Origin: Sulfuricurvum sp.
GTDB lineage: Bacteria; Campylobacterota; Campylobacteria; Campylobacterales; Sulfurimonadaceae
Length of the DNA stretch: 64,000 nucleotides
Reading direction: 5' to 3'
NCBI GenBank assembly: GCA_030693335.1
Contig: JAUYAU010000011.1
Span: 124,001-188,000, forward strand
Positions 1 through 64,000 of the stretch are shown in pieces; within the stretch, counting starts at the first letter, position 1, and the number at the start of each line of letters is the position of its first letter. The position numbers were made by a program, and so were the translations under genes. The notes under the pieces are model-generated. The model was not told the origin of the DNA and did no database searches. It worked only from the letters and a program-made list of their open reading frames with translations.

Positions 1-639
1 CATGCTGGGGTAAAAAATATTTTCATGACCGATTCCAAAGGGGTGATTCATGAAGGTCGTGATGATCTTAATGATTATAAAAAAGAGTTTATGTCTCCGG
101 AGGGGACAACGTTGAATGATGTGTTTATCAACGCGGATGTCGTTATCGGTCTCTCGAAACCGGGAAGCTTTAGCATCGAAAACATTATGCTCATGGCCGA
201 TGACCCTATTATTTTCACCCTTGCCAATCCTACGCCTGAGATATTCCCTGATAATACGCGTATGGCACGTCCTGATGCGATTTTAGCGACAGGGCGCAGT
301 GATTTTCCCAATCAGGTTAATAATGTTCTAGGCTTTCCTTTTATATTCCGCGGTGCTATGGATGTGCGTGCTAAAACCATCAATATGGAGATGAAAGTAG
401 CGGCTTCCATGGCTTTGGCCGCACTGGCACGTGCCGAAGTCCCTGAGTATCTCAATGAAATTTATGGTACGAAGTTGGTATTTGGGAAAGAGTACATTAT
501 CCCCAAACCGTTTGACAAAAGACTTATTGTTGAGATTTCCAGCAGTGTTGCGGCGGCGGCGGTCAAAAGTGGCGTGGCACGTATAGCATCATTTGATTTG
601 GAAACGTATAAACATGAATTGGCGCAGCGATTAGAGTAA
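1..639 (+). CDS. NADP-dependent malic enzyme, C-terminal part (gene starts before the window)
   Basis: The frame is open from base 1, so this is the 3' part of a longer gene. The visible 212 residues match the NAD-binding C-terminal half of malic enzyme, which decarboxylates malate to pyruvate. Visible family motifs are DVFINADVVIGLSKPG, the segment TLANPTPEIFPD, then ATGRSDFPNQVNNVLGFPF followed by RGAMDVRAKTIN. These are typical of the short bacterial MaeB-type enzyme without a phosphotransacetylase tail, because the protein ends soon after the malic-enzyme fold. Whether it prefers NAD or NADP cannot be told from this part. It is followed by a 75-base gap containing a TATAAT (662-667) that may drive the next gene. 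Confidence 0.9.
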   Translation, partial: HAGVKNIFMTDSKGVIHEGRDDLNDYKKEFMSPEGTTLNDVFINADVVIGLSKPGSFSIENIMLMADDPIIFTLANPTPEIFPDNTRMARPDAILATGRSDFPNQVNNVLGFPFIFRGAMDVRAKTINMEMKVAASMALAALARAEVPEYLNEIYGTKLVFGKEYIIPKPFDKRLIVEISSSVAAAAVKSGVARIASFDLETYKHELAQRLE

Positions 640-714
640 TCAACGCTAAAAGATAAGTTTTTATAATATTTTTACACTTCTCCATTATACTTACGAAAAA
701 ATGGGGTAATAAAG

Positions 715-1779
715 ATGTCTTATATTGAATCATTGGAATTTTATCAGATGGTGAATATTTTTGCCTTTCTGATTGGACTGACATATGGAGTCGTAGCCCA
801 AAAAACGCAATTTTGTTTCAGCGGTGCTATCAAAGACTTTATATTGACAAAATCGACACGAAGAGCAGCTTCTGTTTTGACAGCGGTTATTACGGCGATT
901 ATTGCTTCACAAGTTTTAGCCCATATGTATGAGATAGATTTAGCCAAGAGTGTTTACTTACAAGCGGATATCAATTATTTTTCCATCCTGCTAGGTGGGG
1001 TATTGTTTGGTGTGGGGATGATGATCGCTGATGGGTGCAGCAGCCGTCATCTTGTTAAATTTGCACAAGGCGATTTGTACTCTTTGGTAACAATTGTTTT
1101 TATTGCGGTCTTTGGATACATCAGTGCAAAAGGGATTTTATCGATCGGATTGGAACCGATTATGAAAAACGAGTTTTTGCTGCGGCTATCGGCATGGTTT
1201 CCCAATCAAGCACTTCCTATCTATGTGATTGTTCCCTTTTTACTGGTTGCATTATGGAAAGTGATACCACGGTTTAAAAATCTTGTTAGCTGTCTTGATG
1301 GTATTTTGGTAGGATTACTTATCGCATTGGCATGGTACGTTACCGGTGTTGTCGGGTTTGATGATTTTGAACCGCTTCCACTGGAATCATTGAGCTTTGT
1401 ATATCCATCAGGCAAGACGTTAGAGTATTTGATGTTTTATAGCGGCAGTACGCTCTCATTTAGTGTCAGTGTTGTTTTTGGCATTTTGCTAGGGGCATTC
1501 GTGATGTCGTTTTTCAATAAAAAATACCGTTTCGGATGTGTCATCTCGCAAAAAAACAACAAATTAAAGAACGGTATTCTCGGCGGTATAATGATGGGGA
1601 TTGGTGGAATAATGGCCATTGGTTGTACGATCGGGCAAGGTCTTAGCGGTGTTTCAACATTGGCTTTTGCCTCCTTTTTGGCAATTGCATCGATCATGGT
1701 TTCAGCCTATTTTACCGCTAAGTACATGGATAAAAGAGACGCTTTGCCAAACTGTTTTAATTTTGATTGGAGTATATAG
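715..1779 (+). CDS. YeeE/YedE-family (TsuA-like) sulfur-compound transporter
   Basis: A 354-residue inner-membrane protein made of hydrophobic segments in two similar halves, as in the YeeE/YedE family; TsuA of this family takes up thiosulfate. The family's cysteine-bearing loops are visible: QKTQFCFSGAIKDF (Cys34), the stretch ending MIADGCSSRH (Cys108) and MAIGCTIGQGLSGVS (Cys304). In TsuA such cysteines line the substrate path. No TusA/SirA-like partner gene is adjacent. Thiosulfate or another sulfur compound is a reasonable substrate in a sulfur-oxidising relative, but the substrate is inferred. A GGGG-containing site lies about 10 bases before the ATG. Confidence 0.8.
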   Translation: MSYIESLEFYQMVNIFAFLIGLTYGVVAQKTQFCFSGAIKDFILTKSTRRAASVLTAVITAIIASQVLAHMYEIDLAKSVYLQADINYFSILLGGVLFGVGMMIADGCSSRHLVKFAQGDLYSLVTIVFIAVFGYISAKGILSIGLEPIMKNEFLLRLSAWFPNQALPIYVIVPFLLVALWKVIPRFKNLVSCLDGILVGLLIALAWYVTGVVGFDDFEPLPLESLSFVYPSGKTLEYLMFYSGSTLSFSVSVVFGILLGAFVMSFFNKKYRFGCVISQKNNKLKNGILGGIMMGIGGIMAIGCTIGQGLSGVSTLAFASFLAIASIMVSAYFTAKYMDKRDALPNCFNFDWSI

Positions 1780-1832
1780 CGTCTTTATTAAATTAAGAAT
1801 TTTTACGTATAAAGTACTAGGTTAAATTTCGC

Positions 1833-1838
1833 TATAAT
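1833..1838 (+). promoter_or_regulatory. Probable sigma-70 -10 box (TATAAT) of the DEAD-box helicase gene
   Basis: A perfect TATAAT sits 108 bases upstream of the helicase start. This implies a 5' untranslated leader of about 100 bases, which is long compared with most genes in this window. No clear -35 element is visible, as is usual in Campylobacterota. Confidence 0.55.
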
Positions 1839-1850
1839 GCGGCTATCAAA

Positions 1851-1864
1851 ACGGATAATTCCGT
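1851..1864 (+). promoter_or_regulatory. Hairpin in the leader of the DEAD-box helicase mRNA
   Basis: ACGGA, a TAAT loop, then TCCGT form a perfect 5-bp stem. An outer pair, GCGGCT at 1839-1844 and AGCCGC at 1866-1871, would extend it, but the predicted transcription start near 1845 would cut into the outer arm. Helicase genes of this kind are often cold-regulated through their leaders; whether that applies here is inference. Confidence 0.3.
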
Positions 1865-1945
1865 AAGCCGCTCAATATCTGCACATTTGGTTTTCACTTC
1901 CTCTGCATTGTTTGTCTGCTTGAACCACCCAAAGGAATGTTACAA

Positions 1946-3274
1946 ATGTTATTTACAGATTTAAAACTCTCAGAGCCGATTTTAAAAGCAATTACAGATC
2001 AAGGCTACACCACTCCATCACCCGTCCAAGCGCAAGCTATTCCATTTATCCTAGAGGGTCGCGACATGCTCGCAGGCGCTCAAACAGGTACGGGTAAAAC
2101 CGCAGGGTTTACACTGCCGATGTTGGAAATACTAACCCGAACCAAAAACACTAAAGGTCCGCGTAACATACGTGTCTTGATTTTAACACCGACACGTGAG
2201 CTTGCGGCGCAAGTGGGTGAAAGTGTTAAAACGTACGGTAAATATTTGCCGTATAAAAGTGCCGTTGTTTTTGGCGGCGTTGGTATTCAGCCTCAGATTA
2301 CGACGTTGCGTAACGGGGTTGATATCTTGATCGCCACTCCTGGAAGATTGCTCGATCATATGTCACAGGGAACCGTTGATTTACGCCACGTTGAGATGCT
2401 GATCCTCGATGAAGCAGACCGTATGCTGGACATGGGTTTTATCAAAGACATTCGCCGTGTTATCTCAATCTTGCCACCAAAACGACAAAATCTACTCTTC
2501 TCAGCGACCTATTCGGATGAGATCAAAACGTTGTGTGAGTCGATTTTACGCAATCCTGCGATCGTTGAAGTAGCACGTCGCAATACTTCCAGTGAGCTTG
2601 TTACGCAAAAGGTCATCTTGGTCGATTGTGCTAAGAAAAGTGCTCTCTTCGGTCATTTGGTCAAAGAGAACAAATGGGAGCAGGTATTGGTCTTTACCCG
2701 TACCAAACATCAAGCCAATAAGCTCTCCGATTATCTTCAAAAGATTGGGGTGAGTTCGGCGGCAATTCACGGCAATAAAAGCCAAGCGGCACGTACTAAA
2801 GCGCTTGCTGATTTTAAAAATGGTTCGGTGAAAATTCTCGTTGCTACCGATATTGCGGCACGGGGTCTTGATATCGATCAGTTGCCGCATGTGGTCAACC
2901 TCGAACTGCCAAATATTGCGGAAGACTACGTTCACCGTATCGGACGTACCGGACGTGCGGGTAATGAAGGGGAAGCGATTTCTCTTGTATGTGTCGATGA
3001 GTATGATTACCTCAAGGGGATTGAACGTCTAATCAACCGCAAGCTGGACCGTGAGGTTATCCCAGGATTTGAGCCTGATCCATCCATCATGGCAATGCCG
3101 ATCATGCAAGGACGTGGTGGCGGAGGCGGACGTGGTAACAGCGGCGGTGGTCATTCACCAAGCGGTAAACCGCAAGGGCAAAAGCGCGACAGCTCAAGCC
3201 GCAGATCTGAAGGAAACCGTAGCGAAGGTCGCAGTAACTCTCAGCGTCGCGAAGGCAGCGGTAGAGGTAGATAA
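1946..3274 (+). CDS. DEAD-box ATP-dependent RNA helicase, RhlE-like
   Basis: A cytoplasmic SF2 RNA helicase that remodels RNA, probably in ribosome assembly, mRNA decay or cold adaptation. The core motifs are all present: Q motif near the N-terminus ([13 protein letters not shown]), AQTGTGKT (Walker A), [16 protein letters not shown], the DEAD box ([10 protein letters not shown]), SAT, then ARGLDID and [10 protein letters not shown]. The last 60 or so residues are a low-complexity tail rich in Gly, Arg and Ser with RGGGGGRG-type repeats, a common RNA-binding extension. An in-frame ATG at 1937 abuts the AAGGA site at 1932-1936. The ATG at 1946 is 9 bases from that site and gives the usual N-terminus (MLFTDLKL), so I chose it. 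Confidence 0.92.
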
Positions 3275-3280
3275 AAGACA

Positions 3281-3751
3281 ATGAAAATTCTTGTCGATGC
3301 CGATGCGTTCCCCAATGCACTTAAAGAGGTGTTAATGCGCGCGGTACTCAAGCGCAAAATCACTACCATCTTCGTCGCCAATAAAAATATTTCGATTCCC
3401 AATGTCCCTTTTGTGTCGATGCAAGTCGTGGAGCAAGGTCCTGATGAAGCCGATCATCGCATTGCGCAACTGTGCGAGTCTGAGGATTTAGTTATAACTG
3501 CCGATATTCCTTTGGCTGATAGAATCGTCACTATCGGTGCTGTTGCACTTGATCCCAGAGGGACGATTTACGACGAAAATAACATCAAACATTTACTCGC
3601 AATGCGCAATCTCATGGAAGAGTTGCGTAACTCAGGAGAGATCACCGGAGGACCTTCTGCGATAGGGGTAAAAACCATTCGTGAATTTGCGGATGGGTTA
3701 AATAAGATATTGTCTAAACGTAACTCAACTCTTACGAAAGCCCATAGATAG
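3281..3751 (+). CDS. YaiI/YqxD family protein (DUF188)
   Basis: A 156-residue conserved protein with the DUF188 hallmarks: the N-terminal MKILVDADAFPN, the middle VEQGPDEADHRI followed by DLVITADIPLADR, and LDPRGTIYDENNI. The acidic residues are reminiscent of a PIN-like nuclease fold, but no activity is established for the family as far as I know. It begins 6 bases after the helicase stop and is probably co-transcribed with it. Confidence 0.85.
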   Translation: MKILVDADAFPNALKEVLMRAVLKRKITTIFVANKNISIPNVPFVSMQVVEQGPDEADHRIAQLCESEDLVITADIPLADRIVTIGAVALDPRGTIYDENNIKHLLAMRNLMEELRNSGEITGGPSAIGVKTIREFADGLNKILSKRNSTLTKAHR

Positions 3752-3762
3752 ACGCTTTTAAG

Positions 3763-3768
3763 TATAAT
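3763..3768 (+). promoter_or_regulatory. Probable -10 box (TATAAT) for the small decayed gene
   Basis: TATAAT lies just after the yaiI stop and 37 bases before the presumed start position of the small broken gene at 3805. With a GAGG site at 3794-3797 it suggests this stretch was once an expressed gene. Confidence 0.4.
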
Positions 3769-3804
3769 TTGGTCGACTAAAAACAGATTATACGAGGCTC
3801 TTTT

Positions 3805-4018
3805 ATAGGTATAAATGATTTTATCGAACTTGCGGTAAGGAGTGTCTTAAAATCCGAGCCTCTTCTTACAGATTCTGACCAACATAGCCAATATCCACGA
3901 TAATCTCGAGATGAATGAAGAATTGCAACAAATTGTTGAAGTTATCGGAGCTTACATCAAAAAAGAGTTAAGTTTTTATGTGCAAAAGTTATGTCATAAT
4001 GTTAAAATTTGTTTTTAG
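3805..4018 (+). pseudogene. Small decayed gene with lost start codon and one frameshift
   Basis: Reading from 3805 gives (ATA)-GINDFIELAVRSVLKSEPL and then LTDSDQ. A shift of one base near 3880 continues as NIANIHDNLEMNEELQQ and then IVEVIGAYIKKEL. Both pieces look like protein: amphipathic, Leu/Ile/Glu-rich, no stops. A TATAAT (3763-3768) and a GAGG site (3794-3797) stand at the right distances from 3805, but the expected ATG reads ATA. So the gene seems to have lost its start and gained one extra base, leaving a remnant of roughly 55 to 70 codons. I do not recognise the family. The alternative is a non-coding region that looks coding by chance. Confidence 0.4.
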
Positions 4019-4027
4019 GATTGCATT

Positions 4028-4864
4028 GTGAAAAAAGAAACAGTTCTGTACGCTTTAGCTATTATTTTAGTAACATCATTAGATGTTTTTGCAACTGATA
4101 AAAGTGAAAATAGTATAGCTAATGAAAAGATGTTGTTACTGACAAAAGACGGGATTGAAATTGGACTGCAAAGTTACTGGTATAAATATGAGGAAGAAGT
4201 GAATGGTGCATTCTTCATGTCTAATACTGGAAATAAGTATGGAGTTTCTATTGCTGGAACTAAGAGTATAGGTGATAATTACTATTTTATCGGAAATATC
4301 CGCTATGCTACGGGTGATGTAGAGTATAAGAGTGCTTCTGGTACCGGTGATGTCTCTGATAATGTAGGTGAGGGACGACTAATTGTAGGGAATGAAGTAA
4401 TGGTTAATAATTATCTCCTATCATCTTATATCGGCGTGGGTTATCGTCGTTTAGATAATGATTTAAGGGATCTTGGAAGTGGCGGATACAGACGTACAAG
4501 CCAATACTGGTACATTCCTATTGGTATTACGCATCGATTTATAGTGAACGACTTTTCTCGTGTTAGCACAAGCATTGAGTATAATTATCTTGCAAAAGGA
4601 GAGCAAAAAAGCTATCTTTCGGATGTTGGTCCAGCTTATGCAAGAGTTTTTGGTGATCCTGTTAATAAACAGAAAAAAGGCTATGGTTTACATTTAAATA
4701 CAGCATATGAGATGAAGCATTGGTCACTTGGAACATTTTTAAATTATTGGAAAATAGGTGATTCAGAAATAAATTATTATGTTGATGGTGCTACTATGTA
4801 TGGTGTTTACGAACCAAAAAATGTTACAACAGAGTTTGGGATACAGGTTAAATACCGTTTTTAA
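4028..4864 (+). CDS. Predicted outer-membrane beta-barrel protein
   Basis: A 278-residue protein starting with GTG, 7 bases after an AGGA site. The first 22 or so residues (MKKETVLYALAIILVTSLDVFA) form a signal peptide. The rest is alternating strands rich in Tyr, Gly and Asn, for example YWYIPIGITHRF, and it ends in KYRF, the terminal aromatic expected for a barrel inserted by BamA. I cannot assign a family or substrate. The coding region is clearly richer in A+T than its neighbours, which may mean acquisition or relaxed surface-protein evolution. A CATAAT at 3995-4000, inside the tail of the decayed gene, may be its -10 box. Confidence 0.7.
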   Translation: MKKETVLYALAIILVTSLDVFATDKSENSIANEKMLLLTKDGIEIGLQSYWYKYEEEVNGAFFMSNTGNKYGVSIAGTKSIGDNYYFIGNIRYATGDVEYKSASGTGDVSDNVGEGRLIVGNEVMVNNYLLSSYIGVGYRRLDNDLRDLGSGGYRRTSQYWYIPIGITHRFIVNDFSRVSTSIEYNYLAKGEQKSYLSDVGPAYARVFGDPVNKQKKGYGLHLNTAYEMKHWSLGTFLNYWKIGDSEINYYVDGATMYGVYEPKNVTTEFGIQVKYRF

Positions 4865-4926
4865 TATAATAGTTAAATCGTACTATGGATGGGAGGCCCC
4901 CAGCCCCTTTGAAAAAAGAGTAGTTA

Positions 4927-5805
4927 TTAAACGAAATTCACTTTAGTGACATGGTGCTGTAGTCCAAGCTCTGCAGGAGTACACCCAAGTGCAAGTCCAA
5001 CCATTTGAGGCATATGAAGAACCGGAAGTTTAACGTCACGGCCGATTGCTTTAGATGCACTATGGTACTGTACATCGAGCTTTAGATGACAAAGAGGACA
5101 CGGTGTAACCATCCAGTCAGCATTGGCATCCATAGCACCTGAAAGAGCATTGCCTGTTAATACGGCTGCAGTACGCGGAGATTGAAGCTCTGCATGGAAT
5201 CCGCAGCACTTGTTTTTGGCATCGTAATCCACATTGTTCCCGCCGCACGCGATGATAAGATCATCCAATGAAGTAGGATTATACGGGTTTTCACCGCCGT
5301 TTGAGAGGTTTTGAAGTTCTGATGGACGGATGTTATGGCAGCCGTAAAACGGTGCAATATTAAATTGACTCAAGGGAACATTGACTTTTTTAGAGAGATT
5401 CTCCAAGCCGTAATCTTGGATGATCGCATACAAGAAATGCGTTACTTCCGAAGTTCCTTTGTATTCAAGTCCTACTTCTGCAAGTTTGACATTGACTTTT
5501 GCTTTGAGCTGGGGATTGGTGTCCAAACGATGTTTCGTCATCGCGGTATTGAGCTGACAGGTATTACAGATGGTGACCATAGTAAGACCCAATTTTTCAG
5601 CATAACAGATATTTCGAGCATTGAGAACCAACGAAAGAAAATCATCATAGTCTTGCAAGTGTGAAGCACCGCAACATGATGCTTCATCCAATAATACAAG
5701 TTCAATTCCTAACTTCTCGGCAACCGCCAAGGTAGACTTGAGAAGTTCAGGGGTACTTTCGCGGGCAGTACAACCGGTATAGAGTGCGTATCTAAGCTTT
5801 TCCAT
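4927..5805 (-). CDS. sdhE: Succinate dehydrogenase/fumarate reductase subunit E (SdhE/MfrE type, HdrB-like)
   Basis: A 292-residue protein of the heterodisulfide reductase subunit B family. It replaces the usual haem-bearing membrane anchor in SdhABE and MfrABE complexes and passes electrons between the iron-sulfur subunit and quinone. It has two cysteine-rich CCG domains: the first with GCTARESTPEL, ASCCGASH and CNTCQLN, the second with YGCHNIRPSE, CGGNNVD, KCCGFHAEL and CPLCHLKLD. It starts 8 bases after the sdhB stop with AGGAG 5 bases before the ATG. It lacks strong membrane spans, so it probably attaches through amphipathic segments. It is unrelated to the E. coli flavinylation factor also called SdhE. 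Confidence 0.88.
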   Translation of the reverse strand: MEKLRYALYTGCTARESTPELLKSTLAVAEKLGIELVLLDEASCCGASHLQDYDDFLSLVLNARNICYAEKLGLTMVTICNTCQLNTAMTKHRLDTNPQLKAKVNVKLAEVGLEYKGTSEVTHFLYAIIQDYGLENLSKKVNVPLSQFNIAPFYGCHNIRPSELQNLSNGGENPYNPTSLDDLIIACGGNNVDYDAKNKCCGFHAELQSPRTAAVLTGNALSGAMDANADWMVTPCPLCHLKLDVQYHSASKAIGRDVKLPVLHMPQMVGLALGCTPAELGLQHHVTKVNFV

Positions 5806-5813
5806 GGTTACTC

Positions 5814-6791
5814 CTAGAATTTGACGGTAGATGAAGATTGTATAAGTTTTTTGACTTCATCCAGATTTTTAGATTTTGGCATGTTCCACGGCAAAACGAT
5901 TTTACCGTTTTTCCACATTTCAAATGCTTCTGGCATGTGTTTTAGCACACCGATATTTCCTTCGGAATAACGCACCAACTCTCCTTCATCAAGTAGTCCG
6001 TGCTTTTCGATCGAATGGGCAAAACCAACAGCATGACGTGTTGCCACATTATTTTTCGCAATGCCTGCTTGGAAAATCATATTATGCAGTTTGGTGATCT
6101 TTTCGATTGGATTAACGTCTTTTGGACATGCTTCAGCACATTCCATACACTTAACACAATCCCAAACACCTTCTGCCTCTTCGTTGACAACATGAAGACG
6201 CTCTAATGAAGCATCGTCACGTACATCTGCGGCAAAACGGAACGCTGCTGCAAACGCTGCGGGACCGATAAAGCGATCATTGATCTCCAATGCCGGGCAT
6301 GAGTAATGACAGGCACCGCATTGAATGCAGTAATCGGCTTCCAGAAGTTTTTCGGCATCATCAGGGACAACAAGGGTTTCTAGTGTAGGGTTTTCATCAA
6401 TATCACTGACAAGGAAAGGGGTGACTTGTTCGTGTTTATTCCAGAAATCTTCTTTATCAATAATAAGATCTTTAAGTGCTCTTTTCGTACTTAATGGTTC
6501 AATGGTTAATTCTGTACCAAATACTTCAATAAGATCAAAAAGGCGTGATTTACACGCCAAGATGGCTTTCCCGTTGACTTTGATAGAGCAAATACCGCAA
6601 ATACCGTGACGGCAGCTTCGGCGGTACGATAGAGATCCGTCATGATCCCACTTGATACGGTTAAGGACATCGAGAATCACTTCTTCATGCGTAATATCTA
6701 ACACATACGTGTTGTAATAAGGAATATAATCTGTTTCTTGATTAAATCTAAAAAGTTTAAAGGTCACCTGTTGTGATTTTATTTCGTCCAT
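5814..6791 (-). CDS. sdhB: Succinate dehydrogenase/fumarate reductase iron-sulfur subunit
   Basis: A 325-residue iron-sulfur subunit that relays electrons between the flavin subunit and subunit E. The N-terminal ferredoxin domain holds the 2Fe-2S motif CRHGICGICSIKVNG with a later Cys in AILAC. The C-terminal domain holds CIQCGACHYSCP and CVKCMECAEACPKDVNP for the other clusters. An in-frame ATG at 6878 exists, but that would overlap sdhA heavily. The ATG at 6791 has AAGGAG 6 bases upstream and gives the normal N-terminus (MDEIKSQQ), so I chose it. It lies 10 bases after the sdhA stop, in the order A-B-E. Confidence 0.92.
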   Translation of the reverse strand: MDEIKSQQVTFKLFRFNQETDYIPYYNTYVLDITHEEVILDVLNRIKWDHDGSLSYRRSCRHGICGICSIKVNGKAILACKSRLFDLIEVFGTELTIEPLSTKRALKDLIIDKEDFWNKHEQVTPFLVSDIDENPTLETLVVPDDAEKLLEADYCIQCGACHYSCPALEINDRFIGPAAFAAAFRFAADVRDDASLERLHVVNEEAEGVWDCVKCMECAEACPKDVNPIEKITKLHNMIFQAGIAKNNVATRHAVGFAHSIEKHGLLDEGELVRYSEGNIGVLKHMPEAFEMWKNGKIVLPWNMPKSKNLDEVKKLIQSSSTVKF

Positions 6792-6801
6792 ACGATGCTC
6801 C

Positions 6802-8514
6802 TTAGTATGTTCTAGCTTTGACTTCATGCTTGCCAAGGGTGACATCCATGTAATCAAGGGAAATAGTGCCGTCTTCATCCATGTATGCCATGGTATGCTT
6901 TAAGAAGTTCTCATCATCACGTGTAGGGAAATCTTCACGGAAGTGGGCTCCACGGCTCTCATTGCGAGCAAGTGCACTGGCTACGATAAACAGTGAGTAA
7001 TCAAGCATATGGCCAAATTCGATTGCTTCTTGCAACTCTGTGTTAAAGATTTTTGATTTATCACTAACACGGATATTTTTGTAACGTTTTCGCAAGTCTT
7101 CGATAATTTTCATTTGTGTGGTTAGTGTCTCTTTGGTACGGAACACACCTGCATTGTCTGTCATAGACTGCTGAAGCTCATCACGAAGTGTTGGAACATG
7201 CTCTTGACCGTGATTGGTTAATGCCCATTCGACTTCATTGATCATACGCTGCGCATCGGCTTGTGTTGCCACACGTAATGTGATACCATCAACATCGTTG
7301 ACCATTGTTTTACCAACGAAACGGCCAAACAATAATGCTTCTAAGACGGAGTTTGCACCCAATCGGTTGGCACCATGAACACTTGAACAAGAACATTCAC
7401 CCGCCGCATAAAAACCTTCAACGTATTCGGTATTGTTTTTACGAACATGGCCGTCTTTGTTCATAGGTATTCCACCCATTGAGTAATGGGCTGTTGCTGA
7501 GATTAAAATAGGCTCTTTGATCATGTCAAGACCCAAAAAGGTAATCGCAAGATCACGAAGCTCTGGAAGGCGCTCCATGATTTTTTCTTTTCCTAAGTGC
7601 ACTAGATCGATGTAAACGGCATCTTTACGTGGACCTACACCGCGCCCTTCGCGAATCTCTTGGATAATAGCACGTGCAACAACGTCACGAGAAGCGAGTT
7701 CAAGAGCATTGGGTGCGTATTTTTCCATAAAACGCTCGCCCAATGAATTGAGAAGACGTCCACCTTCACCGCGAGCGGCTTCAGAGATCAAAACACCGTT
7801 TCCGGAAAGTCCTGATGGATGAAATTGCACAAACTCCATATCTTCAAGCGGAAGACCGTGACGTGCTACGAGAGAGAGTCCATCGCCGGTGTTAGCATGT
7901 GCATTTGAGTTAATCTTGAATGCTCTGGCATATCCGCCAGTTGCAAACATAACGGTTTTAGCATTGAATATAGCGTATTCACTGTTACGTATGTTATAAG
8001 CGGCAACACCATATACTTTACCCTCTGCATAGAGAAGATCTGCTACATACCATTCATCCCAAAACTCTACACCGACGCGAAATGCCTGCTCATACATGGT
8101 TTGAAGCAAGGTAAGTCCCGTGCGGTCTTTTGCAAAACATGCACGTGGTGAAGATTGTCCGCCAAAAGGACGCTGTGCAATCGTACCGTCTTCATTACGA
8201 CTAAATACTGCACCCATTTTTTCAACCCAACGAACGGTTTCAGGTGCTTTTTCGCACATAAATTCGACAACATCCTGATCTGCAAGATAGTCAGATCCCT
8301 TGACCGTATCATACTCATGTAATTCAACGCTGTCTTTGTCACTAAACGCAGCATTAATTCCGCCTTGAGCCGCACCAGAGTGAGAACGAAGAGGATGGAG
8401 TTTGGTAATAACAGCTACTTTTTTACCCGCAGATTGTAATTCACGAGCTGCAGCACATCCTGCTAAGCCTGCTCCAACGATAATTGCATCGTAAGTATAA
8501 ATGGGAATACTCAT
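6802..8514 (-). CDS. sdhA: Succinate dehydrogenase/fumarate reductase flavoprotein subunit
   Basis: The 570-residue catalytic subunit that interconverts succinate and fumarate. It has the N-terminal dinucleotide-binding motif (AIIVGAGLAGCAAARELQ), the flavin-attachment region with RSHSGAAQGGINAA, the substrate-site segments FVQFHPSGL and SEAARGEGG, and HGANRLGANSVLEAL near the C-terminus. There is no twin-arginine signal. The MfrA subunits of Wolinella and Campylobacter carry one and act in the periplasm, so this complex is probably cytoplasmic. Its likely roles are in the reductive or oxidative TCA cycle. GGAAGG precedes the ATG by 3 bases. Confidence 0.94.
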   Translation of the reverse strand: MSIPIYTYDAIIVGAGLAGCAAARELQSAGKKVAVITKLHPLRSHSGAAQGGINAAFSDKDSVELHEYDTVKGSDYLADQDVVEFMCEKAPETVRWVEKMGAVFSRNEDGTIAQRPFGGQSSPRACFAKDRTGLTLLQTMYEQAFRVGVEFWDEWYVADLLYAEGKVYGVAAYNIRNSEYAIFNAKTVMFATGGYARAFKINSNAHANTGDGLSLVARHGLPLEDMEFVQFHPSGLSGNGVLISEAARGEGGRLLNSLGERFMEKYAPNALELASRDVVARAIIQEIREGRGVGPRKDAVYIDLVHLGKEKIMERLPELRDLAITFLGLDMIKEPILISATAHYSMGGIPMNKDGHVRKNNTEYVEGFYAAGECSCSSVHGANRLGANSVLEALLFGRFVGKTMVNDVDGITLRVATQADAQRMINEVEWALTNHGQEHVPTLRDELQQSMTDNAGVFRTKETLTTQMKIIEDLRKRYKNIRVSDKSKIFNTELQEAIEFGHMLDYSLFIVASALARNESRGAHFREDFPTRDDENFLKHTMAYMDEDGTISLDYMDVTLGKHEVKARTY

Positions 8515-8581
8515 GCACCTTCCTTCTTGTAAAAATATTTTCGATTACTAAGCCATTTTTTTTGGCAAAAAGTTATCCACG

Positions 8582-8587
8582 ATTATA
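8582..8587 (-). promoter_or_regulatory. Probable -10 box (TATAAT) of sdhABE
   Basis: ATTATA on the plus strand reads TATAAT towards sdhA, about 68 bases before its start. No -35 motif is obvious. Confidence 0.45.
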
Positions 8588-8687
8588 GCATTTGAAATAC
8601 TTAATTAAGAAGTCAAATAGGGATAAAAATTGAGTAAGAGTCGGTTTTAAGGGATTGTTGTCCATAAAAGTAACAAAACAAAGGAGT

Positions 8688-8722
8688 AAAAAAACAGTAA
8701 CAACTTTTTTTTAGGTTGCTGT
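8688..8722 (-). terminator. Rho-independent terminator after the GGDEF-like gene
   Basis: On the minus strand ACAG-CAAC (8722 to 8715) pairs with GTTG (8704-8701) and CTGT (8697-8694), with a 3-base bulge and an A-rich loop. It is followed by a run of seven T. It lies directly after the stop of the minus-strand gene that ends at 8729. Confidence 0.6.
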
Positions 8723-8728
8723 TTATAT

Positions 8729-9922
8729 TTATCGGAATTGATCTGCTTTTTCTCTGAGTTGAGCAATACGATTGCCGCCGCTTTCTTTGGCTTTTTCCAT
8801 AACTTTATGTGTATCTAAGATGGAGGATTCGAGTGCACTGGCAGGCGTTTTGAGTAAAAATCCTCCGCTGAGAGTAACTTTGATAGGTCCTTTGGTTGTA
8901 CTAAAAGATGAATCAAAAACCGAATGAACAATTTTTTCAGCATCACTTAGAGCACTGTCTTTTGAATTTCGTGACATTATAAAAATAAATTGATTATTTT
9001 CAAGATGCGCTATTACGTCCATGGGCTGTTCATACATACTGATAATGTCACCTATTTTTTTATAAAGAGCACCCATATCTTCTTTTGAGAGTGATTTTGA
9101 GAGTGTGCTATGTTGATCTATTTCAAAGAGTGCAATAAAAAGAGAGGTGGATGTTTTAGCCGTTTTTTTGGCGTTATACATCGTTAGCATCCCTTTTTCA
9201 TTGTTAAGTCCACTTTGCGGATGCAGCAAAGATTGACTTGTATTAGCTATGGGAGCTTTGCGAGCGAGACGTTTAAAAATGAAATTAATTTCTTGTGTTG
9301 ACACTTCAGCTTTTGTTCCATCGATATCAACCGAACAGGCTTTATTAATATCACGGTATATTTGATTTAAGCGGAATCGGTAGAAGACAAAGATGAATAA
9401 TCCGAGAAAAAAGAGAAGCATGCTTGTATTTTTTGCTATTTCTATGGATTGATTGATACGTTGAATCTGAAAGTCGATCATATGTGAAATGTCAGTGAGG
9501 TAAGCATTACGTGCAATCATCATTTGATGATGCATGGTCGTCCGCCCGCGAGGTGTTGATTCCAGCCAAAAAAGTGCAGCGTCTTGAAATGCGGATGAAG
9601 ATGTGTGCAATGCATTGGATAGTTCTGTTTGCTCTTGTGTAAAGGGGATAAAAAAATCTAATAAGGCATCTTTTGTAGAAAGTTTTACAACAAGTGAGAG
9701 TTTGGCAATGTGATCATTTAGAAGAATGGTTGCCATTTTAACGTCACTTAAGTCTTGAGTAATAATTGTTTCAATAAGGGTATGCTGAGACTTAAGGGCA
9801 GCAAGACGATCAGAATAGTGGGTAATGTTAATGAGTTGAATACCAAGAAAAGTAGCACATAAAAAAAGAATAAAAAGAGATGATTTAAGATTAAAAAATA
9901 TTTTTTCTATGGAGAGTAACAT
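8729..9922 (-). CDS. Membrane protein with a degenerate GGDEF domain
   Basis: A 397-residue protein with a membrane span at about 14-30, an outside region of about 130 residues, a second span at about 168-183, and a C-terminal GGDEF-fold domain from about 235. The domain ends in the usual AKESGGNRI. At the active-site turn, where GGDEF should be, it reads HLENNQFIFI, so LENNQ (residues 307-311) replaces the signature. Family knowledge says this should abolish cyclic-di-GMP synthesis, so it may be a sensor, a ligand-binding or a purely structural relic. The outside region is helical and could sense a small molecule. It is divergent from thiL and ends in a terminator. Confidence 0.75.
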   Translation of the reverse strand: MLLSIEKIFFNLKSSLFILFLCATFLGIQLINITHYSDRLAALKSQHTLIETIITQDLSDVKMATILLNDHIAKLSLVVKLSTKDALLDFFIPFTQEQTELSNALHTSSSAFQDAALFWLESTPRGRTTMHHQMMIARNAYLTDISHMIDFQIQRINQSIEIAKNTSMLLFFLGLFIFVFYRFRLNQIYRDINKACSVDIDGTKAEVSTQEINFIFKRLARKAPIANTSQSLLHPQSGLNNEKGMLTMYNAKKTAKTSTSLFIALFEIDQHSTLSKSLSKEDMGALYKKIGDIISMYEQPMDVIAHLENNQFIFIMSRNSKDSALSDAEKIVHSVFDSSFSTTKGPIKVTLSGGFLLKTPASALESSILDTHKVMEKAKESGGNRIAQLREKADQFR

Positions 9923-9998
9923 ATATTGATTCCTTTAAATATAGTAAACACAATTTTAGCATAGAATCCTCTTAACGCGGCTATAACCACATTTCGTT

Positions 9999-10004
9999 TA
10001 TAAT
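9999..10004 (+). promoter_or_regulatory. Probable -10 box (TATAAT) of the thiL-truD-psd operon
   Basis: TATAAT stands 32 bases upstream of the GTG start of thiL. Confidence 0.5.
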
Positions 10005-10035
10005 TATGTTCTAAATATCTCGCAATAGGGTCGTC

Positions 10036-10860
10036 GTGAACGTTGAAAACTACTTTATCAATGCTATGAGCCGCGGAAGTTCTCATATCGGTGACGATGG
10101 TGCCGTTGTCGGAGAATGGATATACAGCAAAGATATTTTCTTTGAGAATATTCATTTTAAACGAAAATGGCTTTCTGATTATCAAATCGGATATAAAGCG
10201 ATGATTATTAATATTTCAGATGCTATTGCCATGAATGCACAACCATTGTATGCACTTGTAGGCGCTGCAATGCCTAAAAGTATGAGCTTGTTGAGTATGG
10301 ATGAATTGGCACGTGGAATGCGTGAATGTGCATCGCAGTTTGGTATTGAGATTATTGGCGGAGATACGATCTCCAATAGTAAGCTTGATCTTTCAATTAC
10401 CATCATTTCCAAGAGTAAAAACCCATTGTTGCGACAGGGGCTAAAAGCCGGTGATGTGATTGCACATACCGGAAAAATTGGAGAATCATTACGTCATTTG
10501 CGCTATTTGATGGCGGGCGGAAAGGTGAATACCAAGAGCCGATTTGTTCGTCCTGTTCTGCGAAATGCATTTATTCGCAAAGTTCGACCTTTTTTACGTT
10601 GCGGTATGGATCTCTCCGATGGTCTTTACAGTGATGTTGGCAAACTATGTACAGCTAACCGTTGCGGTGTATCATGGAAAAAGCGGTATTCAAAACGCTT
10701 TGCATGCAGTGGGGAAGAGTATGAGATGCTTATTGCTTTTAACGCAAGTAAAGCAAAGGCAATTAAACGTATTTCAAAATTAACACGAACCCCATTAACG
10801 ATTGTCGCAACAGCGCGTCGTGGTAAGTTTATTAACCGCTGTAAAGCGCATCATTTTTAG
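10036..10860 (+). CDS. thiL: Thiamine-monophosphate kinase
   Basis: ThiL phosphorylates thiamine monophosphate to the cofactor thiamine diphosphate. At 274 residues it is shorter than the usual 310-330, with a trimmed N-terminus that starts just before the metal-binding HIGDDGAVV. Other family features are KAMIINISDAIAMNAQP, FGIEIIGGDTISNS and the late CGMDLSDGLYSDVGKL followed by CSGEEYEMLIAF. The start is GTG with AGGG 5 bases upstream. No ATG upstream is in frame before a stop. It is followed after 10 bases by truD. Confidence 0.85.
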   Translation: MNVENYFINAMSRGSSHIGDDGAVVGEWIYSKDIFFENIHFKRKWLSDYQIGYKAMIINISDAIAMNAQPLYALVGAAMPKSMSLLSMDELARGMRECASQFGIEIIGGDTISNSKLDLSITIISKSKNPLLRQGLKAGDVIAHTGKIGESLRHLRYLMAGGKVNTKSRFVRPVLRNAFIRKVRPFLRCGMDLSDGLYSDVGKLCTANRCGVSWKKRYSKRFACSGEEYEMLIAFNASKAKAIKRISKLTRTPLTIVATARRGKFINRCKAHHF

Positions 10861-10870
10861 GGAGTTACCC

Positions 10871-11962
10871 ATGAATCGTCATTATTATTTACCGCATAGC
10901 CCAATTGAATTCCATTTCCGTCAATCAGCACGTGATTTCGTAGTCGATGAAATACCATTGTATCCGTTTAGCGGAGAAGGGGAACATCTAGTGCTGCACG
11001 TCCGCAAAAAGAACCTCACTACATGGCAGATGCTTGAGATTTTTGCAAAACATTTAAATATTAAAAGCCGTGACATCGGTTATGCGGGTATGAAAGATAA
11101 AAATGCTCAAACCAAGCAATACATCTCTATTCCGAAAAAATGTGAGCCATTATTGGAGAATTTTGAGCATGAGGGGATAAAGATCCTTGAAAAACAATAT
11201 CACAACAATAAAATTCGTATGGGGCATCTTAAAGGAAACCGCTTTTTTATCCGATTGAAAAAAGTGAATCCGACTGCAGCCTATAAAATTCATGAAGCGC
11301 TTAAAATGATTAAGAAAAATGGAATGCCAAACTATTTTGGCTTTCAACGTTTTGGACGTGATGGTGAAAACTATTTGAAAGGCAAGGCGATCATAGAGGG
11401 GACACTTAAAGAGAAAAACCGAAAGTTGAACCAACTTTACATCAATGCATACCAAAGCTACCTGTTTAATGCATGGCTGAGTCGTCGTATAGAAATTTCA
11501 AAATTAGTGGAAGCATTCACTGTTGATGAGCTTCATGTAGCGCTTGAAATGGATAAAGCTGAGCTGGAAGTGATGAAGAAGCAACCGCACCCGTTTAAGT
11601 TGATCCATGGGGACGTGATGATGCACTATCCGTATGGAAAGCTTTTTCATTATGAGAGTGAAGAGGAAGTAGAGCGTTTTAATAAACATGATATTTCGGT
11701 AAGCGGATTGCTTAGCGGAAAACGTGCGACGCGTGCAACGGGGCTTGCAGGAGAAATTGAAGCAAAATTTGACACGATCGAAAACGGAATAGACGGAGCA
11801 CGCCGTTACGGCTGGGTATATCCGGAAGAAGTCGAGGGAGAGTACAAAGAGAATGAAGCATGGTTTGAGCTTCACTTTACTCTTCCAAAAGGGTGTTATG
11901 CCACGGTATTGATCGAAGAAATTGCTAAGCGTGAAATTCAATCAGATGAGGAACAAGAATAG
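10871..11962 (+). CDS. truD: tRNA pseudouridine(13) synthase TruD
   Basis: A 363-residue enzyme that isomerises U13 of tRNA-Glu to pseudouridine. The catalytic Asp lies in GYAGMKDKNAQTKQYIS. Other TruD features are NYFGFQRFGRDGEN, the LNQLYINAYQSYLFNAWL segment and a C-terminal ATGLAGEIEA region. The frame is open further upstream. The ATG at 10871 has GGAG 6 bases before it and follows the thiL stop by 10 bases, so it is the best start. Confidence 0.9.
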   Translation: MNRHYYLPHSPIEFHFRQSARDFVVDEIPLYPFSGEGEHLVLHVRKKNLTTWQMLEIFAKHLNIKSRDIGYAGMKDKNAQTKQYISIPKKCEPLLENFEHEGIKILEKQYHNNKIRMGHLKGNRFFIRLKKVNPTAAYKIHEALKMIKKNGMPNYFGFQRFGRDGENYLKGKAIIEGTLKEKNRKLNQLYINAYQSYLFNAWLSRRIEISKLVEAFTVDELHVALEMDKAELEVMKKQPHPFKLIHGDVMMHYPYGKLFHYESEEEVERFNKHDISVSGLLSGKRATRATGLAGEIEAKFDTIENGIDGARRYGWVYPEEVEGEYKENEAWFELHFTLPKGCYATVLIEEIAKREIQSDEEQE

Positions 11963-11963
11963 T

Positions 11964-12779
11964 ATGAAGCAGCATTTTACATCGGCATTGTCCCAAGGAT
12001 TTGGGCGTTTTGCGTCAAAAGAACATGGGACTAAATTTCAAAATTTCATCAACACTACGTATGTGCGAATGATGGGTTTGGATATGAGTGAATTTAAATC
12101 GCCTCAAAGCTATGCTAGTTTGAATGAACTTTTCACCCGCCATTTTGTTACCATGCGTTCCTTTTCAAAAGAGCCACATGCACTTATCAGTCCCTGTGAT
12201 TCTCTTATTACTGAGTGGGGTATGATAGAGGATACGCGTGCTTTGCAAATCAAAGGGATGAGTTATGATGTGAATGCTTTTTTAGGAGAATACATCAGTG
12301 ACAGTTCTAGAGCAGCGATTCGTGACGGTTCGTTTGTGAACTTTTATCTTTCACCGCGTGATTATCACCGTTACCATATCCCTCTGGATATGCAGGTGGT
12401 TAAAGCAGTACACATTCCGGGAAAACTTTATCCCGTTAATATTCCTACGCTTAAAAATAAAGCTGATTTGTTTATAGAAAATGAGCGAGTTGTTCTGGAG
12501 TGTCTAAGCACGCAGGGAAAGCGGTTCTTTTTGGTCCTTGTCGGTGCGCTCAATGTGGGACAAATGGAAGTTGCTTTTGAACCAAAGATACAAACTAATA
12601 CAACATTGACTCCCTCAGTTTATGAGTATGAAAATCTTCGTCTTGCTAAAGGGGATGATTTTGGATGTTTCAAAATGGGGTCAACCATTGTCATGATTTG
12701 TGAAAAAGAGATGTGCGAGTGGAATATACAAACAGGTCAGAGTGTCCGATTTGGCCAAACCATTGCTAAAGTTATTTGA
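11964..12779 (+). CDS. psd: Phosphatidylserine decarboxylase
   Basis: Psd makes phosphatidylethanolamine from phosphatidylserine and is bound to the inner membrane. The proenzyme splits itself at a Gly-Ser bond to form its pyruvoyl cofactor; here the site is FKMGSTIVMI near the C-terminus, with MGST in place of the more usual LGST. Also visible are the segment YLSPRDYHRYHIP with its catalytic His and the early LNELFTRHF. The length (271 residues) fits the family. I place the start at the ATG at 11964, one base after the truD stop; in-frame ATGs at 11922 and 11946 lie inside truD. It meets the next gene end to end with no gap. Confidence 0.9.
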   Translation: MKQHFTSALSQGFGRFASKEHGTKFQNFINTTYVRMMGLDMSEFKSPQSYASLNELFTRHFVTMRSFSKEPHALISPCDSLITEWGMIEDTRALQIKGMSYDVNAFLGEYISDSSRAAIRDGSFVNFYLSPRDYHRYHIPLDMQVVKAVHIPGKLYPVNIPTLKNKADLFIENERVVLECLSTQGKRFFLVLVGALNVGQMEVAFEPKIQTNTTLTPSVYEYENLRLAKGDDFGCFKMGSTIVMICEKEMCEWNIQTGQSVRFGQTIAKVI

Positions 12780-13388
12780 TTAACGGCTACCTAGTATTTT
12801 GAGCTGAACGACTAAGTGCCCTTGTTCTTCATGGATGTCTATGGTACTGTTAAGCGATGGATGCATTGCTAGTAAAGCACCCTGTACGGAGTGCAGAACA
12901 TGAAGAAATTTGGGATACATAGGGGTAAGAATGTATTCTATACTCCCTCGTTTGATAATTGATGCCAACAGTTTAACAGCTGTATAATAGATGCTTTTGT
13001 TGATTGAGCGTTGCATACGGTAAGGGCGTAAAATTTCGAGGTTGTTTTTAAGTACCTCTTTTTCTTCTTGATTTAGGATAGGATTACTCTGTGCCCGTTT
13101 GATATCATCATCAATTTCTTCTTTTGTCCTTGTAGCCCAATATTCAATTTGTTCATCGAGATTTGAGGGGCGCTTACGTATTAAATCCAATAAAATATTT
13201 TCATCAAGAGGTTTATTACCTGTTTCTACAACATAACGCTGATCGTTTACATACTCATGGTCCAATGCTTCTATGAGCTCTGCTAAAATACTTAAATAGA
13301 CAAACTTGTCTTCTTTACTGTTGTCAAAACTGATACCTGATGAAGAAAATAAGGCTTTTGGACCTACGTATTTAAGTACTATATCCAT
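12780..13388 (-). CDS. Conserved hypothetical protein
   Basis: A 202-residue soluble protein that I do not recognise. It is largely helical and charged in the middle (DEQIEYWATRTKEEIDDDI) and ends in a short beta region, DIHEEQGHLVVQLKILGSR. No Cys clusters, signal peptide or membrane spans are visible. A GGGA site precedes the ATG by about 6 bases. It is convergent with psd and its stop codon directly touches the psd stop. Confidence 0.65.
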   Translation of the reverse strand: MDIVLKYVGPKALFSSSGISFDNSKEDKFVYLSILAELIEALDHEYVNDQRYVVETGNKPLDENILLDLIRKRPSNLDEQIEYWATRTKEEIDDDIKRAQSNPILNQEEKEVLKNNLEILRPYRMQRSINKSIYYTAVKLLASIIKRGSIEYILTPMYPKFLHVLHSVQGALLAMHPSLNSTIDIHEEQGHLVVQLKILGSR

Positions 13389-13523
13389 TGTATTCCCTAT
13401 GTCATGCGTGAAGTTTCAAGTGTATTATATCACTATCCGCTAAACATTAAAGTACAAATATCATGGATAATACCTGTGGGCGAGGTGTTTACCTACGCCC
13501 TTAAAACGAATAAAAGTGAAATC

Positions 13524-13877
13524 TTACTCGATGATAGACTCGACATTGCCGGCTTTTCTATCTTCCATAGAGACCTCTTCGCGATGCGGCTGGCTATTGC
13601 CTGCATGTTCTCCTAATTTGTAAAGAGCATTGCCCTCGAAATGGGCACGATGTTCATCATCATAAGGAAGATCCCAAACAATACAGCCATCCGTAGGACA
13701 GGCTGCCTGGCACGCCGGAGAACCATGGTCGCCTACGCACTCAGAACAGGTTTCAGGGTGGACGTAGTAGATATCTTCACCCGTTGGATTGTCATCATCA
13801 TTCACAATCGAATTGGTTGGACACTCATCTAAACATGCATCGCATGAAATACACATATCGGTAATACGAACTGCCAT
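13524..13877 (-). CDS. 2[4Fe-4S] ferredoxin, Allochromatium type
   Basis: A 117-residue low-potential electron carrier. The first cluster motif is CISCDACLDECP and the second is CSECVGDHGSPACQAACP. The extra residues within the second motif are the mark of Alvin-type ferredoxins. A 40-residue acidic, His-containing tail (GEHAGNSQPHREEVS) follows and is longer than in the shortest homologues. In Campylobacterota such ferredoxins feed 2-oxoacid oxidoreductases and other low-potential reactions; the partner is not shown here. AAGGAT precedes the ATG. Confidence 0.9.
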   Translation of the reverse strand: MAVRITDMCISCDACLDECPTNSIVNDDDNPTGEDIYYVHPETCSECVGDHGSPACQAACPTDGCIVWDLPYDDEHRAHFEGNALYKLGEHAGNSQPHREEVSMEDRKAGNVESIIE

Positions 13878-13968
13878 TTTTTATCCTTTTATATTAATAT
13901 ACAAAGCCATCGTAGCTTCAACTATTTTAAAAGGGTGTTAAGTATTATTTATAATTCCTTGAAGCAGG

Positions 13969-15069
13969 TTAAACGTTAAATCTAAAGTGCATAACATCAC
14001 CATCAGCGACAATGTACTCTTTTCCCTCAAGACGCATTTTACCGGCTTCTTTGGCTTTGTTTTCTCCGCCGCAAGCGATGTAATCCTCATAACCGATCAC
14101 TTCGGCACGGATAAACCCTTTTTCAAAATCGTTGTGGATAACAGCAGCGGCTTTTGGTGCGGTGCAATTTTTACGGATCGTCCATGCTCGTACCTCTTTG
14201 ACACCCGCGGTGAAGTAGCTCATGAGACCAAGCTTATCAAATCCTTTACGGACGATTTGCTCGAGTCCTGATTCTTCTACACCCATATCGCGTAAAAATT
14301 CATTACGCTCATCTTCTTCGAGGCCGACAAGTTCTTCTTCGATTTTTGCACATAGCTTGATTACTTCACACCCATTCTTTGCGGCATGTTCACGGAGTCT
14401 GACAACGAATTCGTTGTCTTCGCTCATACCGTCTTCATCGACGTTTGCCCCGTACATGATCTCTTTTGCACTTAAAAGACGCACTTCACCATTGAGCTTT
14501 TCAAACATTTCGCTATCCGCTTTTGGAAAGTTGCGTGCAAGGTTTCCTTCGGCAAGATATTCAGCCAATTCTTCGGCAAAAATAACCATGACTGCAGCAT
14601 CTTTTTCATTTTTTGCTTGCTTTTTGAGACGTTCAATACGGTTGGTCAGTACTTCGATATCGGCAAAAATGAGTTCATTTTCGATGATCTCAACGTCCAA
14701 TAACGGATCGATACGTCCTTCGGTATGAACAATATTTTCATCTTCAAAACAACGAACAATTTGCAAGATAACTTCGGTTTCACGGATATTGGAAAGAAAT
14801 TTATTTCCCAATCCTTCCCCCTTGCTTGCGCCCTTGACAAGACCTGCAATATCGACGAAATCAAGTGTTGAGTATTGTACACGTTCTGGTTTGACGATTT
14901 TTACGAGTTCGTCAATACGTGCATCGGGTACGGGTACGGTTGCTTTGTTAGGTTCGATGGTACAAAACGGATAGTTGGCAGCTTCTGCATTTTGTGCTTT
15001 GGTAAGCGCGTTAAAAGTAGTTGATTTTCCGACGTTTGGTAGTCCTACGAGTCCGATTGATAATCCCAT
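13969..15069 (-). CDS. ychF: Redox-regulated ATPase YchF (OLA1 family)
   Basis: A 366-residue Obg-related P-loop protein that prefers ATP to GTP in its family and associates with ribosomes. It has GLVGLPNVGKSTTFNAL (P-loop), YPFCTIEPNKA, VDIAGLVKGASKGEGLGNKFL (switch II with DxxG), and the C-terminal TGS-like domain with RAWTIRKNCTAP and a final GDVMHFRFNV. In C. jejuni I recall ychF next to pepA; here the two are separated by the accessory block at 15.2-21.7 kb. Confidence 0.95.
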   Translation of the reverse strand: MGLSIGLVGLPNVGKSTTFNALTKAQNAEAANYPFCTIEPNKATVPVPDARIDELVKIVKPERVQYSTLDFVDIAGLVKGASKGEGLGNKFLSNIRETEVILQIVRCFEDENIVHTEGRIDPLLDVEIIENELIFADIEVLTNRIERLKKQAKNEKDAAVMVIFAEELAEYLAEGNLARNFPKADSEMFEKLNGEVRLLSAKEIMYGANVDEDGMSEDNEFVVRLREHAAKNGCEVIKLCAKIEEELVGLEEDERNEFLRDMGVEESGLEQIVRKGFDKLGLMSYFTAGVKEVRAWTIRKNCTAPKAAAVIHNDFEKGFIRAEVIGYEDYIACGGENKAKEAGKMRLEGKEYIVADGDVMHFRFNV

Positions 15070-15114
15070 TTAGTGTTTCCTTGATTGTGTTGCGATTGCT
15101 CTATTGTTGGTGAA

Positions 15115-15120
15115 ATTATA
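15115..15120 (-). promoter_or_regulatory. Probable -10 box (TATAAT) of ychF
   Basis: ATTATA on the plus strand reads TATAAT towards ychF, 46 bases before its start. Thus ychF has its own promoter and does not depend on the accessory genes upstream. Confidence 0.5.
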
Positions 15121-15170
15121 AACGATAGTTGTTGATAGGGGACTGAGGGGATCGGAAGAGTGTTTTTTAT

Positions 15171-15200
15171 CCGTTCGCCCTGAGCTTGTCGAAGGGTTAA
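15171..15200. repeat. REP-like palindromic element
   Basis: The 30 bases contain TTCGCCCTGAGCTTGTCGAA and then GGG. TTCG (15174-15177) can pair with CGAA (15190-15193), and CCCT with AGGG (15193-15196). This core closely resembles the widespread TTCGACAAGCTCAGG-type REP elements mobilised by RAYT transposases in many bacteria. It lies just outside the last gene of the accessory block, 8 bases after its stop. Only one copy is seen in this window. It may also end transcription from the GIY-YIG gene. Confidence 0.5.
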
Positions 15201-15208
15201 AAATAATC

Positions 15209-16417
15209 TTATTGTTTGAATTTTATTTTTTTATCCATTACATCATATTGATAATTCACAATATTTTCATTTAAAATTAGATGTATTACTTTCTCAATTA
15301 CATCAAAAGGAACTACAAACCATTCTCTCGGTGTTATCCTCTGTCCTTTAGTATCGAACAAATCTACATTTAAACAAGCTTTAGCAAAAAACCTATGCAA
15401 AAGACTTTCTAATTTATCAGCATTTCGATTATAAACTTTATAAGTCGCTACTTTTTTAACATCTGTAAATAAATATGTTGCTTCATTTTTTGCATTCTTT
15501 ATTCGTTCATCTACAGATGTACTTGAAAAACCTATTTTATATAAGTCTTTAATATCTGAAATATCGGGGTTTTCAGATTTGGATTTTAAAACATATATCC
15601 AACCTGTTTGAGTATCTTCTTCATTTACAAACTCTGTATCTACAAATAAGTTTTCAGTATATAGAGGATTAAGTTCTGTAATCAACTTACCATTGTTATA
15701 TAAAGATTTTCCTAACGATCTATATAACATATTACTAAGTGTTGCATTTTCAAAAATTATTCGTGTACGACCATCTTTCCGTCTAAGTGTATTTTTTCCT
15801 AAATCTTCTTTTTCTCTTTTTAAATTAACACTTTCAAGGTACAACAATAAACCATCAAGTAAATAAAACCTTTCTTCTTTTAGGTGTGTTTCAACATCTT
15901 TAAATACTTGAATTTGTCTTTTACCCTCTCTTATTTCTTGATGTACAGTTTGAAACATCTTCTCATATTTTTCAAATTCTTTTTCTTTCAATGGTTTTCG
16001 CTGTGCTACAAAATCCGTTTCAGCTTTATCTTGTGGTTTCGGAGTGTGGTTAAATTTGAAAATATTTAACTCACTATCTGTTTCCAACAAACCTAAATCA
16101 TCATCATTAAAAATATCATTTATTGTAGGTTTGTCCATTTCTACATAGCCCAATAGGTTGTGTCTGTCAAATGGTTTTAAAATCTTTTTACTAGTTTCAT
16201 CTTCTTTAAAATGGCGTAGTGATGCAAGTAAGTTATATTCTGACATACTAGAGGCACTTGGCTCCCTAGCATTTTTATCAATAAAAGAATTTATTTCCTC
16301 AAAAGAATCAATAAGTCTATCATCTTCATTTTTTACATTTGATATTTTTGGCTTTGAGTCCAATAACCCAAAATCATCATCGCTAAAGATATCGTCTAAT
16401 GTTTTTTTATTATTCAT
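15209..16417 (-). CDS. GIY-YIG (T5orf172-type) nuclease of the methylase-helicase module
   Basis: A 402-residue protein with a C-terminal GIY-YIG fold: WIY (273-275), DLYKIGFSS (291-299), the Arg in VDERIKNA (305) and the presumed metal-binding Glu in KLESLLHRF (337). The middle (about 211-245, with FENATLSNMLYRSLGKSLY) is a conserved accessory region I know from related GIY-YIG proteins. The N-terminus carries a duplicated acidic peptide, TLDDIFSDDDFGLL at 6-19 and TINDIFNDDDLGLL at 98-111. Its ATG overlaps the end of the helicase gene by 8 bases without a good ribosome site, so translation is probably coupled. Inference: it supplies the DNA cut for the module. Confidence 0.82.
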   Translation of the reverse strand: MNNKKTLDDIFSDDDFGLLDSKPKISNVKNEDDRLIDSFEEINSFIDKNAREPSASSMSEYNLLASLRHFKEDETSKKILKPFDRHNLLGYVEMDKPTINDIFNDDDLGLLETDSELNIFKFNHTPKPQDKAETDFVAQRKPLKEKEFEKYEKMFQTVHQEIREGKRQIQVFKDVETHLKEERFYLLDGLLLYLESVNLKREKEDLGKNTLRRKDGRTRIIFENATLSNMLYRSLGKSLYNNGKLITELNPLYTENLFVDTEFVNEEDTQTGWIYVLKSKSENPDISDIKDLYKIGFSSTSVDERIKNAKNEATYLFTDVKKVATYKVYNRNADKLESLLHRFFAKACLNVDLFDTKGQRITPREWFVVPFDVIEKVIHLILNENIVNYQYDVMDKKIKFKQ

Positions 16418-18371
16418 TATTTAATGCTCTTTTTCGTTTCTGTTCTCTTAAAAAAACCAATGCCTCAGACATTCTTTTTTCCTTTTTGTCAAAAGACTGT
16501 AAGCTAGGTTCTGAACCTGTTTTACTGACCCATTCTTTTATCTTAGGCCATAAAATAATGGCTTCTTCCTCTGTCATTTCAATTTTTGTTGATTGGATAT
16601 GTTCATCTATCAACTTTAATACTTGAGTCGTTACTGATTTTGATAAAATTTCAAAAGCTTTCTGAAATGGATTTACTTGATCTATTAAGTCAATATGAAT
16701 ATCATCAATATTAACAAAGCTTCCTGCCATTCTAATAAATTTTTTATCACCTTGTTCTTCTATCGTACTATTTTTTATCACAGAGTCAACAACGACATGT
16801 TGTCTTACTGCTTCCAAATCTTCGTCATTTAAATCGGGATACACTTCTCGTATTATTTTTGGTATTAGTACCGTATTTATAACTTCAGGATCAAGATTAC
16901 CAGGCATCGCTTTTATCATTTGCTCATCTTGTAAAATTCTTGCTTTCAAGTCATTTAAATCTGATTCTATAATATCCTTTGCTCTTTGTGATGTTGGTAA
17001 TTTAAAGCCTCTTATTTTAATTGTATTATCATCATCTTTTTCATCATCGTCACTCTCTAAATCTTTTGGCTTAAAATTAAAATTAGGTGCTAAAACTTGT
17101 TCCATCAACAAAGATGCTGTAATAGCTTTTAACATATTGTTTACGGATAATTTCACATCATCATCTTCTGCATCAACTTGAGCTATCAAGTTCGTAAATT
17201 GGGCGTGAGTTTTATTATTACTGTCTCTTGTTGCCCTTCCTATAATTTGAATAATTTCAGTTAAGGAACCTCTGTAGCCAATTGTTAAAGCATGTTCACA
17301 ATAAGGCCAGTCAAATCCCTCTTTTGCCATTCCAAGCGCAATAATAATATCAATATCATCTACTGATTTTACATTTCTCAAATAACTTGAGATTTTATCT
17401 CTTGATTTTGGATTATCATTTACTAAATCAGCAACTTTTAATATTTTGCCAGATTTATTGCTTTTGATATACAGTACACCTGTCTTCTCATCTTGATATT
17501 CCAATTCACCCAAAACTTCAATGATATGATTTACTTCTTCATATTTTTCTTTTGATGATTCGGCTGAATTAACACTTGGGATATGAATAATTGTCTTTTT
17601 ATTTTCGTCTAAAACTTCTGCTAATGCAGACATCTCTTTATCGGGCTGTTTTTTAAAATATCTACCTGAATAAAAATGATAACCAATACCTAAAGATTTT
17701 AGATATTCGTAACCATTTAACTGTTGATAGTAATTATAAGTTACTTTGGTGAACTTAGCTTCATCTTCTGGCATTAATACAGGAACACTATCTCCCCTGA
17801 AATATGAACCCGTCATAGCCACAATATGCGCATCTGATTTAGTCATGATATTTCTTAATACTTCACCCAATTTATTATCCCCATCAGCAGATACATGATG
17901 AAATTCATCTATAGCGATTAATGTATTATCAAACTTTTTTTCATCCAATCCATCAAAAGCAAAACGCAAAGTGGCATGTGTACAGATAAGTATCGACTCA
18001 TCGCTTTCTATAAACTCTAAAAAAGCAGACACTTTACTTTTTTCTTCTCCCGGTGTGCAGAGATTGTACTTTGGATTTGGACTCCAATCGCTAAAAAAGC
18101 CATCTTGTTTCAGCTCTGTTGTTTCAAAAGATGCACCGATTGATTTTTCAGGAACGGCAACAATTACTTTTTCAATTCCTTGGTTTTGAAGCTTATCTAG
18201 GGCTATAAACATTAATGCTCTAGATTTTCCAGATGCAGGAGGTGCTTTTAAAAGTAAATATTGTGCTGTTTTACCCTCATAAGCTTTTTCTTGCATCTCA
18301 CGCATACCCAAAGCATTTATCTTTTTGCTTTGTCCAGTTTGCTGATATTTTACATGTACTAAATCAGGCAT
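16410..18371 (-). CDS. SF2 DEAD/DEAH-type helicase of the module
   Basis: A 653-residue helicase/translocase. Visible motifs are Walker A APPASGKS (43-50), Walker B DEFHH (155-159), motif III MTGSY (186-190), motif V GMAKEGFDWP (347-356) and motif VI QIIGRATRDS (375-384). The DEFHH form recalls the motor subunits of restriction enzymes more than RNA helicases. The C-terminal 250 residues are charged and have no motif I know; they may contact the partner proteins. It begins 5 bases after the methyltransferase stop, with AAGGG 9 bases upstream, and overlaps the nuclease gene. Loading on DNA and remodelling or translocation is the likely task. Confidence 0.85.
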   Translation of the reverse strand: MPDLVHVKYQQTGQSKKINALGMREMQEKAYEGKTAQYLLLKAPPASGKSRALMFIALDKLQNQGIEKVIVAVPEKSIGASFETTELKQDGFFSDWSPNPKYNLCTPGEEKSKVSAFLEFIESDESILICTHATLRFAFDGLDEKKFDNTLIAIDEFHHVSADGDNKLGEVLRNIMTKSDAHIVAMTGSYFRGDSVPVLMPEDEAKFTKVTYNYYQQLNGYEYLKSLGIGYHFYSGRYFKKQPDKEMSALAEVLDENKKTIIHIPSVNSAESSKEKYEEVNHIIEVLGELEYQDEKTGVLYIKSNKSGKILKVADLVNDNPKSRDKISSYLRNVKSVDDIDIIIALGMAKEGFDWPYCEHALTIGYRGSLTEIIQIIGRATRDSNNKTHAQFTNLIAQVDAEDDDVKLSVNNMLKAITASLLMEQVLAPNFNFKPKDLESDDDEKDDDNTIKIRGFKLPTSQRAKDIIESDLNDLKARILQDEQMIKAMPGNLDPEVINTVLIPKIIREVYPDLNDEDLEAVRQHVVVDSVIKNSTIEEQGDKKFIRMAGSFVNIDDIHIDLIDQVNPFQKAFEILSKSVTTQVLKLIDEHIQSTKIEMTEEEAIILWPKIKEWVSKTGSEPSLQSFDKKEKRMSEALVFLREQKRKRALNNE

Positions 18372-18376
18372 CTTTT

Positions 18377-21091
18377 TTATCCCTTATTACTTTTTTGTTT
18401 TCTAATTTTTTTCTCTTTAGCAAATAAAGTATCTTTTTTTATCATTTCTTCATATAGTTTAAATAGATACTCTAGTCGTTCTGCATCATTCTTAAAAGGC
18501 TGTAAACGGTAGCACTTTTCTATCGCTTCGTCCAATTCTTGATGAGCTTGTTTTAATCCCTTTGGCATTGTATCGGGATTATACAACCAAGCCATGGTCT
18601 TTCCTCGATGTTTAGCTCGCTCATCTAAAATAGCAAAAACATATAAGTTTACATTCTCTTTTTGTTTGGTAGTAATCTCAGGAAATGGGAAAGTGTTGTA
18701 ACAAAGAGTATTTGAATACTGCATATCCATTTTTAATCTGCCTGCAACAGCTTTAACCCATGCTATATGCATTCTTGAGGAGATGACACCAAAAAGCCAA
18801 GGTTCAGCATTGTAAATAACTCTTGTGGCATTTGATGGTACATAACTTTCATCAAAATAACCAATAGGAACGTATTCTCTTCTTTCAGAACCAGTCTGCG
18901 GCACTAAAATAAATTCACCTGTTTGATGTTTGTCTTCATCAAAGAAGTGAGGTGTCTCAGCTTTTTTTTGTGTAGCTTTCTTTTGACTGTTTAATCTAAA
19001 TATCTCAACTTTATCAAATCGTTCAACTAATTCATTTATTTCATAAGCTTCTTTTACTGTTTTTTTACTAATGTGAAGACAATATCTAAATGTTCCATTC
19101 ATAAACTCTTGAGCGCCTATATATTTTTTTATAAATTTCACTGCTTTTTTATTTTGTGATACTAAATTATCTTTTTCTTCTTGTGTTAAAAGTAAGTGCC
19201 CATTATCACCTGGCGAACTTCCTTTAATCATTAAAGGTAATTGCCCTAAAGGTTTATTTCTTGGTAAAACTAATACATCCATTGTATTCGTTAAATAAGG
19301 GCTAATATTTTTAACACTTTGTCTTATATTCTTATAATAAATATATTTATTACTATTTTCAATATTTCTAATTCCAATAATAACAACCGCAACCCCTGCA
19401 TTACCTTTTGCATTATTTGTCCATTTAAAAGATTGATGTGCAAATGCAATTTCTTGTTTCTTATTTAAAATTAATGGCCATAAAAGAGCTACTTGCTCAC
19501 CTTGTGTGATTGAATTCGTAGTGACAAAAGCATATTTAGCATTTATATTTTCGATATATTGCGTTGCCTTATAAAACCAACAAGCGATATAATCTAATTT
19601 TTTATAGTTATTTATTTGTGTAAAAACTATAGACATATCTTGTTTTTGCTCATCATCTTGCCTACTATAACCTAAATATGGAGGGTTCCCAATTATATAA
19701 ACTTCATCCATTTTTGTAGTTGGACAAACTTCTTTCCAGTTTTCTCTGGTAGCATTGCCTCGAATAATGGTTCCTGATTTTTTTAACGGAATAATGGATT
19801 TATGCTCGGTAAATCCTACTAGTTGATCTTCAAAATATTGATTCATTTGATGTTCAGCCAACCAAAGAGAAAGAATTGCAACTTCATGTGCAAAATCATC
19901 TATTTCAATACCATAAAATTGCTCTAATGAAATGACACTATCAATCAATAAATGTGATTGTTCTAACTCAATAATGCGTTGTAAGATTTTTATCTCTAAA
20001 AGTCGTATCTCTTTGTAGGTAATAATCAAAAAGTTTCCACTGCCACAAGCAGGGTCAAAAAATTTAATTTTAGAGATTCTGATTATAAGCTCTCGCAATT
20101 GTTTCGCACTATCTTGTGCTTTTTCAAACTCTTCATATAGCTCATCTAAGAAAAGTGGTTTAATAAGTTTTAAGATATTTGGAACAGAAGTGTAGTGCAT
20201 TCCTAAATCACTACGATATTCATCTAAAACAACGGCTTGTATCATTGAGCCAAAAATATCAGGATTAATATCTTTCCAGTTAAGTTCGCCCAATTCAATC
20301 AATATTTTTCGTGCTTTAGATGAAAAAATAGGAATATTAATAGTGTCTTTAAACAAATCGCCATTTACATAAGGAAACTCTGCCAGATATGCAGGAAATC
20401 CATCTTTTTTAAGTGTGTTTAATCTTTCAAATAAACGACTTAAAAACTCATGCGTATCACTGCCGTCATTGTTAGTATGCTGTACCAAGGTATTTGTAAA
20501 TATACTATCATCTTCAAATATTTCAGTATCTTCTGCAAAATAACAAAACAACAAACGGGACAAGAAAATATTGAGATGATGAATATGCTCTTTTGAGTTA
20601 TAAATATTTGGATTTTCTTCACGTAATAAATCATAAAGCATTGCCATTTTATAAGCAGCATTTCTATCTGCTTCATTATCATTACTAGCTTTATAAACTT
20701 CGCTTCCAGCTAAAGGTAAAAAGAAGTCAAAATACTTTGGTAACTCTTCAATCTCAATATCTAAGTTTCTACCTAACTTCAAATCTTTTGCAACAAGATG
20801 TTTATAATCAGTGGCTATTACAAACCGAGGCTTATGTTTTAAAATAGATTCTTCTTTTGAAAGACCATCAACTGTACTTAAAAGTTTATCAGCATCCTCT
20901 ACTTTAAAAAATATCTTCTTTTTATAAAGAATCTCATTTTCATTTTTTGATAAATTAAAGTCACCTTTTTTTAATCTAGTAATTGAAGTTTTTGAAATTC
21001 CGTATGCAATGAGAAAATCATAAATAAATTCTTCTTTAGAAAAATTATTGATAATAGTTTGTAAATTATGTTCTATTTCTTTTGTATTCAT
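18377..21091 (-). CDS. MmeI-like N6-adenine DNA methyltransferase
   Basis: A 904-residue protein resembling the methylase half of Type IIL (MmeI-like) enzymes. It has motif X near GMHYTSVPNI (297-306), SAM motif I DPACGSGNF (346-354), YGIEID (393-398) and catalytic motif IV NPPY (469-472). A likely target-recognition region covers about 600-800 and a helical tail follows. The N-terminal 120 residues align with the MmeI nuclease domain. At the position of D-x9-E-x-K it has E53, K63 and E65, so the cut site is probably dead. It heads the three-gene operon. Its own ribosome site is weak. The recognition sequence cannot be read from the sequence. Confidence 0.85.
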   Translation of the reverse strand: MNTKEIEHNLQTIINNFSKEEFIYDFLIAYGISKTSITRLKKGDFNLSKNENEILYKKKIFFKVEDADKLLSTVDGLSKEESILKHKPRFVIATDYKHLVAKDLKLGRNLDIEIEELPKYFDFFLPLAGSEVYKASNDNEADRNAAYKMAMLYDLLREENPNIYNSKEHIHHLNIFLSRLLFCYFAEDTEIFEDDSIFTNTLVQHTNNDGSDTHEFLSRLFERLNTLKKDGFPAYLAEFPYVNGDLFKDTINIPIFSSKARKILIELGELNWKDINPDIFGSMIQAVVLDEYRSDLGMHYTSVPNILKLIKPLFLDELYEEFEKAQDSAKQLRELIIRISKIKFFDPACGSGNFLIITYKEIRLLEIKILQRIIELEQSHLLIDSVISLEQFYGIEIDDFAHEVAILSLWLAEHQMNQYFEDQLVGFTEHKSIIPLKKSGTIIRGNATRENWKEVCPTTKMDEVYIIGNPPYLGYSRQDDEQKQDMSIVFTQINNYKKLDYIACWFYKATQYIENINAKYAFVTTNSITQGEQVALLWPLILNKKQEIAFAHQSFKWTNNAKGNAGVAVVIIGIRNIENSNKYIYYKNIRQSVKNISPYLTNTMDVLVLPRNKPLGQLPLMIKGSSPGDNGHLLLTQEEKDNLVSQNKKAVKFIKKYIGAQEFMNGTFRYCLHISKKTVKEAYEINELVERFDKVEIFRLNSQKKATQKKAETPHFFDEDKHQTGEFILVPQTGSERREYVPIGYFDESYVPSNATRVIYNAEPWLFGVISSRMHIAWVKAVAGRLKMDMQYSNTLCYNTFPFPEITTKQKENVNLYVFAILDERAKHRGKTMAWLYNPDTMPKGLKQAHQELDEAIEKCYRLQPFKNDAERLEYLFKLYEEMIKKDTLFAKEKKIRKQKSNKG

Positions 21092-21158
21092 TTTGATTCA
21101 TTCTTTTTTTAACGTATATCTAGAATCTCTTCTTGATTTTTTGTAAATATATTACTTA

Positions 21159-21485
21159 TTAAAATACTTCATCACAAAATAACTTTTGGATTTTATTTAA
21201 ACCGATACGATTGATTTGAGCGAGTTTTTTTTCTGCGTTTTGTGTGGAAATGGTAAAACATTTATCATACTTGACAAAAGAACGCAGTTTTAATTCTCCT
21301 TCTGCAAGATCATCTGGGTGTATTTCATATAGATTTGATTGTTTAGAGTTTGAAGTGATTTGAAAACAGACGATGTCTCCGTACTCGTTTTCATCTTTGA
21401 TAATAAGTACGGGTCTTTTTTTAGCGGAAAGTAGGTCTGTGAAAGGGAAAGAGATGAGAATAATGTCTCCGACTTTATAATTCAT
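21159..21485 (-). CDS. MazF/PemK-like toxin
   Basis: A 108-residue protein of the PemK/MazF family, which act as mRNA-cleaving toxins. The N-terminal strand MNYKVGDIILISFPFTD with the following KKRPVLII is the family hallmark. The frame is open further upstream, but the ATG at 21485 gives the standard N-terminus and overlaps the antitoxin gene by 11 bases, as is normal for such pairs. Toxicity and target are inferred from the family. It lies 67 bases upstream of the methyltransferase gene and on the same strand, so read-through is possible. Confidence 0.75.
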   Translation of the reverse strand: MNYKVGDIILISFPFTDLLSAKKRPVLIIKDENEYGDIVCFQITSNSKQSNLYEIHPDDLAEGELKLRSFVKYDKCFTISTQNAEKKLAQINRIGLNKIQKLFCDEVF

Positions 21486-21672
21486 CCCAAGCCTTATCTT
21501 CATCATTATCCCATGTTGCAGACATGGAAGTTTGTTGAAGCTTTTGCATTGCTTTACTGACATCTTCTAAAGGGATAATGATAACTTCACTTTTTACAGT
21601 CATCTCTTGGAGCATGCTGATGACATGTTGTCGGTCAGCAGGAGTACTAACGATTTCTCTATAGGCTACCAT
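21475..21672 (-). CDS. Putative antitoxin of the MazF-like toxin
   Basis: A 65-residue protein preceding the toxin, ending in an acidic NDEDKAWDEL tail like those of antitoxins paired with PemK-type toxins. The N-terminal half could form a DNA-binding fold, but I do not see a clear ribbon-helix-helix or AbrB signature. A GGAG site precedes the ATG. It probably represses the pair's promoter at 21694-21699. Confidence 0.65.
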   Translation of the reverse strand: MVAYREIVSTPADRQHVISMLQEMTVKSEVIIIPLEDVSKAMQKLQQTSMSATWDNDEDKAWDEL

Positions 21673-21693
21673 ATTCTATCTCCTTTTTTGACA

Positions 21694-21699
21694 ATTATA
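21694..21699 (-). promoter_or_regulatory. Probable -10 box (TATAAT) of the toxin-antitoxin pair
   Basis: Plus-strand ATTATA reads TATAAT on the minus strand, 21 bases before the antitoxin start and immediately after the pepA stop. The implied leader is about 15 bases. Confidence 0.5.
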
Positions 21700-21703
21700 C
21701 ACT

Positions 21704-23137
21704 TTATTTACAGTTTTCAATCAACCAATTAAGTGTCATACGTACTCCTGCTCCCGTGCCACCATAGGTATGAACATCCCATGCGCTTTCGGTATACGCA
21801 GAGCCTGCGATGTCAAAATGGACCCATTTTTGTTTCATATCTTCATCAATGAAGTTATCGAGGAACAGGGCAGCAGTTATCGCTCCGCCATACGGTTTTG
21901 AAGAGACGTTGCACACATCGGCAAGATCACTTTTGATCAGTTTTTTGAGATGGCGGTTAAATGGTAAAATACCGCAGTATTCGCCGCTTTTCTCTGCCGC
22001 ATTCAGCCATTCTTGCTTGAGTTCTTCATTATGCCCCATGACGCCTGTCGTGTAGGGCCCAAGAGCTACCATGCAAGCACCTGTGAGGGTAGCGTAATCA
22101 AAAATATAATCTGCTTTGATTTTTTCTTGAGCATATCCAAGCACATCGGCTAGGACGAGTCGTCCCTCGGCATCAGTATTGCGTACTTCAATGGTTTTAC
22201 CGTTTTTAGCTACGAGGACATCATCGGGTTTATAGGCATTGCCTCCGATCATGTTTTCAACGGCTCCCACAAATGCATGAACTTCGATGTCCAGTTTGAG
22301 CTCACTGACCGCTTTGATGACACCCATGACGGCACATCCGCCTGCTTTATCCATTTTCATCGTGACCATGGAGGCTGCGGCTTTTAGGCTCAGACCGCCG
22401 CTGTCGTAGGTGAGACCTTTGCCCACAAGGGTGATCACTTTTTTTGGATTTTTAGGCTTGTAGGACAAATGAATGAGTCTGGGAGGATTAATGGAAGCGC
22501 GTCCGACACTCAGCATCGCATTCATCTTTTCACTTTCGAGACCGTTAACATCGAGAATGGTGCAGTCGAGATTGTTGGTTTTAGAAAGAGAATCCGCGGT
22601 AATGGCCATCCCTTGCGGTGTCATGTCATAGGGAGTTTGATTCACCAAGTTACGTACAAAATTCGTTGCATTTGAAATAATAATACTTTCCTCAAGAATA
22701 GAGGTTAAGGTGTCTGCATTTAAAGCGATTTTATCAATGTTTTGGGTGGAAAAAATAACTTCTTTGAGAGAAATTGCTTTTGGCTGCGATTTATAGCTGT
22801 TGAACTGGTAGCTGCCTAAAATAGCTCCCTCAATCAACGATTTAAAAAGGTTCTCGCCGTATTGAGAGAGTTTTATTGATGCATAGCCGTAGTTCATTGC
22901 GGTTTTAATGGCTGTAGCCATGGCACTTCGAAGGTTTTCATGGCTTACGTCACTGATACCGCAAATTAAAAGACGGTGTTCATGAAGAGGGCATAGCTGC
23001 TCTGCTTCAGCTTTGAACCCCGCTTGGGTTAATAGACTCTTATGGGAGTGGGTTTCAAGCTGTGATGCTGTTAAAAATTCTAAGGTGAGATCAGCATGGA
23101 TAAGCTCAAGAGGTTGATTAGCTAGTTTGACGTTCAC
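21704..23137 (-). CDS. pepA: Leucyl aminopeptidase (M17)
   Basis: A 477-residue cytosolic aminopeptidase that needs two metal ions and removes N-terminal residues from peptides; in some bacteria PepA also binds DNA. The M17 signature NTDAEGRLVLADVLGYA is complete, and the metal-site segment GKGLTYDSGGLSLK and MKMDKAGGCAVMGV are present. The start is GTG with GGAG 7 bases upstream, within the dedA 3' end (20-base overlap). Downstream lies the toxin-antitoxin pair and then the accessory block. Confidence 0.93.
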   Translation of the reverse strand: MNVKLANQPLELIHADLTLEFLTASQLETHSHKSLLTQAGFKAEAEQLCPLHEHRLLICGISDVSHENLRSAMATAIKTAMNYGYASIKLSQYGENLFKSLIEGAILGSYQFNSYKSQPKAISLKEVIFSTQNIDKIALNADTLTSILEESIIISNATNFVRNLVNQTPYDMTPQGMAITADSLSKTNNLDCTILDVNGLESEKMNAMLSVGRASINPPRLIHLSYKPKNPKKVITLVGKGLTYDSGGLSLKAAASMVTMKMDKAGGCAVMGVIKAVSELKLDIEVHAFVGAVENMIGGNAYKPDDVLVAKNGKTIEVRNTDAEGRLVLADVLGYAQEKIKADYIFDYATLTGACMVALGPYTTGVMGHNEELKQEWLNAAEKSGEYCGILPFNRHLKKLIKSDLADVCNVSSKPYGGAITAALFLDNFIDEDMKQKWVHFDIAGSAYTESAWDVHTYGGTGAGVRMTLNWLIENCK

Positions 23138-23711
23138 GGCGTTTCTCCAATAAATTATTTTCTATACGTTTAAAGATTAAGCTAATGGAAGCGAAAATGC
23201 TTATCACCAGTGGAATAGCGAGATACCAATGAGATTTTATCCATGCTAATATTGTCAACAATTGTGCACCGAAATAATAAGCGGGAACAATAGTGAGCGC
23301 TGCCCAAAAAAGAGCACTAACCATGTTGATAATGGCAAATTGGCGTCCTGAATATTTGGTTAAGCCTATGGCCATTGGGATAACGGTACGCATTCCATAC
23401 ATGTAGCGTTGAACAAAAATCAATGGCCATCCATATTTTTTCAGCAATAGATGAGCAATGGCAAATTTGCGACGCTGCGATCGGAGTTTATCATGAATGT
23501 ATTTTTTATTATAGCGCCCGATGTAAAAATAAATTTGATCCCCAACAAATCCGCCTAAAGCACCTACGATGATGGCAGCAAACAAATTCATATCGCCCGT
23601 ATGAGACATGATTCCGGCCATAACGAGCCCAAGTTCACCCTCAAGGATACTCCACGCAAAGAGGACAATATAGCCGTATTCTTTAAGCCATTCTAGAAAT
23701 AGATGTTCCAC
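23118..23711 (-). CDS. DedA-family inner-membrane protein
   Basis: A 197-residue membrane protein of the DedA/SNARE-associated family, members of which flip undecaprenyl phosphate or other lipids. Typical features are the N-terminal GYIVLFAWSILEGELGLVMAG with its acidic residues, GALGGFVGDQIYFYIGR, and the basic loop RYMYGMRTVIPMAIG. Four to five hydrophobic segments are visible. The substrate is inferred only from the family. It lies between trpB and pepA and overlaps pepA. Confidence 0.87.
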   Translation of the reverse strand: MEHLFLEWLKEYGYIVLFAWSILEGELGLVMAGIMSHTGDMNLFAAIIVGALGGFVGDQIYFYIGRYNKKYIHDKLRSQRRKFAIAHLLLKKYGWPLIFVQRYMYGMRTVIPMAIGLTKYSGRQFAIINMVSALFWAALTIVPAYYFGAQLLTILAWIKSHWYLAIPLVISIFASISLIFKRIENNLLEKRRERQTS

Positions 23712-23723
23712 TAATAACCTTAA

Positions 23724-24920
23724 TTAATCAAATTTGAGCAGTTCTTTTGCTTGTATCATGTCTTTATCACCACGTCCGGAAATATTGACAATGATGGTTT
23801 TCCCTTTAATATTATCCATTTTTTTGAGATACGCCACTGCATGAGCCGATTCAAATGCAGGGATAATACCCTCTGCACGGCTGAGCCATACAAAAGCATC
23901 CATGGCTTCTTGGTCAGTAATATTGTCATAATGTACCGTCTCATTTTCTTTATGAAAAGCATGCTCAGGACCAATACCTGGATAATCCAGGCCTGCCGAA
24001 ATAGAGTGTGCTTCGAGAATCTGTCCATCATTATCTTGGAGTAAATAGCTCATTTGTCCATGAAGTACACCTGGACGTCCTTTTTTCAAAGAACAGCCGT
24101 GTTTATCCGTTTCAATTCCAAGCCCACCTGCTTCAATACCGATGCATTGAACTTCTTTGTCTTCTAGAAAATGTTGAAAGGTCCCGATTGCATTGGAACC
24201 TCCACCAATACAAGCGATTACATAATCAGGAAGTTTCCCCTCTTTTTCCAAAATTTGCGCTCGAGCTTCATAGCCGATGATGGCTTGAAAGTCTCGTACC
24301 ATCATAGGGTAGGGATGGGGTCCTGCAACGGTGCCAATAATGTAAAAAGTGTCACGTGCATGCGTTACCCAGTGGCGTATGGCATCGTTCATTGCATCTT
24401 TCAGTGTCTTGGAACCGCTTTGCACCGCATGAACTTTTGCTCCTAAGAGCTTCATGCGAAAAACATTCAATTCTTGGCGTGCTACGTCTTTAGCCCCCAT
24501 GAAGATTTCACATTCAAGCCCAAGAAGTGCGGATATAGTAGCGGTTGCGACGCCGTGCTGTCCTGCTCCTGTTTCAGCAATCACTTTTTTCTTTCCCAAT
24601 CTTTTTGCCATGAGCCCCTGTGCGATGACATTGTTGACTTTGTGGGCACCGGTGTGATTTAAATCTTCCCGTTTCAGATAGATTTTCGCCCCTAATTCTT
24701 CTGAAAGATTAGCCGCATAATACAAGGGGCTGGGACGACCAACGTAATCGGTGAGATAACCGTCTACTTCTGCCCAAAAAGTTTCATCAAAACGGATTTC
24801 TTCATATGCTTTTTCAAGCTCCAATAAAGCGGGCATCAGAGTTTCAGGGACATATCGCCCTCCAAAAATACCAAAATGGCCATCTTGGGGATCAAATTTG
24901 GATGGTGAGGGAATGTACAT
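23724..24920 (-). CDS. trpB: Tryptophan synthase beta chain
   Basis: A 398-residue PLP enzyme that joins indole and serine into tryptophan. The PLP lysine is in [18 protein letters not shown] and the phosphate-binding loop is [10 protein letters not shown]. The N-terminus has [17 protein letters not shown], typical of the TrpB1 form that pairs with TrpA. I chose the ATG at 24920, which overlaps the apt stop by one base and has GGAG 7 bases upstream; a TTG just before it is in frame. No trpA is in the window, so the gene is detached from the usual trp cluster. Confidence 0.94.
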
Positions 24921-25468
24921 CAATCAACTCCGATAACAGTGTAAATATCAACAACTTCAGCCAATTTTGATTGACCTTCTAAAAAATCAAGACCCATGAT
25001 AAAGCAGGCTTCGACGCACGTTGCTCCGACTTTGTTAATTAAGCTAGCAGCTGCATAGGCAGTTCCGCCCGTAGCAATCAAATCATCGATGAGTAAGACT
25101 TTCGGATTTTGGACATTACTGAATGCGTCAATATGGACTTCCACTTCATCAACTCCGTATTCAAGTGCGTACTTTTCAGAGACAGTTGTGTATGGAAGTT
25201 TCCCTTTTTTACGAATAGGAACAAATCCTACGCCCAGCATTTGTGCCAGTGCAGCACCAAAAATAAAACCCCTGGCGTCAATACCGGCGATATGCGTGAG
25301 GTTATAGGTGGTGTATCGGTCATGAAGATGTTTCATCAACAGGGCATACGCATTCTTATCAGAAAGTAATGTCGTAATGTCTTTAAAGACAATTCCCGGT
25401 TTTGGAAAATCGTGTATGTCACGAATAGAATCCATTAAAATAGCTTTGTCTTGTGCGCTTAAAGTCAT
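24920..25468 (-). CDS. apt: Adenine phosphoribosyltransferase
   Basis: A 182-residue purine salvage enzyme that makes AMP from adenine and PRPP. The PRPP-binding motif [17 protein letters not shown] is clear, with the adenine-site segment [16 protein letters not shown] and the flexible loop [18 protein letters not shown]. It overlaps trpB by one base. Confidence 0.94.
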
Positions 25469-25486
25469 AAAAATCCTTAATTGAAA

Positions 25487-25819
25487 TTATATAAGTGCGT
25501 CAATACGCCCTTCGAGCTCTGCAATTTTATTTTGAAGGCGATCGGTATCGATACGGTACTTTGAGTTACGTTGTTTAAGCGTTTTCACTTCGTTACGCAA
25601 ACTGTTAAGCTCTTCACTAAGTATGTCTACATTTCCAAGGGCCCGCTGTAATTGGATTTGATATTTTCGTATCAATATTTCCGCTTCTCGAAGGGTCAGT
25701 TTCATCATTTCGCTTGTGCGTTGTTCTTTGACGGTAATACTGCGAAAATAGAACATTTTAACCAAGAAAAAGAGAGCTCCCAAGGTAACAACCGTGAGCA
25801 ATGACCACTCAAGAAACAT
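25487..25819 (-). CDS. Hypothetical membrane-anchored coiled-coil protein
   Basis: A 110-residue protein with one N-terminal membrane span (about 5-22, LLTVVTLGALFFLVKMF) and a long coiled coil from about 40 to the end, with a Leu heptad pattern in SEELNSLRNEVKTLKQRN. It sits between rpiB and apt, the place of a small hypothetical membrane protein in C. jejuni as I recall. Function unknown. It starts 3 bases after rpiB ends. Confidence 0.75.
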   Translation of the reverse strand: MFLEWSLLTVVTLGALFFLVKMFYFRSITVKEQRTSEMMKLTLREAEILIRKYQIQLQRALGNVDILSEELNSLRNEVKTLKQRNSKYRIDTDRLQNKIAELEGRIDALI

Positions 25820-25822
25820 CCA

Positions 25823-26260
25823 TTATCCTTTGATCGATTCGATTTTTTCCACGCGACCGCAATGTCGACCTGCTTCAAACTTACCTGCAATCCAAGCGTC
25901 TAAAATGGATTCGGCAACTCCCTGTCCCACGATGCGCTCTCCAAAACATAATACATTGGCATCGTTATGCCCACGTGCGACAGCAGCGGTATAGGCATCA
26001 TGGCACAGTGCCGCACGGATGCCGTGGAAACGATTGGCAGCCATGGACATGCCGATACCTGAACCGCAGATGAGAATACCTTGTGCATTCGTATCCTTAA
26101 GGACGTGTTCACATACTTTTACTGCATAATCGGGATAGTCAACTCTCTCTTTGTCAAAGGGTCCAAGATCAACAACTTCATGCCCTTTATTACGTAAAAG
26201 CTCAACGGTAAAGTTTTTGAGATCAAGTCCTGCATGATCGGTTGCGATGTAAAATTTCAT
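25823..26260 (-). CDS. rpiB: Ribose-5-phosphate isomerase B
   Basis: A 145-residue sugar isomerase of the RpiB/LacAB fold, interconverting ribose 5-phosphate and ribulose 5-phosphate. Visible are the N-terminal IATDHAGLDLKN, the active-site loop GILICGSGIGMSMAANR with its Cys, RAALCHDAYTA and HNDANVLCFGERI. Confidence 0.93.
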   Translation of the reverse strand: MKFYIATDHAGLDLKNFTVELLRNKGHEVVDLGPFDKERVDYPDYAVKVCEHVLKDTNAQGILICGSGIGMSMAANRFHGIRAALCHDAYTAAVARGHNDANVLCFGERIVGQGVAESILDAWIAGKFEAGRHCGRVEKIESIKG

Positions 26261-26270
26261 TCTTATCCTT

Positions 26271-26948
26271 TTAACTGAGCAATAGATTGAGTAATGTTGA
26301 CACAGGCCATATTAAAAGAGGCATTTTAAGCGGTGTCATTAAAATGATGATGATAACAATCATTCCATAAGGTTCGGCTTTAGCGAAAAATTCGGCAACT
26401 TTGAAAACACGAAATTTTAAAGCAACATAACTAATAAAATGAGCTCCGTCAAATCCTGGGATAGGGAGGAGATTGAGGACAGCCAGTACCACGTTTATTT
26501 TGACAAGTGCAATAATCAGCATCAAGGTAAAGACGTAGGTGAGGCTCTCTTGAGCTTGCGGCTCATGCATGGAGGTGAGAATAACAGAAAACAGGGTTGC
26601 TAAAAAGAGATTGTAAACTATTCCCGCGAGACTTACCTGCATGGCCGCGTTGTATCCGCCATTTCGAATAACGGTTTGCATGTTCACGGGAACAGGTTTT
26701 GCCCATCCGAATAAAAACCCGCTTGATGCTCCTAAAAGCATGGGTAAAAAATAGGTCATGAGGGGAACGAGAATAGAACCGATTGGATCGATATGGACGA
26801 GCGGGTTGATGCTTAGACGGCCATGTTGTTTGGCTGTCGTATCTCCATATTTGTAAGCAACCCAACCGTGCATGATCTCATGGCCGATAATCGCGATGAG
26901 CAGTGCAATAATAGCGGTTGGGATGCCTAAAAGATCAATAAAGTTCAT
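26271..26948 (-). CDS. Site-2 protease-family membrane metalloprotease (M50)
   Basis: A 225-residue inner-membrane protein with the zinc motif HEIMH in the first span (IGHEIMHGWVAYKYGD) and the second metal-binding region LLPIPGFDGAHF. This is the short SpoIVFB/YwhC-like form without a PDZ domain. It may cut membrane-bound regulators or leftover signal peptides; the substrate is unknown. It overlaps lepB by 14 bases, a link worth noting because signal peptidase releases the peptides that such proteases can degrade. Confidence 0.85.
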   Translation of the reverse strand: MNFIDLLGIPTAIIALLIAIIGHEIMHGWVAYKYGDTTAKQHGRLSINPLVHIDPIGSILVPLMTYFLPMLLGASSGFLFGWAKPVPVNMQTVIRNGGYNAAMQVSLAGIVYNLFLATLFSVILTSMHEPQAQESLTYVFTLMLIIALVKINVVLAVLNLLPIPGFDGAHFISYVALKFRVFKVAEFFAKAEPYGMIVIIIILMTPLKMPLLIWPVSTLLNLLLS

Positions 26949-27753
26949 TGTCTTTAGCGTCTTCTATAATCCGTGCAGCAACGGCACGATCTAATACCTC
27001 TTTTTGTTCTAAATCGTACGGTGTTTTACCGATACGGTCCCAACGAACTTGGTAATTGTCATCAATACTGAAATAGACAAACCATGGTGTCCCCTCAACC
27101 AAACCGTATGGGACAGCTCCCCAAAAACGGCTGTCATTGGAGTGATCACGGTTGTCACCCATCATAAAGTATTCTCCTTTGGGAACAATAATATGGTTTG
27201 TGTTGAATATTTCAGCAGGAAAAACACCGTTATCGACGATATTATCATCATGATGAATCCCCGGATGCTCTAACGTATAAGGGTCCTTGACCCACAGTTT
27301 ACCATCGATATCTTTGAGCTCATAGTTAGTAAATGCTTTTTTGGCGTACTCATTGCCTTCTCTAGGGTGCAGATATAAAACTTTATTCAAAATAAAAAGC
27401 TCATCTCCCGGCAGGGCAACGCAGCGTTTGACATAGTGTAATTTCACATCATTGGGATAGCGAAAGATCACAATGTCGCCGCGTTTTGGCTCATCCCCAT
27501 CGTAAATGTGTCCATCGGTCCCGGGTACCAGAGGAATTTCAAGGAATGGGAGGTGAGGGGTAGGGATTCCATAAGCAAATTTTTTCGCAAAAAGATGGTC
27601 ACCGATCAACAGAGAGTCTTTCATCGAACCGCTAGGGATACGGAAAGCTTGCGCAACAAAAAAGATCACAAACAGCACGATAATAATCGTTCCTGTCCAA
27701 CTGTTTGAAAAATGATAGGTTTTAACGAGAGTGTCGAGAATTTTTTTCTTCAT
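26935..27753 (-). CDS. lepB: Signal peptidase I
   Basis: A 272-residue inner-membrane serine protease that removes signal peptides. After one N-terminal membrane span it has the catalytic Ser in RIPSGSMKDSLLIGD, the Lys region KLHYVKRCVALPGD and the late GDNRDHSNDSRFWG. It overlaps folD by 4 bases (ATGA) and the M50 protease gene by 14. Confidence 0.94.
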   Translation of the reverse strand: MKKKILDTLVKTYHFSNSWTGTIIIVLFVIFFVAQAFRIPSGSMKDSLLIGDHLFAKKFAYGIPTPHLPFLEIPLVPGTDGHIYDGDEPKRGDIVIFRYPNDVKLHYVKRCVALPGDELFILNKVLYLHPREGNEYAKKAFTNYELKDIDGKLWVKDPYTLEHPGIHHDDNIVDNGVFPAEIFNTNHIIVPKGEYFMMGDNRDHSNDSRFWGAVPYGLVEGTPWFVYFSIDDNYQVRWDRIGKTPYDLEQKEVLDRAVAARIIEDAKDNELY

Positions 27754-28610
27754 GAGTGCTGCTCTTTTGCATGGTTTTGTGCGGCTTTTAGAGTATTCGA
27801 CAGTAGCATCGCAATGGTCATTGGCCCTACGCCTCCGGGAACAGGAGTGATATAAGATGTTTTAGGGGCAACTGCGTCGTAATCAACATCGCCCACTAGA
27901 CGTCCGTCGCTGGCACGGTTGATTCCGATATCGATAACGATGCATCCCTCTTTAATCATATCTTCTTTGATAAGATTGATAACACCGGCACCTACAAGGA
28001 GAATGTCGGCTTGGAGGGTATGAGCTTTGAGGTCTTTGGTATGAATATGGGTGACAGTGACCGTTGCATGAGCATTAAGGAGTAATGCTGCCATCGGTTT
28101 GCCCACTATATTGGATGCTCCTACAATGACGGCGTCTTTGCCTTTTGGATTGATGTTGTATTCGTTGAGCAGATGCATAACACCCAGGGGGGTACAAGGT
28201 ACAAATCCCTCAAGCCCTGTTGCCAAACGACCAACATTGTAGGGATGAAACCCGTCAACATCTTTGTTGGGTGCGACGACTTCGAGAATTTTAGTGGTGT
28301 CAATGTGGCTTGGGAGAGGCAGCTGGATCAAAATACCGTCAATATTAGGGTTTTGGTTCATCATCTCGATGGTTTTAATAATGGCATCTTGAGAAATGTC
28401 CTCAGGCATCTCATGCGTAACGGAGTAAAATCCAGCACGATCGCACGCTTTCTTTTTCATACCGACATAGGCCTGACTCGCGGCATCATGACCGACCAAT
28501 ATTACGGCCAATCCGGGAACATTTCCCGTTCGATTTTTAAGTTCTTTCGCCTCTTGAGTAACATTCTCTTCGATTTTTTTGGCGAGGGATTTACCGTCTA
28601 ATAGCTGCAT
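27750..28610 (-). CDS. folD: Bifunctional methylenetetrahydrofolate dehydrogenase/cyclohydrolase
   Basis: A 286-residue folate enzyme converting 5,10-methylene-THF to 10-formyl-THF in two steps with NADP. Features seen: QAYVGMKKKACDRAG (with the catalytic Lys), GILIQLPLPSHID, the VDGFHPYNVGRL segment, the NADP site GASNIVGKPMAALL and the C-terminal TPVPGGVGPMTIAMLL. It is the first gene of the folD-lepB-protease run. Confidence 0.95.
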   Translation of the reverse strand: MQLLDGKSLAKKIEENVTQEAKELKNRTGNVPGLAVILVGHDAASQAYVGMKKKACDRAGFYSVTHEMPEDISQDAIIKTIEMMNQNPNIDGILIQLPLPSHIDTTKILEVVAPNKDVDGFHPYNVGRLATGLEGFVPCTPLGVMHLLNEYNINPKGKDAVIVGASNIVGKPMAALLLNAHATVTVTHIHTKDLKAHTLQADILLVGAGVINLIKEDMIKEGCIVIDIGINRASDGRLVGDVDYDAVAPKTSYITPVPGGVGPMTIAMLLSNTLKAAQNHAKEQHS

Positions 28611-28673
28611 TTAGTCACCGTCAAATTGTTTTTGGGTATGATACCGACAAAAGACTAACAATTGGTTAAAGGG

Positions 28674-29039
28674 ATGATGTTGAGAGCACTGTTGGCTTTG
28701 TTTATCGGAATGCATGTTTATGGCGCTGCTACGTTTATTACCAAAGAAGAATATGCTGCGAATTTGTATCACAATCCACGCGGAATCGGATGCCAGCTGT
28801 GCCACGGAGAATCGGGTGAAGGACGACGAATTGCCACTTATAGAGACAAAGGTGAAAAGAAAACATTCGAGGGCAAACCGATCAATAAAATCCCTTTTTC
28901 TCTGTTTTATCATGCTGTGAACAGCAAAATAGTCGGCATGCCCCGTTACTATCTTACCGATACCGAGATCCAAACGCTCTACTATTACCTCCACCGAGAA
29001 GAGTTCAAACGTGCCGCTTCACAACGAAAATCTCACTAA
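28674..29039 (+). CDS. Small c-type cytochrome
   Basis: A protein of about 121 residues with a cleavable signal peptide (MMLRALLALFIGMHVYGA) and one haem-binding motif, CQLCH, in RGIGCQLCHGESGEG. A Met further on, in KIVGMPRYYLTD, is the likely distal ligand. It should be periplasmic and carry electrons. ATG codons stand at 28674 and 28677 and an in-frame TTG at 28662. The AAAGGG just before 28674 is too close to decide the start. A TATGAT at 28637-28642 may be its -10 box. It overlaps the next gene by 29 bases. Confidence 0.8.
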   Translation: MMLRALLALFIGMHVYGAATFITKEEYAANLYHNPRGIGCQLCHGESGEGRRIATYRDKGEKKTFEGKPINKIPFSLFYHAVNSKIVGMPRYYLTDTEIQTLYYYLHREEFKRAASQRKSH

Positions 29040-29943
29040 TCTCATTGACAGTCACGATTTAGAGGCGTTAAACCGTTTGGCCGTTGCTGCACCTAGAATA
29101 CAAAATCGTTCCCTCTCTTTTCGTTCATGCTTGATGCTTTCAACCCATAATCTCAAACATTTGAGAAAAATCCCTATGTTGAGTGCCGAATGTATTATTC
29201 TGAATCTCGAAGATGGTGTTTCTTTAGAACAAAAACCTTTTGCGCTTGCTCTGTGCGCTATGGCACTTGCGGCTCATCCAAAATTGGATAAAAAACTGGT
29301 CGTACGTATCAATGCGCTGGATGAGGGGGGAATAGAAGAGATAGCTTATCTGAATCCATTTATGCCCGATGCGATCCGAATTCCCAAAATACGACGTGTT
29401 GAAGAGGTGCAAAAAGCGCTTGATCTGATTGATGAAAACATCGAAGTCCATCTTTCCATCGAAACCAAAGAAGCGTGGTTAGCGTTGGGTACGTTGGCAA
29501 TCCATGGGCGTGTTAAAGCCTACTATCTAGGGGTACTTGACCTTTTCGCCGATTTAGAACTCTCGCAGAGCCTTTTGACCCCTAATAATCCTACGATGCA
29601 GTATATGCTGTCTCATTTTATGATCACCACGAGAGCCTGCGGCGTGAAGCCTGTATCATTTGTGTATCAGGACTACAAAAACAGTGACGGATTGTGCAAC
29701 TGGCTGGAACTGGAAAAAATGATCGGATTGGATGCAAAAGGGTGTATTACTCCTGATCAAGTGACATTGATTCATGAGATTTTTGGACACAGTGAATCTG
29801 AGATACAGCGGTGTCAAGAAATTGTGAAGCTGTTTGAAGAGAATGCGGCAAACGGGATAACCGGTTTTGTGGATGAATGGTACGGATTTATCGATGAACC
29901 AATTTATAAGGGTGCGTTGGCAGTACTCAAAAACTTACCGTAA
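29011..29943 (+). CDS. HpcH/HpaI aldolase / citrate lyase beta (CitE-like) family protein
   Basis: A 310-residue TIM-barrel protein of the CitE-like family. Visible landmarks are IILNLEDGVSLEQKPFA (with the metal-binding Asp region), KLVVRINALD, PDAIRIPKIRR and EVHLSIETKEAW. Stand-alone CitE-like proteins cleave or make short acyl-CoA esters such as malyl-CoA or citramalyl-CoA, and no citrate lyase alpha or gamma gene is nearby. The true substrate is not known. It starts with GTG inside the end of the cytochrome gene. Confidence 0.75.
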   Translation: MPLHNENLTNLIDSHDLEALNRLAVAAPRIQNRSLSFRSCLMLSTHNLKHLRKIPMLSAECIILNLEDGVSLEQKPFALALCAMALAAHPKLDKKLVVRINALDEGGIEEIAYLNPFMPDAIRIPKIRRVEEVQKALDLIDENIEVHLSIETKEAWLALGTLAIHGRVKAYYLGVLDLFADLELSQSLLTPNNPTMQYMLSHFMITTRACGVKPVSFVYQDYKNSDGLCNWLELEKMIGLDAKGCITPDQVTLIHEIFGHSESEIQRCQEIVKLFEENAANGITGFVDEWYGFIDEPIYKGALAVLKNLP

Positions 29944-30798
29944 ATTGTACCAAACCCGATAGCGAATGAGTGTTTTTTGTGCGGGACGAGGGTATCGGGC
30001 GTAGGCGAGTTCTATGGTTTCTTTGGTCGTATCATTTAGTATCGAGAATCGACTGTTTTTCAAGAAGTGAATATCGGATATGCTCCCATCGGGATGGAGA
30101 TAAAATTCGATGGTGTTGGTCTCATCTACACGAAGGTTATCGGGAATCTTAGAGCGTCCATAGCGATCCAAAACACTTTGGGTAATGCGGCGCATCGTCT
30201 CTTGATGGTCGAGAATGTATTTTTGCTCCCCTTCGGACAGTTCCCCAAATTTATCCCCATAAAGCTTTTGTATGTTGTCACTGACTTTAGTGCTTGATTC
30301 TGATGAAGATCGTAGATTTGGATCGGCTTTTGAGAGAAAGTCATAGAGCCCTTGCTCTTTTTTGGGTTGCGGTTGGCGCTCTATGGTGGCTACTTGCGGG
30401 GCAACATGTCGTTCAAATGCACGTTTGGGTTCAGGAGGTGTTGCGGCTGATTCTTGGGTGGGTGCAATGGGTTGGGCTGTTTGCGGTTTGACAGCTGGTT
30501 TTGGGTCAGGTACTGTTTGTATTTTAGGTGCAAAGGTAGGTTTTGTGAGCTGTTCCCCCTTTGGCATAGGGGGAGCTTTGGTTATTTTTGGAATTGTATT
30601 TTTGACGATCGCCTCTTTGGGTGCTTGGGGCTGTGTTTTGAGAGAAATTTTAAAACGCGATTCCTCAGGCTTTTCTTGGGGCTTTGGAGAGAGTTTTGGA
30701 GCGAGAGTATTAAACAATACTATCATCAAAAAAACAATAAAATGAACCAGTAATGCAATGATAAATGCATAAAGAGAAAAAGATTTCGTTCGCGGCAT
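29935..30798 (-). CDS. TonB/TolA-like energy-coupling protein
   Basis: A 287-residue protein with one N-terminal membrane span (about 9-30), a long periplasmic Pro/Lys-rich linker (about 38-150) and a C-terminal TonB-like domain. That domain has the sequence VDETNTIEFYLHPDGSISD, then KETIELAYARYPRP. No exbB or exbD is adjacent, so its motor partner is unknown. The start is the ATG at 30798; a TTG three codons earlier is in frame. It overlaps the 3' end of the CitE-like gene by 9 bases. Confidence 0.8.
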   Translation of the reverse strand: MPRTKSFSLYAFIIALLVHFIVFLMIVLFNTLAPKLSPKPQEKPEESRFKISLKTQPQAPKEAIVKNTIPKITKAPPMPKGEQLTKPTFAPKIQTVPDPKPAVKPQTAQPIAPTQESAATPPEPKRAFERHVAPQVATIERQPQPKKEQGLYDFLSKADPNLRSSSESSTKVSDNIQKLYGDKFGELSEGEQKYILDHQETMRRITQSVLDRYGRSKIPDNLRVDETNTIEFYLHPDGSISDIHFLKNSRFSILNDTTKETIELAYARYPRPAQKTLIRYRVWYNLR

Positions 30799-30828
30799 AA
30801 GTCTCAATCGTTAGGTTGGTTTTGGGCA

Positions 30829-30834
30829 ATTATA
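30829..30834 (-). promoter_or_regulatory. Probable -10 box of the TonB-like gene
   Basis: ATTATA on the plus strand gives TATAAT towards the TonB-like gene, 31 bases before its ATG. It is divergent from the hemL promoter, 23 bases away. Confidence 0.45.
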
Positions 30835-30856
30835 GCCAAATTAATGGCTTAATGGT

Positions 30857-30862
30857 TATAAT
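30857..30862 (+). promoter_or_regulatory. Probable -10 box of the hemL operon
   Basis: TATAAT, 40 bases upstream of the hemL ATG. Confidence 0.5.
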
Positions 30863-30901
30863 TAGAAAACATATATAACAGATTAGATTGGAAAATTATT
30901 T

Positions 30902-32185
30902 ATGAATATTGAACATTCACAAGAAGCATTTTTAAAAGCCCAAGAGCTTATCCCAGGTGGGGTTAACTCTCCGGTACGTGCATTTAAAAGCGTTGGAGGG
31001 ATTCCACGTTTTATTGCAAGCGGTGAAGGTGCTTATTTGATCGATGTTGATACCAACCGATACGTCGACTATGTCCAAAGCTGGGGGCCGTTGATTTTTG
31101 GCCATCGTGATGAGAGTATTGAAAACGCGGTTATTGAAGCAGTCAAACACGGGCTTAGTTTTGGGGCACCTACCGAAGCGGAGAGTGAGTTGGCGGAACT
31201 CATCATTTCCATCTATGACTCGATTGAGAAAGTTCGTTTTGTGAGCAGCGGTACGGAAGCCGTAATGAGTGCTATTCGTCTTGCACGCGGATTTACGGGA
31301 CGGGATGATATTGTAAAGTTTACCGGATGTTATCACGGTCACAGTGATGCGTTATTGGTTCAGGCGGGTTCGGGTGCCGCAACGTTTGGAACTCCTAGTT
31401 CCCCGGGTGTTCCTGCGGATTTTACCAAACATACGTTATTAGCCGAGTATAACAACATAGACAGCGTACGCAAATGTTTCCAAGACAGCCCTGGGATTGC
31501 GTGTGTTATTATCGAACCTATTGCGGGGAATATGGGACTGGTTCCTGCTAATAAAGAGTTCTTGGCACAATTACGAGCGGTATGTGATGAACATGGTGCT
31601 TTGTTGATTTTTGATGAGGTGATGAGCGGTTTTCGTGCCTGCTTGCATGGGGCCGAAAGCATTACGGGGACGAAACCGGATTTGGTAACGTTGGGTAAAG
31701 TGATCGGTGGCGGTATGCCTGTGGGTGCCTTTGGCGGGCGTCGTGATATTATGGCATGTCTCTCTCCTGAGGGGGGTGTATATCAAGCAGGGACGCTTAG
31801 CGGTAATCCTGTAGCTATGGCCGCAGGTCTTGCGTCGATTCGTAAGCTCAAAGCCAATGGCAGAGTATTCAGTATTTTGGAAGATCGGGCGACACGATTG
31901 ATGGACGGTTTTAAAGCAGCAGCGCTTAAGCATAACATACCGCTGCAAACCGATGTGCGTGGGTCTATGTTTGGATTTTTCTTTAGTGAAGATCTTGTTC
32001 GTAATTTTGACGATGCACTTAAAAGCGATACACAGCGCTTTGCACGTTTTCACAGTGCCATGTTGGATGCCGGATTTTATTTTGCATGCTCACAGTTTGA
32101 AACGGGTTTTATCTCAACCGCAATCACCGATATGATGATTGAAGAGACCATCGTTGCCGCTGAATCTATCTTTGGAGCCTTATAA
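30902..32185 (+). CDS. hemL: Glutamate-1-semialdehyde 2,1-aminomutase
   Basis: A 427-residue PLP enzyme making 5-aminolevulinate from glutamate-1-semialdehyde for haem synthesis by the C5 route. It has the N-terminal [48 protein letters not shown] and the PLP-Lys region [19 protein letters not shown]. Its stop overlaps the next ATG by one base. Confidence 0.96.
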
Positions 32186-32487
32186 TGGAATATGAAGAAG
32201 AGAAAAAACCTAGACTAAAGCCAATCATCGAAGGGGCAGAGAGTCTTTCTCTGGGTATTTCGATGGTAGTGGCTGTTTTGATCGGTGTAGGTATCGGTTT
32301 GGGGCTTAAAAAGCTGACGGGAATAGGATGGCTGCTATGGGTAGGTGTGGCTATCGGAATTGCCGCTGCCATTGTCAATATTTACAAAGCCTACAGCAAA
32401 CAGTATAAAGAATTTGAAAAACTAGCCAAAGATCCCCGATACAATATGGGACAAACCATTGGCAAAGATGATGATGACGAAGATTAA
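32185..32487 (+). CDS. AtpZ/AtpI-family ATP synthase assembly protein
   Basis: A 100-residue protein with two membrane spans (about 24-42 and 47-65), joined by a Gly-rich turn, GVGIGLGLKKLTGIGWLLW. This is the AtpZ/AtpI pattern; these proteins help assemble the ATP synthase ring or import magnesium and calcium. It ends in an acidic DDDDED tail. No atp genes lie in the window. Confidence 0.7.
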   Translation: MEYEEEKKPRLKPIIEGAESLSLGISMVVAVLIGVGIGLGLKKLTGIGWLLWVGVAIGIAAAIVNIYKAYSKQYKEFEKLAKDPRYNMGQTIGKDDDDED

Positions 32488-32977
32488 AAAAACCGCTCTT
32501 TTCATTGTTTTATTACACGTTCCGATCGCCTTGTTATGGGTGATTTCGCCATCTGTATTCGTCAGCTTTGAAACAGCGATGCTTTCAAGTACCATGATCA
32601 CGATAGGATCGCTTTACGCGTATCGCAACATGATTTTGTCAAAAGTGGGTGAAGCTGATCCTGAAGATCATAAAGACACTATTGATAGGATGGACGATCC
32701 GTATGATTTGTATGAAGATGAACGGGACATAGAGATAGCGGACGTCAAAGAGATGATAAAAGCCCAAAAAAAGCTTCAAAAGCAAGCAACGATGGAAAAT
32801 ACGGTTAAAAATATTTCTGCTATGGTTTCTGTGTATCGTCTTGTCCCCTATGCCTTTTTTGCTTTAGGCTTTATTGTGCTTCAGAACAATCATATGATGC
32901 AGTTGCCGGCTTACTTGGTTGGTTTGGCATACGGTATCGTTATTGGGTATTTACTCGCCAGAAAGTGGTTGGTTTAG
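32468..32977 (+). CDS. Conserved membrane protein of unknown function
   Basis: A protein of about 169 residues with two N-terminal spans (LFIVLLHVPIALLWVIS, then FETAMLSSTMITIGSLYAY), a charged, helical cytoplasmic stretch (about 60-115) and two C-terminal spans. I do not recognise a family. Three ATG codons follow one another at 32468, 32471 and 32474; any may be used. It overlaps atpZ by 20 bases. Confidence 0.65.
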   Translation: MMMTKIKKTALFIVLLHVPIALLWVISPSVFVSFETAMLSSTMITIGSLYAYRNMILSKVGEADPEDHKDTIDRMDDPYDLYEDERDIEIADVKEMIKAQKKLQKQATMENTVKNISAMVSVYRLVPYAFFALGFIVLQNNHMMQLPAYLVGLAYGIVIGYLLARKWLV

Positions 32978-33008
32978 CCCCTTTTGTCTATAAGTGAAGT
33001 ACGTTAGA

Positions 33009-33014
33009 TATAAT
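33009..33014 (+). promoter_or_regulatory. Probable -10 box of the beta-oxidation operon
   Basis: TATAAT, 73 bases upstream of the first operon gene. The leader contains no obvious palindromic FadR- or PsrA-like operator that I can see. Confidence 0.45.
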
Positions 33015-33086
33015 TATTTTTAAATGAAGTCAGGATTAAGTTAAAAGACTCTAAGATAATAAAAAGTTATTATTTGTGAGTTTTAT

Positions 33087-34802
33087 ATGTTTTCTTTTAA
33101 CACATTTCCTGAGCTTCTAGAATACATAAAAACCTCCATAAACAATCCTGCTTATCTCTCTTATCTTCATAATGGCGAATGGCAAAGCTTTTCTTCACAA
33201 GCTTTTGTAACGCATACAGAAAAGTTAGCGGCTGCGTTTGCTTATTATGGGGTAACAAAAGGGACAAGTGTTGCGATCATTTCGGGTTCTTCCCCTTTTT
33301 GGCTAATGATCGATTTTGCCCTGCAACGCTTAGGTGCAACTTCGGTTCCGATTTTTGCGAATATTTCGCGTGAAAATCTGCATTATGAGATCAAAGACAG
33401 TGCGATAGAATATGTTTTTATCGCCTCTCAAGAAAAATACGATCAGCTTGCAGAGAGTTTAAAAAGTATGAAGCTGGTTGTTACATTGGGAATTGAATCT
33501 AATTTAAAAAATGTAATCGAGTTTGATGCTTTTTTAAAAACTTCGTATGAACTACCTCGTGTTAATGTTGCCCATGATGATGTTGCCACGATCATTTATA
33601 CCAGCGGTTCAACCGGAAAGCCAAAGGGGGTTGAGCTCACACATAACAATCTCATGTCTCAAATTAAAGACGTACGTTTAGCCATACCCATCACCTCTGA
33701 TGAAATCGCCCTGAGTTTTTTACCGCTTGCCCATATTTTTGAGCGGATGGTCGTTTTGTATTATCTGGCGAATGGAATTTGTATCTATTTTGCAGATGAT
33801 GTCAAAAATGTGGGAAATTTGATGAATGAAGTACGTCCTACCGTTATGACAGTTGTCCCAAGACTGTTGGAAAAAATTTATACCAAAATGCACGATAAAA
33901 TTTATGCAGTGAGTGGGATAAAAGGGCTGATCGGTCAGGGGGCATTGCACAGAGCCAATACCAAAGAGGTCCATACGCCTCTTAATAGTCTGGACAAGCT
34001 TGCACATCGATTGGTGTATGCAAAGCTTTTAGAAGCGCTTGGAGGTCGTATGCAGTATATGATCAGCGGCGGGGCTGCATTGTCGCCTGCTATGGAACGT
34101 TTTTTTGTCAATATAGGCATTCCGTTGTATCAAGGCTATGGTTTGAGTGAAACTTCGCCCGTGGTTTGTGTCAATACACCCCATGCGTATCGGTTTGGTT
34201 CGTGTGGTAAAAAACTAAGCAGCATCGAGGTTAAACTCTCTTTAGAAGGTGAGCTGTTGGTAAAAGGACCTAACGTCATGCGTGGTTATCACAATTTGAG
34301 TGATGAAACCCGTAAAACCATCGATAACGGCTGGCTTCATACCGGAGATTTAGCTTACATCGATGATGAAGGGTATATTTTCATCAAAAGTCGTCTAAAA
34401 GAGCTTTTTAAAACATCTACGGGGAAATATGTGTCAGCAATTGCGATTGAGCATCATTTAACGCACAGCAAATGGGTTGATTATGCAATTATTGTGGCAG
34501 AGAACAGACCTTATGTAACGGCATTGATTTTTTTAGATCCCTCTATGAGCATGGAACCGTTTGAAAAATATCACAGAGAGATAAAAACTGCTGAGAAAAT
34601 GGAACAATTAATACAACACGTCAACCAACATCTTAACGCATGGGAGCAAATCCAGAAATACACCCTTATACCAATCCTTCCGACGATCGATAATCATATG
34701 TTGACACCTTCTATGAAAATTTCACGCAATACAGTTTATGCTTGTTTTAGCGATGAGATAGAAGCAATGTATCACATACAATCTACAAACTTTGGAGAAT
34801 GA
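33087..34802 (+). CDS. Long-chain fatty-acid--CoA ligase (AMP-binding family)
   Basis: A 571-residue acyl-CoA synthetase that activates a fatty acid through an acyl-AMP. The P-loop-like motif IIYTSGSTGKPKGVELTH is complete; further on are YQGYGLSETSPVVCVN and the hinge region WLHTGDLAYIDDEGYIFIKSR. The length and the FLPLAHIFERM segment resemble the FadD15-like ligases. It is the first gene of a five-gene run (33.1-42.7 kb) with beta-oxidation functions, so degradation of medium- or long-chain fatty acids is the likely role. Confidence 0.9.
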   Translation: MFSFNTFPELLEYIKTSINNPAYLSYLHNGEWQSFSSQAFVTHTEKLAAAFAYYGVTKGTSVAIISGSSPFWLMIDFALQRLGATSVPIFANISRENLHYEIKDSAIEYVFIASQEKYDQLAESLKSMKLVVTLGIESNLKNVIEFDAFLKTSYELPRVNVAHDDVATIIYTSGSTGKPKGVELTHNNLMSQIKDVRLAIPITSDEIALSFLPLAHIFERMVVLYYLANGICIYFADDVKNVGNLMNEVRPTVMTVVPRLLEKIYTKMHDKIYAVSGIKGLIGQGALHRANTKEVHTPLNSLDKLAHRLVYAKLLEALGGRMQYMISGGAALSPAMERFFVNIGIPLYQGYGLSETSPVVCVNTPHAYRFGSCGKKLSSIEVKLSLEGELLVKGPNVMRGYHNLSDETRKTIDNGWLHTGDLAYIDDEGYIFIKSRLKELFKTSTGKYVSAIAIEHHLTHSKWVDYAIIVAENRPYVTALIFLDPSMSMEPFEKYHREIKTAEKMEQLIQHVNQHLNAWEQIQKYTLIPILPTIDNHMLTPSMKISRNTVYACFSDEIEAMYHIQSTNFGE

Positions 34803-34805
34803 ATT

Positions 34806-36098
34806 ATGAAACATGAACGTATAGCCATTATTGATGGTATTAGAACTCCCATCGCCAAGGCAGGAGGTTTGTTGAAAAACATACAAGCCGAAACGTTGGG
34901 TGCCCATGTGGTACAGGAACTCGCATTGCGTGTAGGGATCGATTACGATCGATACGATGAGATTATCATCGGTAATGTCTCTCAACCCGTGCATGCGGCA
35001 AACATTGCACGCGTCATTGGACTAAAAGCAGGATTTGGGGAGAAAATTCCCGCCTATACGGTACATCGTAACTGTGCATCGGGGATGGAGTCGATCAGTA
35101 CGGCTACGGATAAAATACTCAGTGGTCAGGGTGAGATCTACATGTGTGGCGGTGTTGAATCGATGAGCAATATTCCGTTGCTTTTTTCTCCTGCATTGAC
35201 GGGTGTTTTTGAGGGGTTATTCAAATCGCGCAGTGTCTCAGAAAAACTCAAAAATATCAGCCATCTGCGACCGGCATTTCTCAAACCGATCATCGGATTG
35301 ATGCAGGGGCTTACCGATCCTACCAATGGCTTGATGATGGGTTCTACCGCAGAAATATTGGCGCAGGATTTTGGTATTAGCCGCGAAGCACAGGATATTT
35401 ATGCCTCCATGAGTCATAATAAAGCGCAAGCTGCACAAATGGCAGGGATATTGGCTCAAGAGATAGTCCCGATTGTGTATGACGCACTGCGGGCAAAAGT
35501 GATGATGGACGATGACGGTATTCGTTATGATCAATCACCCGATAAACTCGCGAAACTCCAACCCTTCTTTGATCGTAAAAACGGAACGGTAACGGCAGGG
35601 AACTCATCGCAAGTCTCTGATGCAGCAGCGGCCGTGGTCGTGATGAGTGAGAGCAAAGCCAAAGAGCTAGGATTGGAACCACTGGGGTATCTCAGTGCGT
35701 ATGCGTATGCGGGTCTGGATCCAAGTCGTATGGGGCTTGGACCTGTGTATTCATCGGCAAAGATTTTTCAACAAACGGGGCTGGGTCTCAAAGATATGGA
35801 GCTCATCGAAATGAATGAAGCGTTTGCGGTACAGGTACTGGCCAATCTCAAAGCATTTGACTCAGTGGCGTACGCTAAACAGCATCTAAATGGGACAACG
35901 GCATTGGGAAGTATTGATGAAAGTATTTTAAATATACATGGAGGGGCTGTTGCTCTTGGGCATCCGGTGGGGATGACGGGAACACGCATCGTCATTCATC
36001 TCTTGAAAGCACTTCGGCAACAAAACAAAAATCGCGGATTGGCAACACTGTGCATCGGTGGTGGTCAAGGTGCGTCTATGATTTTGGAGGTATCGTAA
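34806..36098 (+). CDS. Acetyl-CoA C-acyltransferase (thiolase, FadI/FadA type)
   Basis: A 430-residue thiolase that cuts 3-ketoacyl-CoA to acetyl-CoA and a shortened acyl-CoA. The acyl-accepting Cys is in HRNCASGMESISTA; the C-terminal motifs are EMNEAFAVQVLANL, NIHGGAVALGHPVGMTG and CIGGGQGASMILE, with the second active-site Cys. The length (430) is that of FadI rather than the shorter acetoacetyl-CoA thiolases. It starts 3 bases after the ligase stop and overlaps the next gene by one base (TAATG). Confidence 0.92.
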   Translation: MKHERIAIIDGIRTPIAKAGGLLKNIQAETLGAHVVQELALRVGIDYDRYDEIIIGNVSQPVHAANIARVIGLKAGFGEKIPAYTVHRNCASGMESISTATDKILSGQGEIYMCGGVESMSNIPLLFSPALTGVFEGLFKSRSVSEKLKNISHLRPAFLKPIIGLMQGLTDPTNGLMMGSTAEILAQDFGISREAQDIYASMSHNKAQAAQMAGILAQEIVPIVYDALRAKVMMDDDGIRYDQSPDKLAKLQPFFDRKNGTVTAGNSSQVSDAAAAVVVMSESKAKELGLEPLGYLSAYAYAGLDPSRMGLGPVYSSAKIFQQTGLGLKDMELIEMNEAFAVQVLANLKAFDSVAYAKQHLNGTTALGSIDESILNIHGGAVALGHPVGMTGTRIVIHLLKALRQQNKNRGLATLCIGGGQGASMILEVS

Positions 36099-38221
36099 TG
36101 AAAACAACTAATTTTAGCCTCACCGTTGTTGAAGGAATTGCGACACTGGTGTTTGATATTCCCGAAAGTAAAGTGAATATTTTAAATCATCAGTCGATGG
36201 ATGAACTCGAAAAGCATTTGGATGCATTTAAAAATAATACCCAAATCAAGGTACTGCGTTTTGTCAGTGCGAAAAAAGACATTTTTATTGCCGGTGCAGA
36301 CATTACGGAGATACGCTCTTTGGACGATTGCCATACGGCATACGATGTGGTGCGCAGAGGGCAGATTATTTTGGAAAAAATAGCCTATCTTCCGTTCCCT
36401 ACGATTGCGGTGATTGACGGAGCGTGTTTGGGTGGGGGCTTTGAATTAGCACTTCGTTGTACTTATCGTATCGCTACGGAAAACAAAGCTACGAAAATAG
36501 GGCTTCCGGAAGTCAATCTTGGGGTCATACCGGGTTTTGGCGGGACACAGACGCTTCAGGCCCTGATCGGTCCTTCAAAAGCATTGGAACTTATTTTAGG
36601 TGCGAAATACATTAATGGAGCCAAAGCACTCAAGCTGGGAATGATCGATGCGTGTGTTCCTCAGGGGTATTTGGATTTTAAACTCGATGCATTTACCCAA
36701 GCGATTTTGAATCCAACCACACGAGAAACCATTCTCAAAAAGCGGTATACATTGAGTATGCTAGAGCGTCTGTTCCCCTGGTTGATCACGAGTGTTGCGT
36801 ATAAAACAGTCATGCAAAAAACCAAGGGCAAGTATCCTGCACCTTTAGCCGTCATAGAGGTTTTTAAAAAAAACAATGGCATGGACCCGACACGTGCACT
36901 GGAGTTTGAAGCAAATGTCTTTTCACAAATGGCCGTCACTCCCGAGTCAAAAAATCTGATTTCGGTTTATTTTGCCCTCGAAGCGGTCAAAAATGAAAAA
37001 CAGCTTGTAGATAAAGACGCTCTTTTACCGATACGGTTTACCTCGGTTATCGGTGGCGGTGCTATGGGTGGAGGAATTGTTTGGCTTTTTGCCAAGATGG
37101 ACCTGTTGGTGAGACTGTATGCGAGAAGTTTTGACAAAGCGGCTCAAACGTTACAGCATGTCGCAAAATCGTTTGAATTTTTGAAAAAACGACGCAGTCT
37201 CAATGCGCGCGAAGTGGACATGAAGTTATCGTTGATTTCCTATGGAACCGATTTGAACTCTTTTGGACACAGTGATTTGGCAATTGAAGCGATAGTGGAA
37301 GATGCAGCCGCTAAAAAACAAACGTTTAAAGAGCTTGAGGCGGTGATGAGAGACGACGCCATCATCGCAACCAATACATCATCCCTATCGATCAATATGT
37401 TATGTGAGGATATGAAGCATCCTGAGCGCTTTGTGGGTATGCACTTCTTTAACCCTGTAGAACAGATGCCATTGGTGGAAATTATTCCTTCAAAACAGAC
37501 AAGACCTGAGGTCATTGCGACGATTGTGGCTTTGGCAAAAAAAGCGGGTAAAACACCGGTGGTGGTGAATGACTGTCCCGGATTTTTGGTCAACCGTATT
37601 TTATTGCCGTACATCAATGAGTGTGCGAAGATGGTGGATCAGGGTGAGGGTGTTGAGCGCATTGATGCACTTATTGAAAACTTTGGGATGCCCATGGGTC
37701 CCTTTGTATTGGCTGACACGGTAGGTTTGGATGTTGGGTACAAAGTAGCCAGTGTGTTGAGCCAAGGGTATGGAGAGCGTATGGAAGTTTCCAAACTGCT
37801 GGATCGTGCTTATAATGAGCTGCACCTTTTGGGTAAAAAAGCCAACAAAGGATTTTATCTTCACGAGGGGAAAAATAAAAAACTGAATCCAGAGATCGAA
37901 GGATTAAAATCAGGAAAAGTTCACTTTAGCGATGAGGAGATTGTGGATCGCGCGATTCTTATTATGGTGAATGAAGCGGCCTATTGTCTCTCGGAAGGGA
38001 TTGTCAAAAATGCTCAGCATTTGGACGTTGCAATGATTATGGGAACCGGATTCCCGCCGTTTAGGGGAGGATTACTCAAATATGCGGATGCGTATGGTTT
38101 GGAAAAAGTGTTGCACAGTTTATTGCGTTTGCGGGATAAATACGGAATGCGTTTTGAACCCGCACCGTTGTTGCAAGAATTGGCTCACAAAGGTTCAACT
38201 TTTTATAAGGGAATTAAATGA
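36098..38221 (+). CDS. Enoyl-CoA hydratase / 3-hydroxyacyl-CoA dehydrogenase (FadJ/FadB-like)
   Basis: A 707-residue bifunctional enzyme. The N-terminal crotonase domain has FIAGADITEI and GLPEVNLGVIPGFGGTQ with the catalytic acids; the dehydrogenase domain has the NAD site VIGGGAMGGGIVW, ATNTSSLSI, FVGMHFFNPVEQMPLVEI and NDCPGFLVNRIL. It catalyses the second and third steps of beta-oxidation. An in-frame ATG at 36050 exists, but the ATG at 36098 has GGAGG upstream and overlaps the thiolase stop, so I chose it. Confidence 0.92.
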   Translation: MKTTNFSLTVVEGIATLVFDIPESKVNILNHQSMDELEKHLDAFKNNTQIKVLRFVSAKKDIFIAGADITEIRSLDDCHTAYDVVRRGQIILEKIAYLPFPTIAVIDGACLGGGFELALRCTYRIATENKATKIGLPEVNLGVIPGFGGTQTLQALIGPSKALELILGAKYINGAKALKLGMIDACVPQGYLDFKLDAFTQAILNPTTRETILKKRYTLSMLERLFPWLITSVAYKTVMQKTKGKYPAPLAVIEVFKKNNGMDPTRALEFEANVFSQMAVTPESKNLISVYFALEAVKNEKQLVDKDALLPIRFTSVIGGGAMGGGIVWLFAKMDLLVRLYARSFDKAAQTLQHVAKSFEFLKKRRSLNAREVDMKLSLISYGTDLNSFGHSDLAIEAIVEDAAAKKQTFKELEAVMRDDAIIATNTSSLSINMLCEDMKHPERFVGMHFFNPVEQMPLVEIIPSKQTRPEVIATIVALAKKAGKTPVVVNDCPGFLVNRILLPYINECAKMVDQGEGVERIDALIENFGMPMGPFVLADTVGLDVGYKVASVLSQGYGERMEVSKLLDRAYNELHLLGKKANKGFYLHEGKNKKLNPEIEGLKSGKVHFSDEEIVDRAILIMVNEAAYCLSEGIVKNAQHLDVAMIMGTGFPPFRGGLLKYADAYGLEKVLHSLLRLRDKYGMRFEPAPLLQELAHKGSTFYKGIK

Positions 38222-40584
38222 ATTATTATCTGTATATGCTAGCATTTTTAGTACTTATCTTATGGTATAACCGTGTTAGATTTGTTATTTGGTCACCGGT
38301 ATTAGCAGCATTTGTTTATTTGAGCTGTCCCGATAAAGTAGGAGTAGCGATTTATCTTGTCATTAATGTTCTGTTGCTCATTGAGCCATTACGAACAGCA
38401 CTTATCTCCAAACCGCTGATGGGACTCATTGATCGATTAAAACTCATGCCCTCCATCTCTCAAACGGAAAAAATTGCATTGCGTGCGGGCACAGTGTGGA
38501 TGGATGGAGAGATTTTTTCCGGTCGTCCCAATTTCAATACGATTTTGAGCGATTCGTATCCCTCGCTAACCGCCCAAGAGGATGCTTTTTTAAACAATGA
38601 AGTAGACGTTGTGTGTCGCATGACCAACGATTATGAGACATCCGAACGTCGTGATCTTTCACCCGCTGTATGGCAGTATCTCAAAGATAAAAAGTTTCTT
38701 GGAATGATTATTCCCAAAGAATACGGGGGATTAGGATTCAGTGCATTGGGTCATTCAGCAGTCATTCAAAAACTGGCCACCCATTCACAAGCTTTGGCAA
38801 TTACCACCATGGTTCCCAATTCTCTTGGGCCCGCAGAGTTGTTGTTGCACTACGGAACCCAAGCACAACGGGATTATTATCTTCCCCGTTTGGCAAGTGG
38901 TACCGATATTCCCTGTTTTGCTCTTACTGAACCATTAGCGGGTTCGGATGCAACCTCGATACGTGCCTATGGAGACGTATTTCAAGAAAACGGTGAACTA
39001 AAAATCCGACTTAATTTTGAGAAACGCTACATTACCCTTGGTGCGATAGCGAGTTTGATTGGATTGGCATTTACACTCAGAGATCCCGATAATATCTTGG
39101 CTAAAGGGTCTGATTTAGGAATCACCTGCGCTTTGGTCAAATCAAGCCTTGTGGGTGTGATTCAAGGACGACGACACAATCCGCTAGGGATACCTTTTGT
39201 AAACTCACCATTACAGGGCAAAGACGTGGTTATCGGTATCGATGATGTGATAGGCGGTATGGAGGGGATCGGTCAGGGGTGGATGATGCTGATGGAATCC
39301 CTTGCCGTTGGGCGAGGAATTTCTTTGCCATCAACGTGTACGGGCGGTATCAAACTCAGTACCAAAGTGTGCGGAGCGTACGCAACGGTACGTGAGCAGT
39401 TTGGAACAAGTATCGGTAACTTTGAGGGGGTTGAGTCCGTTATGGGGCACATGGCGGCGATGACCTACATGATCGATGCCGCACGTATTTTTACGATTGG
39501 TGCTATTGATGAGGGTAAAAAACCCTCGGTTATCAATGCCGTGATGAAATACCACTCCACGGAACTGTTTCGTAAAACGATCAATGACGCGATGGACATC
39601 GTGGGGGGTGCAGGGATCAGTTTGGGTGAGCGCAATCTCATCGGTCATGCCTATATGGGGGCTCCTATTGCCATCACGGTTGAGGGAGCGAACATCATGA
39701 CACGAACACTCATACAGTTTGGTCAGGGGGTAATTCGGTGTCACCCGTTTGCCTACAAAGAGATTGAAGCACTGGGGGCGCATAATGCCAAAGAATTTGA
39801 TGCGAACTTTTTTGCCCATATCGGATTTGCCTTGGGCAATATGGTGCGTATGATATTGTTAAGCATTACCAGAGGGTATCTCTATTTTCCAAAATCAAGT
39901 GGTGTTGCGCGAAATTATGAGCGTAAATTGATGTGGACATCTGCAACGTTTGCTTTTATGACCGACATGATTATGGGAATATTTGGAGGAACACTCAAAC
40001 AGCGTGAGATGATTTCAGCACGATTTGGGGATGTTATGTCCTACAGCTATTTACTTATGGCAACCATGCGCCGCTACAAAGAAGAAGGTTATAGTAAAGA
40101 GAGTGAGATCTTTATGCGTTATGTAGGAGATTTTGCCCTATCTAATATTCAAAAAGCGTTTGACGAGATTGCTCACAATCTTTTTGGGGGACTCTTATTT
40201 GCACCGTTGCGTTTCTATATGCGTTTAAACCGCATGGGTAAACCTGCTGATGATAAACAGCTTCATAATTTGGCTACGATCATTTTAACACAGGGAAAAA
40301 TGCGTGATGATCTTACTCAAGATGTCTTTGTTGGAAAACAGCTCTCGAAGCTCGAAGAGGCATTTAAATTGCATAATGAAGTTAAACCGATTATTGCAAA
40401 AATGAAAAAAGCAATACGTGCACATACCTTGCCAAAATCACCATTTGATTTGTTGATAAATGAAGCAGTAGACAAAAAAGTGATTACGGAGGTTGAGGGT
40501 GCAACATTGAAAAAAGCATACACGCTCAAACATGAAGTTATTCAAGTGGATAGTTATGATGTAGCTACCTTCGTACGAGATTAA
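38218..40584 (+). CDS. Acyl-CoA dehydrogenase, FadE type
   Basis: A 788-residue acyl-CoA dehydrogenase of the large FadE class, which opens the beta-oxidation cycle. The first 70 residues contain two or three membrane spans, as in E. coli FadE. The catalytic core has CFALTEPLAGSDATSIRAYG, GISLPSTCTGGIK and a later GGAGISLGERNLIG region. The extra C-terminal FadE domain follows. Electrons normally leave through an ETF; no etf genes are visible here. It overlaps the fadJ-like gene by 4 bases (ATGA). Confidence 0.9.
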   Translation: MNYYLYMLAFLVLILWYNRVRFVIWSPVLAAFVYLSCPDKVGVAIYLVINVLLLIEPLRTALISKPLMGLIDRLKLMPSISQTEKIALRAGTVWMDGEIFSGRPNFNTILSDSYPSLTAQEDAFLNNEVDVVCRMTNDYETSERRDLSPAVWQYLKDKKFLGMIIPKEYGGLGFSALGHSAVIQKLATHSQALAITTMVPNSLGPAELLLHYGTQAQRDYYLPRLASGTDIPCFALTEPLAGSDATSIRAYGDVFQENGELKIRLNFEKRYITLGAIASLIGLAFTLRDPDNILAKGSDLGITCALVKSSLVGVIQGRRHNPLGIPFVNSPLQGKDVVIGIDDVIGGMEGIGQGWMMLMESLAVGRGISLPSTCTGGIKLSTKVCGAYATVREQFGTSIGNFEGVESVMGHMAAMTYMIDAARIFTIGAIDEGKKPSVINAVMKYHSTELFRKTINDAMDIVGGAGISLGERNLIGHAYMGAPIAITVEGANIMTRTLIQFGQGVIRCHPFAYKEIEALGAHNAKEFDANFFAHIGFALGNMVRMILLSITRGYLYFPKSSGVARNYERKLMWTSATFAFMTDMIMGIFGGTLKQREMISARFGDVMSYSYLLMATMRRYKEEGYSKESEIFMRYVGDFALSNIQKAFDEIAHNLFGGLLFAPLRFYMRLNRMGKPADDKQLHNLATIILTQGKMRDDLTQDVFVGKQLSKLEEAFKLHNEVKPIIAKMKKAIRAHTLPKSPFDLLINEAVDKKVITEVEGATLKKAYTLKHEVIQVDSYDVATFVRD

Positions 40585-40585
40585 T

Positions 40586-42742
40586 ATGACCCCTGGGCAA
40601 GAACAGTTACTCAAAAAAATCTCTTTCGGTTCCACTCATCAGCTCATTAAATACGTCAGACACCTTCTTGATTCAAGTCTGACGATCAGTGTGCATCCCG
40701 ATGTGGATCTCACTGGACCGACTCTTTTTTGCGCTAATCACTTTACGCGTATTGAAACGTTTTTAATCCCCAGTTTTTTTTATCAGAAGCTCAATATTAA
40801 AGTCCGATCTTTAGCAGATGCAGGGTTGTTTCAGCCTAAACTAAAAGAGTATTTGGAGTCATTGGGGACGATTTCCACCAAAGATGTCAACCGAGATACG
40901 ATTATTCTCTCCGATCTGATTAAGGGTAAAAACAGTTGGTTGATTTATCCGGAGGGAGGGATGCTCAAAAATAAAAAAGTGACGATAAGCGGTAAACAGT
41001 TTATTATCCATGATGCTAAAGGTTCCCATCCTATGCCGACAGGATCAGCTGTATTAGCGCTGAAATGTGAGTTGGAAAAACAAGCATGCCATCATGCTCA
41101 AAAAGAGGGAGATGTTGAAACAGTTACCGTATTTAAAAAGAAGTACGGCGTTAAAGAAAATGAGGTTTTTTCGTATGCAGGAACCCAAATAGTACCCGTG
41201 ACGATCAACTACTTTCCAATGCGTACAGGTAAAAATATCTTTACTCAGATGGCAGGTTCTATTCTAGAGATTAAAAGTGAAACCTTTTTAGAAGAGCTTG
41301 AGGTTGAAGGAAACCTTTTGGTGAAAGCACATATGCACATTCATCTTGATGCACCTATCAGTATCGAAAAACAGATTCATACCGCACGTGCAGCACTTAA
41401 TATCGACGGTCATACCAAAAGTGATCATGATGCGCTTATTGAATACAGCCGTCATAAACTCACTACCTTGGTTATGGACAAAGTCTACAAAAATACCCTT
41501 GTCAATTTTGACCATATATTTGCTTTAGCATTGGAAAACTACCCAACCGATACCTTGCGCTTATCTCATTTACGAGCAGTTATCTTTCTGTCTGTCAAAG
41601 AGATCCTTTGTCTGAAAGTACATAAAACACATGGAATGCTGCATCGTGATTTTTTCAAACTTTTAATCGATGAACCTTATGAGATGTTTGATACGGTTCT
41701 GACATTAGCATGTGAACAACAAATCTTGATAGCGCTGGATGATGGGAGTTATCGTATTGATAAAGAGGCGCTTGCAAATGAACATACCATTACTACTATA
41801 CGGCTTAAAAACACACTGCGTGTCGCTTTGAACGAAGTAGCACTTTTTGGAGATTTAAAAAGCCTTCTAACTCAAACCCTTAAGCGTTCTATGCATGAAG
41901 TAGGCAAAGGTGTTTTTAATGCAATATTTGAACAGGATCTAAGACGTTTTGACTATTCATATCAACACTATTACTCTATCATTCAGAGTAAGCCAAAGGA
42001 AGTTGGAAGACCATTTGTTTTGTATAATCCACATTTTGATGTTGGTATAGTCATGTCTCATGGCTATAAATCTGCACCCAAAGAAATGGAAGGATTGGCA
42101 CAGTTTATTCACTCACTGGGGGTTAATGTTTATGCTATACGCATGGAAGGGCACGGGACAGTTCCTGAAGATCTAAAAGGGAGTTCGTATATCCATTGGA
42201 TCGACAGTTTCAACCGAGGCTTTGCGGCGATGAGGCTTATCAGTCATAGACTTTACCTTTGCGGTTTTTCAGCAGGTGGGGTATTGGCACTCATAGCTGC
42301 GGCATCTAAACAGCATAAAGTTGACGGTCTGATATGTATTAATACTGCCATAAAATTTGATGATATGCGGTTCAATTATTTCCTCCCAACTATGGGAGTC
42401 ATAAGTAATTGGCTCTCACATATCAAAACAAAAATTGAATACATACAAGACCCTCCTGAAAATCCTGATGTAAATTACAGTGAACATCATATACGTTCCA
42501 TTATGGAACTTAAAAAACTTATTGATTTTGCTTATCCTCTTTTGAAAAACATTACGACAAAAACGTTGATTATCCAAGGAGACAAAGATCCCGTCGTGAA
42601 TCCAAAAGGAGCTGATCTAATATATGACAAAATTAAAAGTGAGAGTAAAAAGAAGGTGATCATTGAAGCAAAAGAACATGTCATTCTTAGCGCCAAATAT
42701 TATGAAGAAATTTTTGAAGCGGTTCGGGAGTTTATAAAATAG
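40586..42742 (+). CDS. Fused PlsC-like acyltransferase and alpha/beta hydrolase
   Basis: A 718-residue two-domain protein. The N-terminal part (about 1-290) is a glycerolipid acyltransferase fold with ANHFTRIET and LIYPEGGML (residues 119-127). The usual HX4D motif reads H52-x4-E57, an Asp to Glu change. A helical middle (about 290-460) of unknown role follows. The C-terminal part is an alpha/beta hydrolase with SHGYKSAPKEMEGLA, the nucleophile in CGFSAGGVLAL (Ser562), Asp668 in QGDKDP and His698 in AKEHVI. It might move acyl groups between lipid and CoA or release fatty acids for the operon; this is inference. It starts one base after the fadE-like stop. Confidence 0.82.
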   Translation: MTPGQEQLLKKISFGSTHQLIKYVRHLLDSSLTISVHPDVDLTGPTLFCANHFTRIETFLIPSFFYQKLNIKVRSLADAGLFQPKLKEYLESLGTISTKDVNRDTIILSDLIKGKNSWLIYPEGGMLKNKKVTISGKQFIIHDAKGSHPMPTGSAVLALKCELEKQACHHAQKEGDVETVTVFKKKYGVKENEVFSYAGTQIVPVTINYFPMRTGKNIFTQMAGSILEIKSETFLEELEVEGNLLVKAHMHIHLDAPISIEKQIHTARAALNIDGHTKSDHDALIEYSRHKLTTLVMDKVYKNTLVNFDHIFALALENYPTDTLRLSHLRAVIFLSVKEILCLKVHKTHGMLHRDFFKLLIDEPYEMFDTVLTLACEQQILIALDDGSYRIDKEALANEHTITTIRLKNTLRVALNEVALFGDLKSLLTQTLKRSMHEVGKGVFNAIFEQDLRRFDYSYQHYYSIIQSKPKEVGRPFVLYNPHFDVGIVMSHGYKSAPKEMEGLAQFIHSLGVNVYAIRMEGHGTVPEDLKGSSYIHWIDSFNRGFAAMRLISHRLYLCGFSAGGVLALIAAASKQHKVDGLICINTAIKFDDMRFNYFLPTMGVISNWLSHIKTKIEYIQDPPENPDVNYSEHHIRSIMELKKLIDFAYPLLKNITTKTLIIQGDKDPVVNPKGADLIYDKIKSESKKKVIIEAKEHVILSAKYYEEIFEAVREFIK

Positions 42743-43429
42743 TTATTTAGTGATCATTGGGATATTAATGATCACTTTTGATTCTCTTATATCGCAAGAG
42801 AGATTGTTTTCTTCTGCAAGACGGGTAAGCTCTGCTGTATATTTACGATTCATATTTTGTGCAGAGAACTCGATGGCAAAAAGAGAATATTTTTCTCCCT
42901 CATACTTTATATGTTCACCGACTCTGAAAAATAGGCGTGTAAGTATTGCTTCATTATCACTAAATGTTAGATAGATTTTATTGAGCAGTTTGATAAAAAT
43001 TTCTGCATGTAAGCGTATTTCAGGGATAGATGGGTCAAGCTCTTTGATGTATTTAACAGAGGAACCAATGGAATTAGAACTGATACATAAGTCAATAAGA
43101 GTATAGACATTGACCAAACTTCCTTCAGGCTTTTGTTTGGTAAATTGGAAGGATGGAAGTTGATAAAGCCGAATACCCAGCTGTTCTTCATCTTCATAGC
43201 CAATGGTGATACCAAAAAACTTGAAACGGCCAAATTCAAGTTCCATAAAGGTTGTTTTAAACCCAAACGTTGCATTAGCATTGGCCATAGCAATTTTATA
43301 AATAACGGAAGGTTCAGCGGCTCCAAGCAGATATTGAGCCTCTGTATTGAGGGAGAGGACTTTACCGCTTGCGCTAAAGAGGATAAATGGATTAAAATCG
43401 TATTCAATCCACTGTTGATCGAACGTCAT
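42743..43429 (-). CDS. Hypothetical PAS-like protein co-transcribed with rpoD
   Basis: A 228-residue soluble protein. The N-terminal part, FNPFILFSASGKVLSLNTEAQ with the following YLLGA, looks like a PAS domain. The C-terminal part, from about 135, resembles the ATPase end of a histidine kinase in secondary structure, but no conserved H, N or G boxes are clear. Its ATG overlaps the rpoD stop by one base, so it is probably made with the main sigma factor. It could be a degenerate sensor protein; its function is unknown. It ends with no gap against the beta-oxidation operon. Confidence 0.6.
   Translation of the reverse strand: MTFDQQWIEYDFNPFILFSASGKVLSLNTEAQYLLGAAEPSVIYKIAMANANATFGFKTTFMELEFGRFKFFGITIGYEDEEQLGIRLYQLPSFQFTKQKPEGSLVNVYTLIDLCISSNSIGSSVKYIKELDPSIPEIRLHAEIFIKLLNKIYLTFSDNEAILTRLFFRVGEHIKYEGEKYSLFAIEFSAQNMNRKYTAELTRLAEENNLSCDIRESKVIINIPMITK
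42749..42776. terminator. Perfect 10-bp hairpin between convergent operons
   Basis: AGTGATCATT (42749-42758) and AATGATCACT (42767-42776) form a perfect 10-bp stem with an 8-base loop. It is followed by CTTTTG on the plus strand and, on the minus strand, by AAATAACTATTTTAT. It lies 6 bases after the end of the fused acyltransferase gene and inside the last codons of the minus-strand gene. It is best read as a shared terminator, stronger for the plus strand. Confidence 0.6.
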
Positions 43430-45297
43430 TAGTCTTCGATGTAATTTTTCAATTTACGACCCACTTTTGGGTGTTTAAGCTTTTTAATCGCACTGCTTTC
43501 GATTTGACGTACACGCTCACGGGTTACATTGAGTTCTTTTCCGATCTCTTCTAGAGTACGGTCACTCTCATCGTCCATAATTCCAAAACGCATTTTAATA
43601 ACCGCTTTCTCACGCTCATTGAGCTGTTCCAGAACGCCCTCAATTTGAACTTTGAGGTCATCCTTGAGAACTGCATCCGATGGGGAAAGGGACATTTTGT
43701 CTTCAATAAAGTCACCAAAACGTCCATCTTCCTCATTCCCGATAGGAGCTTCAAGAGAAATCGGCTCTTTGGTGATTTTTATGACATTTTTGACTTTTTC
43801 AACCGACAGACCCACTTCTTCCGCGATGGTCTCAACATCCGGCTCTTTACCGTGTTCTTGGAGATGCTTACGCATGATTTTATTGATACGGTTGATCGTC
43901 TCAATCATGTGAATCGGGATACGAATCGTACGTGCCTGATCGGCGATGGCACGGCTGATCGCCTGACGTATCCACCACGTGGCATAGGTCGAAAATTTAT
44001 ACCCTTTTTGGTATTCAAATTTATCAACCGCTTTCATCAACCCGATGTTCCCCTCTTGGATCAAATCAAGGAACGGAAGACCGCGATTGGTGTAACGTTT
44101 TGCAATGGAAACAACCAGACGCAGGTTACTTTTGGCCATACGTGTTTTTGAGGTTTCAGAGATGTTTTTCCCTCGTTTTATCTGTTCCAAAATATCCGCA
44201 AGTTTTTCAGGCTCCATATCAAATCCGCCTTTGGATGCCTCTTTGGTTTGGATAAGTTTTTTGATCTCCATATAGGTGCTGACCATCGTGGCTTCAGGAA
44301 CCTTAGCAGCAATCTCTTCTTTTGTGAGTTCCGTTATTTTGTTCACAATTACCACGTGATTTTTTTTCAACTGGTCATTGAACAACGGGAGTTTGTACTC
44401 TAGGCGTTTAAGTTCACGATCAAAGCCTTCATCACTTCTAAGAGCTGTTTCCATGGATCGAACAAGTTCATTAATAAGTTTTGAGGTTGGCCCCAAATCC
44501 ATCAGTGCATCTTTGAGTGTTTTTTTCTTAAAACTGACATTCAAGAAAAAGAGGACATAATCAGGATCCATCTCTTCAAGCGTACGCTCTTCAAGCATTT
44601 TTTCGGTTGCTTTTGCCCAATCTTTTTTTGCTTTTTCGAGCGCTTTAAACGAAGTAATAACTTTTTCTATCCGTTTTTTGTCTTTTGCAGAGGGAGCTTT
44701 TTCTTTGCCCTCTTCATCCTCTGTATCATCCGTATCATCATCAGAGACGCCATCATCTTCTTCGGCATCGTCTTCAAAACTTTTAAAGAGCTCTTTGACA
44801 CGTCGTTCACGATTGATTAGGGGATCTTTATAGTCAAGAATGAATTCAATGAGATAAGGAACCGAACAGATCGCATCGATAATGATTTCTTCACCCATCT
44901 CCATACGTTTAGATATCTCAACCTCTTCTTCTTTTGTAAGAAGGGGAATTTGTCCCATTTCACGCAGGTACATACGAACCGGAGAATCCGAACGTGACCA
45001 CTCCAGAAGCTCATGTTGCTTTAGAATATCAAACTGATCGGTACTGGCTTCTTCAATGTATTTAATCTGAGCTGCACGTTTTGCATCTGCTTCTTGCTGA
45101 TTAAGAATCTTTGCATGTTCCGAAGAAGTAAATAGACAGGTTTTGTATTTTTCTGCTAATTTTAAAATATTTTTAGCTTGAGCGAGGGTCGGTTGTTTGT
45201 CAAACGCCTCTACAATGGCCTCATAGGTAAGACAGTTTTTAGATTTATGTTCCGTAAATAGTGTTTCGATGTGTTTGTTTAAGTCTTTGACGCTCAT
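43429..45297 (-). CDS. rpoD: RNA polymerase primary sigma factor
   Basis: The 622-residue housekeeping sigma factor. Region 1.2 has [17 protein letters not shown]; an acidic spacer with [17 protein letters not shown] follows. Region 2 shows [39 protein letters not shown], and region 4 shows ALNEREK-like [15 protein letters not shown] and [20 protein letters not shown]. It recognises the TATAAT boxes listed elsewhere in this window. A TATAAT at 45336-45341 on the minus strand probably drives it. Confidence 0.96.
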
Positions 45298-45335
45298 TAT
45301 GAAGAAAGCTCCCTTGCGCTTATAAAAAGAACAGG

Positions 45336-45341
45336 ATTATA
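45336..45341 (-). promoter_or_regulatory. Probable -10 box of rpoD
   Basis: ATTATA on the plus strand, giving TATAAT on the minus strand, 39 bases before the rpoD ATG. Confidence 0.45.
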
Positions 45342-45396
45342 CCGAAATAATATTAAATGAACTATGTTATTAGGAAAGTTTATTGAATATTAAATA

Positions 45397-45412
45397 TGGA
45401 ATAGCCTTTGCT
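45397..45412 (+). promoter_or_regulatory. Sigma-54 promoter of the flgF/flgG-like genes
   Basis: TGGAATAGCCTTTGCT has the -24 GG (45398-45399) and -12 GC (45410-45411) with exactly 10 bases between, close to the TGGCAC-N5-TTGCT consensus. It stands 35 bases upstream of the flgF-like ATG. In C. jejuni the corresponding genes belong to the RpoN flagellar class, which supports the call. Confidence 0.65.
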
Positions 45413-45447
45413 TACTTGCTTAAAATATGAGTTTTTAAGGATCATGA

Positions 45448-46260
45448 ATGCAAACGGGATATTATGCGGCAACAGGTGGAATGGTTGCTCAATTTAACCG
45501 AATGGACACAATAGCAGCTAATTTAGCAAACGTTAATACGGCCGGTTATAAAAAAGAGCAGCTTATTACAGGTGATTTTGCCCGTTTGTATAAAGAAGCC
45601 AGAGATGAGCTTCCTTTAAAAAACCATACCGAACAAGCAGCGCAATATTTGAACCGATCATTGTCCAGAGTTCCTCAAATTAGCGATGCTTATACTGATT
45701 TTTCACTTGGGACATTGCAAGTAACCGATAATACTTTTGATATTGCTTTAAGTAAAGAAGGCCAATTCTTTGCCGTAGATACACCACAGGGGATACGCTT
45801 GACACGTGATGGATCATTCACGATGAATCAAGAGGGAAAGTTAGTCAATAAACAAGGTTATGAAGTGGTTGGAGCTGATAAAAAAGGAATTACATTTACT
45901 CCCCAAAATGAGATCATAACATTAGATAAAAACGGACAGTTTTCTACAAATATCCCCGGTACTACCCAAATGATTGCTGGAGGGAGTATGCTTATTGTAC
46001 AACCTGAAAATCTTCGTATGTTAAAAAAAGAGGGAGATAATCTTTATGTTCCCGATCCTGCTGATCCTTTAATACCAGTTGCTCAAAGCGGGGGTGTTAT
46101 GCAAGGGTATATTGAAAAAAGCAATGTCAATGCCGTCAATGAAATGATTTCACTCGTAGAAGCCAACCGATTGGTTGGAATGTACCAAAAAGCAATGGAC
46201 TCACAAATGAATGATCTTAACCGTGATGCGATTGAAAAAATTGCTGTTACACGACGATAA
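45448..46260 (+). CDS. Flagellar hook-basal body protein, FlgF/FlgG2-like distal/proximal rod protein
   Basis: A 270-residue flagellar rod component exported by the flagellar type III system. The N-terminal rod motif is MDTIAANLANVNTAGYKKE; the C-terminal motif SNVNAVNEMISLVEANRLV and the final KAMDSQMNDLNRDAIEKI are those of the family. The sequence before the core, with QTGYYAATGGMVAQFNR, fits FlgF, annotated as FlgG2 in Campylobacter. AAGGA precedes the ATG. It is followed after 17 bases by flgG. Confidence 0.9.
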   Translation: MQTGYYAATGGMVAQFNRMDTIAANLANVNTAGYKKEQLITGDFARLYKEARDELPLKNHTEQAAQYLNRSLSRVPQISDAYTDFSLGTLQVTDNTFDIALSKEGQFFAVDTPQGIRLTRDGSFTMNQEGKLVNKQGYEVVGADKKGITFTPQNEIITLDKNGQFSTNIPGTTQMIAGGSMLIVQPENLRMLKKEGDNLYVPDPADPLIPVAQSGGVMQGYIEKSNVNAVNEMISLVEANRLVGMYQKAMDSQMNDLNRDAIEKIAVTRR

Positions 46261-46277
46261 CCTAAGGAGATAGAACA

Positions 46278-47066
46278 ATGATGCAATCACTATATACCAG
46301 CTCAACCGGGATGCTGGCTATGCAAACACAAATCGATACGACTGCGAATAATATTGCCAACGTTAATACGATGGGATACAAAAAGTCTCGTGCAGAGTTT
46401 GCGGATTTGATGTACAAAGTCATGACCTATGCTGGAACCTCTACGAGTGATACGACGCGATCTCCAACAGGTATCGAAGTGGGACTTGGGGTTCGACCGA
46501 CAGCCATCAATAAAATATTTTCACCTGGAAGTCTTAAGCAGACTGATAACTCTTTGGATTTGGCGATTACAGGTAAGGGATTTTTAAAATTGCAGCTTCC
46601 TAACGGTACAGAAGTGTATACGCGAAATGGTTCTTTAAAAATCGATCAAAACGGAACTTTGGTCAATTCAGACGGTTATACGGTTATTCCTGAAGTGCTT
46701 ATTCCAGAGGATGCAACCAATATCAGTATCGGTACAGACGGTATTGTAAGTGTCACTCAACCAGGACAAGCTCAAGCGACTCAAGTTGGACAGTTTTCGC
46801 TCACAAATTTTATTAATCCAGCTGGATTACATGCGATGGGAGATAATCTTTTTGTTGAAACGGATGCTTCAGGTCAGCCGGTTGAGGGAACGCCTGGTGA
46901 AAATGGGCTTGGAAATATTCGTCAAGGTTTTGTAGAGCTTTCAAATGTACAGCTCGTAGTTGAGCTCACTGATCTAATCACAGGTCAACGCGCCTATGAT
47001 GCAAACTCCAAAGTTATTACGACCAGTGATGAAATGCTTGCTACTACAAATAGCTTGAAACGTTAA
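46278..47066 (+). CDS. flgG: Flagellar distal rod protein FlgG
   Basis: A 262-residue distal rod protein. It begins MMQSLYTSSTGMLAMQTQID, with NNIANVNTMGYKKSRAEF after it, and ends with VELTDLITGQRAYDANSKV and TSDEMLATTNSLKR, all diagnostic of FlgG. AAGGAG precedes the ATG. It shares the sigma-54 promoter with the preceding gene. Confidence 0.95.
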   Translation: MMQSLYTSSTGMLAMQTQIDTTANNIANVNTMGYKKSRAEFADLMYKVMTYAGTSTSDTTRSPTGIEVGLGVRPTAINKIFSPGSLKQTDNSLDLAITGKGFLKLQLPNGTEVYTRNGSLKIDQNGTLVNSDGYTVIPEVLIPEDATNISIGTDGIVSVTQPGQAQATQVGQFSLTNFINPAGLHAMGDNLFVETDASGQPVEGTPGENGLGNIRQGFVELSNVQLVVELTDLITGQRAYDANSKVITTSDEMLATTNSLKR

Positions 47067-47137
47067 TGCTCTCTTTGAGGTAAGTTAATGTTTATGATAA
47101 AATACATTTTAAAAGATCGATAAAGAAGGAAAAAACG

Positions 47138-47413
47138 ATGTCTTATACCCTTGTTCACAACGAGCCTGAATGTAAATATGAATATCATATCGACGGGCAT
47201 ATTGCCTATATAACTTATGATGATAGAGACGGAAACATGCACCTTACTCACACTATCGTCCCTGATGAACTTGCGGGAAAAGGTCTTGCCGGTATTCTGT
47301 TAAAAGATGTACTTGATGTGATCAAAGCAGCCGGTAAAAAAGCCGTAGCTGAGTGCTCATATGTTGTCAAATACCAAGAAAAACATCCCGAATTAAGCGA
47401 TATTTTCGCTTAA
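47138..47413 (+). CDS. Small GNAT-like N-acetyltransferase (YidJ/GTL3B type)
   Basis: A 91-residue single-domain protein of the short GNAT group. It has HTIVPDELAGKGLAGILLK, which includes the acetyl-CoA binding pattern (GKGLAG), and VAECSYVVKYQEKHPE with the conserved Cys and C-terminal helix. The substrate is unknown. GAAGGA lies about 8 bases before the ATG. Confidence 0.82.
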   Translation: MSYTLVHNEPECKYEYHIDGHIAYITYDDRDGNMHLTHTIVPDELAGKGLAGILLKDVLDVIKAAGKKAVAECSYVVKYQEKHPELSDIFA

Positions 47414-47453
47414 TTCATACGGCCATTTTAAAACTCTTTCAACTCATCTTCGC

Positions 47454-47459
47454 TATAAT
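47454..47459 (+). promoter_or_regulatory. Probable -10 box of the leuD operon
   Basis: TATAAT preceded by GC, 30 bases before the leuD ATG. Confidence 0.5.
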
Positions 47460-47488
47460 CTCCACAATTTAGAACTATAGGATACATT

Positions 47489-47992
47489 ATGCAAAAAATG
47501 GAAGGTAAAGTTTGGAATTTCGGTAAAGATATCGATACCGATCTCATTATCGCTGCCCGATATCTCAGTACCTCAAACCCGATAGAACTCGCAAAACACG
47601 TTATGGAAGATGCCGATCCGACCTTTGTTGGCAAAATGAGTCCGGGTGACATTATTGTTGCAGGTGAAAATTTCGGATGCGGTTCATCTCGTGAACATGC
47701 TCCTATTGCTCTTAAAGCTGCAGGTGTTGCCGCAGTTATCGCACCAACGTTTGCCCGTATTTTTTATCGTAATGCTTTTAACATGGGATTGCCAATTTTT
47801 GAATTGACAGAGAGCCCAGAGATCAAAGAAGGTGAGCGTGTAAGTATTGATATGGATGCAGGAACGATCACAAATATGACAACGGGCAAAGTGTATAACT
47901 TCATCCCAATCCCACCGTTTATGCAAGAGCTGATCTCTGCAGGCGGACTTATGAACTATGCTGCAGCTGAAATTGCAGCGCAAGGAAACTAA
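47489..47992 (+). CDS. leuD: 3-isopropylmalate dehydratase small subunit
   Basis: A 167-residue small subunit that, with LeuC, isomerises 2- to 3-isopropylmalate in leucine synthesis. Seen are VWNFGKDIDTDLIIAARYL, GENFGCGSSREHAPIALK, the segment IFYRNAFNMGLP and a compact size that is typical of the LeuCD2 (archaeal-like) form. LeuC is not in the window. It precedes leuB by 4 bases. Confidence 0.94.
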   Translation: MQKMEGKVWNFGKDIDTDLIIAARYLSTSNPIELAKHVMEDADPTFVGKMSPGDIIVAGENFGCGSSREHAPIALKAAGVAAVIAPTFARIFYRNAFNMGLPIFELTESPEIKEGERVSIDMDAGTITNMTTGKVYNFIPIPPFMQELISAGGLMNYAAAEIAAQGN

Positions 47993-47996
47993 TTAA

Positions 47997-49073
47997 ATGA
48001 AAACTTATAATATTGCACTGATTAAAGGGGACGGAATTGGTCCTGAAATTATTGATGAAGCGGTAAAAGTACTAAATGCTGTCGCAACAGGCGAAAATAT
48101 TGGGTTTGACTACCGTGAGGCATTGATGGGTGGATGTGCCTATGATGTTACAGGTGATCCATTGCCACAAGAGACAATAGACATTGCTTTTGCAAGTGAT
48201 GCTGTACTTTTTGGTGCGATCGGCGGAGAAAAATGGGATACTCTTCCTAGAGAGAAACGCCCTGAGAGCGGATTATTGCGTTTTCGTAAAGAACTGGGGG
48301 TATTCGCCAACCTTCGTCCCGCCAATGTGTATGATGAGCTTGTCAACGCTAGTTCATTGAAACCGGAAATCGTCAAAGGTGTTGATTTGATGGTCGTTCG
48401 TGAGCTTATCGGCGGAATCTATTTTGGTGAACCAAAAGGGCGTGATGAGAACAAGGGTTGGAATACCATGGTTTACACGCGGGATGAAGTTGTTCGTATC
48501 GCGCATGTCGCTTTTAAGATCGCTATGGAGCGGAATAAAAAAGTGTGTTCGGTAGACAAAGCAAACGTTCTTGATGTTAGTCAGCTTTGGCGTGAAGTGG
48601 TAATCGAAGTCGCACGAGAATATCCGGAAGTGGAGCTTACTCATATGTATGTCGATAATGCGGCAATGCAGCTTATCCGTGATCCAAAACAGTTTGATGT
48701 TATTTTAACCGGAAATATTTTTGGTGATATTTTGAGTGATGAGGCAAGCATGCTATCGGGTTCAATCGGTTTGCTGCCATCGGCATCGGTTGGAGCTAAA
48801 ATCGGTGTTTATGAGCCGATTCACGGTTCTGCACCTGATATTGCAGGGCAGGGGATTGCGAATCCTATTGCTACCATTGCCAGTGCATCTATGATGCTGC
48901 GTTTTGCATTGGGAGAAAACAAAGCAGCGGATCGTATTGATTATGCTATCAAACAAGCCCTTTCACTTGGATACCGTACAAAAGATATTGCAGCATTTGA
49001 TGCAAAAAAGATTTGTACTACCAGCGAAATGGGTTCCATCATCGCTGATTTTGCGGCTCAATGCAAACTCTAA
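47997..49073 (+). CDS. leuB: 3-isopropylmalate dehydrogenase
   Basis: A 358-residue NAD-dependent dehydrogenase, the third step of leucine synthesis. The motif [16 protein letters not shown] and the family signature [20 protein letters not shown] are complete, and the loop [16 protein letters not shown] is typical of LeuB rather than isocitrate dehydrogenase. Its end overlaps the next gene by 13 bases. Confidence 0.95.
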
Positions 49074-49309
49074 CCCTCGCCAATATTTATGAGCTCCAAG
49101 GTCTCAAAGAAGAGGCATTGGAAATCTACAAAGAAATTTTAAAAAAAGATCCTGCTAACAGTGATGCTAAAATCGCTATTCGGCGTCTATCGGGTATGCG
49201 TAAGAAATTTCTTGGGGTCAATAACGAAATGAAAACCTTTTTCGTTCAGATGGATGAAAAAGCAGAGTTTATCCAGTTTGAAAGGTGGCTATTACGCGCA
49301 TGGAACTAA
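49061..49309 (+). CDS. Small TPR-like hypothetical protein
   Basis: An 82-residue protein with one tetratricopeptide-like helix pair, [20 protein letters not shown], followed by [19 protein letters not shown]. It has no signal peptide. Its ATG lies inside the leuB end and its stop overlaps the CiaD-like gene, so it is probably expressed with both. Function unknown. Confidence 0.65.
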
Positions 49310-49656
49310 AAGATGTTATTTTATCCACATTAGCCGAATTAGACGATGTTATTGTGCAGGACTCTTCCCCTAAGCATCAAGAGATCCCTGTAGAAGCTGA
49401 AAAAATCGTGGCTATAAAACCCGTTGAAGAAGAAACTACACCATCGTTTGCAAGTGTATTGTCACAGGAAATGCCAAGTGCGGGATCGGATGATGAAGTA
49501 AGAATGCTTGAAGGGATACGAGAGCGTTTGTTGGTTTTATTTGAAGGCTTTCAATCTCCTAATAATGTTAATATTGAAGCAAAAGTCGATTTGACATTGA
49601 ATTTTTTTGAATACTTGTTAGCAACGATCGATAATCGTTTGGACACAATTCGTTAA
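49300..49656 (+). CDS. CiaD-like domain protein
   Basis: A 118-residue protein with two parts. The N-terminus [16 protein letters not shown] is a short conserved helix. The C-terminal domain, MLEGIRERLLVLFEGF followed by LTLNFFEYLLATIDNRL, matches what I recall of the C-terminal region of CiaD (Cj0788), a secreted virulence effector of C. jejuni. Its place just before purU also agrees with C. jejuni (Cj0788-Cj0790). In this free-living relative the role is probably not host invasion. The start could also be the GTG at 49285. The stop overlaps purU by one base. Confidence 0.75.
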   Translation: MELKDVILSTLAELDDVIVQDSSPKHQEIPVEAEKIVAIKPVEEETTPSFASVLSQEMPSAGSDDEVRMLEGIRERLLVLFEGFQSPNNVNIEAKVDLTLNFFEYLLATIDNRLDTIR

Positions 49657-50507
49657 TGAGTGTCAATATGAATGAACAGTATCGCATACTCATACAATGC
49701 AATGATGAAAAGGGGCTTGTTTATAAAGTCTCCAGTATTTTTTATCACCGTAATCTCAATATTATTTCCAATCATGAGTTTGTGGATAAAATGCATAATA
49801 AATTTTTTATGCGCAGTGTCGTGGCGGGTGATATCGATGTAGAAAAGCTTAAGCAAGAACTCTCGAATGTTTTGCCAAAGGATACCATCTTAGAAGTAAT
49901 CGCCCCGCGCAAAAAGCGGATAGTACTGATGGCGACGAAAGAATCACATGCTCTTGGGGATATTCTCATCCGATATGAAGCAGGTGAATTGGATGCTGAA
50001 ATTGTAGCAGTTGTATCTAATTACGATTTATTGGAAGCATTAGTCTCTAAATTTGGAATTCCTTTTTATACCGTATCTCACGTGGATTGTACACGTGATG
50101 AGCATGAGTCAAAAGTTTTAGAGTGCTTAGAAACTCTCGGTGAAATTGATTATATCGTTTTAGCAAAATACATGCGCATTTTGACGTCACAGTTTGTTGA
50201 AGCATATGAAGATAGAATTATCAATATACATCACTCCTTTCTTCCGGCATTTGTCGGTGCCAATCCCTATAAGCAAGCGTATGAGCGCGGTGTTAAAATT
50301 ATTGGAGCAACGGCGCACTTTGTGAACAATAATCTTGATGAAGGTCCTATCATTGCACAAAATGTTATTCATATAGATCATGCGTACAGTTGGGAAGATA
50401 TGCAACGCTCGGGAAAAGATGTTGAGAAGATTGTCTTGTCCAAAGCCTTGAAGCTTGCCTTGGAAGACCGTATTTTTGTCCATGCAAATAAAACGGTCAT
50501 TTTTTAA
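49656..50507 (+). CDS. purU: Formyltetrahydrofolate deformylase
   Basis: A 283-residue enzyme releasing formate from 10-formyl-THF. The N-terminal ACT domain begins at about residue 10 (ILIQCNDEKGLVYKVSSIFY). The formyltransferase-type domain has INIHHSFLPAFVGANPY, GATAHFVNNNLDEGPIIAQ with the catalytic Asn, His and Asp. This fits with folD elsewhere in the window (one-carbon balance), though they are not in one operon. Confidence 0.92.
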   Translation: MSVNMNEQYRILIQCNDEKGLVYKVSSIFYHRNLNIISNHEFVDKMHNKFFMRSVVAGDIDVEKLKQELSNVLPKDTILEVIAPRKKRIVLMATKESHALGDILIRYEAGELDAEIVAVVSNYDLLEALVSKFGIPFYTVSHVDCTRDEHESKVLECLETLGEIDYIVLAKYMRILTSQFVEAYEDRIINIHHSFLPAFVGANPYKQAYERGVKIIGATAHFVNNNLDEGPIIAQNVIHIDHAYSWEDMQRSGKDVEKIVLSKALKLALEDRIFVHANKTVIF

Positions 50508-50510
50508 ACC

Positions 50511-50981
50511 ATGTTTAATATTGTCCTTGTAAATCCACAAATTCCTAATAACACCGGAGCCATTGGTCGATTGTGTGTGAATACGGGTGCCACTTTGCAT
50601 TTAATTAAGCCTCTAGGATTTGATATCAGCGAAAAGGCCGTTCGAAGGTCCGGATTGGATTATTGGCATAAAATTGATTTAAAAGTATGGGAAAGTCTGG
50701 AGGATTTTTTTGATTCAGTTCAAAAAAGTGACCGTTTTTTTTATGCAACAACTAAAACAGATAAACCTTATTTTGAGTTTGAATTTCAAGAAGGAGATTA
50801 TCTCTTTTTTGGCAGTGAAACGGCTGGTTTACCTGCTGATTTATTGGCAAAATTTTCGCAGCAATGCATGACTATTCCTATGACCAAAGAGGGACGAAGT
50901 CTTAATCTTGCGATTAGTACGGGAATCATCCTGTATGAAGCAATTAAGCAAAATTTCACGGGCTATAAGGAAATGATGTGA
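50511..50981 (+). CDS. trmL: tRNA (cytidine(34)-2'-O)-methyltransferase
   Basis: A 156-residue SPOUT-class methyltransferase that modifies the wobble base of leucine tRNAs. Family segments are NPQIPNNTGAIGRLCVNT, the LIKPLGFDIS stretch, FGSETAGLP and IPMTKEGRSLNLAISTGI with the trefoil-knot SAM site. It starts 3 bases after purU. Confidence 0.93.
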   Translation: MFNIVLVNPQIPNNTGAIGRLCVNTGATLHLIKPLGFDISEKAVRRSGLDYWHKIDLKVWESLEDFFDSVQKSDRFFYATTKTDKPYFEFEFQEGDYLFFGSETAGLPADLLAKFSQQCMTIPMTKEGRSLNLAISTGIILYEAIKQNFTGYKEMM

Positions 50982-51103
50982 TCTTTCAAATCTTTGATAC
51001 AATCATGGTCACTGCTTTTGTCCTCTTTCTTATTTACATTTTTAGAGGGTATCACCTCTCTCGTATCGATCAGTTTAAAAAAGAAGATTCTACTTCTAAT
51101 TAA
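50978..51103 (+). CDS. Small membrane protein (41 residues)
   Basis: A GTG at 50978 overlaps the trmL stop by 3 bases and has AAGGA at about 50968 as ribosome site. The 41 residues have one membrane span (IMVTAFVLFLIYIFRGY) and a charged C-terminal tail, SRIDQFKKEDSTSN. It is probably translated by coupling with trmL. Function unknown. Confidence 0.55.
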   Translation: MIFQIFDTIMVTAFVLFLIYIFRGYHLSRIDQFKKEDSTSN

Positions 51104-51183
51104 AATATTTTTTTTGCCCAATTTTCCATTTTTTCTTCAAATCGTTCCATAAGTGTGTTTGCTTTGTTAATCATCTGTGCCAT
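51100..51183 (-). CDS. Very small protein (27 residues), divergent from the S24 repressor gene
   Basis: On the minus strand an ATG at 51183 follows AGGAG with 6 bases between. It encodes MAQMINKANTLMERFEEKM and then ENWAKKIF, an amphipathic helix with a Trp and a basic end. The good ribosome site and the amphipathic pattern argue that it is real. It is divergent from the S24 repressor gene across a region holding a perfect inverted repeat, so it may be under the repressor's control. Function unknown; a small membrane-active or regulatory peptide is possible. Confidence 0.4.
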   Translation of the reverse strand: MAQMINKANTLMERFEEKMENWAKKIF

Positions 51184-51267
51184 TGTGTACTCCTATTGAT
51201 ATGTTTATTTTATTGATTTGACAAATAGTAATTAATTATTGGATTATTGATAATTTATATGGCAAAT

Positions 51268-51293
51268 TGACATATAAATTGAAATATATGTCA
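51268..51293. promoter_or_regulatory. Candidate operator: perfect 9-bp inverted repeat
   Basis: TGACATATA (51268-51276) and TATATGTCA (51285-51293) form a perfect inverted repeat with an 8-base spacer. It runs into a CATAAT (51292-51297) preceded by TG, a plausible extended -10 box for the S24 gene whose ATG is at 51338. An operator here would let a dimeric repressor switch off its own gene and perhaps the divergent 27-residue gene. Confidence 0.55.
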
Positions 51294-51337
51294 TAATACC
51301 TACAATATCAGTATCAATTAGGATTAGGAGGTAGAAA

Positions 51338-51997
51338 ATGAAAAGTTTTTTTGAAATTGTCGAAACGATCAAAGATATCGTTTCAGGTGAATTCCCAGAA
51401 AAGAAAGTATTTGATAAAGATGTTGCAGAGCTTTTGGAGATAAGCCAAATGAATTTTGCAACAATGAAGAAGCGCAATAAGATTCCTTTTAACGAATTGC
51501 TGGATTTTTGCGCTAAACGTTCCATAGCCATCAACTGGATGCTCTATAATCAATCCCCTGAAAGCCTGATTGAGCCTACCAATCGCTTTTACATGGTGCG
51601 GTATTTCTCTTCGGTTAGTGCCTCTGCTGGCGGAGGCGCTGAAAACGATGAGCTTGACTATGAACCATTAATGTTAGAGGAGAATTTCGTCATGTCACTG
51701 GGCGGTGAGTGTGAATTACGTAACATTGAGGCGATTAATGTTTCAGGAGATTCTATGGAACCCTCTTTTAGCTACAACGATATTGTCTTTATTAATCGGG
51801 CCAAAAAAGAAGTCAGCCGAGGAGGGGTATTTACCATACGGACGGAATATGGCTTATTTATTAAAAGAATACAAGTGAGAATTGATGGTAAACTTGATAT
51901 TATTTCGGACAATAAAGACTATCCAACGTATGTAGCACAGCGTAATGAAGTTGAGATCATTGGGCGTGTTGTCGGGCGTTTTGGCGGTGTTGAATAA
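51338..51997 (+). CDS. S24-family (LexA/CI-like) transcriptional repressor
   Basis: A 219-residue protein with an N-terminal helix-turn-helix domain (about 25-65, CI/Bacteriophage type) and a C-terminal S24 peptidase domain. The latter has the Ser in NVSGDSMEPSFSYND (Ser139) and the Lys in GLFIKRIQV (Lys176), 37 residues apart as in LexA. A candidate self-cleavage Ala97-Gly98 lies in SSVSASAGGGAEND. Campylobacterota lack ordinary LexA, so this could be a damage- or stress-responsive repressor. GGAGG precedes the ATG. There are no phage genes around it. Confidence 0.85.
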   Translation: MKSFFEIVETIKDIVSGEFPEKKVFDKDVAELLEISQMNFATMKKRNKIPFNELLDFCAKRSIAINWMLYNQSPESLIEPTNRFYMVRYFSSVSASAGGGAENDELDYEPLMLEENFVMSLGGECELRNIEAINVSGDSMEPSFSYNDIVFINRAKKEVSRGGVFTIRTEYGLFIKRIQVRIDGKLDIISDNKDYPTYVAQRNEVEIIGRVVGRFGGVE

Positions 51998-52022
51998 GCG
52001 TATCTAGTAACAAAGTGAAGTA

Positions 52023-53492
52023 ATGCAGAATATAATCTACCGTGTATCCGTTTTAGGAGTGTTAATTTTTTTGCATGGATGCGCACAGACGCATCCTAAA
52101 ACTCCTTCTACAGTGATCGGTTCAATATCTTTAGCTCCCATATGTAACGATATAAATCGTTCGAATGACACTTACGAAATTGCATTGCCACAAGAAATCG
52201 GTTCAGATGAGTTTCCTGCAATAACAAAAAAAGTTAATGATTTAGAATATTTTCCACAAGTTCTTTCCGCTTATTTTGATTCTAATTTTACCAATCAAGA
52301 AACTCTTTTTGAAATACAAAAACATTTTGAAGAACGTTACTATGCTCCATGGACATATGCAGCTGCTCCCATATGTGTAAAAGAAGCTAAGTGGCCTATC
52401 AATGCATTTATCGGCGGCTATGGAAATAATTTAAAGCCTGTTGATCCTTCATGGATTCCTGAGCTTATTCGTCAGAGTAATTATGAAGCGTTTTCAACGG
52501 TTAATACGCGGGCAGTTACGACAAAGTGGATGGATATTCGCGTATTTCCAACTCAAAAACCGTTGTATAAAAATCCGGCAATGCCGGGTGAAGGGTATCC
52601 TTTTGATTTATTACAAAACAGCAGTGTAGCGTTCAATGAACCTGTCTTTATCTCTCATTATTCCAAAGATGGGTCTTGGGTCTATATTTTTACCAATAAT
52701 GCATCAGGATGGGTTCAAAGCGATGGTGTTGCAGTTCTTAAGCCAGATCAAATTACATTGATCCAAGAGAAAAAGAAAGTCTTTGTAGCGCAAGATGGAG
52801 TCCCCTTGTATGATGAAGCACATAAGTTTGTAACCTATTCCCGTATAGGTATGGTTTTACCTCTTATAGAAGAGACTCCCAACAATTTTAAGGTTCTATT
52901 TGTCCGAAGCAGTGGAGTTTTAGATGAGATGTATATTTCAAAAGAATCTTCTCATCTGGGTTATCATTTACTTAATAAAGAGGATTTGATAAAAATAGGC
53001 TCTGATATGTTACGCAATACCTATGGCTGGGGAGGTATGTTTGAAGAGCGTGATTGTTCCTCTATGATTCGTGACTTTTTTACCCCTTTTGGTATTTGGC
53101 TTCCTCGAAATTCAGCTTCTCAGGCTAAAAAGGGAGAAGTTTTTTCCTTTAATGGACTTGATAATACTCAAAAACTCTCTTTGATCAAAGAAAAAGGTGT
53201 CCCGTTTGAAACGATCTTGTATAAAAAAGGGCATGTGCTTCTTTACATCGGGACGTACGAAGGCAACGTTATGGTAATGCATAATATATGGGGAATCCGT
53301 ACGATTGATGCTATGGGTAAAAAGGGAAGAGTGATCATTGGAAAGACCGCTATCACAACACTTCAATTGGGGCAGGAAGTTGAGAACTTTGATCCTAACA
53401 ACATGCTTTTAAGTAAATTGGTGAGTATGAATATTATTACGCGTACACCTGTAAGTTATGTACGTGTAAAAAGTAAAAGAAAAACGCTTTAA
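52023..53492 (+). CDS. NlpC/P60-family peptidoglycan endopeptidase lipoprotein with SH3 domains
   Basis: A 489-residue lipoprotein: a signal peptide with lipobox LHGC (Cys20), an N-terminal stabilising region, SH3-like domains at about 170-300 (with AVTTKWMDIRVFPTQKPLY), and an NlpC/P60 domain. The catalytic Cys is in FEERDCSSMIRDFF, the His in KKGHVLLYIG and a third polar residue (MHNIWGIR) follows. It probably cuts stem peptides of the cell wall or of recycled muropeptides at the periplasmic face. It overlaps the next minus-strand gene by 4 bases. Confidence 0.85.
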   Translation: MQNIIYRVSVLGVLIFLHGCAQTHPKTPSTVIGSISLAPICNDINRSNDTYEIALPQEIGSDEFPAITKKVNDLEYFPQVLSAYFDSNFTNQETLFEIQKHFEERYYAPWTYAAAPICVKEAKWPINAFIGGYGNNLKPVDPSWIPELIRQSNYEAFSTVNTRAVTTKWMDIRVFPTQKPLYKNPAMPGEGYPFDLLQNSSVAFNEPVFISHYSKDGSWVYIFTNNASGWVQSDGVAVLKPDQITLIQEKKKVFVAQDGVPLYDEAHKFVTYSRIGMVLPLIEETPNNFKVLFVRSSGVLDEMYISKESSHLGYHLLNKEDLIKIGSDMLRNTYGWGGMFEERDCSSMIRDFFTPFGIWLPRNSASQAKKGEVFSFNGLDNTQKLSLIKEKGVPFETILYKKGHVLLYIGTYEGNVMVMHNIWGIRTIDAMGKKGRVIIGKTAITTLQLGQEVENFDPNNMLLSKLVSMNIITRTPVSYVRVKSKRKTL

Positions 53493-53797
53493 GCTTTAAG
53501 ATCTAAGAGGGAGCCGAGCATATTGTCTTGGATTCTGATAGCCTGTACATTAGCTGCACTTACATTTTCAATAGTGATCTGATCCGTAATCTCTTTGACT
53601 AGATTGGTCTGTGATTTTTCACTGCCATTATCGGTTGCACGCGTCGTTACAGCTTCGGTAGAACCTTTGTTATCGGCTTCTCTAATAACGGTATTTTGAG
53701 GAACATACCGATCTGTATTTACATTGGCTACATTGCCGGCATTATTGTTCATGTACGTTTGGTTAGAGAGAATGGAAGATACGTTTGAGCTTATCAT
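53489..53797 (-). CDS. Small flagellar rod-like protein (FlgB/FlgC-related)
   Basis: A 102-residue protein that retains only the two ends of a flagellar rod protein. The N-terminal end is NNNAGNVANVNTDRY and the C-terminal end is ENVSAANVQAIRIQDNMLGSLLDLKA, here cut short of its typical core. Such short rod-like proteins are seen in flagellated Campylobacterota; whether it enters the rod is not known. The ATG at 53797 has AAGGGG 7 bases upstream; a GTG one codon earlier is in frame. Confidence 0.65.
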   Translation of the reverse strand: MISSNVSSILSNQTYMNNNAGNVANVNTDRYVPQNTVIREADNKGSTEAVTTRATDNGSEKSQTNLVKEITDQITIENVSAANVQAIRIQDNMLGSLLDLKA

Positions 53798-53833
53798 CAC
53801 AATACCCCTTTTTTAAATTATTTATAGTATATG

Positions 53834-53858
53834 CTCTACAACCTTAATAGTTGTAGAG
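53834..53858. repeat. Perfect 9-bp inverted repeat between dapD and the rod-like gene
   Basis: CTCTACAAC (53834-53842) and GTTGTAGAG (53850-53858), loop of 7. It follows dapD by 9 bases on the minus strand. There is no T-run after it in that direction, so it may be a weak terminator of dapD, an mRNA-stabilising hairpin or an operator for the rod-like gene downstream. Confidence 0.45.
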
Positions 53859-53867
53859 TAAAATGAT

Positions 53868-55067
53868 TTAGTGTAAATCTGCGTTTAGTTTTACTTCACG
53901 TGTAGAGCGTCGAGCGATTAAAGCTCCATTTTGTGAGTCTTGACGAAAGTGTATTCCGTTAAGTCCAGAAAGTTCTGCACCTTTGAACACAGTTGCATTC
54001 GCAATTGATTGATTAGGATTGGCAGATTGTATAAGAGCAAGTTGATCTGCTGATATTTGAATTTTTGTTCCCGCTAAAACAGCTATACCTGCATCAATAA
54101 TACAACCATCGCCCAATGGAATTCCGCAAACGCTGTTCGCACCTAAAAGGGTGTTTTTACCGATGGAGATTGGATTGCCATCGGTTCCGCTAAGAACGCC
54201 CAAAATAGATGCTCCACCCCCAACATCCGAACCATCACCCACAATAGCAGAACTCGAAATACGTCCCTCAACCATACTTACACCTGTTGTACCGGCATTG
54301 AAGTTTACATAACTCGCACCAGGCATGATAGTTGTTCCTGCATGCAACTGAGCACCAAATCGGACTTTTGAATCATCCAAAATACGTGTATTATTGGCTG
54401 GAATAATGTGCTGAAGGAAACGAGGGAATTTATCTACAAAATCAATTTTTGGATATTGATTGGCAATTTTGAGTTCAATCTCATTCTCACGCAACCATTC
54501 AAGTTCGATCGGTTGTCCATCTGACCATGCAACATTGTGCAATGCACCAAATGCACCATTAAGGTTTAATGAACGTAAAGCAGCTTTTGAGGTTGAGAGT
54601 GCATAAAGTTTTAGATAAGTTGCCTCAACGCTTTTACAGGCAGTATCATTAAAGATAAGGACTAAACGAAATTCCTCGTCACGCATGCCATTCTCTTTGA
54701 TATGATTATACAAAGCTGAGATGACTTGAATATTTTTATGAGAATCACCGTATGCTTCATCAGCATATGGGGTGAAGGCATTAAGACAACCTTCTAAAAA
54801 CTTTAGCGTTACAGGAACGATTACTTCATCTGCAGTAAAATCAATACTATAGCCTTGCTCTTGTGCATTTTTAATAAAAATTGCGGCACTGCCAAAGTTT
54901 TCGTTCCAATTCATAAATGGGTAAGTTGCTTGAAGAACTTTGCTTGAGTCCAATTGTCCGAAATCAATACGGCAAATACCAAATCCAATTGGATTTTTAT
55001 AGCCTGGAGTGTTTTGAATCTCTTGAACGCTTGCTTTGAAAGCGGATTCTGTTTCTAAAATTTCCAT
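53868..55067 (-). CDS. dapD: Tetrahydrodipicolinate N-succinyltransferase
   Basis: A 399-residue enzyme of lysine and meso-diaminopimelate synthesis, which succinylates tetrahydrodipicolinate. The C-terminal half is a left-handed beta-helix of hexapeptide repeats, seen in GAQLHAGTTIMPGASYVNF, GDGSDVGGGASILG and GKNTLLGANSVCGIPLGDG. The N-terminal half is longer than in E. coli DapD (274 residues), as in other Campylobacterota. GAGAG precedes the ATG. Confidence 0.92.
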   Translation of the reverse strand: MEILETESAFKASVQEIQNTPGYKNPIGFGICRIDFGQLDSSKVLQATYPFMNWNENFGSAAIFIKNAQEQGYSIDFTADEVIVPVTLKFLEGCLNAFTPYADEAYGDSHKNIQVISALYNHIKENGMRDEEFRLVLIFNDTACKSVEATYLKLYALSTSKAALRSLNLNGAFGALHNVAWSDGQPIELEWLRENEIELKIANQYPKIDFVDKFPRFLQHIIPANNTRILDDSKVRFGAQLHAGTTIMPGASYVNFNAGTTGVSMVEGRISSSAIVGDGSDVGGGASILGVLSGTDGNPISIGKNTLLGANSVCGIPLGDGCIIDAGIAVLAGTKIQISADQLALIQSANPNQSIANATVFKGAELSGLNGIHFRQDSQNGALIARRSTREVKLNADLH

Positions 55068-55159
55068 ATTCTCTCACTTGTGTTAATATTAATATGGAAT
55101 TTTAGCATAAACCCCTAGTGCTGTGTTGAAGTTAGAATATTATGCTTATGCAGCAAGAA

Positions 55160-55294
55160 CTACTCATGCTCAATTTTTAGCGTAAAATGAGGCTTTTTAG
55201 GGGGGATGAGTTTGTCTTTATGAAAAAAATAACGACTATAGCCTATGTAGGCGATGATGATGATTACCAAGGCAATGAGTAAATAATTTACCAT
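55160..55294 (-). CDS. Small membrane protein (44 residues)
   Basis: The 318-base gap between dapD and the CinA-like gene holds this reading frame on the minus strand. The ATG at 55294 has GGAG 6 bases upstream. The protein has one membrane span (NYLLIALVIIIIAYIGYSR) and a basic C-terminal tail, HKDKLIPPKKPHFTLK. An ATG ten codons earlier (55324) is in frame but has no ribosome site. I do not recognise it. The rest of the gap shows nothing clear. Confidence 0.5.
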   Translation of the reverse strand: MVNYLLIALVIIIIAYIGYSRYFFHKDKLIPPKKPHFTLKIEHE

Positions 55295-55385
55295 CTTCTT
55301 CTCCGAATGTTCATTTGTATCCATTGCTGAAATACAAAATATTAAGAGTAGATCGTCATTATCGGAATAAATATTAAAAAAAGCA

Positions 55386-57359
<1,974 letters not shown>

Positions 57360-57360
<1 letters not shown>

Positions 57361-59114
57361 TATTTAGCAGTCTCACGTATACGGATATGAAGCTCACGCA
57401 GTTGAGCGATGTCAACGGTATTTGGTGCATCGGTCATAATACACGATGCTTTTTGTGTTTTAGGGAAGGCGATAACGTCACGGATACTCTCTTTTTTAGA
57501 TAATAGCATCATGAAACGGTCAAATCCAAGGGCGAAACCACCGTGCGGTGGTGCACCGAATTTGAGTGCATCCAGCAAGAAGCCAAATTTCTCTTGCGCT
57601 TCTTCTTCGCCAATTCCCAGAAGATGAAAAATTTGCGATTGCAGTTCTTGTTTATGAATACGGATCGATCCACCACCCAGCTCTACACCATTGAGGACGA
57701 TGTCGTAAGCAATCGATTCGATATCGTCTAAGTGCTCGTGGTTAAGATCACGCGGCATAGTAAATGGATGGTGAAGTGCTTTGACACGCCCGTTTTCGAT
57801 TTCAAACATCGGAAAATCAACGACCCAGACAAATTCGAAACGATCTTTGTCGATCAGGTTCATTTTCTCATGTTCCGCGATGAATATACGGAAACGTCCC
57901 ATATAATCCCAAACGGTCGTTTTATCTCCTGCACCGAAGAAAACAACGTCGCCCACTTCCATACCTGTACGGTCTACGAGGAGTTGAAGATCTTCAGGAG
58001 CAAAGAATTTTTCCAATGGTCCTTTTAGACCGTCTTCTTTCATCTGGAAATAGCCAAGCCCTTTTGCGCCGAATTTACGGACATAGTCTTCAAAGCTTTT
58101 CATCTCACGTTTGGAGAAAACCAAATCTGCACCCGGAACACGTAGTGCTTTGATACGGTTCATTTTTGGATTTGCGGCGATACCGGTAAAGATTTCGTTG
58201 TCACAACGTGCAAAAATATCGATTACATCGACCATTTTGAGGTCGTAACGCATGTCCGGTTTATCCGAACCGTACCACTCCATCGCATCGTTGAATTTGA
58301 TACGGTTGAATGGGGTTGTAATAGCGTGTCCTGCAGAGGCAAACATCGCAACGATGAGTTCTTCTGCGACACGTATAACGTCTTCTTGGTTACAAAACGA
58401 CATTTCAACGTCTATTTGGGTAAACTCAGGCTGACGATCGGCACGTAAGTCTTCATCACGGAAACATCGTGCGATTTGAAAATAGCGGTCAAATCCGCCT
58501 ACCATCAACAGCTGTTTGAAAAGCTGAGGAGATTGGGGAAGGGCGTAAAATTCACCTTCATGTACACGGCTAGGGACGAGGTAGTCACGTGCACCCTCAG
58601 GAGTTGATTTGGTCAAAATTGGGGTTTCGACTTCCAAAAATCCAAGTTTATCGAGAGTATTACGCGCAGCGATGGCCGCTTTTGAACGTAGTAAAAAGGT
58701 ATTGTACATCGACGGATTACGAAGGTCTAAATAGCGGTATTTGAGACGTGTCTCTTCACCCACACTGTTGTCCCCGATTTGAAAAGGGACAGGCTCGCTG
58801 CGATTTTCAACAATTAATTCATCGATGACAACTTCAATCGTACCTGTTTTGAGACGTGGATTAACCAGACCCTCACCACGAGCACGGATACGTCCGTGAG
58901 CTATGAGGACAAACTCATCACGTACTTCACTGGCAATTTTGTGTGCATGAACGTTGTCTGTTGGATCACAAACGAGCTGTATCAAGCCGCTTTTATCACG
59001 AAGATCGATAAATACGATCCCGCCATGGTCGCGGTAGCTGTTCGCCCATCCGCACAATACGACCTTCTGGCCGACATTTACTTCACTTAAATCAGTACAA
59101 AAATGACTTCTCAA
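57360..59114 (-). CDS. aspS: Aspartate--tRNA ligase (probably non-discriminating)
   Basis: A 584-residue class II synthetase. It has the N-terminal anticodon-binding domain ([20 protein letters not shown]), the motif 2 region [20 protein letters not shown], a GAD domain and motif 3 [14 protein letters not shown]. Bacterial type with the insertion. In this phylum AspRS often also loads tRNA-Asn for later amidation; that is family knowledge and not read from this sequence. Confidence 0.95.
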
Positions 59115-59143
59115 ATCAAAGTCCTTAGATTATATTTTTCGCA

Positions 59144-59149
59144 ATTATA
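59144..59149 (-). promoter_or_regulatory. Probable -10 box of the aspS-adk-cinA run
   Basis: Plus-strand ATTATA gives TATAAT on the minus strand, 30 bases before the aspS ATG. It is divergent from the nadK promoter. Confidence 0.5.
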
Positions 59150-59219
59150 GCTATTAGAAACTTTTGGTTTGATAACGCGATAAATTGACAAAGTATTTAT
59201 CTCTGTGTCTAAAGTTGGC

Positions 59220-59225
59220 TATAAT
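59220..59225 (+). promoter_or_regulatory. Probable -10 box of the nadK-recN-tatD operon
   Basis: TATAAT preceded by GC, 30 bases before the TTG start of nadK. Confidence 0.5.
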
Positions 59226-59254
59226 AACCCAACTAATGAATATGTGAGATAAAT

Positions 59255-60109
59255 TTGAAATTAGAAAATATAAAACGTGTCGGAATTATTTTACGTCCAT
59301 CGACACCCGAGCTTAAAGATATGTTTTTAGAAGCCAAGCGGATTTTTGAATCACGCGGTATTGAAGTTTCGATCGATCATGTAAGCGGTGGGATGATTGA
59401 TGTGATGGGGCAGCCTTTTGATCTGATGTGCCGTAGTTGTGATTTCTTGGTGACCATTGGGGGTGATGGTACGCTCATATCCGCTGTACGCAGATCCTAT
59501 GAGTATCAGATTCCCGTATTGGGGATACATGCAGGTAAATTGGGATTTTTGGCGGATTTGGATTTTGGCGAGCTTGAATCTTTTGTGGATGATCTACTCG
59601 CAGGTGAATACCGTATCGATCAGCGTGCGATGTTACAAGCGACGATTATTACGAAACAGGGTGAAAATAAAATTGTCGCGTTTAATGACATCGTACTGAC
59701 GCGTCCCTCGATTTCGAAGATGATTCGTTTGGAAACGTATGTGGATGGGCGCAACTTCAACACTTATTATGGTGATGGCGTTGTGATCTCTACTCCGACG
59801 GGGTCAACCGCGTATAACCTCTCAGCAGGTGGGCCTGTTTTGTTTCCACTGACTCATGTGTTTGCACTGACCCCTATTTGCCCTCATTCACTTACTCAGC
59901 GGCCGGTTGTTTTGCCAGGGCATTTTGAGATCGAAATTAAGACACCCGATACGAGTGCATTGGTCATCGTGGATGGGCAGGATATGGTAGAAATTACGGA
60001 TAATGATACGGTTCATATAAAACTGGCCGATGGTGGAGCGCATTTGATCCATCGTAAAGAATTTAACTATTTTGAAGTGCTCAAAGAAAAATTGGGGTGG
60101 GGGAATTAA
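59255..60109 (+). CDS. nadK: NAD kinase
   Basis: A 284-residue enzyme that phosphorylates NAD to NADP. The signature FLVTIGGDGTLISAVRR, GIHAGKLGFLADLDF, the NDIVLTRPSISKMIRLE stretch and STPTGSTAYNLSAGGP are complete. The start is TTG, with GAGAT 4 bases upstream; upstream ATG codons are out of frame. It leads an operon with recN and tatD. Confidence 0.94.
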   Translation: MKLENIKRVGIILRPSTPELKDMFLEAKRIFESRGIEVSIDHVSGGMIDVMGQPFDLMCRSCDFLVTIGGDGTLISAVRRSYEYQIPVLGIHAGKLGFLADLDFGELESFVDDLLAGEYRIDQRAMLQATIITKQGENKIVAFNDIVLTRPSISKMIRLETYVDGRNFNTYYGDGVVISTPTGSTAYNLSAGGPVLFPLTHVFALTPICPHSLTQRPVVLPGHFEIEIKTPDTSALVIVDGQDMVEITDNDTVHIKLADGGAHLIHRKEFNYFEVLKEKLGWGN

Positions 60110-60112
60110 GCG

Positions 60113-61660
60113 GTGATTGAGCGTTTTTATCTCAAAGAATTTTTAACGTTTAAAGAAGCGGAGCTCGAATTTAAACCGGGATTGATTGTTTTTACGGGAC
60201 CCAGCGGAAGCGGTAAATCAATACTGATGCGTTCTATTTTAGCATCCGTAGGTCTGGATGGGGTGGATGCGAGCGTGTGCGAATCCTCAGTTTCATGGCA
60301 ACTCAATGAGGAAGAATACGGGATAGATAATGAGTCTACCAATATTTTTCGTCATGTCAAAAAAGAGAAAGTGAATTATTTTATCAACAATCAGCGTACC
60401 TCTAAATCATCCATGGAATCTATCAGCTCATCGTATTTACGTCATTTGAGTTTAAAAGATTACAGTGATTTTGATCCGATAGCGTTGTTGGAGTTGTTGG
60501 ATGAGCGTATTGCACTTGCTTCTCCTGAACATCGAAATCGCTTACAAGAGCATAAAGTAAAGTTTTTGGAATACAAAAATTTGCGCGATGAACTCAAAAT
60601 AATCGAAGATCAAGAAAAAAAGCTCACAGAACTCAAAGAATTTGCTGCCTATGAGATTGGGAAAATAGATGCGATCAAGCCTGCAGTGGGTGAAGATGAA
60701 GCACTGACTCTTATTAAAAAACAGCTTTCTAAAAAAGAAAAAATTGAAGAATCAATACATGCCGCACAAGCTGTTTTTGGATATGAATCTCACGTTGCTC
60801 ATGCATTGAGCATGCTTGAGGTTGAGAGTTCCTTTTTTGATGATGCGATGAATGAATTACGCTCGGTTTTTGAAAATTCACTGGAGAAACTTGAAGAGCT
60901 TGAAGAGGTATCGGTTGAAGAAGTATTGGACCGTATTGAACAGTTAAGTGAGCTAAAACGCCGTTATGGCGGGATATCAGAAGCACTGAAATACCGTGAG
61001 CAAAAGGCCAAAGAGCTCGAATCGTATGAGATGATTGAACATTCCAAAGGGGACTTGACCCAAAGAATCGCGAAGCTAACGATAGAACTCGAAGGGATTG
61101 CTCGTGAGCTCTCGCAAAAACGGACGGATGAAATTTCTATTTCATTAGAAAAACTTAATGGGTATTTGACAATGCTATATTTACGCCCTGCGAGTCTTAC
61201 TATTGAGAAAGTTGAACATAATGCGCAGGGTGTTGATCGCATTATTTTAGGGCTAGAGGGTACGAAACTGGAGAAGCTGAGCTCGGGTGAGTTTAATCGT
61301 CTTCGTTTGGCATTGCTGGCACTTCGTGTTGAAAGTATGGATGATCAAGGCGGTGTATTGATGCTCGATGAGATTGATGCGAATCTCAGCGGTGAAGAGT
61401 CGATGAGTGTGGCGAAAGTTTTGCGGCATTTAGCACGTTGCTATCAAATTTTTGTCATTTCTCATCAACCGCAATTGACCTCTATGGGAGAACAGCACTT
61501 TTTGATTTATAAAGATGATGAGAGCCGTGTACGCGAACTTAATGACATTGAACGCATAGAAGAAATTGCCCGTATTATCAGCGGTGATGGGATCAGTGAA
61601 GAGGCAAAAGGATTTGCTAAAGAGCTGTTTAAGCGTGTACGAGGGGAGAATGCTAAATGA
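60113..61660 (+). CDS. recN: DNA repair ATPase RecN
   Basis: A 515-residue SMC-like ATPase for double-strand break repair. It has a P-loop FTGPSGSGKSILMRSIL near the N-terminus, a charged coiled-coil middle (about 130-340), LSSGEFNRLRLALLAL (signature) and LMLDEIDANLSGEESMSVAK (Walker B) with VISHQPQLTS. It is a little shorter than the E. coli protein (553), as in other Campylobacterota. The start is GTG, 3 bases after nadK. Confidence 0.9.
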   Translation: MIERFYLKEFLTFKEAELEFKPGLIVFTGPSGSGKSILMRSILASVGLDGVDASVCESSVSWQLNEEEYGIDNESTNIFRHVKKEKVNYFINNQRTSKSSMESISSSYLRHLSLKDYSDFDPIALLELLDERIALASPEHRNRLQEHKVKFLEYKNLRDELKIIEDQEKKLTELKEFAAYEIGKIDAIKPAVGEDEALTLIKKQLSKKEKIEESIHAAQAVFGYESHVAHALSMLEVESSFFDDAMNELRSVFENSLEKLEELEEVSVEEVLDRIEQLSELKRRYGGISEALKYREQKAKELESYEMIEHSKGDLTQRIAKLTIELEGIARELSQKRTDEISISLEKLNGYLTMLYLRPASLTIEKVEHNAQGVDRIILGLEGTKLEKLSSGEFNRLRLALLALRVESMDDQGGVLMLDEIDANLSGEESMSVAKVLRHLARCYQIFVISHQPQLTSMGEQHFLIYKDDESRVRELNDIERIEEIARIISGDGISEEAKGFAKELFKRVRGENAK

Positions 61661-62442
61661 TTATTGATACCCATATCCATTTGGATGATGAACGTTATCG
61701 TGAGGATTTTGAAGAGGTGATGATGCGTGCGCAAGAAGTAGGAGTTGAGGGATTTATCATTCCTGGAGCGCACCCTTCGACATTACAGCGTGCAATACAA
61801 CTGTGCGAACAACATGAAAATATTTATTTTGCTGTTGGGGTACATCCGTACGATTTAGAGGGGATGGAAGGTTTGGATTTCGAGTACTATGCCTCTCATC
61901 CAAAATGTATGGCGATCGGAGAGTGCGGGATGGATTATTTTCGTCTAGAAGGATCGGATGAAGAAAAAATAGCGGAAAAAAAGCGTCAAGAAGAGGCATT
62001 TCGAGCACAGATACGTATGGCAAAAAAAGTAAAAAAGCCGTTGATTGTCCATATCCGTGACGCGAGCCACGATTCTAAGATGATCTTGCTCTCTGAAGGT
62101 GCAGGAGAAGTAGGGGGCGTATTGCATTGTTACAATGCGGATGAAGAGCTTCTAAGTCTTGCAAATGAAGGATTTTATTTTGGAATAGGGGGTGTACTGA
62201 CCTTTTCAAATGCGAAAAAGCTGGTTAATGTTCTTCCTAAAATCCCAAAAGATAAGCTTTTGATTGAAACCGATGGCCCTTATTTGACTCCACATCCACA
62301 CCGTGGTAAGCGAAATGAACCTGCGTATACGAAACTTGTTGCCCAAAAAATGTCTGAGTTATTGGAGCTTTCTATAGAAGAGGTTGAACGCCTGACAACC
62401 CATAATGCAAAGATTCTTTTTGAGGGGTTAACCAAACATTAA
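61657..62442 (+). CDS. TatD-family metal-dependent DNase
   Basis: A 261-residue TIM-barrel hydrolase. Metal-binding residues lie in MIIDTHIHLDDERY, AIGECGMDYFRLE, LIVHIRDASHD and LIETDGPYLTPHPHRGKRNEP, all characteristic of TatD/YcfH deoxyribonucleases. It overlaps recN by 4 bases (ATGA), which hints at a role in DNA repair or turnover. Confidence 0.92.
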   Translation: MIIDTHIHLDDERYREDFEEVMMRAQEVGVEGFIIPGAHPSTLQRAIQLCEQHENIYFAVGVHPYDLEGMEGLDFEYYASHPKCMAIGECGMDYFRLEGSDEEKIAEKKRQEEAFRAQIRMAKKVKKPLIVHIRDASHDSKMILLSEGAGEVGGVLHCYNADEELLSLANEGFYFGIGGVLTFSNAKKLVNVLPKIPKDKLLIETDGPYLTPHPHRGKRNEPAYTKLVAQKMSELLELSIEEVERLTTHNAKILFEGLTKH

Positions 62443-62492
62443 TAAGAGAGTGTTATACTTGTTCACTATGGATTATAATCCGAGGAGGTAAG

Positions 62493-63710
62493 TTGCGCTG
62501 GTTGTTACTTATGATCGCATTTACATTTGATGCTTATCCATTTGCATTTAAGCCTAATGATGAAAAGAAAATCACGGTGTTGAAACATTTTGATATTCCT
62601 GCCTCATTTTTGAATGATTCCTATTTAAATGATATGTATATTGCGCAGAAACGTTATTGTACAGAAAATGGATTCGCTAATTCATCTGAAAATGCAAATA
62701 TTTTAATACCCATGCTTACCTCTTTGATTTCTCAATCTGATTTACCGAGTGAATTTTTATTTGTTGCTTTGGCAGAATCGAGTTTAGATACCTTATCCAC
62801 TTCTTCACAAGGTGCCAGTGGAATTTGGCAGTTTATGGCAAGTACAGGTCAATTACACGGTTTAAAAATTACCTCTTATGTAGATGAACGGCGCGATCAT
62901 CTCAAATCTACGCGCGCGGCTATTGCCTATTTATCGCAACTGCATCGTCAATTTGGTAAATGGTATCTTGCGATTATCGCATATAATTGCGGTGATGGAA
63001 GGCTTTCCAAAGCGATACGTAAAGCGGGAACGGATGATTTGAGCGTGTTGGCGAGTCCGAATAAAAAGTATATTCCACTTGAAAGCCGTCATTATATTCG
63101 CAAAATTATTGCGCTGGCTTTGCTTGCCAGTGATCAGGTTTTTTTAGAACAAATTCAATATGACCATTTGATCGGAGTAGCATCTGAAAATCCCATTGCA
63201 ACGGTCTATCTTCCTGAAGGAGAAGATATCAATCGTATTGCAGCAGTTTTGGAAATGCCCAAAAAGAAGTTACTTTTATTGAATACTCATTTGAAACGAG
63301 GAATAACACCTCCCAGTAAAGATATGTATCCGGTCTATATTCCTGAGGATAAACTTGAGTTATTTCGGCAAACGTACCGTACGAAAGAGTTGAAGGGCTA
63401 CTTTGTGATGCATCGGACAAAAGCTGGTGAAAATCTTGACACGGTTTCTAAAAAGTATGATGTTTCATCTGGGGCCATTCGTATCGAAAATATGATGGGT
63501 GATCGTGATGAACTCACTTTGAATCACAATATCAAAATTCCAATCAATCGAGGCTTTATTCGGCATGCATCGCTTGATAAAGCTAAATCAGGTGAAATCA
63601 AGATTTCAGTAGCAAAACTGTACAATTCCACTATTGAACAGTTAAAAGTAAAAAACCTTTTTATTCAACCTAAAGTTAAAGATGGTGAGGAAATTAAAGT
63701 CGGTGATTAG
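62493..63710 (+). CDS. Membrane-bound lytic murein transglycosylase D (MltD-like) with LysM domain
   Basis: A 405-residue cell-wall enzyme. The N-terminal signal peptide (LLLMIAFTFDAYPFAF) is followed by a lysozyme-like SLT domain: FVALAESSLDTLSTSSQGASG with the catalytic Glu, GIWQFMASTGQLHG and AIIAYNCGDGRLSKA. At least one LysM-like region (residues about 305-350, KAGENLDTVSKKYDVSSGA) follows. The start is TTG with AGGAGG just upstream; an ATG at 62511 is also possible. TATACT at 62454-62459 may be the -10 box. The coding end overlaps rlpA by 8 bases. Confidence 0.85.
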   Translation: MRWLLLMIAFTFDAYPFAFKPNDEKKITVLKHFDIPASFLNDSYLNDMYIAQKRYCTENGFANSSENANILIPMLTSLISQSDLPSEFLFVALAESSLDTLSTSSQGASGIWQFMASTGQLHGLKITSYVDERRDHLKSTRAAIAYLSQLHRQFGKWYLAIIAYNCGDGRLSKAIRKAGTDDLSVLASPNKKYIPLESRHYIRKIIALALLASDQVFLEQIQYDHLIGVASENPIATVYLPEGEDINRIAAVLEMPKKKLLLLNTHLKRGITPPSKDMYPVYIPEDKLELFRQTYRTKELKGYFVMHRTKAGENLDTVSKKYDVSSGAIRIENMMGDRDELTLNHNIKIPINRGFIRHASLDKAKSGEIKISVAKLYNSTIEQLKVKNLFIQPKVKDGEEIKVGD

Positions 63711-64000
63711 AGTTGTATTATTAGCTTTCATACTTATTATGAGCGGATGTACTTCCTATATGGGATCGTATCAATACCGTCCTGTAAAAACTTCTAAAAA
63801 GTATCCTTCTGAAATTCTTGCAGATACCCCCTCTACGGTGAAGAAAAAGAATGGGGAGTTAACGGCATCCATGCGCCCTTATACGGTTTTTGGAAAAGAG
63901 TACTATCCTACTGTTGTGAACGTTGGAGATACGATGAGCGGACGTGCGAGTTGGTACGGAAGTGATTTTCATGGAAAGTCAACGTCCAACGGTGAAGCAT
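63703..64000 (+). CDS. rlpA: RlpA-like septal ring lipoprotein (cut by the window end)
   Basis: A GTG at 63703 begins a lipoprotein: signal peptide IRVVLLAFILIMSGC with the lipobox Cys at residue 17, a Lys/Ser/Thr-rich linker, then the start of the double-psi barrel domain, GRASWYGSDFHGKSTSNGEA. RlpA proteins are lytic transglycosylases that bind denuded glycans at the septum. The gene runs out of the window after 99 codons. Together with the adjacent mltD-like gene it forms a murein-remodelling pair. Confidence 0.88.
   Translation, partial: MIRVVLLAFILIMSGCTSYMGSYQYRPVKTSKKYPSEILADTPSTVKKKNGELTASMRPYTVFGKEYYPTVVNVGDTMSGRASWYGSDFHGKSTSNGEA

Follow-up and report, generated by a model that had tools for sequence, protein, structure and literature searches.

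The three-gene cassette in the Sulfuricurvum sp. DNA analyzed here (the window, 64,000 nucleotides) is, by gene content and order, the DnmA-YeeB-YeeC cluster known from Bacillus subtilis, with members in many phyla, and its best reading is a Type I-like restriction-modification (R-M) system whose core appears to be a Type IIL methylase with a dead nuclease. We consider it likely that the system works, with the labor split among methylase, motor, and nuclease, and the gene set most likely destroys unmarked foreign DNA. This reading draws on the gene set, the loss of the methylase's own nuclease motif and its coupling to the partner genes, conserved catalytic residues, purifying selection, and free variation of the target recognition domain (TRD). 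The cluster is widespread and its activity is disputed, the published results being negative in B. subtilis but reportedly positive in Vibrio; the present comparisons argue for a maintained restriction system, not a relic.

Locus and identity of the cassette

The three genes lie on the minus strand in the order methyltransferase (MTase), helicase, and GIY-YIG nuclease, all of them intact, with spacings of +5 bases between MTase and helicase and -8 bases between helicase and nuclease, and these tightly spaced open reading frames are exactly as the first-pass annotation had described them (Table 1). The AT-rich block and the position between pepA and ychF, both noted there, are also confirmed: GC content is 28-34% over 15.0-21.0 kb and 40-45% in the flanks on both sides, and the two genes were located at the sides of the cassette. 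In eight relatives (L303-L310) pepA is adjacent to ychF, with neither cassette nor toxin between them, which implies, on gene order, that the 6.6-kb insert composed of a MazF-type toxin-antitoxin pair and the cassette was acquired horizontally. The MazF/PemK toxin gene and the small reading frame overlapping it, between pepA and the MTase gene, had escaped the earlier reading; a Pfam search with the 65-aa product gave nothing above the cut-off. Scans for promoters and terminators returned chance level only.

Table 1. Features of the cassette and its neighbors, in window coordinates
Feature	Position	Strand	Basis or remark
ychF	13969-15069		Cassette neighbor
GIY-YIG (T5orf172/MUG113) nuclease subunit, YeeC-type, 402 aa	15209-16417	-	ORF, Pfam, homologue search
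GIY-YIG catalytic domain (residues 265-402)	15212-15625	-	Homologue alignment
Nuclease middle domain (residues 136-260)	15638-16012	-	Weak SH3/Tudor/EF-P-like fold matches only, Z at most about 6
Docking-like motif copy 2, DIFNDDDLGLL (residues 101-111)	16085-16117	-	
Nuclease helical domain (residues 31-83), related to motor C terminus	16169-16327	-	Model; hhalign
Docking-like motif copy 1, DIFSDDDFGLL (residues 9-19), short helix in flexible region	16361-16393	-	
SF2 motor, YeeB-type, 653 aa	16410-18371	-	ORF, Pfam, homologue and fold comparisons
Motor C-terminal helical mini-domain (residues about 600-650)	16422-16574	-	Related to nuclease N-terminal helical domain
Motor core (residues 18-472)	16956-18320	-	Alignment columns, fold comparison
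MmeI/DnmA-type N6-adenine DNA MTase with built-in TRD, 904 aa	18377-21091	-	ORF, five MmeI Pfam domains, 5hr4 match
TRD (MmeI_TRD, residues 604-805)	18677-19282	-	Pfam; evolves largely independently of the rest
MTase motif IV NPPY (residues 469-472), adenine MTase catalytic motif	19676-19687	-	Sequence
MTase motif I DPACGSGNF (residues 346-354)	20030-20056	-	Sequence; conserved across homologues
Degenerate N-terminal nuclease domain (MmeI_N, residues 2-157)	20621-21088	-	Pfam; MmeI D70/E80/K82 not conserved
K63-V64-E65, opposite MmeI E80-M81-K82 (nuclease motif lost)	20897-20905	-	Alignment to MmeI
PemK/MazF-type toxin	21159-21563	-	PF02452, E 9e-11; absent from relatives
65-aa ORF overlapping toxin gene, probable antitoxin	21475-21672	-	ORF list; role from position only
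pepA	21704-23137		Cassette neighbor

The MTase contains MmeI_Mtase (E 3e-106), MmeI_TRD (6e-76), MmeI_N (2e-27), MmeI_C (2e-24), and MmeI_hel (6e-24), and its profile A3 matches MmeI (PDB 5hr4) with an E value of 6e-255. The motor matches ResIII (2e-8), DEAD (3e-8), and Helicase_C (3e-5), and the nuclease matches MUG113 (2e-14) and T5orf172 (1e-11). This set had been thought to match no known system, but it corresponds to the DnmA cluster, for which the published accounts, with reference to Morgan et al. 2009, report a missing restriction endonuclease motif and helicase and nuclease genes on the flanks, and consider a Type I-like R-M system (PMC7261158, PMC9973331). The cluster is already described, hence the gene set is not new. 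Set beside the published description of B. subtilis, the window has in common with it the three families in the same order, i.e., an MmeI-like MTase without nuclease motif, an SF2 helicase, and a T5orf172/GIY-YIG protein, within a low-GC block that appears to have been acquired and has toxin-antitoxin genes close by. The helicase gene is followed directly downstream by the T5orf172/GIY-YIG gene, and a Bacillus relative (L099) has the same order. The cassettes differ in that the window copy, with its three intact genes, belongs to a Bacteroidota-rich branch, whereas the B. subtilis copy is reported to be inactive.

Motif loss, partner genes, and co-divergence

Judged by alignment to MmeI, the window MTase has lost its own nuclease motif, since D70, E80, and K82 of MmeI are replaced by E, K, and E, respectively. 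When loci were drawn by the MmeI_N domain, i.e., blind to the helicase, and MTases with enough flanking DNA were counted, motor and nuclease genes were found downstream of 19/19 motif-lost and 0/23 motif-intact MTases, and neither gene was present anywhere in the 30 motif-intact stretches searched. Of the MTases drawn through the helicase, 90 have an N-domain that can be read; 89 of these have lost the motif and have the partners downstream, and the remaining one has them upstream. In the tree, a branch with full support splits the set 107 versus 27, with the motif-lost MTases to one side, and the p value of 2e-12 for the motif-partner association overstates the independent evidence because the contingency reflects essentially this one branch. 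The division of work among methylase, motor, and nuclease suggested by the first-pass annotation is thus supported, in that motif loss tracks partner presence, and its own reservation that the three genes might rarely co-occur does not hold. PADLOC and some RefSeq annotations imply instead a self-sufficient Type IIL/IIG enzyme accompanied by two unrelated passenger genes, and the PADLOC model REase_MTase_IIG does match the MTase from end to end (1001 bits); with E80-x-K82 changed to K-V-E and D70 to E, however, and with partner genes beside motif-lost MTases wherever the flanking sequence suffices, this can hardly be correct. The single chain does not combine an active nuclease with the methylase, and we rejected assignment to Type IIL on the basis of the lost motif; automatic annotations that label such proteins complete Type IIG/IIL enzymes are in error for the motif-lost branch.

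Evolutionary distances of the MTase body, motor, and nuclease correlate pairwise with r values of 0.87-0.90, but those of the TRD correlate with the rest only at 0.45-0.50, a pattern that would be expected if specificity shifts while the machine is kept. With dN/dS values against the nearest relative of 0.28 for the MTase, 0.07 for the motor, and 0.30 for the nuclease, the cassette genes are under purifying selection. The Walker A, DEFH, III, and VI motifs of the motor are invariant in 71/71 homologues, as are G272, Y275, K294, G296, R305, E337, and H341 of the nuclease in 76/76. Of the three proteins, the motor has changed least (median pairwise identity, 61%), and at least 560 relatives were confirmed; no full copy was found in the annotated phages searched, and IMG/VR contigs carry full copies, perhaps in prophage or island DNA. 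The cassette is present in about 20 of the roughly 1,100 genomes sampled across five phyla. Gaps of at least 500 bp separate motor and nuclease genes in only 1 of 132 cases but methylase and motor genes in 47 of 109, and the latter gap, judging from the families found in it (RhuM, Schlafen AlbA_2, Fic, PDDEXK, YhcG, and AAA_13), often houses accessory defense genes, for which an anticodon nuclease inside a Type I operon is a published precedent (PMC3874165).

These comparisons bear on the view, proposed for B. subtilis, that the MTase is an orphan regulating gene expression and that motor and nuclease are defunct. There, DnmA by itself suffices to methylate one strand of GACGAG (PMC7261158), deletion of cluster genes leaves plasmid transformation and infection by three phages unaffected, and a dnmA mutant shows altered gene expression (PMC7261158, PMC9973331). 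B. subtilis YeeB and YeeC, however, are reported to lack stretches found in the Vibrio proteins (PMC9973331), and deletions of dnmA and yeeB in Vibrio crassostreae increased phage sensitivity according to the account given in PMC9973331. We regard the relic explanation as unlikely for the window, where the catalytic residues are all intact, the motor is the most strongly conserved subunit, and the three genes co-diverge across many phyla. A laboratory test would be simple, as copies are present on the Escherichia coli AW1.7 chromosome and on enterobacterial plasmids (L004).

Comparison with other systems

The MTase has all five domains of the Type IIL enzyme MmeI in common, and methylation of adenine on one strand is expected here from the B. 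subtilis enzyme and the intact motifs; the differences are the lost nuclease residues, the transfer of cutting to another protein, and the added motor. Type I and Type ISP enzymes likewise use a gamma-type adenine MTase, an SF2 motor, and a nuclease and, as the PrrC precedent illustrates, can have accessory genes between the modification and restriction genes, but in the window the specificity is fused to the MTase without HsdS, and a GIY-YIG nuclease on its own chain takes the place of the PD-(D/E)XK domain fused to the motor. The Pfam search gave no HsdR_N or Methylase_S match. In CglI and NgoAVII, the nuclease subunit is of the PLD type and reads the site itself, whereas the window nuclease matches only T5orf172/MUG113 in Pfam and reading of the site most likely falls to the MTase. 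Those systems are also made up of three genes, for an MTase, a separate nuclease, and a separate DEAD-family motor, and asymmetric sites and NTP-dependent cutting are common to them and the system proposed here (PMC4267653, PMC5737866).

BREX was rejected, as the MTase scores 38.5 bits against the BREX_1 PglX model, whose cut-off is 500 bits, and the ORF list beside the cassette contains no recognizable PglZ or BrxC, the neighbors being pepA, ychF, and housekeeping genes. A BREX-like exclusion, in which methylation marks self and the motor and GIY-YIG protein block phage replication without site-directed cleavage, would accommodate the weak PglX match and the finding that phages do not avoid GACGAG (PMC7261158, PMC9973331), in contrast to classical restriction sites. 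The conserved GIY-YIG active site and the missing BREX partners make it distinctly unlikely. DISARM was also rejected, since the MTase resembles DrmMI only weakly (114 bits versus 1001 for IIG) and the motor and nuclease gave no matches when searched with Drm models.

Proposed mechanism

The horizontally acquired cassette would act as a three-subunit, ATP-dependent R-M system, in which the MTase, having the MmeI fold with its own nuclease dead, would unite modification and specificity in a single chain by reading an asymmetric site and methylating adenine on one strand. On unmethylated DNA, it would recruit the SF2 motor, which would travel along the duplex carrying the GIY-YIG nuclease via a shared helical mini-domain and short acidic-hydrophobic peptides (D-I-F-x-D-D-x-L/F-G-L-L), with cutting as the presumed outcome. 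With a mark on just one of the strands, each replication would leave one daughter site unmethylated, so that cleavage would probably require two complexes converging from head-to-head sites. Such a head-to-head rule, modeled on Type III/ISP enzymes, is a tentative suggestion.

For the motor core, the fold matches are RIG-I/MDA5, FANCM, and RadD-like proteins (Z about 20-22), with EcoR124I HsdR among the top matches, while a PDB sequence search found no relative at an E value of 0.001. The PDB sequence search with the nuclease gave no relative worth reading, and its best GIY-YIG fold match is Slx1 (Z 6.3), the sole GIY-YIG entry near the top. The nuclease might act like Slx1 on DNA structures that the motor encounters, breaking or stalling replicating phage DNA without a cut at or between sites, and the motor is as similar to fork/duplex translocases such as FANCM and RadD as it is to HsdR. 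Fold likeness, however, shows no function, the Z score for the nuclease is low, and the free variation of the TRD argues for targeting of specific sites; we find the Slx1-like explanation improbable.

For the preferred R-M mechanism, the docking role of the duplicated nuclease peptide is put forward from its sequence pattern and by analogy, and the motor C-terminal mini-domain is related to the nuclease helical domain with 95% probability by hhalign (E 3e-8, a single comparison). The complete architecture, i.e., a distinct ATP-dependent restriction system with a nuclease-dead Type IIL core, a GIY-YIG nuclease held on a duplex translocase through duplicated docking peptides, and cutting after two complexes collide, is a speculative proposal that we hold to be somewhat less likely than not. 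If it is true, we know of no earlier motor-driven restriction system with a GIY-YIG cutter, and the docking tag would be modular, already split in two by nature: in Acinetobacter/Proteus-type loci the nuclease gene is naturally split, with one DDDLGLL motif in each half.

The cassette, its published relatives, and its acquisition

Analysis of ORFs, domains, and GC content confirmed the AT-rich, minus-strand methylase-helicase-GIY-YIG block described in the first-pass annotation, with internal spacings of +5 and −8 bases and a GC content of 28 to 34% versus 40 to 45% in the surroundings. The accompanying claim that it matches no known gene set was wrong, because the same three families in the same order make up the DnmA (YeeA)-YeeB-YeeC cluster of Bacillus subtilis (PMC7261158, PMC9973331). 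DnmA methylates a single strand of GACGAG and has no MmeI nuclease motif, and in many genomes its gene is followed by those of a helicase and then a T5orf172/GIY-YIG protein; restriction was not found for the cluster in B. subtilis (PMC7261158, PMC9973331). The same papers refer to an earlier Type I-like proposal for the cluster, citing Morgan et al. 2009, and homologs in Vibrio crassostreae are reported to influence sensitivity to phage (Piel et al., as cited in PMC9973331).

Because pepA directly adjoins ychF, with the cassette absent, in eight relatives, the 6.6 kb separating these genes in the window, which include the cassette and a PemK/MazF-type toxin gene, are acquired. The toxin gene and an overlapping 65-aa ORF, located between pepA and the MTase gene, are missing from the relatives like the cassette; toxin–antitoxin genes also neighbor B. 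subtilis dnmA (PMC9973331). Just past the cassette lies CCCTTCGACAAGCTCAGGGCGAACGG, perhaps the footprint of an insertion or else a small repeat, whose 17-base core occurs in the genome as three exact copies and one with a single mismatch. The nearest MTase relative found (83% over 593 columns) comes from a different family of the same order, and the next nearest come from Bacteroidota. The MTase of that nearest relative seems frameshifted near its C terminus, with the remainder in another frame, apparently through sequencing error, decay, or phase variation.

Coordinates of the features (L-numbers denote homologous loci compared with the window)
Feature	Location	Strand	Remarks
MmeI-type MTase, SF2 motor, and GIY-YIG (T5orf172/MUG113) protein	window 15209-21091	minus	three intact genes
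MTase of the cassette	window 18377-21091	minus	
PemK/MazF-type toxin gene and 65-aa ORF	window 21159-21672		
CCCTTCGACAAGCTCAGGGCGAACGG	window 15171-15196		
Apparent frameshift in nearest MTase relative	L141:8090-8240		
Accessory-gene gap, methylase to motor	L027, L029, L033, L083, L132, L143, L259		
Natural split of the nuclease gene into two ORFs	L002:9936-11141, L089:11930-13140, L116:9930-10300		docking-like motif in each half

Loss of the nuclease motif and presence of the partner genes

The nuclease of MmeI resides in its N-terminal domain (D70, E80, and K82), and the window MTase reads E53, K63, and E65 at the aligned positions. With MmeI_N as the sole criterion, MTases were sampled in ~1,100 genomes from five phyla, and their neighborhoods were then fetched; among the 50 that were alignable, E-x-K was kept in 30 and lost in 20. 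Motor and nuclease genes accompanied none of the 30 motif-intact MTases when both strands were scanned (>8 kb of downstream sequence in 23), and they stood beside 19 of the 20 motif-lost ones, the remaining one lying close to a contig end. A 100% branch of the tree separates all 107 motif-lost MTases used from the remaining sequences, and therefore the association (Fisher p = 2e-12) represents one evolutionary event rather than many independent ones. In loci drawn by the motor, the MTase was readable in 90 cases, and every one of these had lost the motif and had partners. Some E/D/Q-x-K string occurs in the segment in 13 of 111 motif-lost rows, never at the aligned catalytic columns. As judged from these sequences, the division of nuclease from methylase in this branch is real, and, apart from the supposed absence of a known set, the initial guess of work split among methylase, motor, and nuclease was reasonable because motif loss tracks the partners.

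One Sulfurimonas locus (L054) has the order motor-nuclease-methylase, with the partners upstream of the MTase gene. PADLOC and RefSeq label members of the motif-lost branch, among them the MTases of the window and of L002, as complete Type IIG/IIL enzymes.

Selection, gene layout, and a possible mechanism

Catalytic residues are invariant in all 71 motor and all 76 GIY-YIG homologs, and dN/dS against the nearest relative is 0.28 for the MTase, 0.07 for the motor, and 0.30 for the nuclease. Across 99 loci, the MTase body, motor, and nuclease have distances that are correlated with one another at 0.87 to 0.90; those of the target recognition domain (TRD) correlate with the same three at only 0.45 to 0.50, a pattern that would be expected if the target changes while the machine stays. 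The cassette type thus looks maintained and specificity-diversifying.

A gap of at least 500 bp separates motor from nuclease in 1 of 132 intervals and methylase from motor in 47 of 109, the latter recurrently holding RhuM, Schlafen AlbA_2, Fic, Doc, PDDEXK_3, PDDEXK_4, YhcG/DUF1016, and AAA_13 genes. The whole RhuM/Schlafen/Fic/PDDEXK/YhcG/AAA_13 set may recur in hsd operons as well. An anticodon nuclease gene inside a Type I operon is a published precedent (PMC3874165). This layout suggests that motor plus nuclease may correspond to HsdR of Type I systems, and the MTase to HsdM plus HsdS.

For MmeI-family enzymes, it has been argued that marking one strand is not enough to guard newly replicated DNA and that head-to-head pairs of sites would do so (PMC3874165). 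Because this argument would carry over to the cassette, cutting upon collision, at head-to-head sites, would be its most likely rule. All in all, the cassette most likely belongs to the DnmA-YeeB-YeeC type and works as a restriction-modification system driven by a motor. We know of no earlier report of the quantified motif–partner rule, the decoupled TRD, the gap holding accessory genes, or the docking-like repeats described below.

Motor fold and nuclease modules

The motor model (mean pLDDT 74) resembles RIG-I/MDA5, FANCM, and RadD (Z 20-22), and Foldseek gave EcoR124I HsdR among other matches. The predicted fold accords with a protein that moves along duplex DNA, likeness of fold alone being no demonstration of function.

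The nuclease model (mean pLDDT 85, pTM 0.45) is modular, with two short helices flanking a helical domain (31-83), then a middle domain, and the GIY-YIG domain last. The motor C terminus is related to the helical domain of the nuclease (hhalign 95%, E 3e-8, in a single comparison). Each short helix belongs to one copy of a repeated motif, DIFSDDDFGLL at residues 9-19 or DIFNDDDLGLL at residues 101-111. Under a strict pattern, at least one copy occurs in 65 of 73 nuclease homologs and two copies in 35; shuffled sequences match in 31 of 3,650 cases. We infer that the repeat is a docking peptide for a putative partner. On a Proteus plasmid, in Acinetobacter, and at one viral-contig locus, the nuclease gene is divided into two ORFs, with DDDLGLL in each half.
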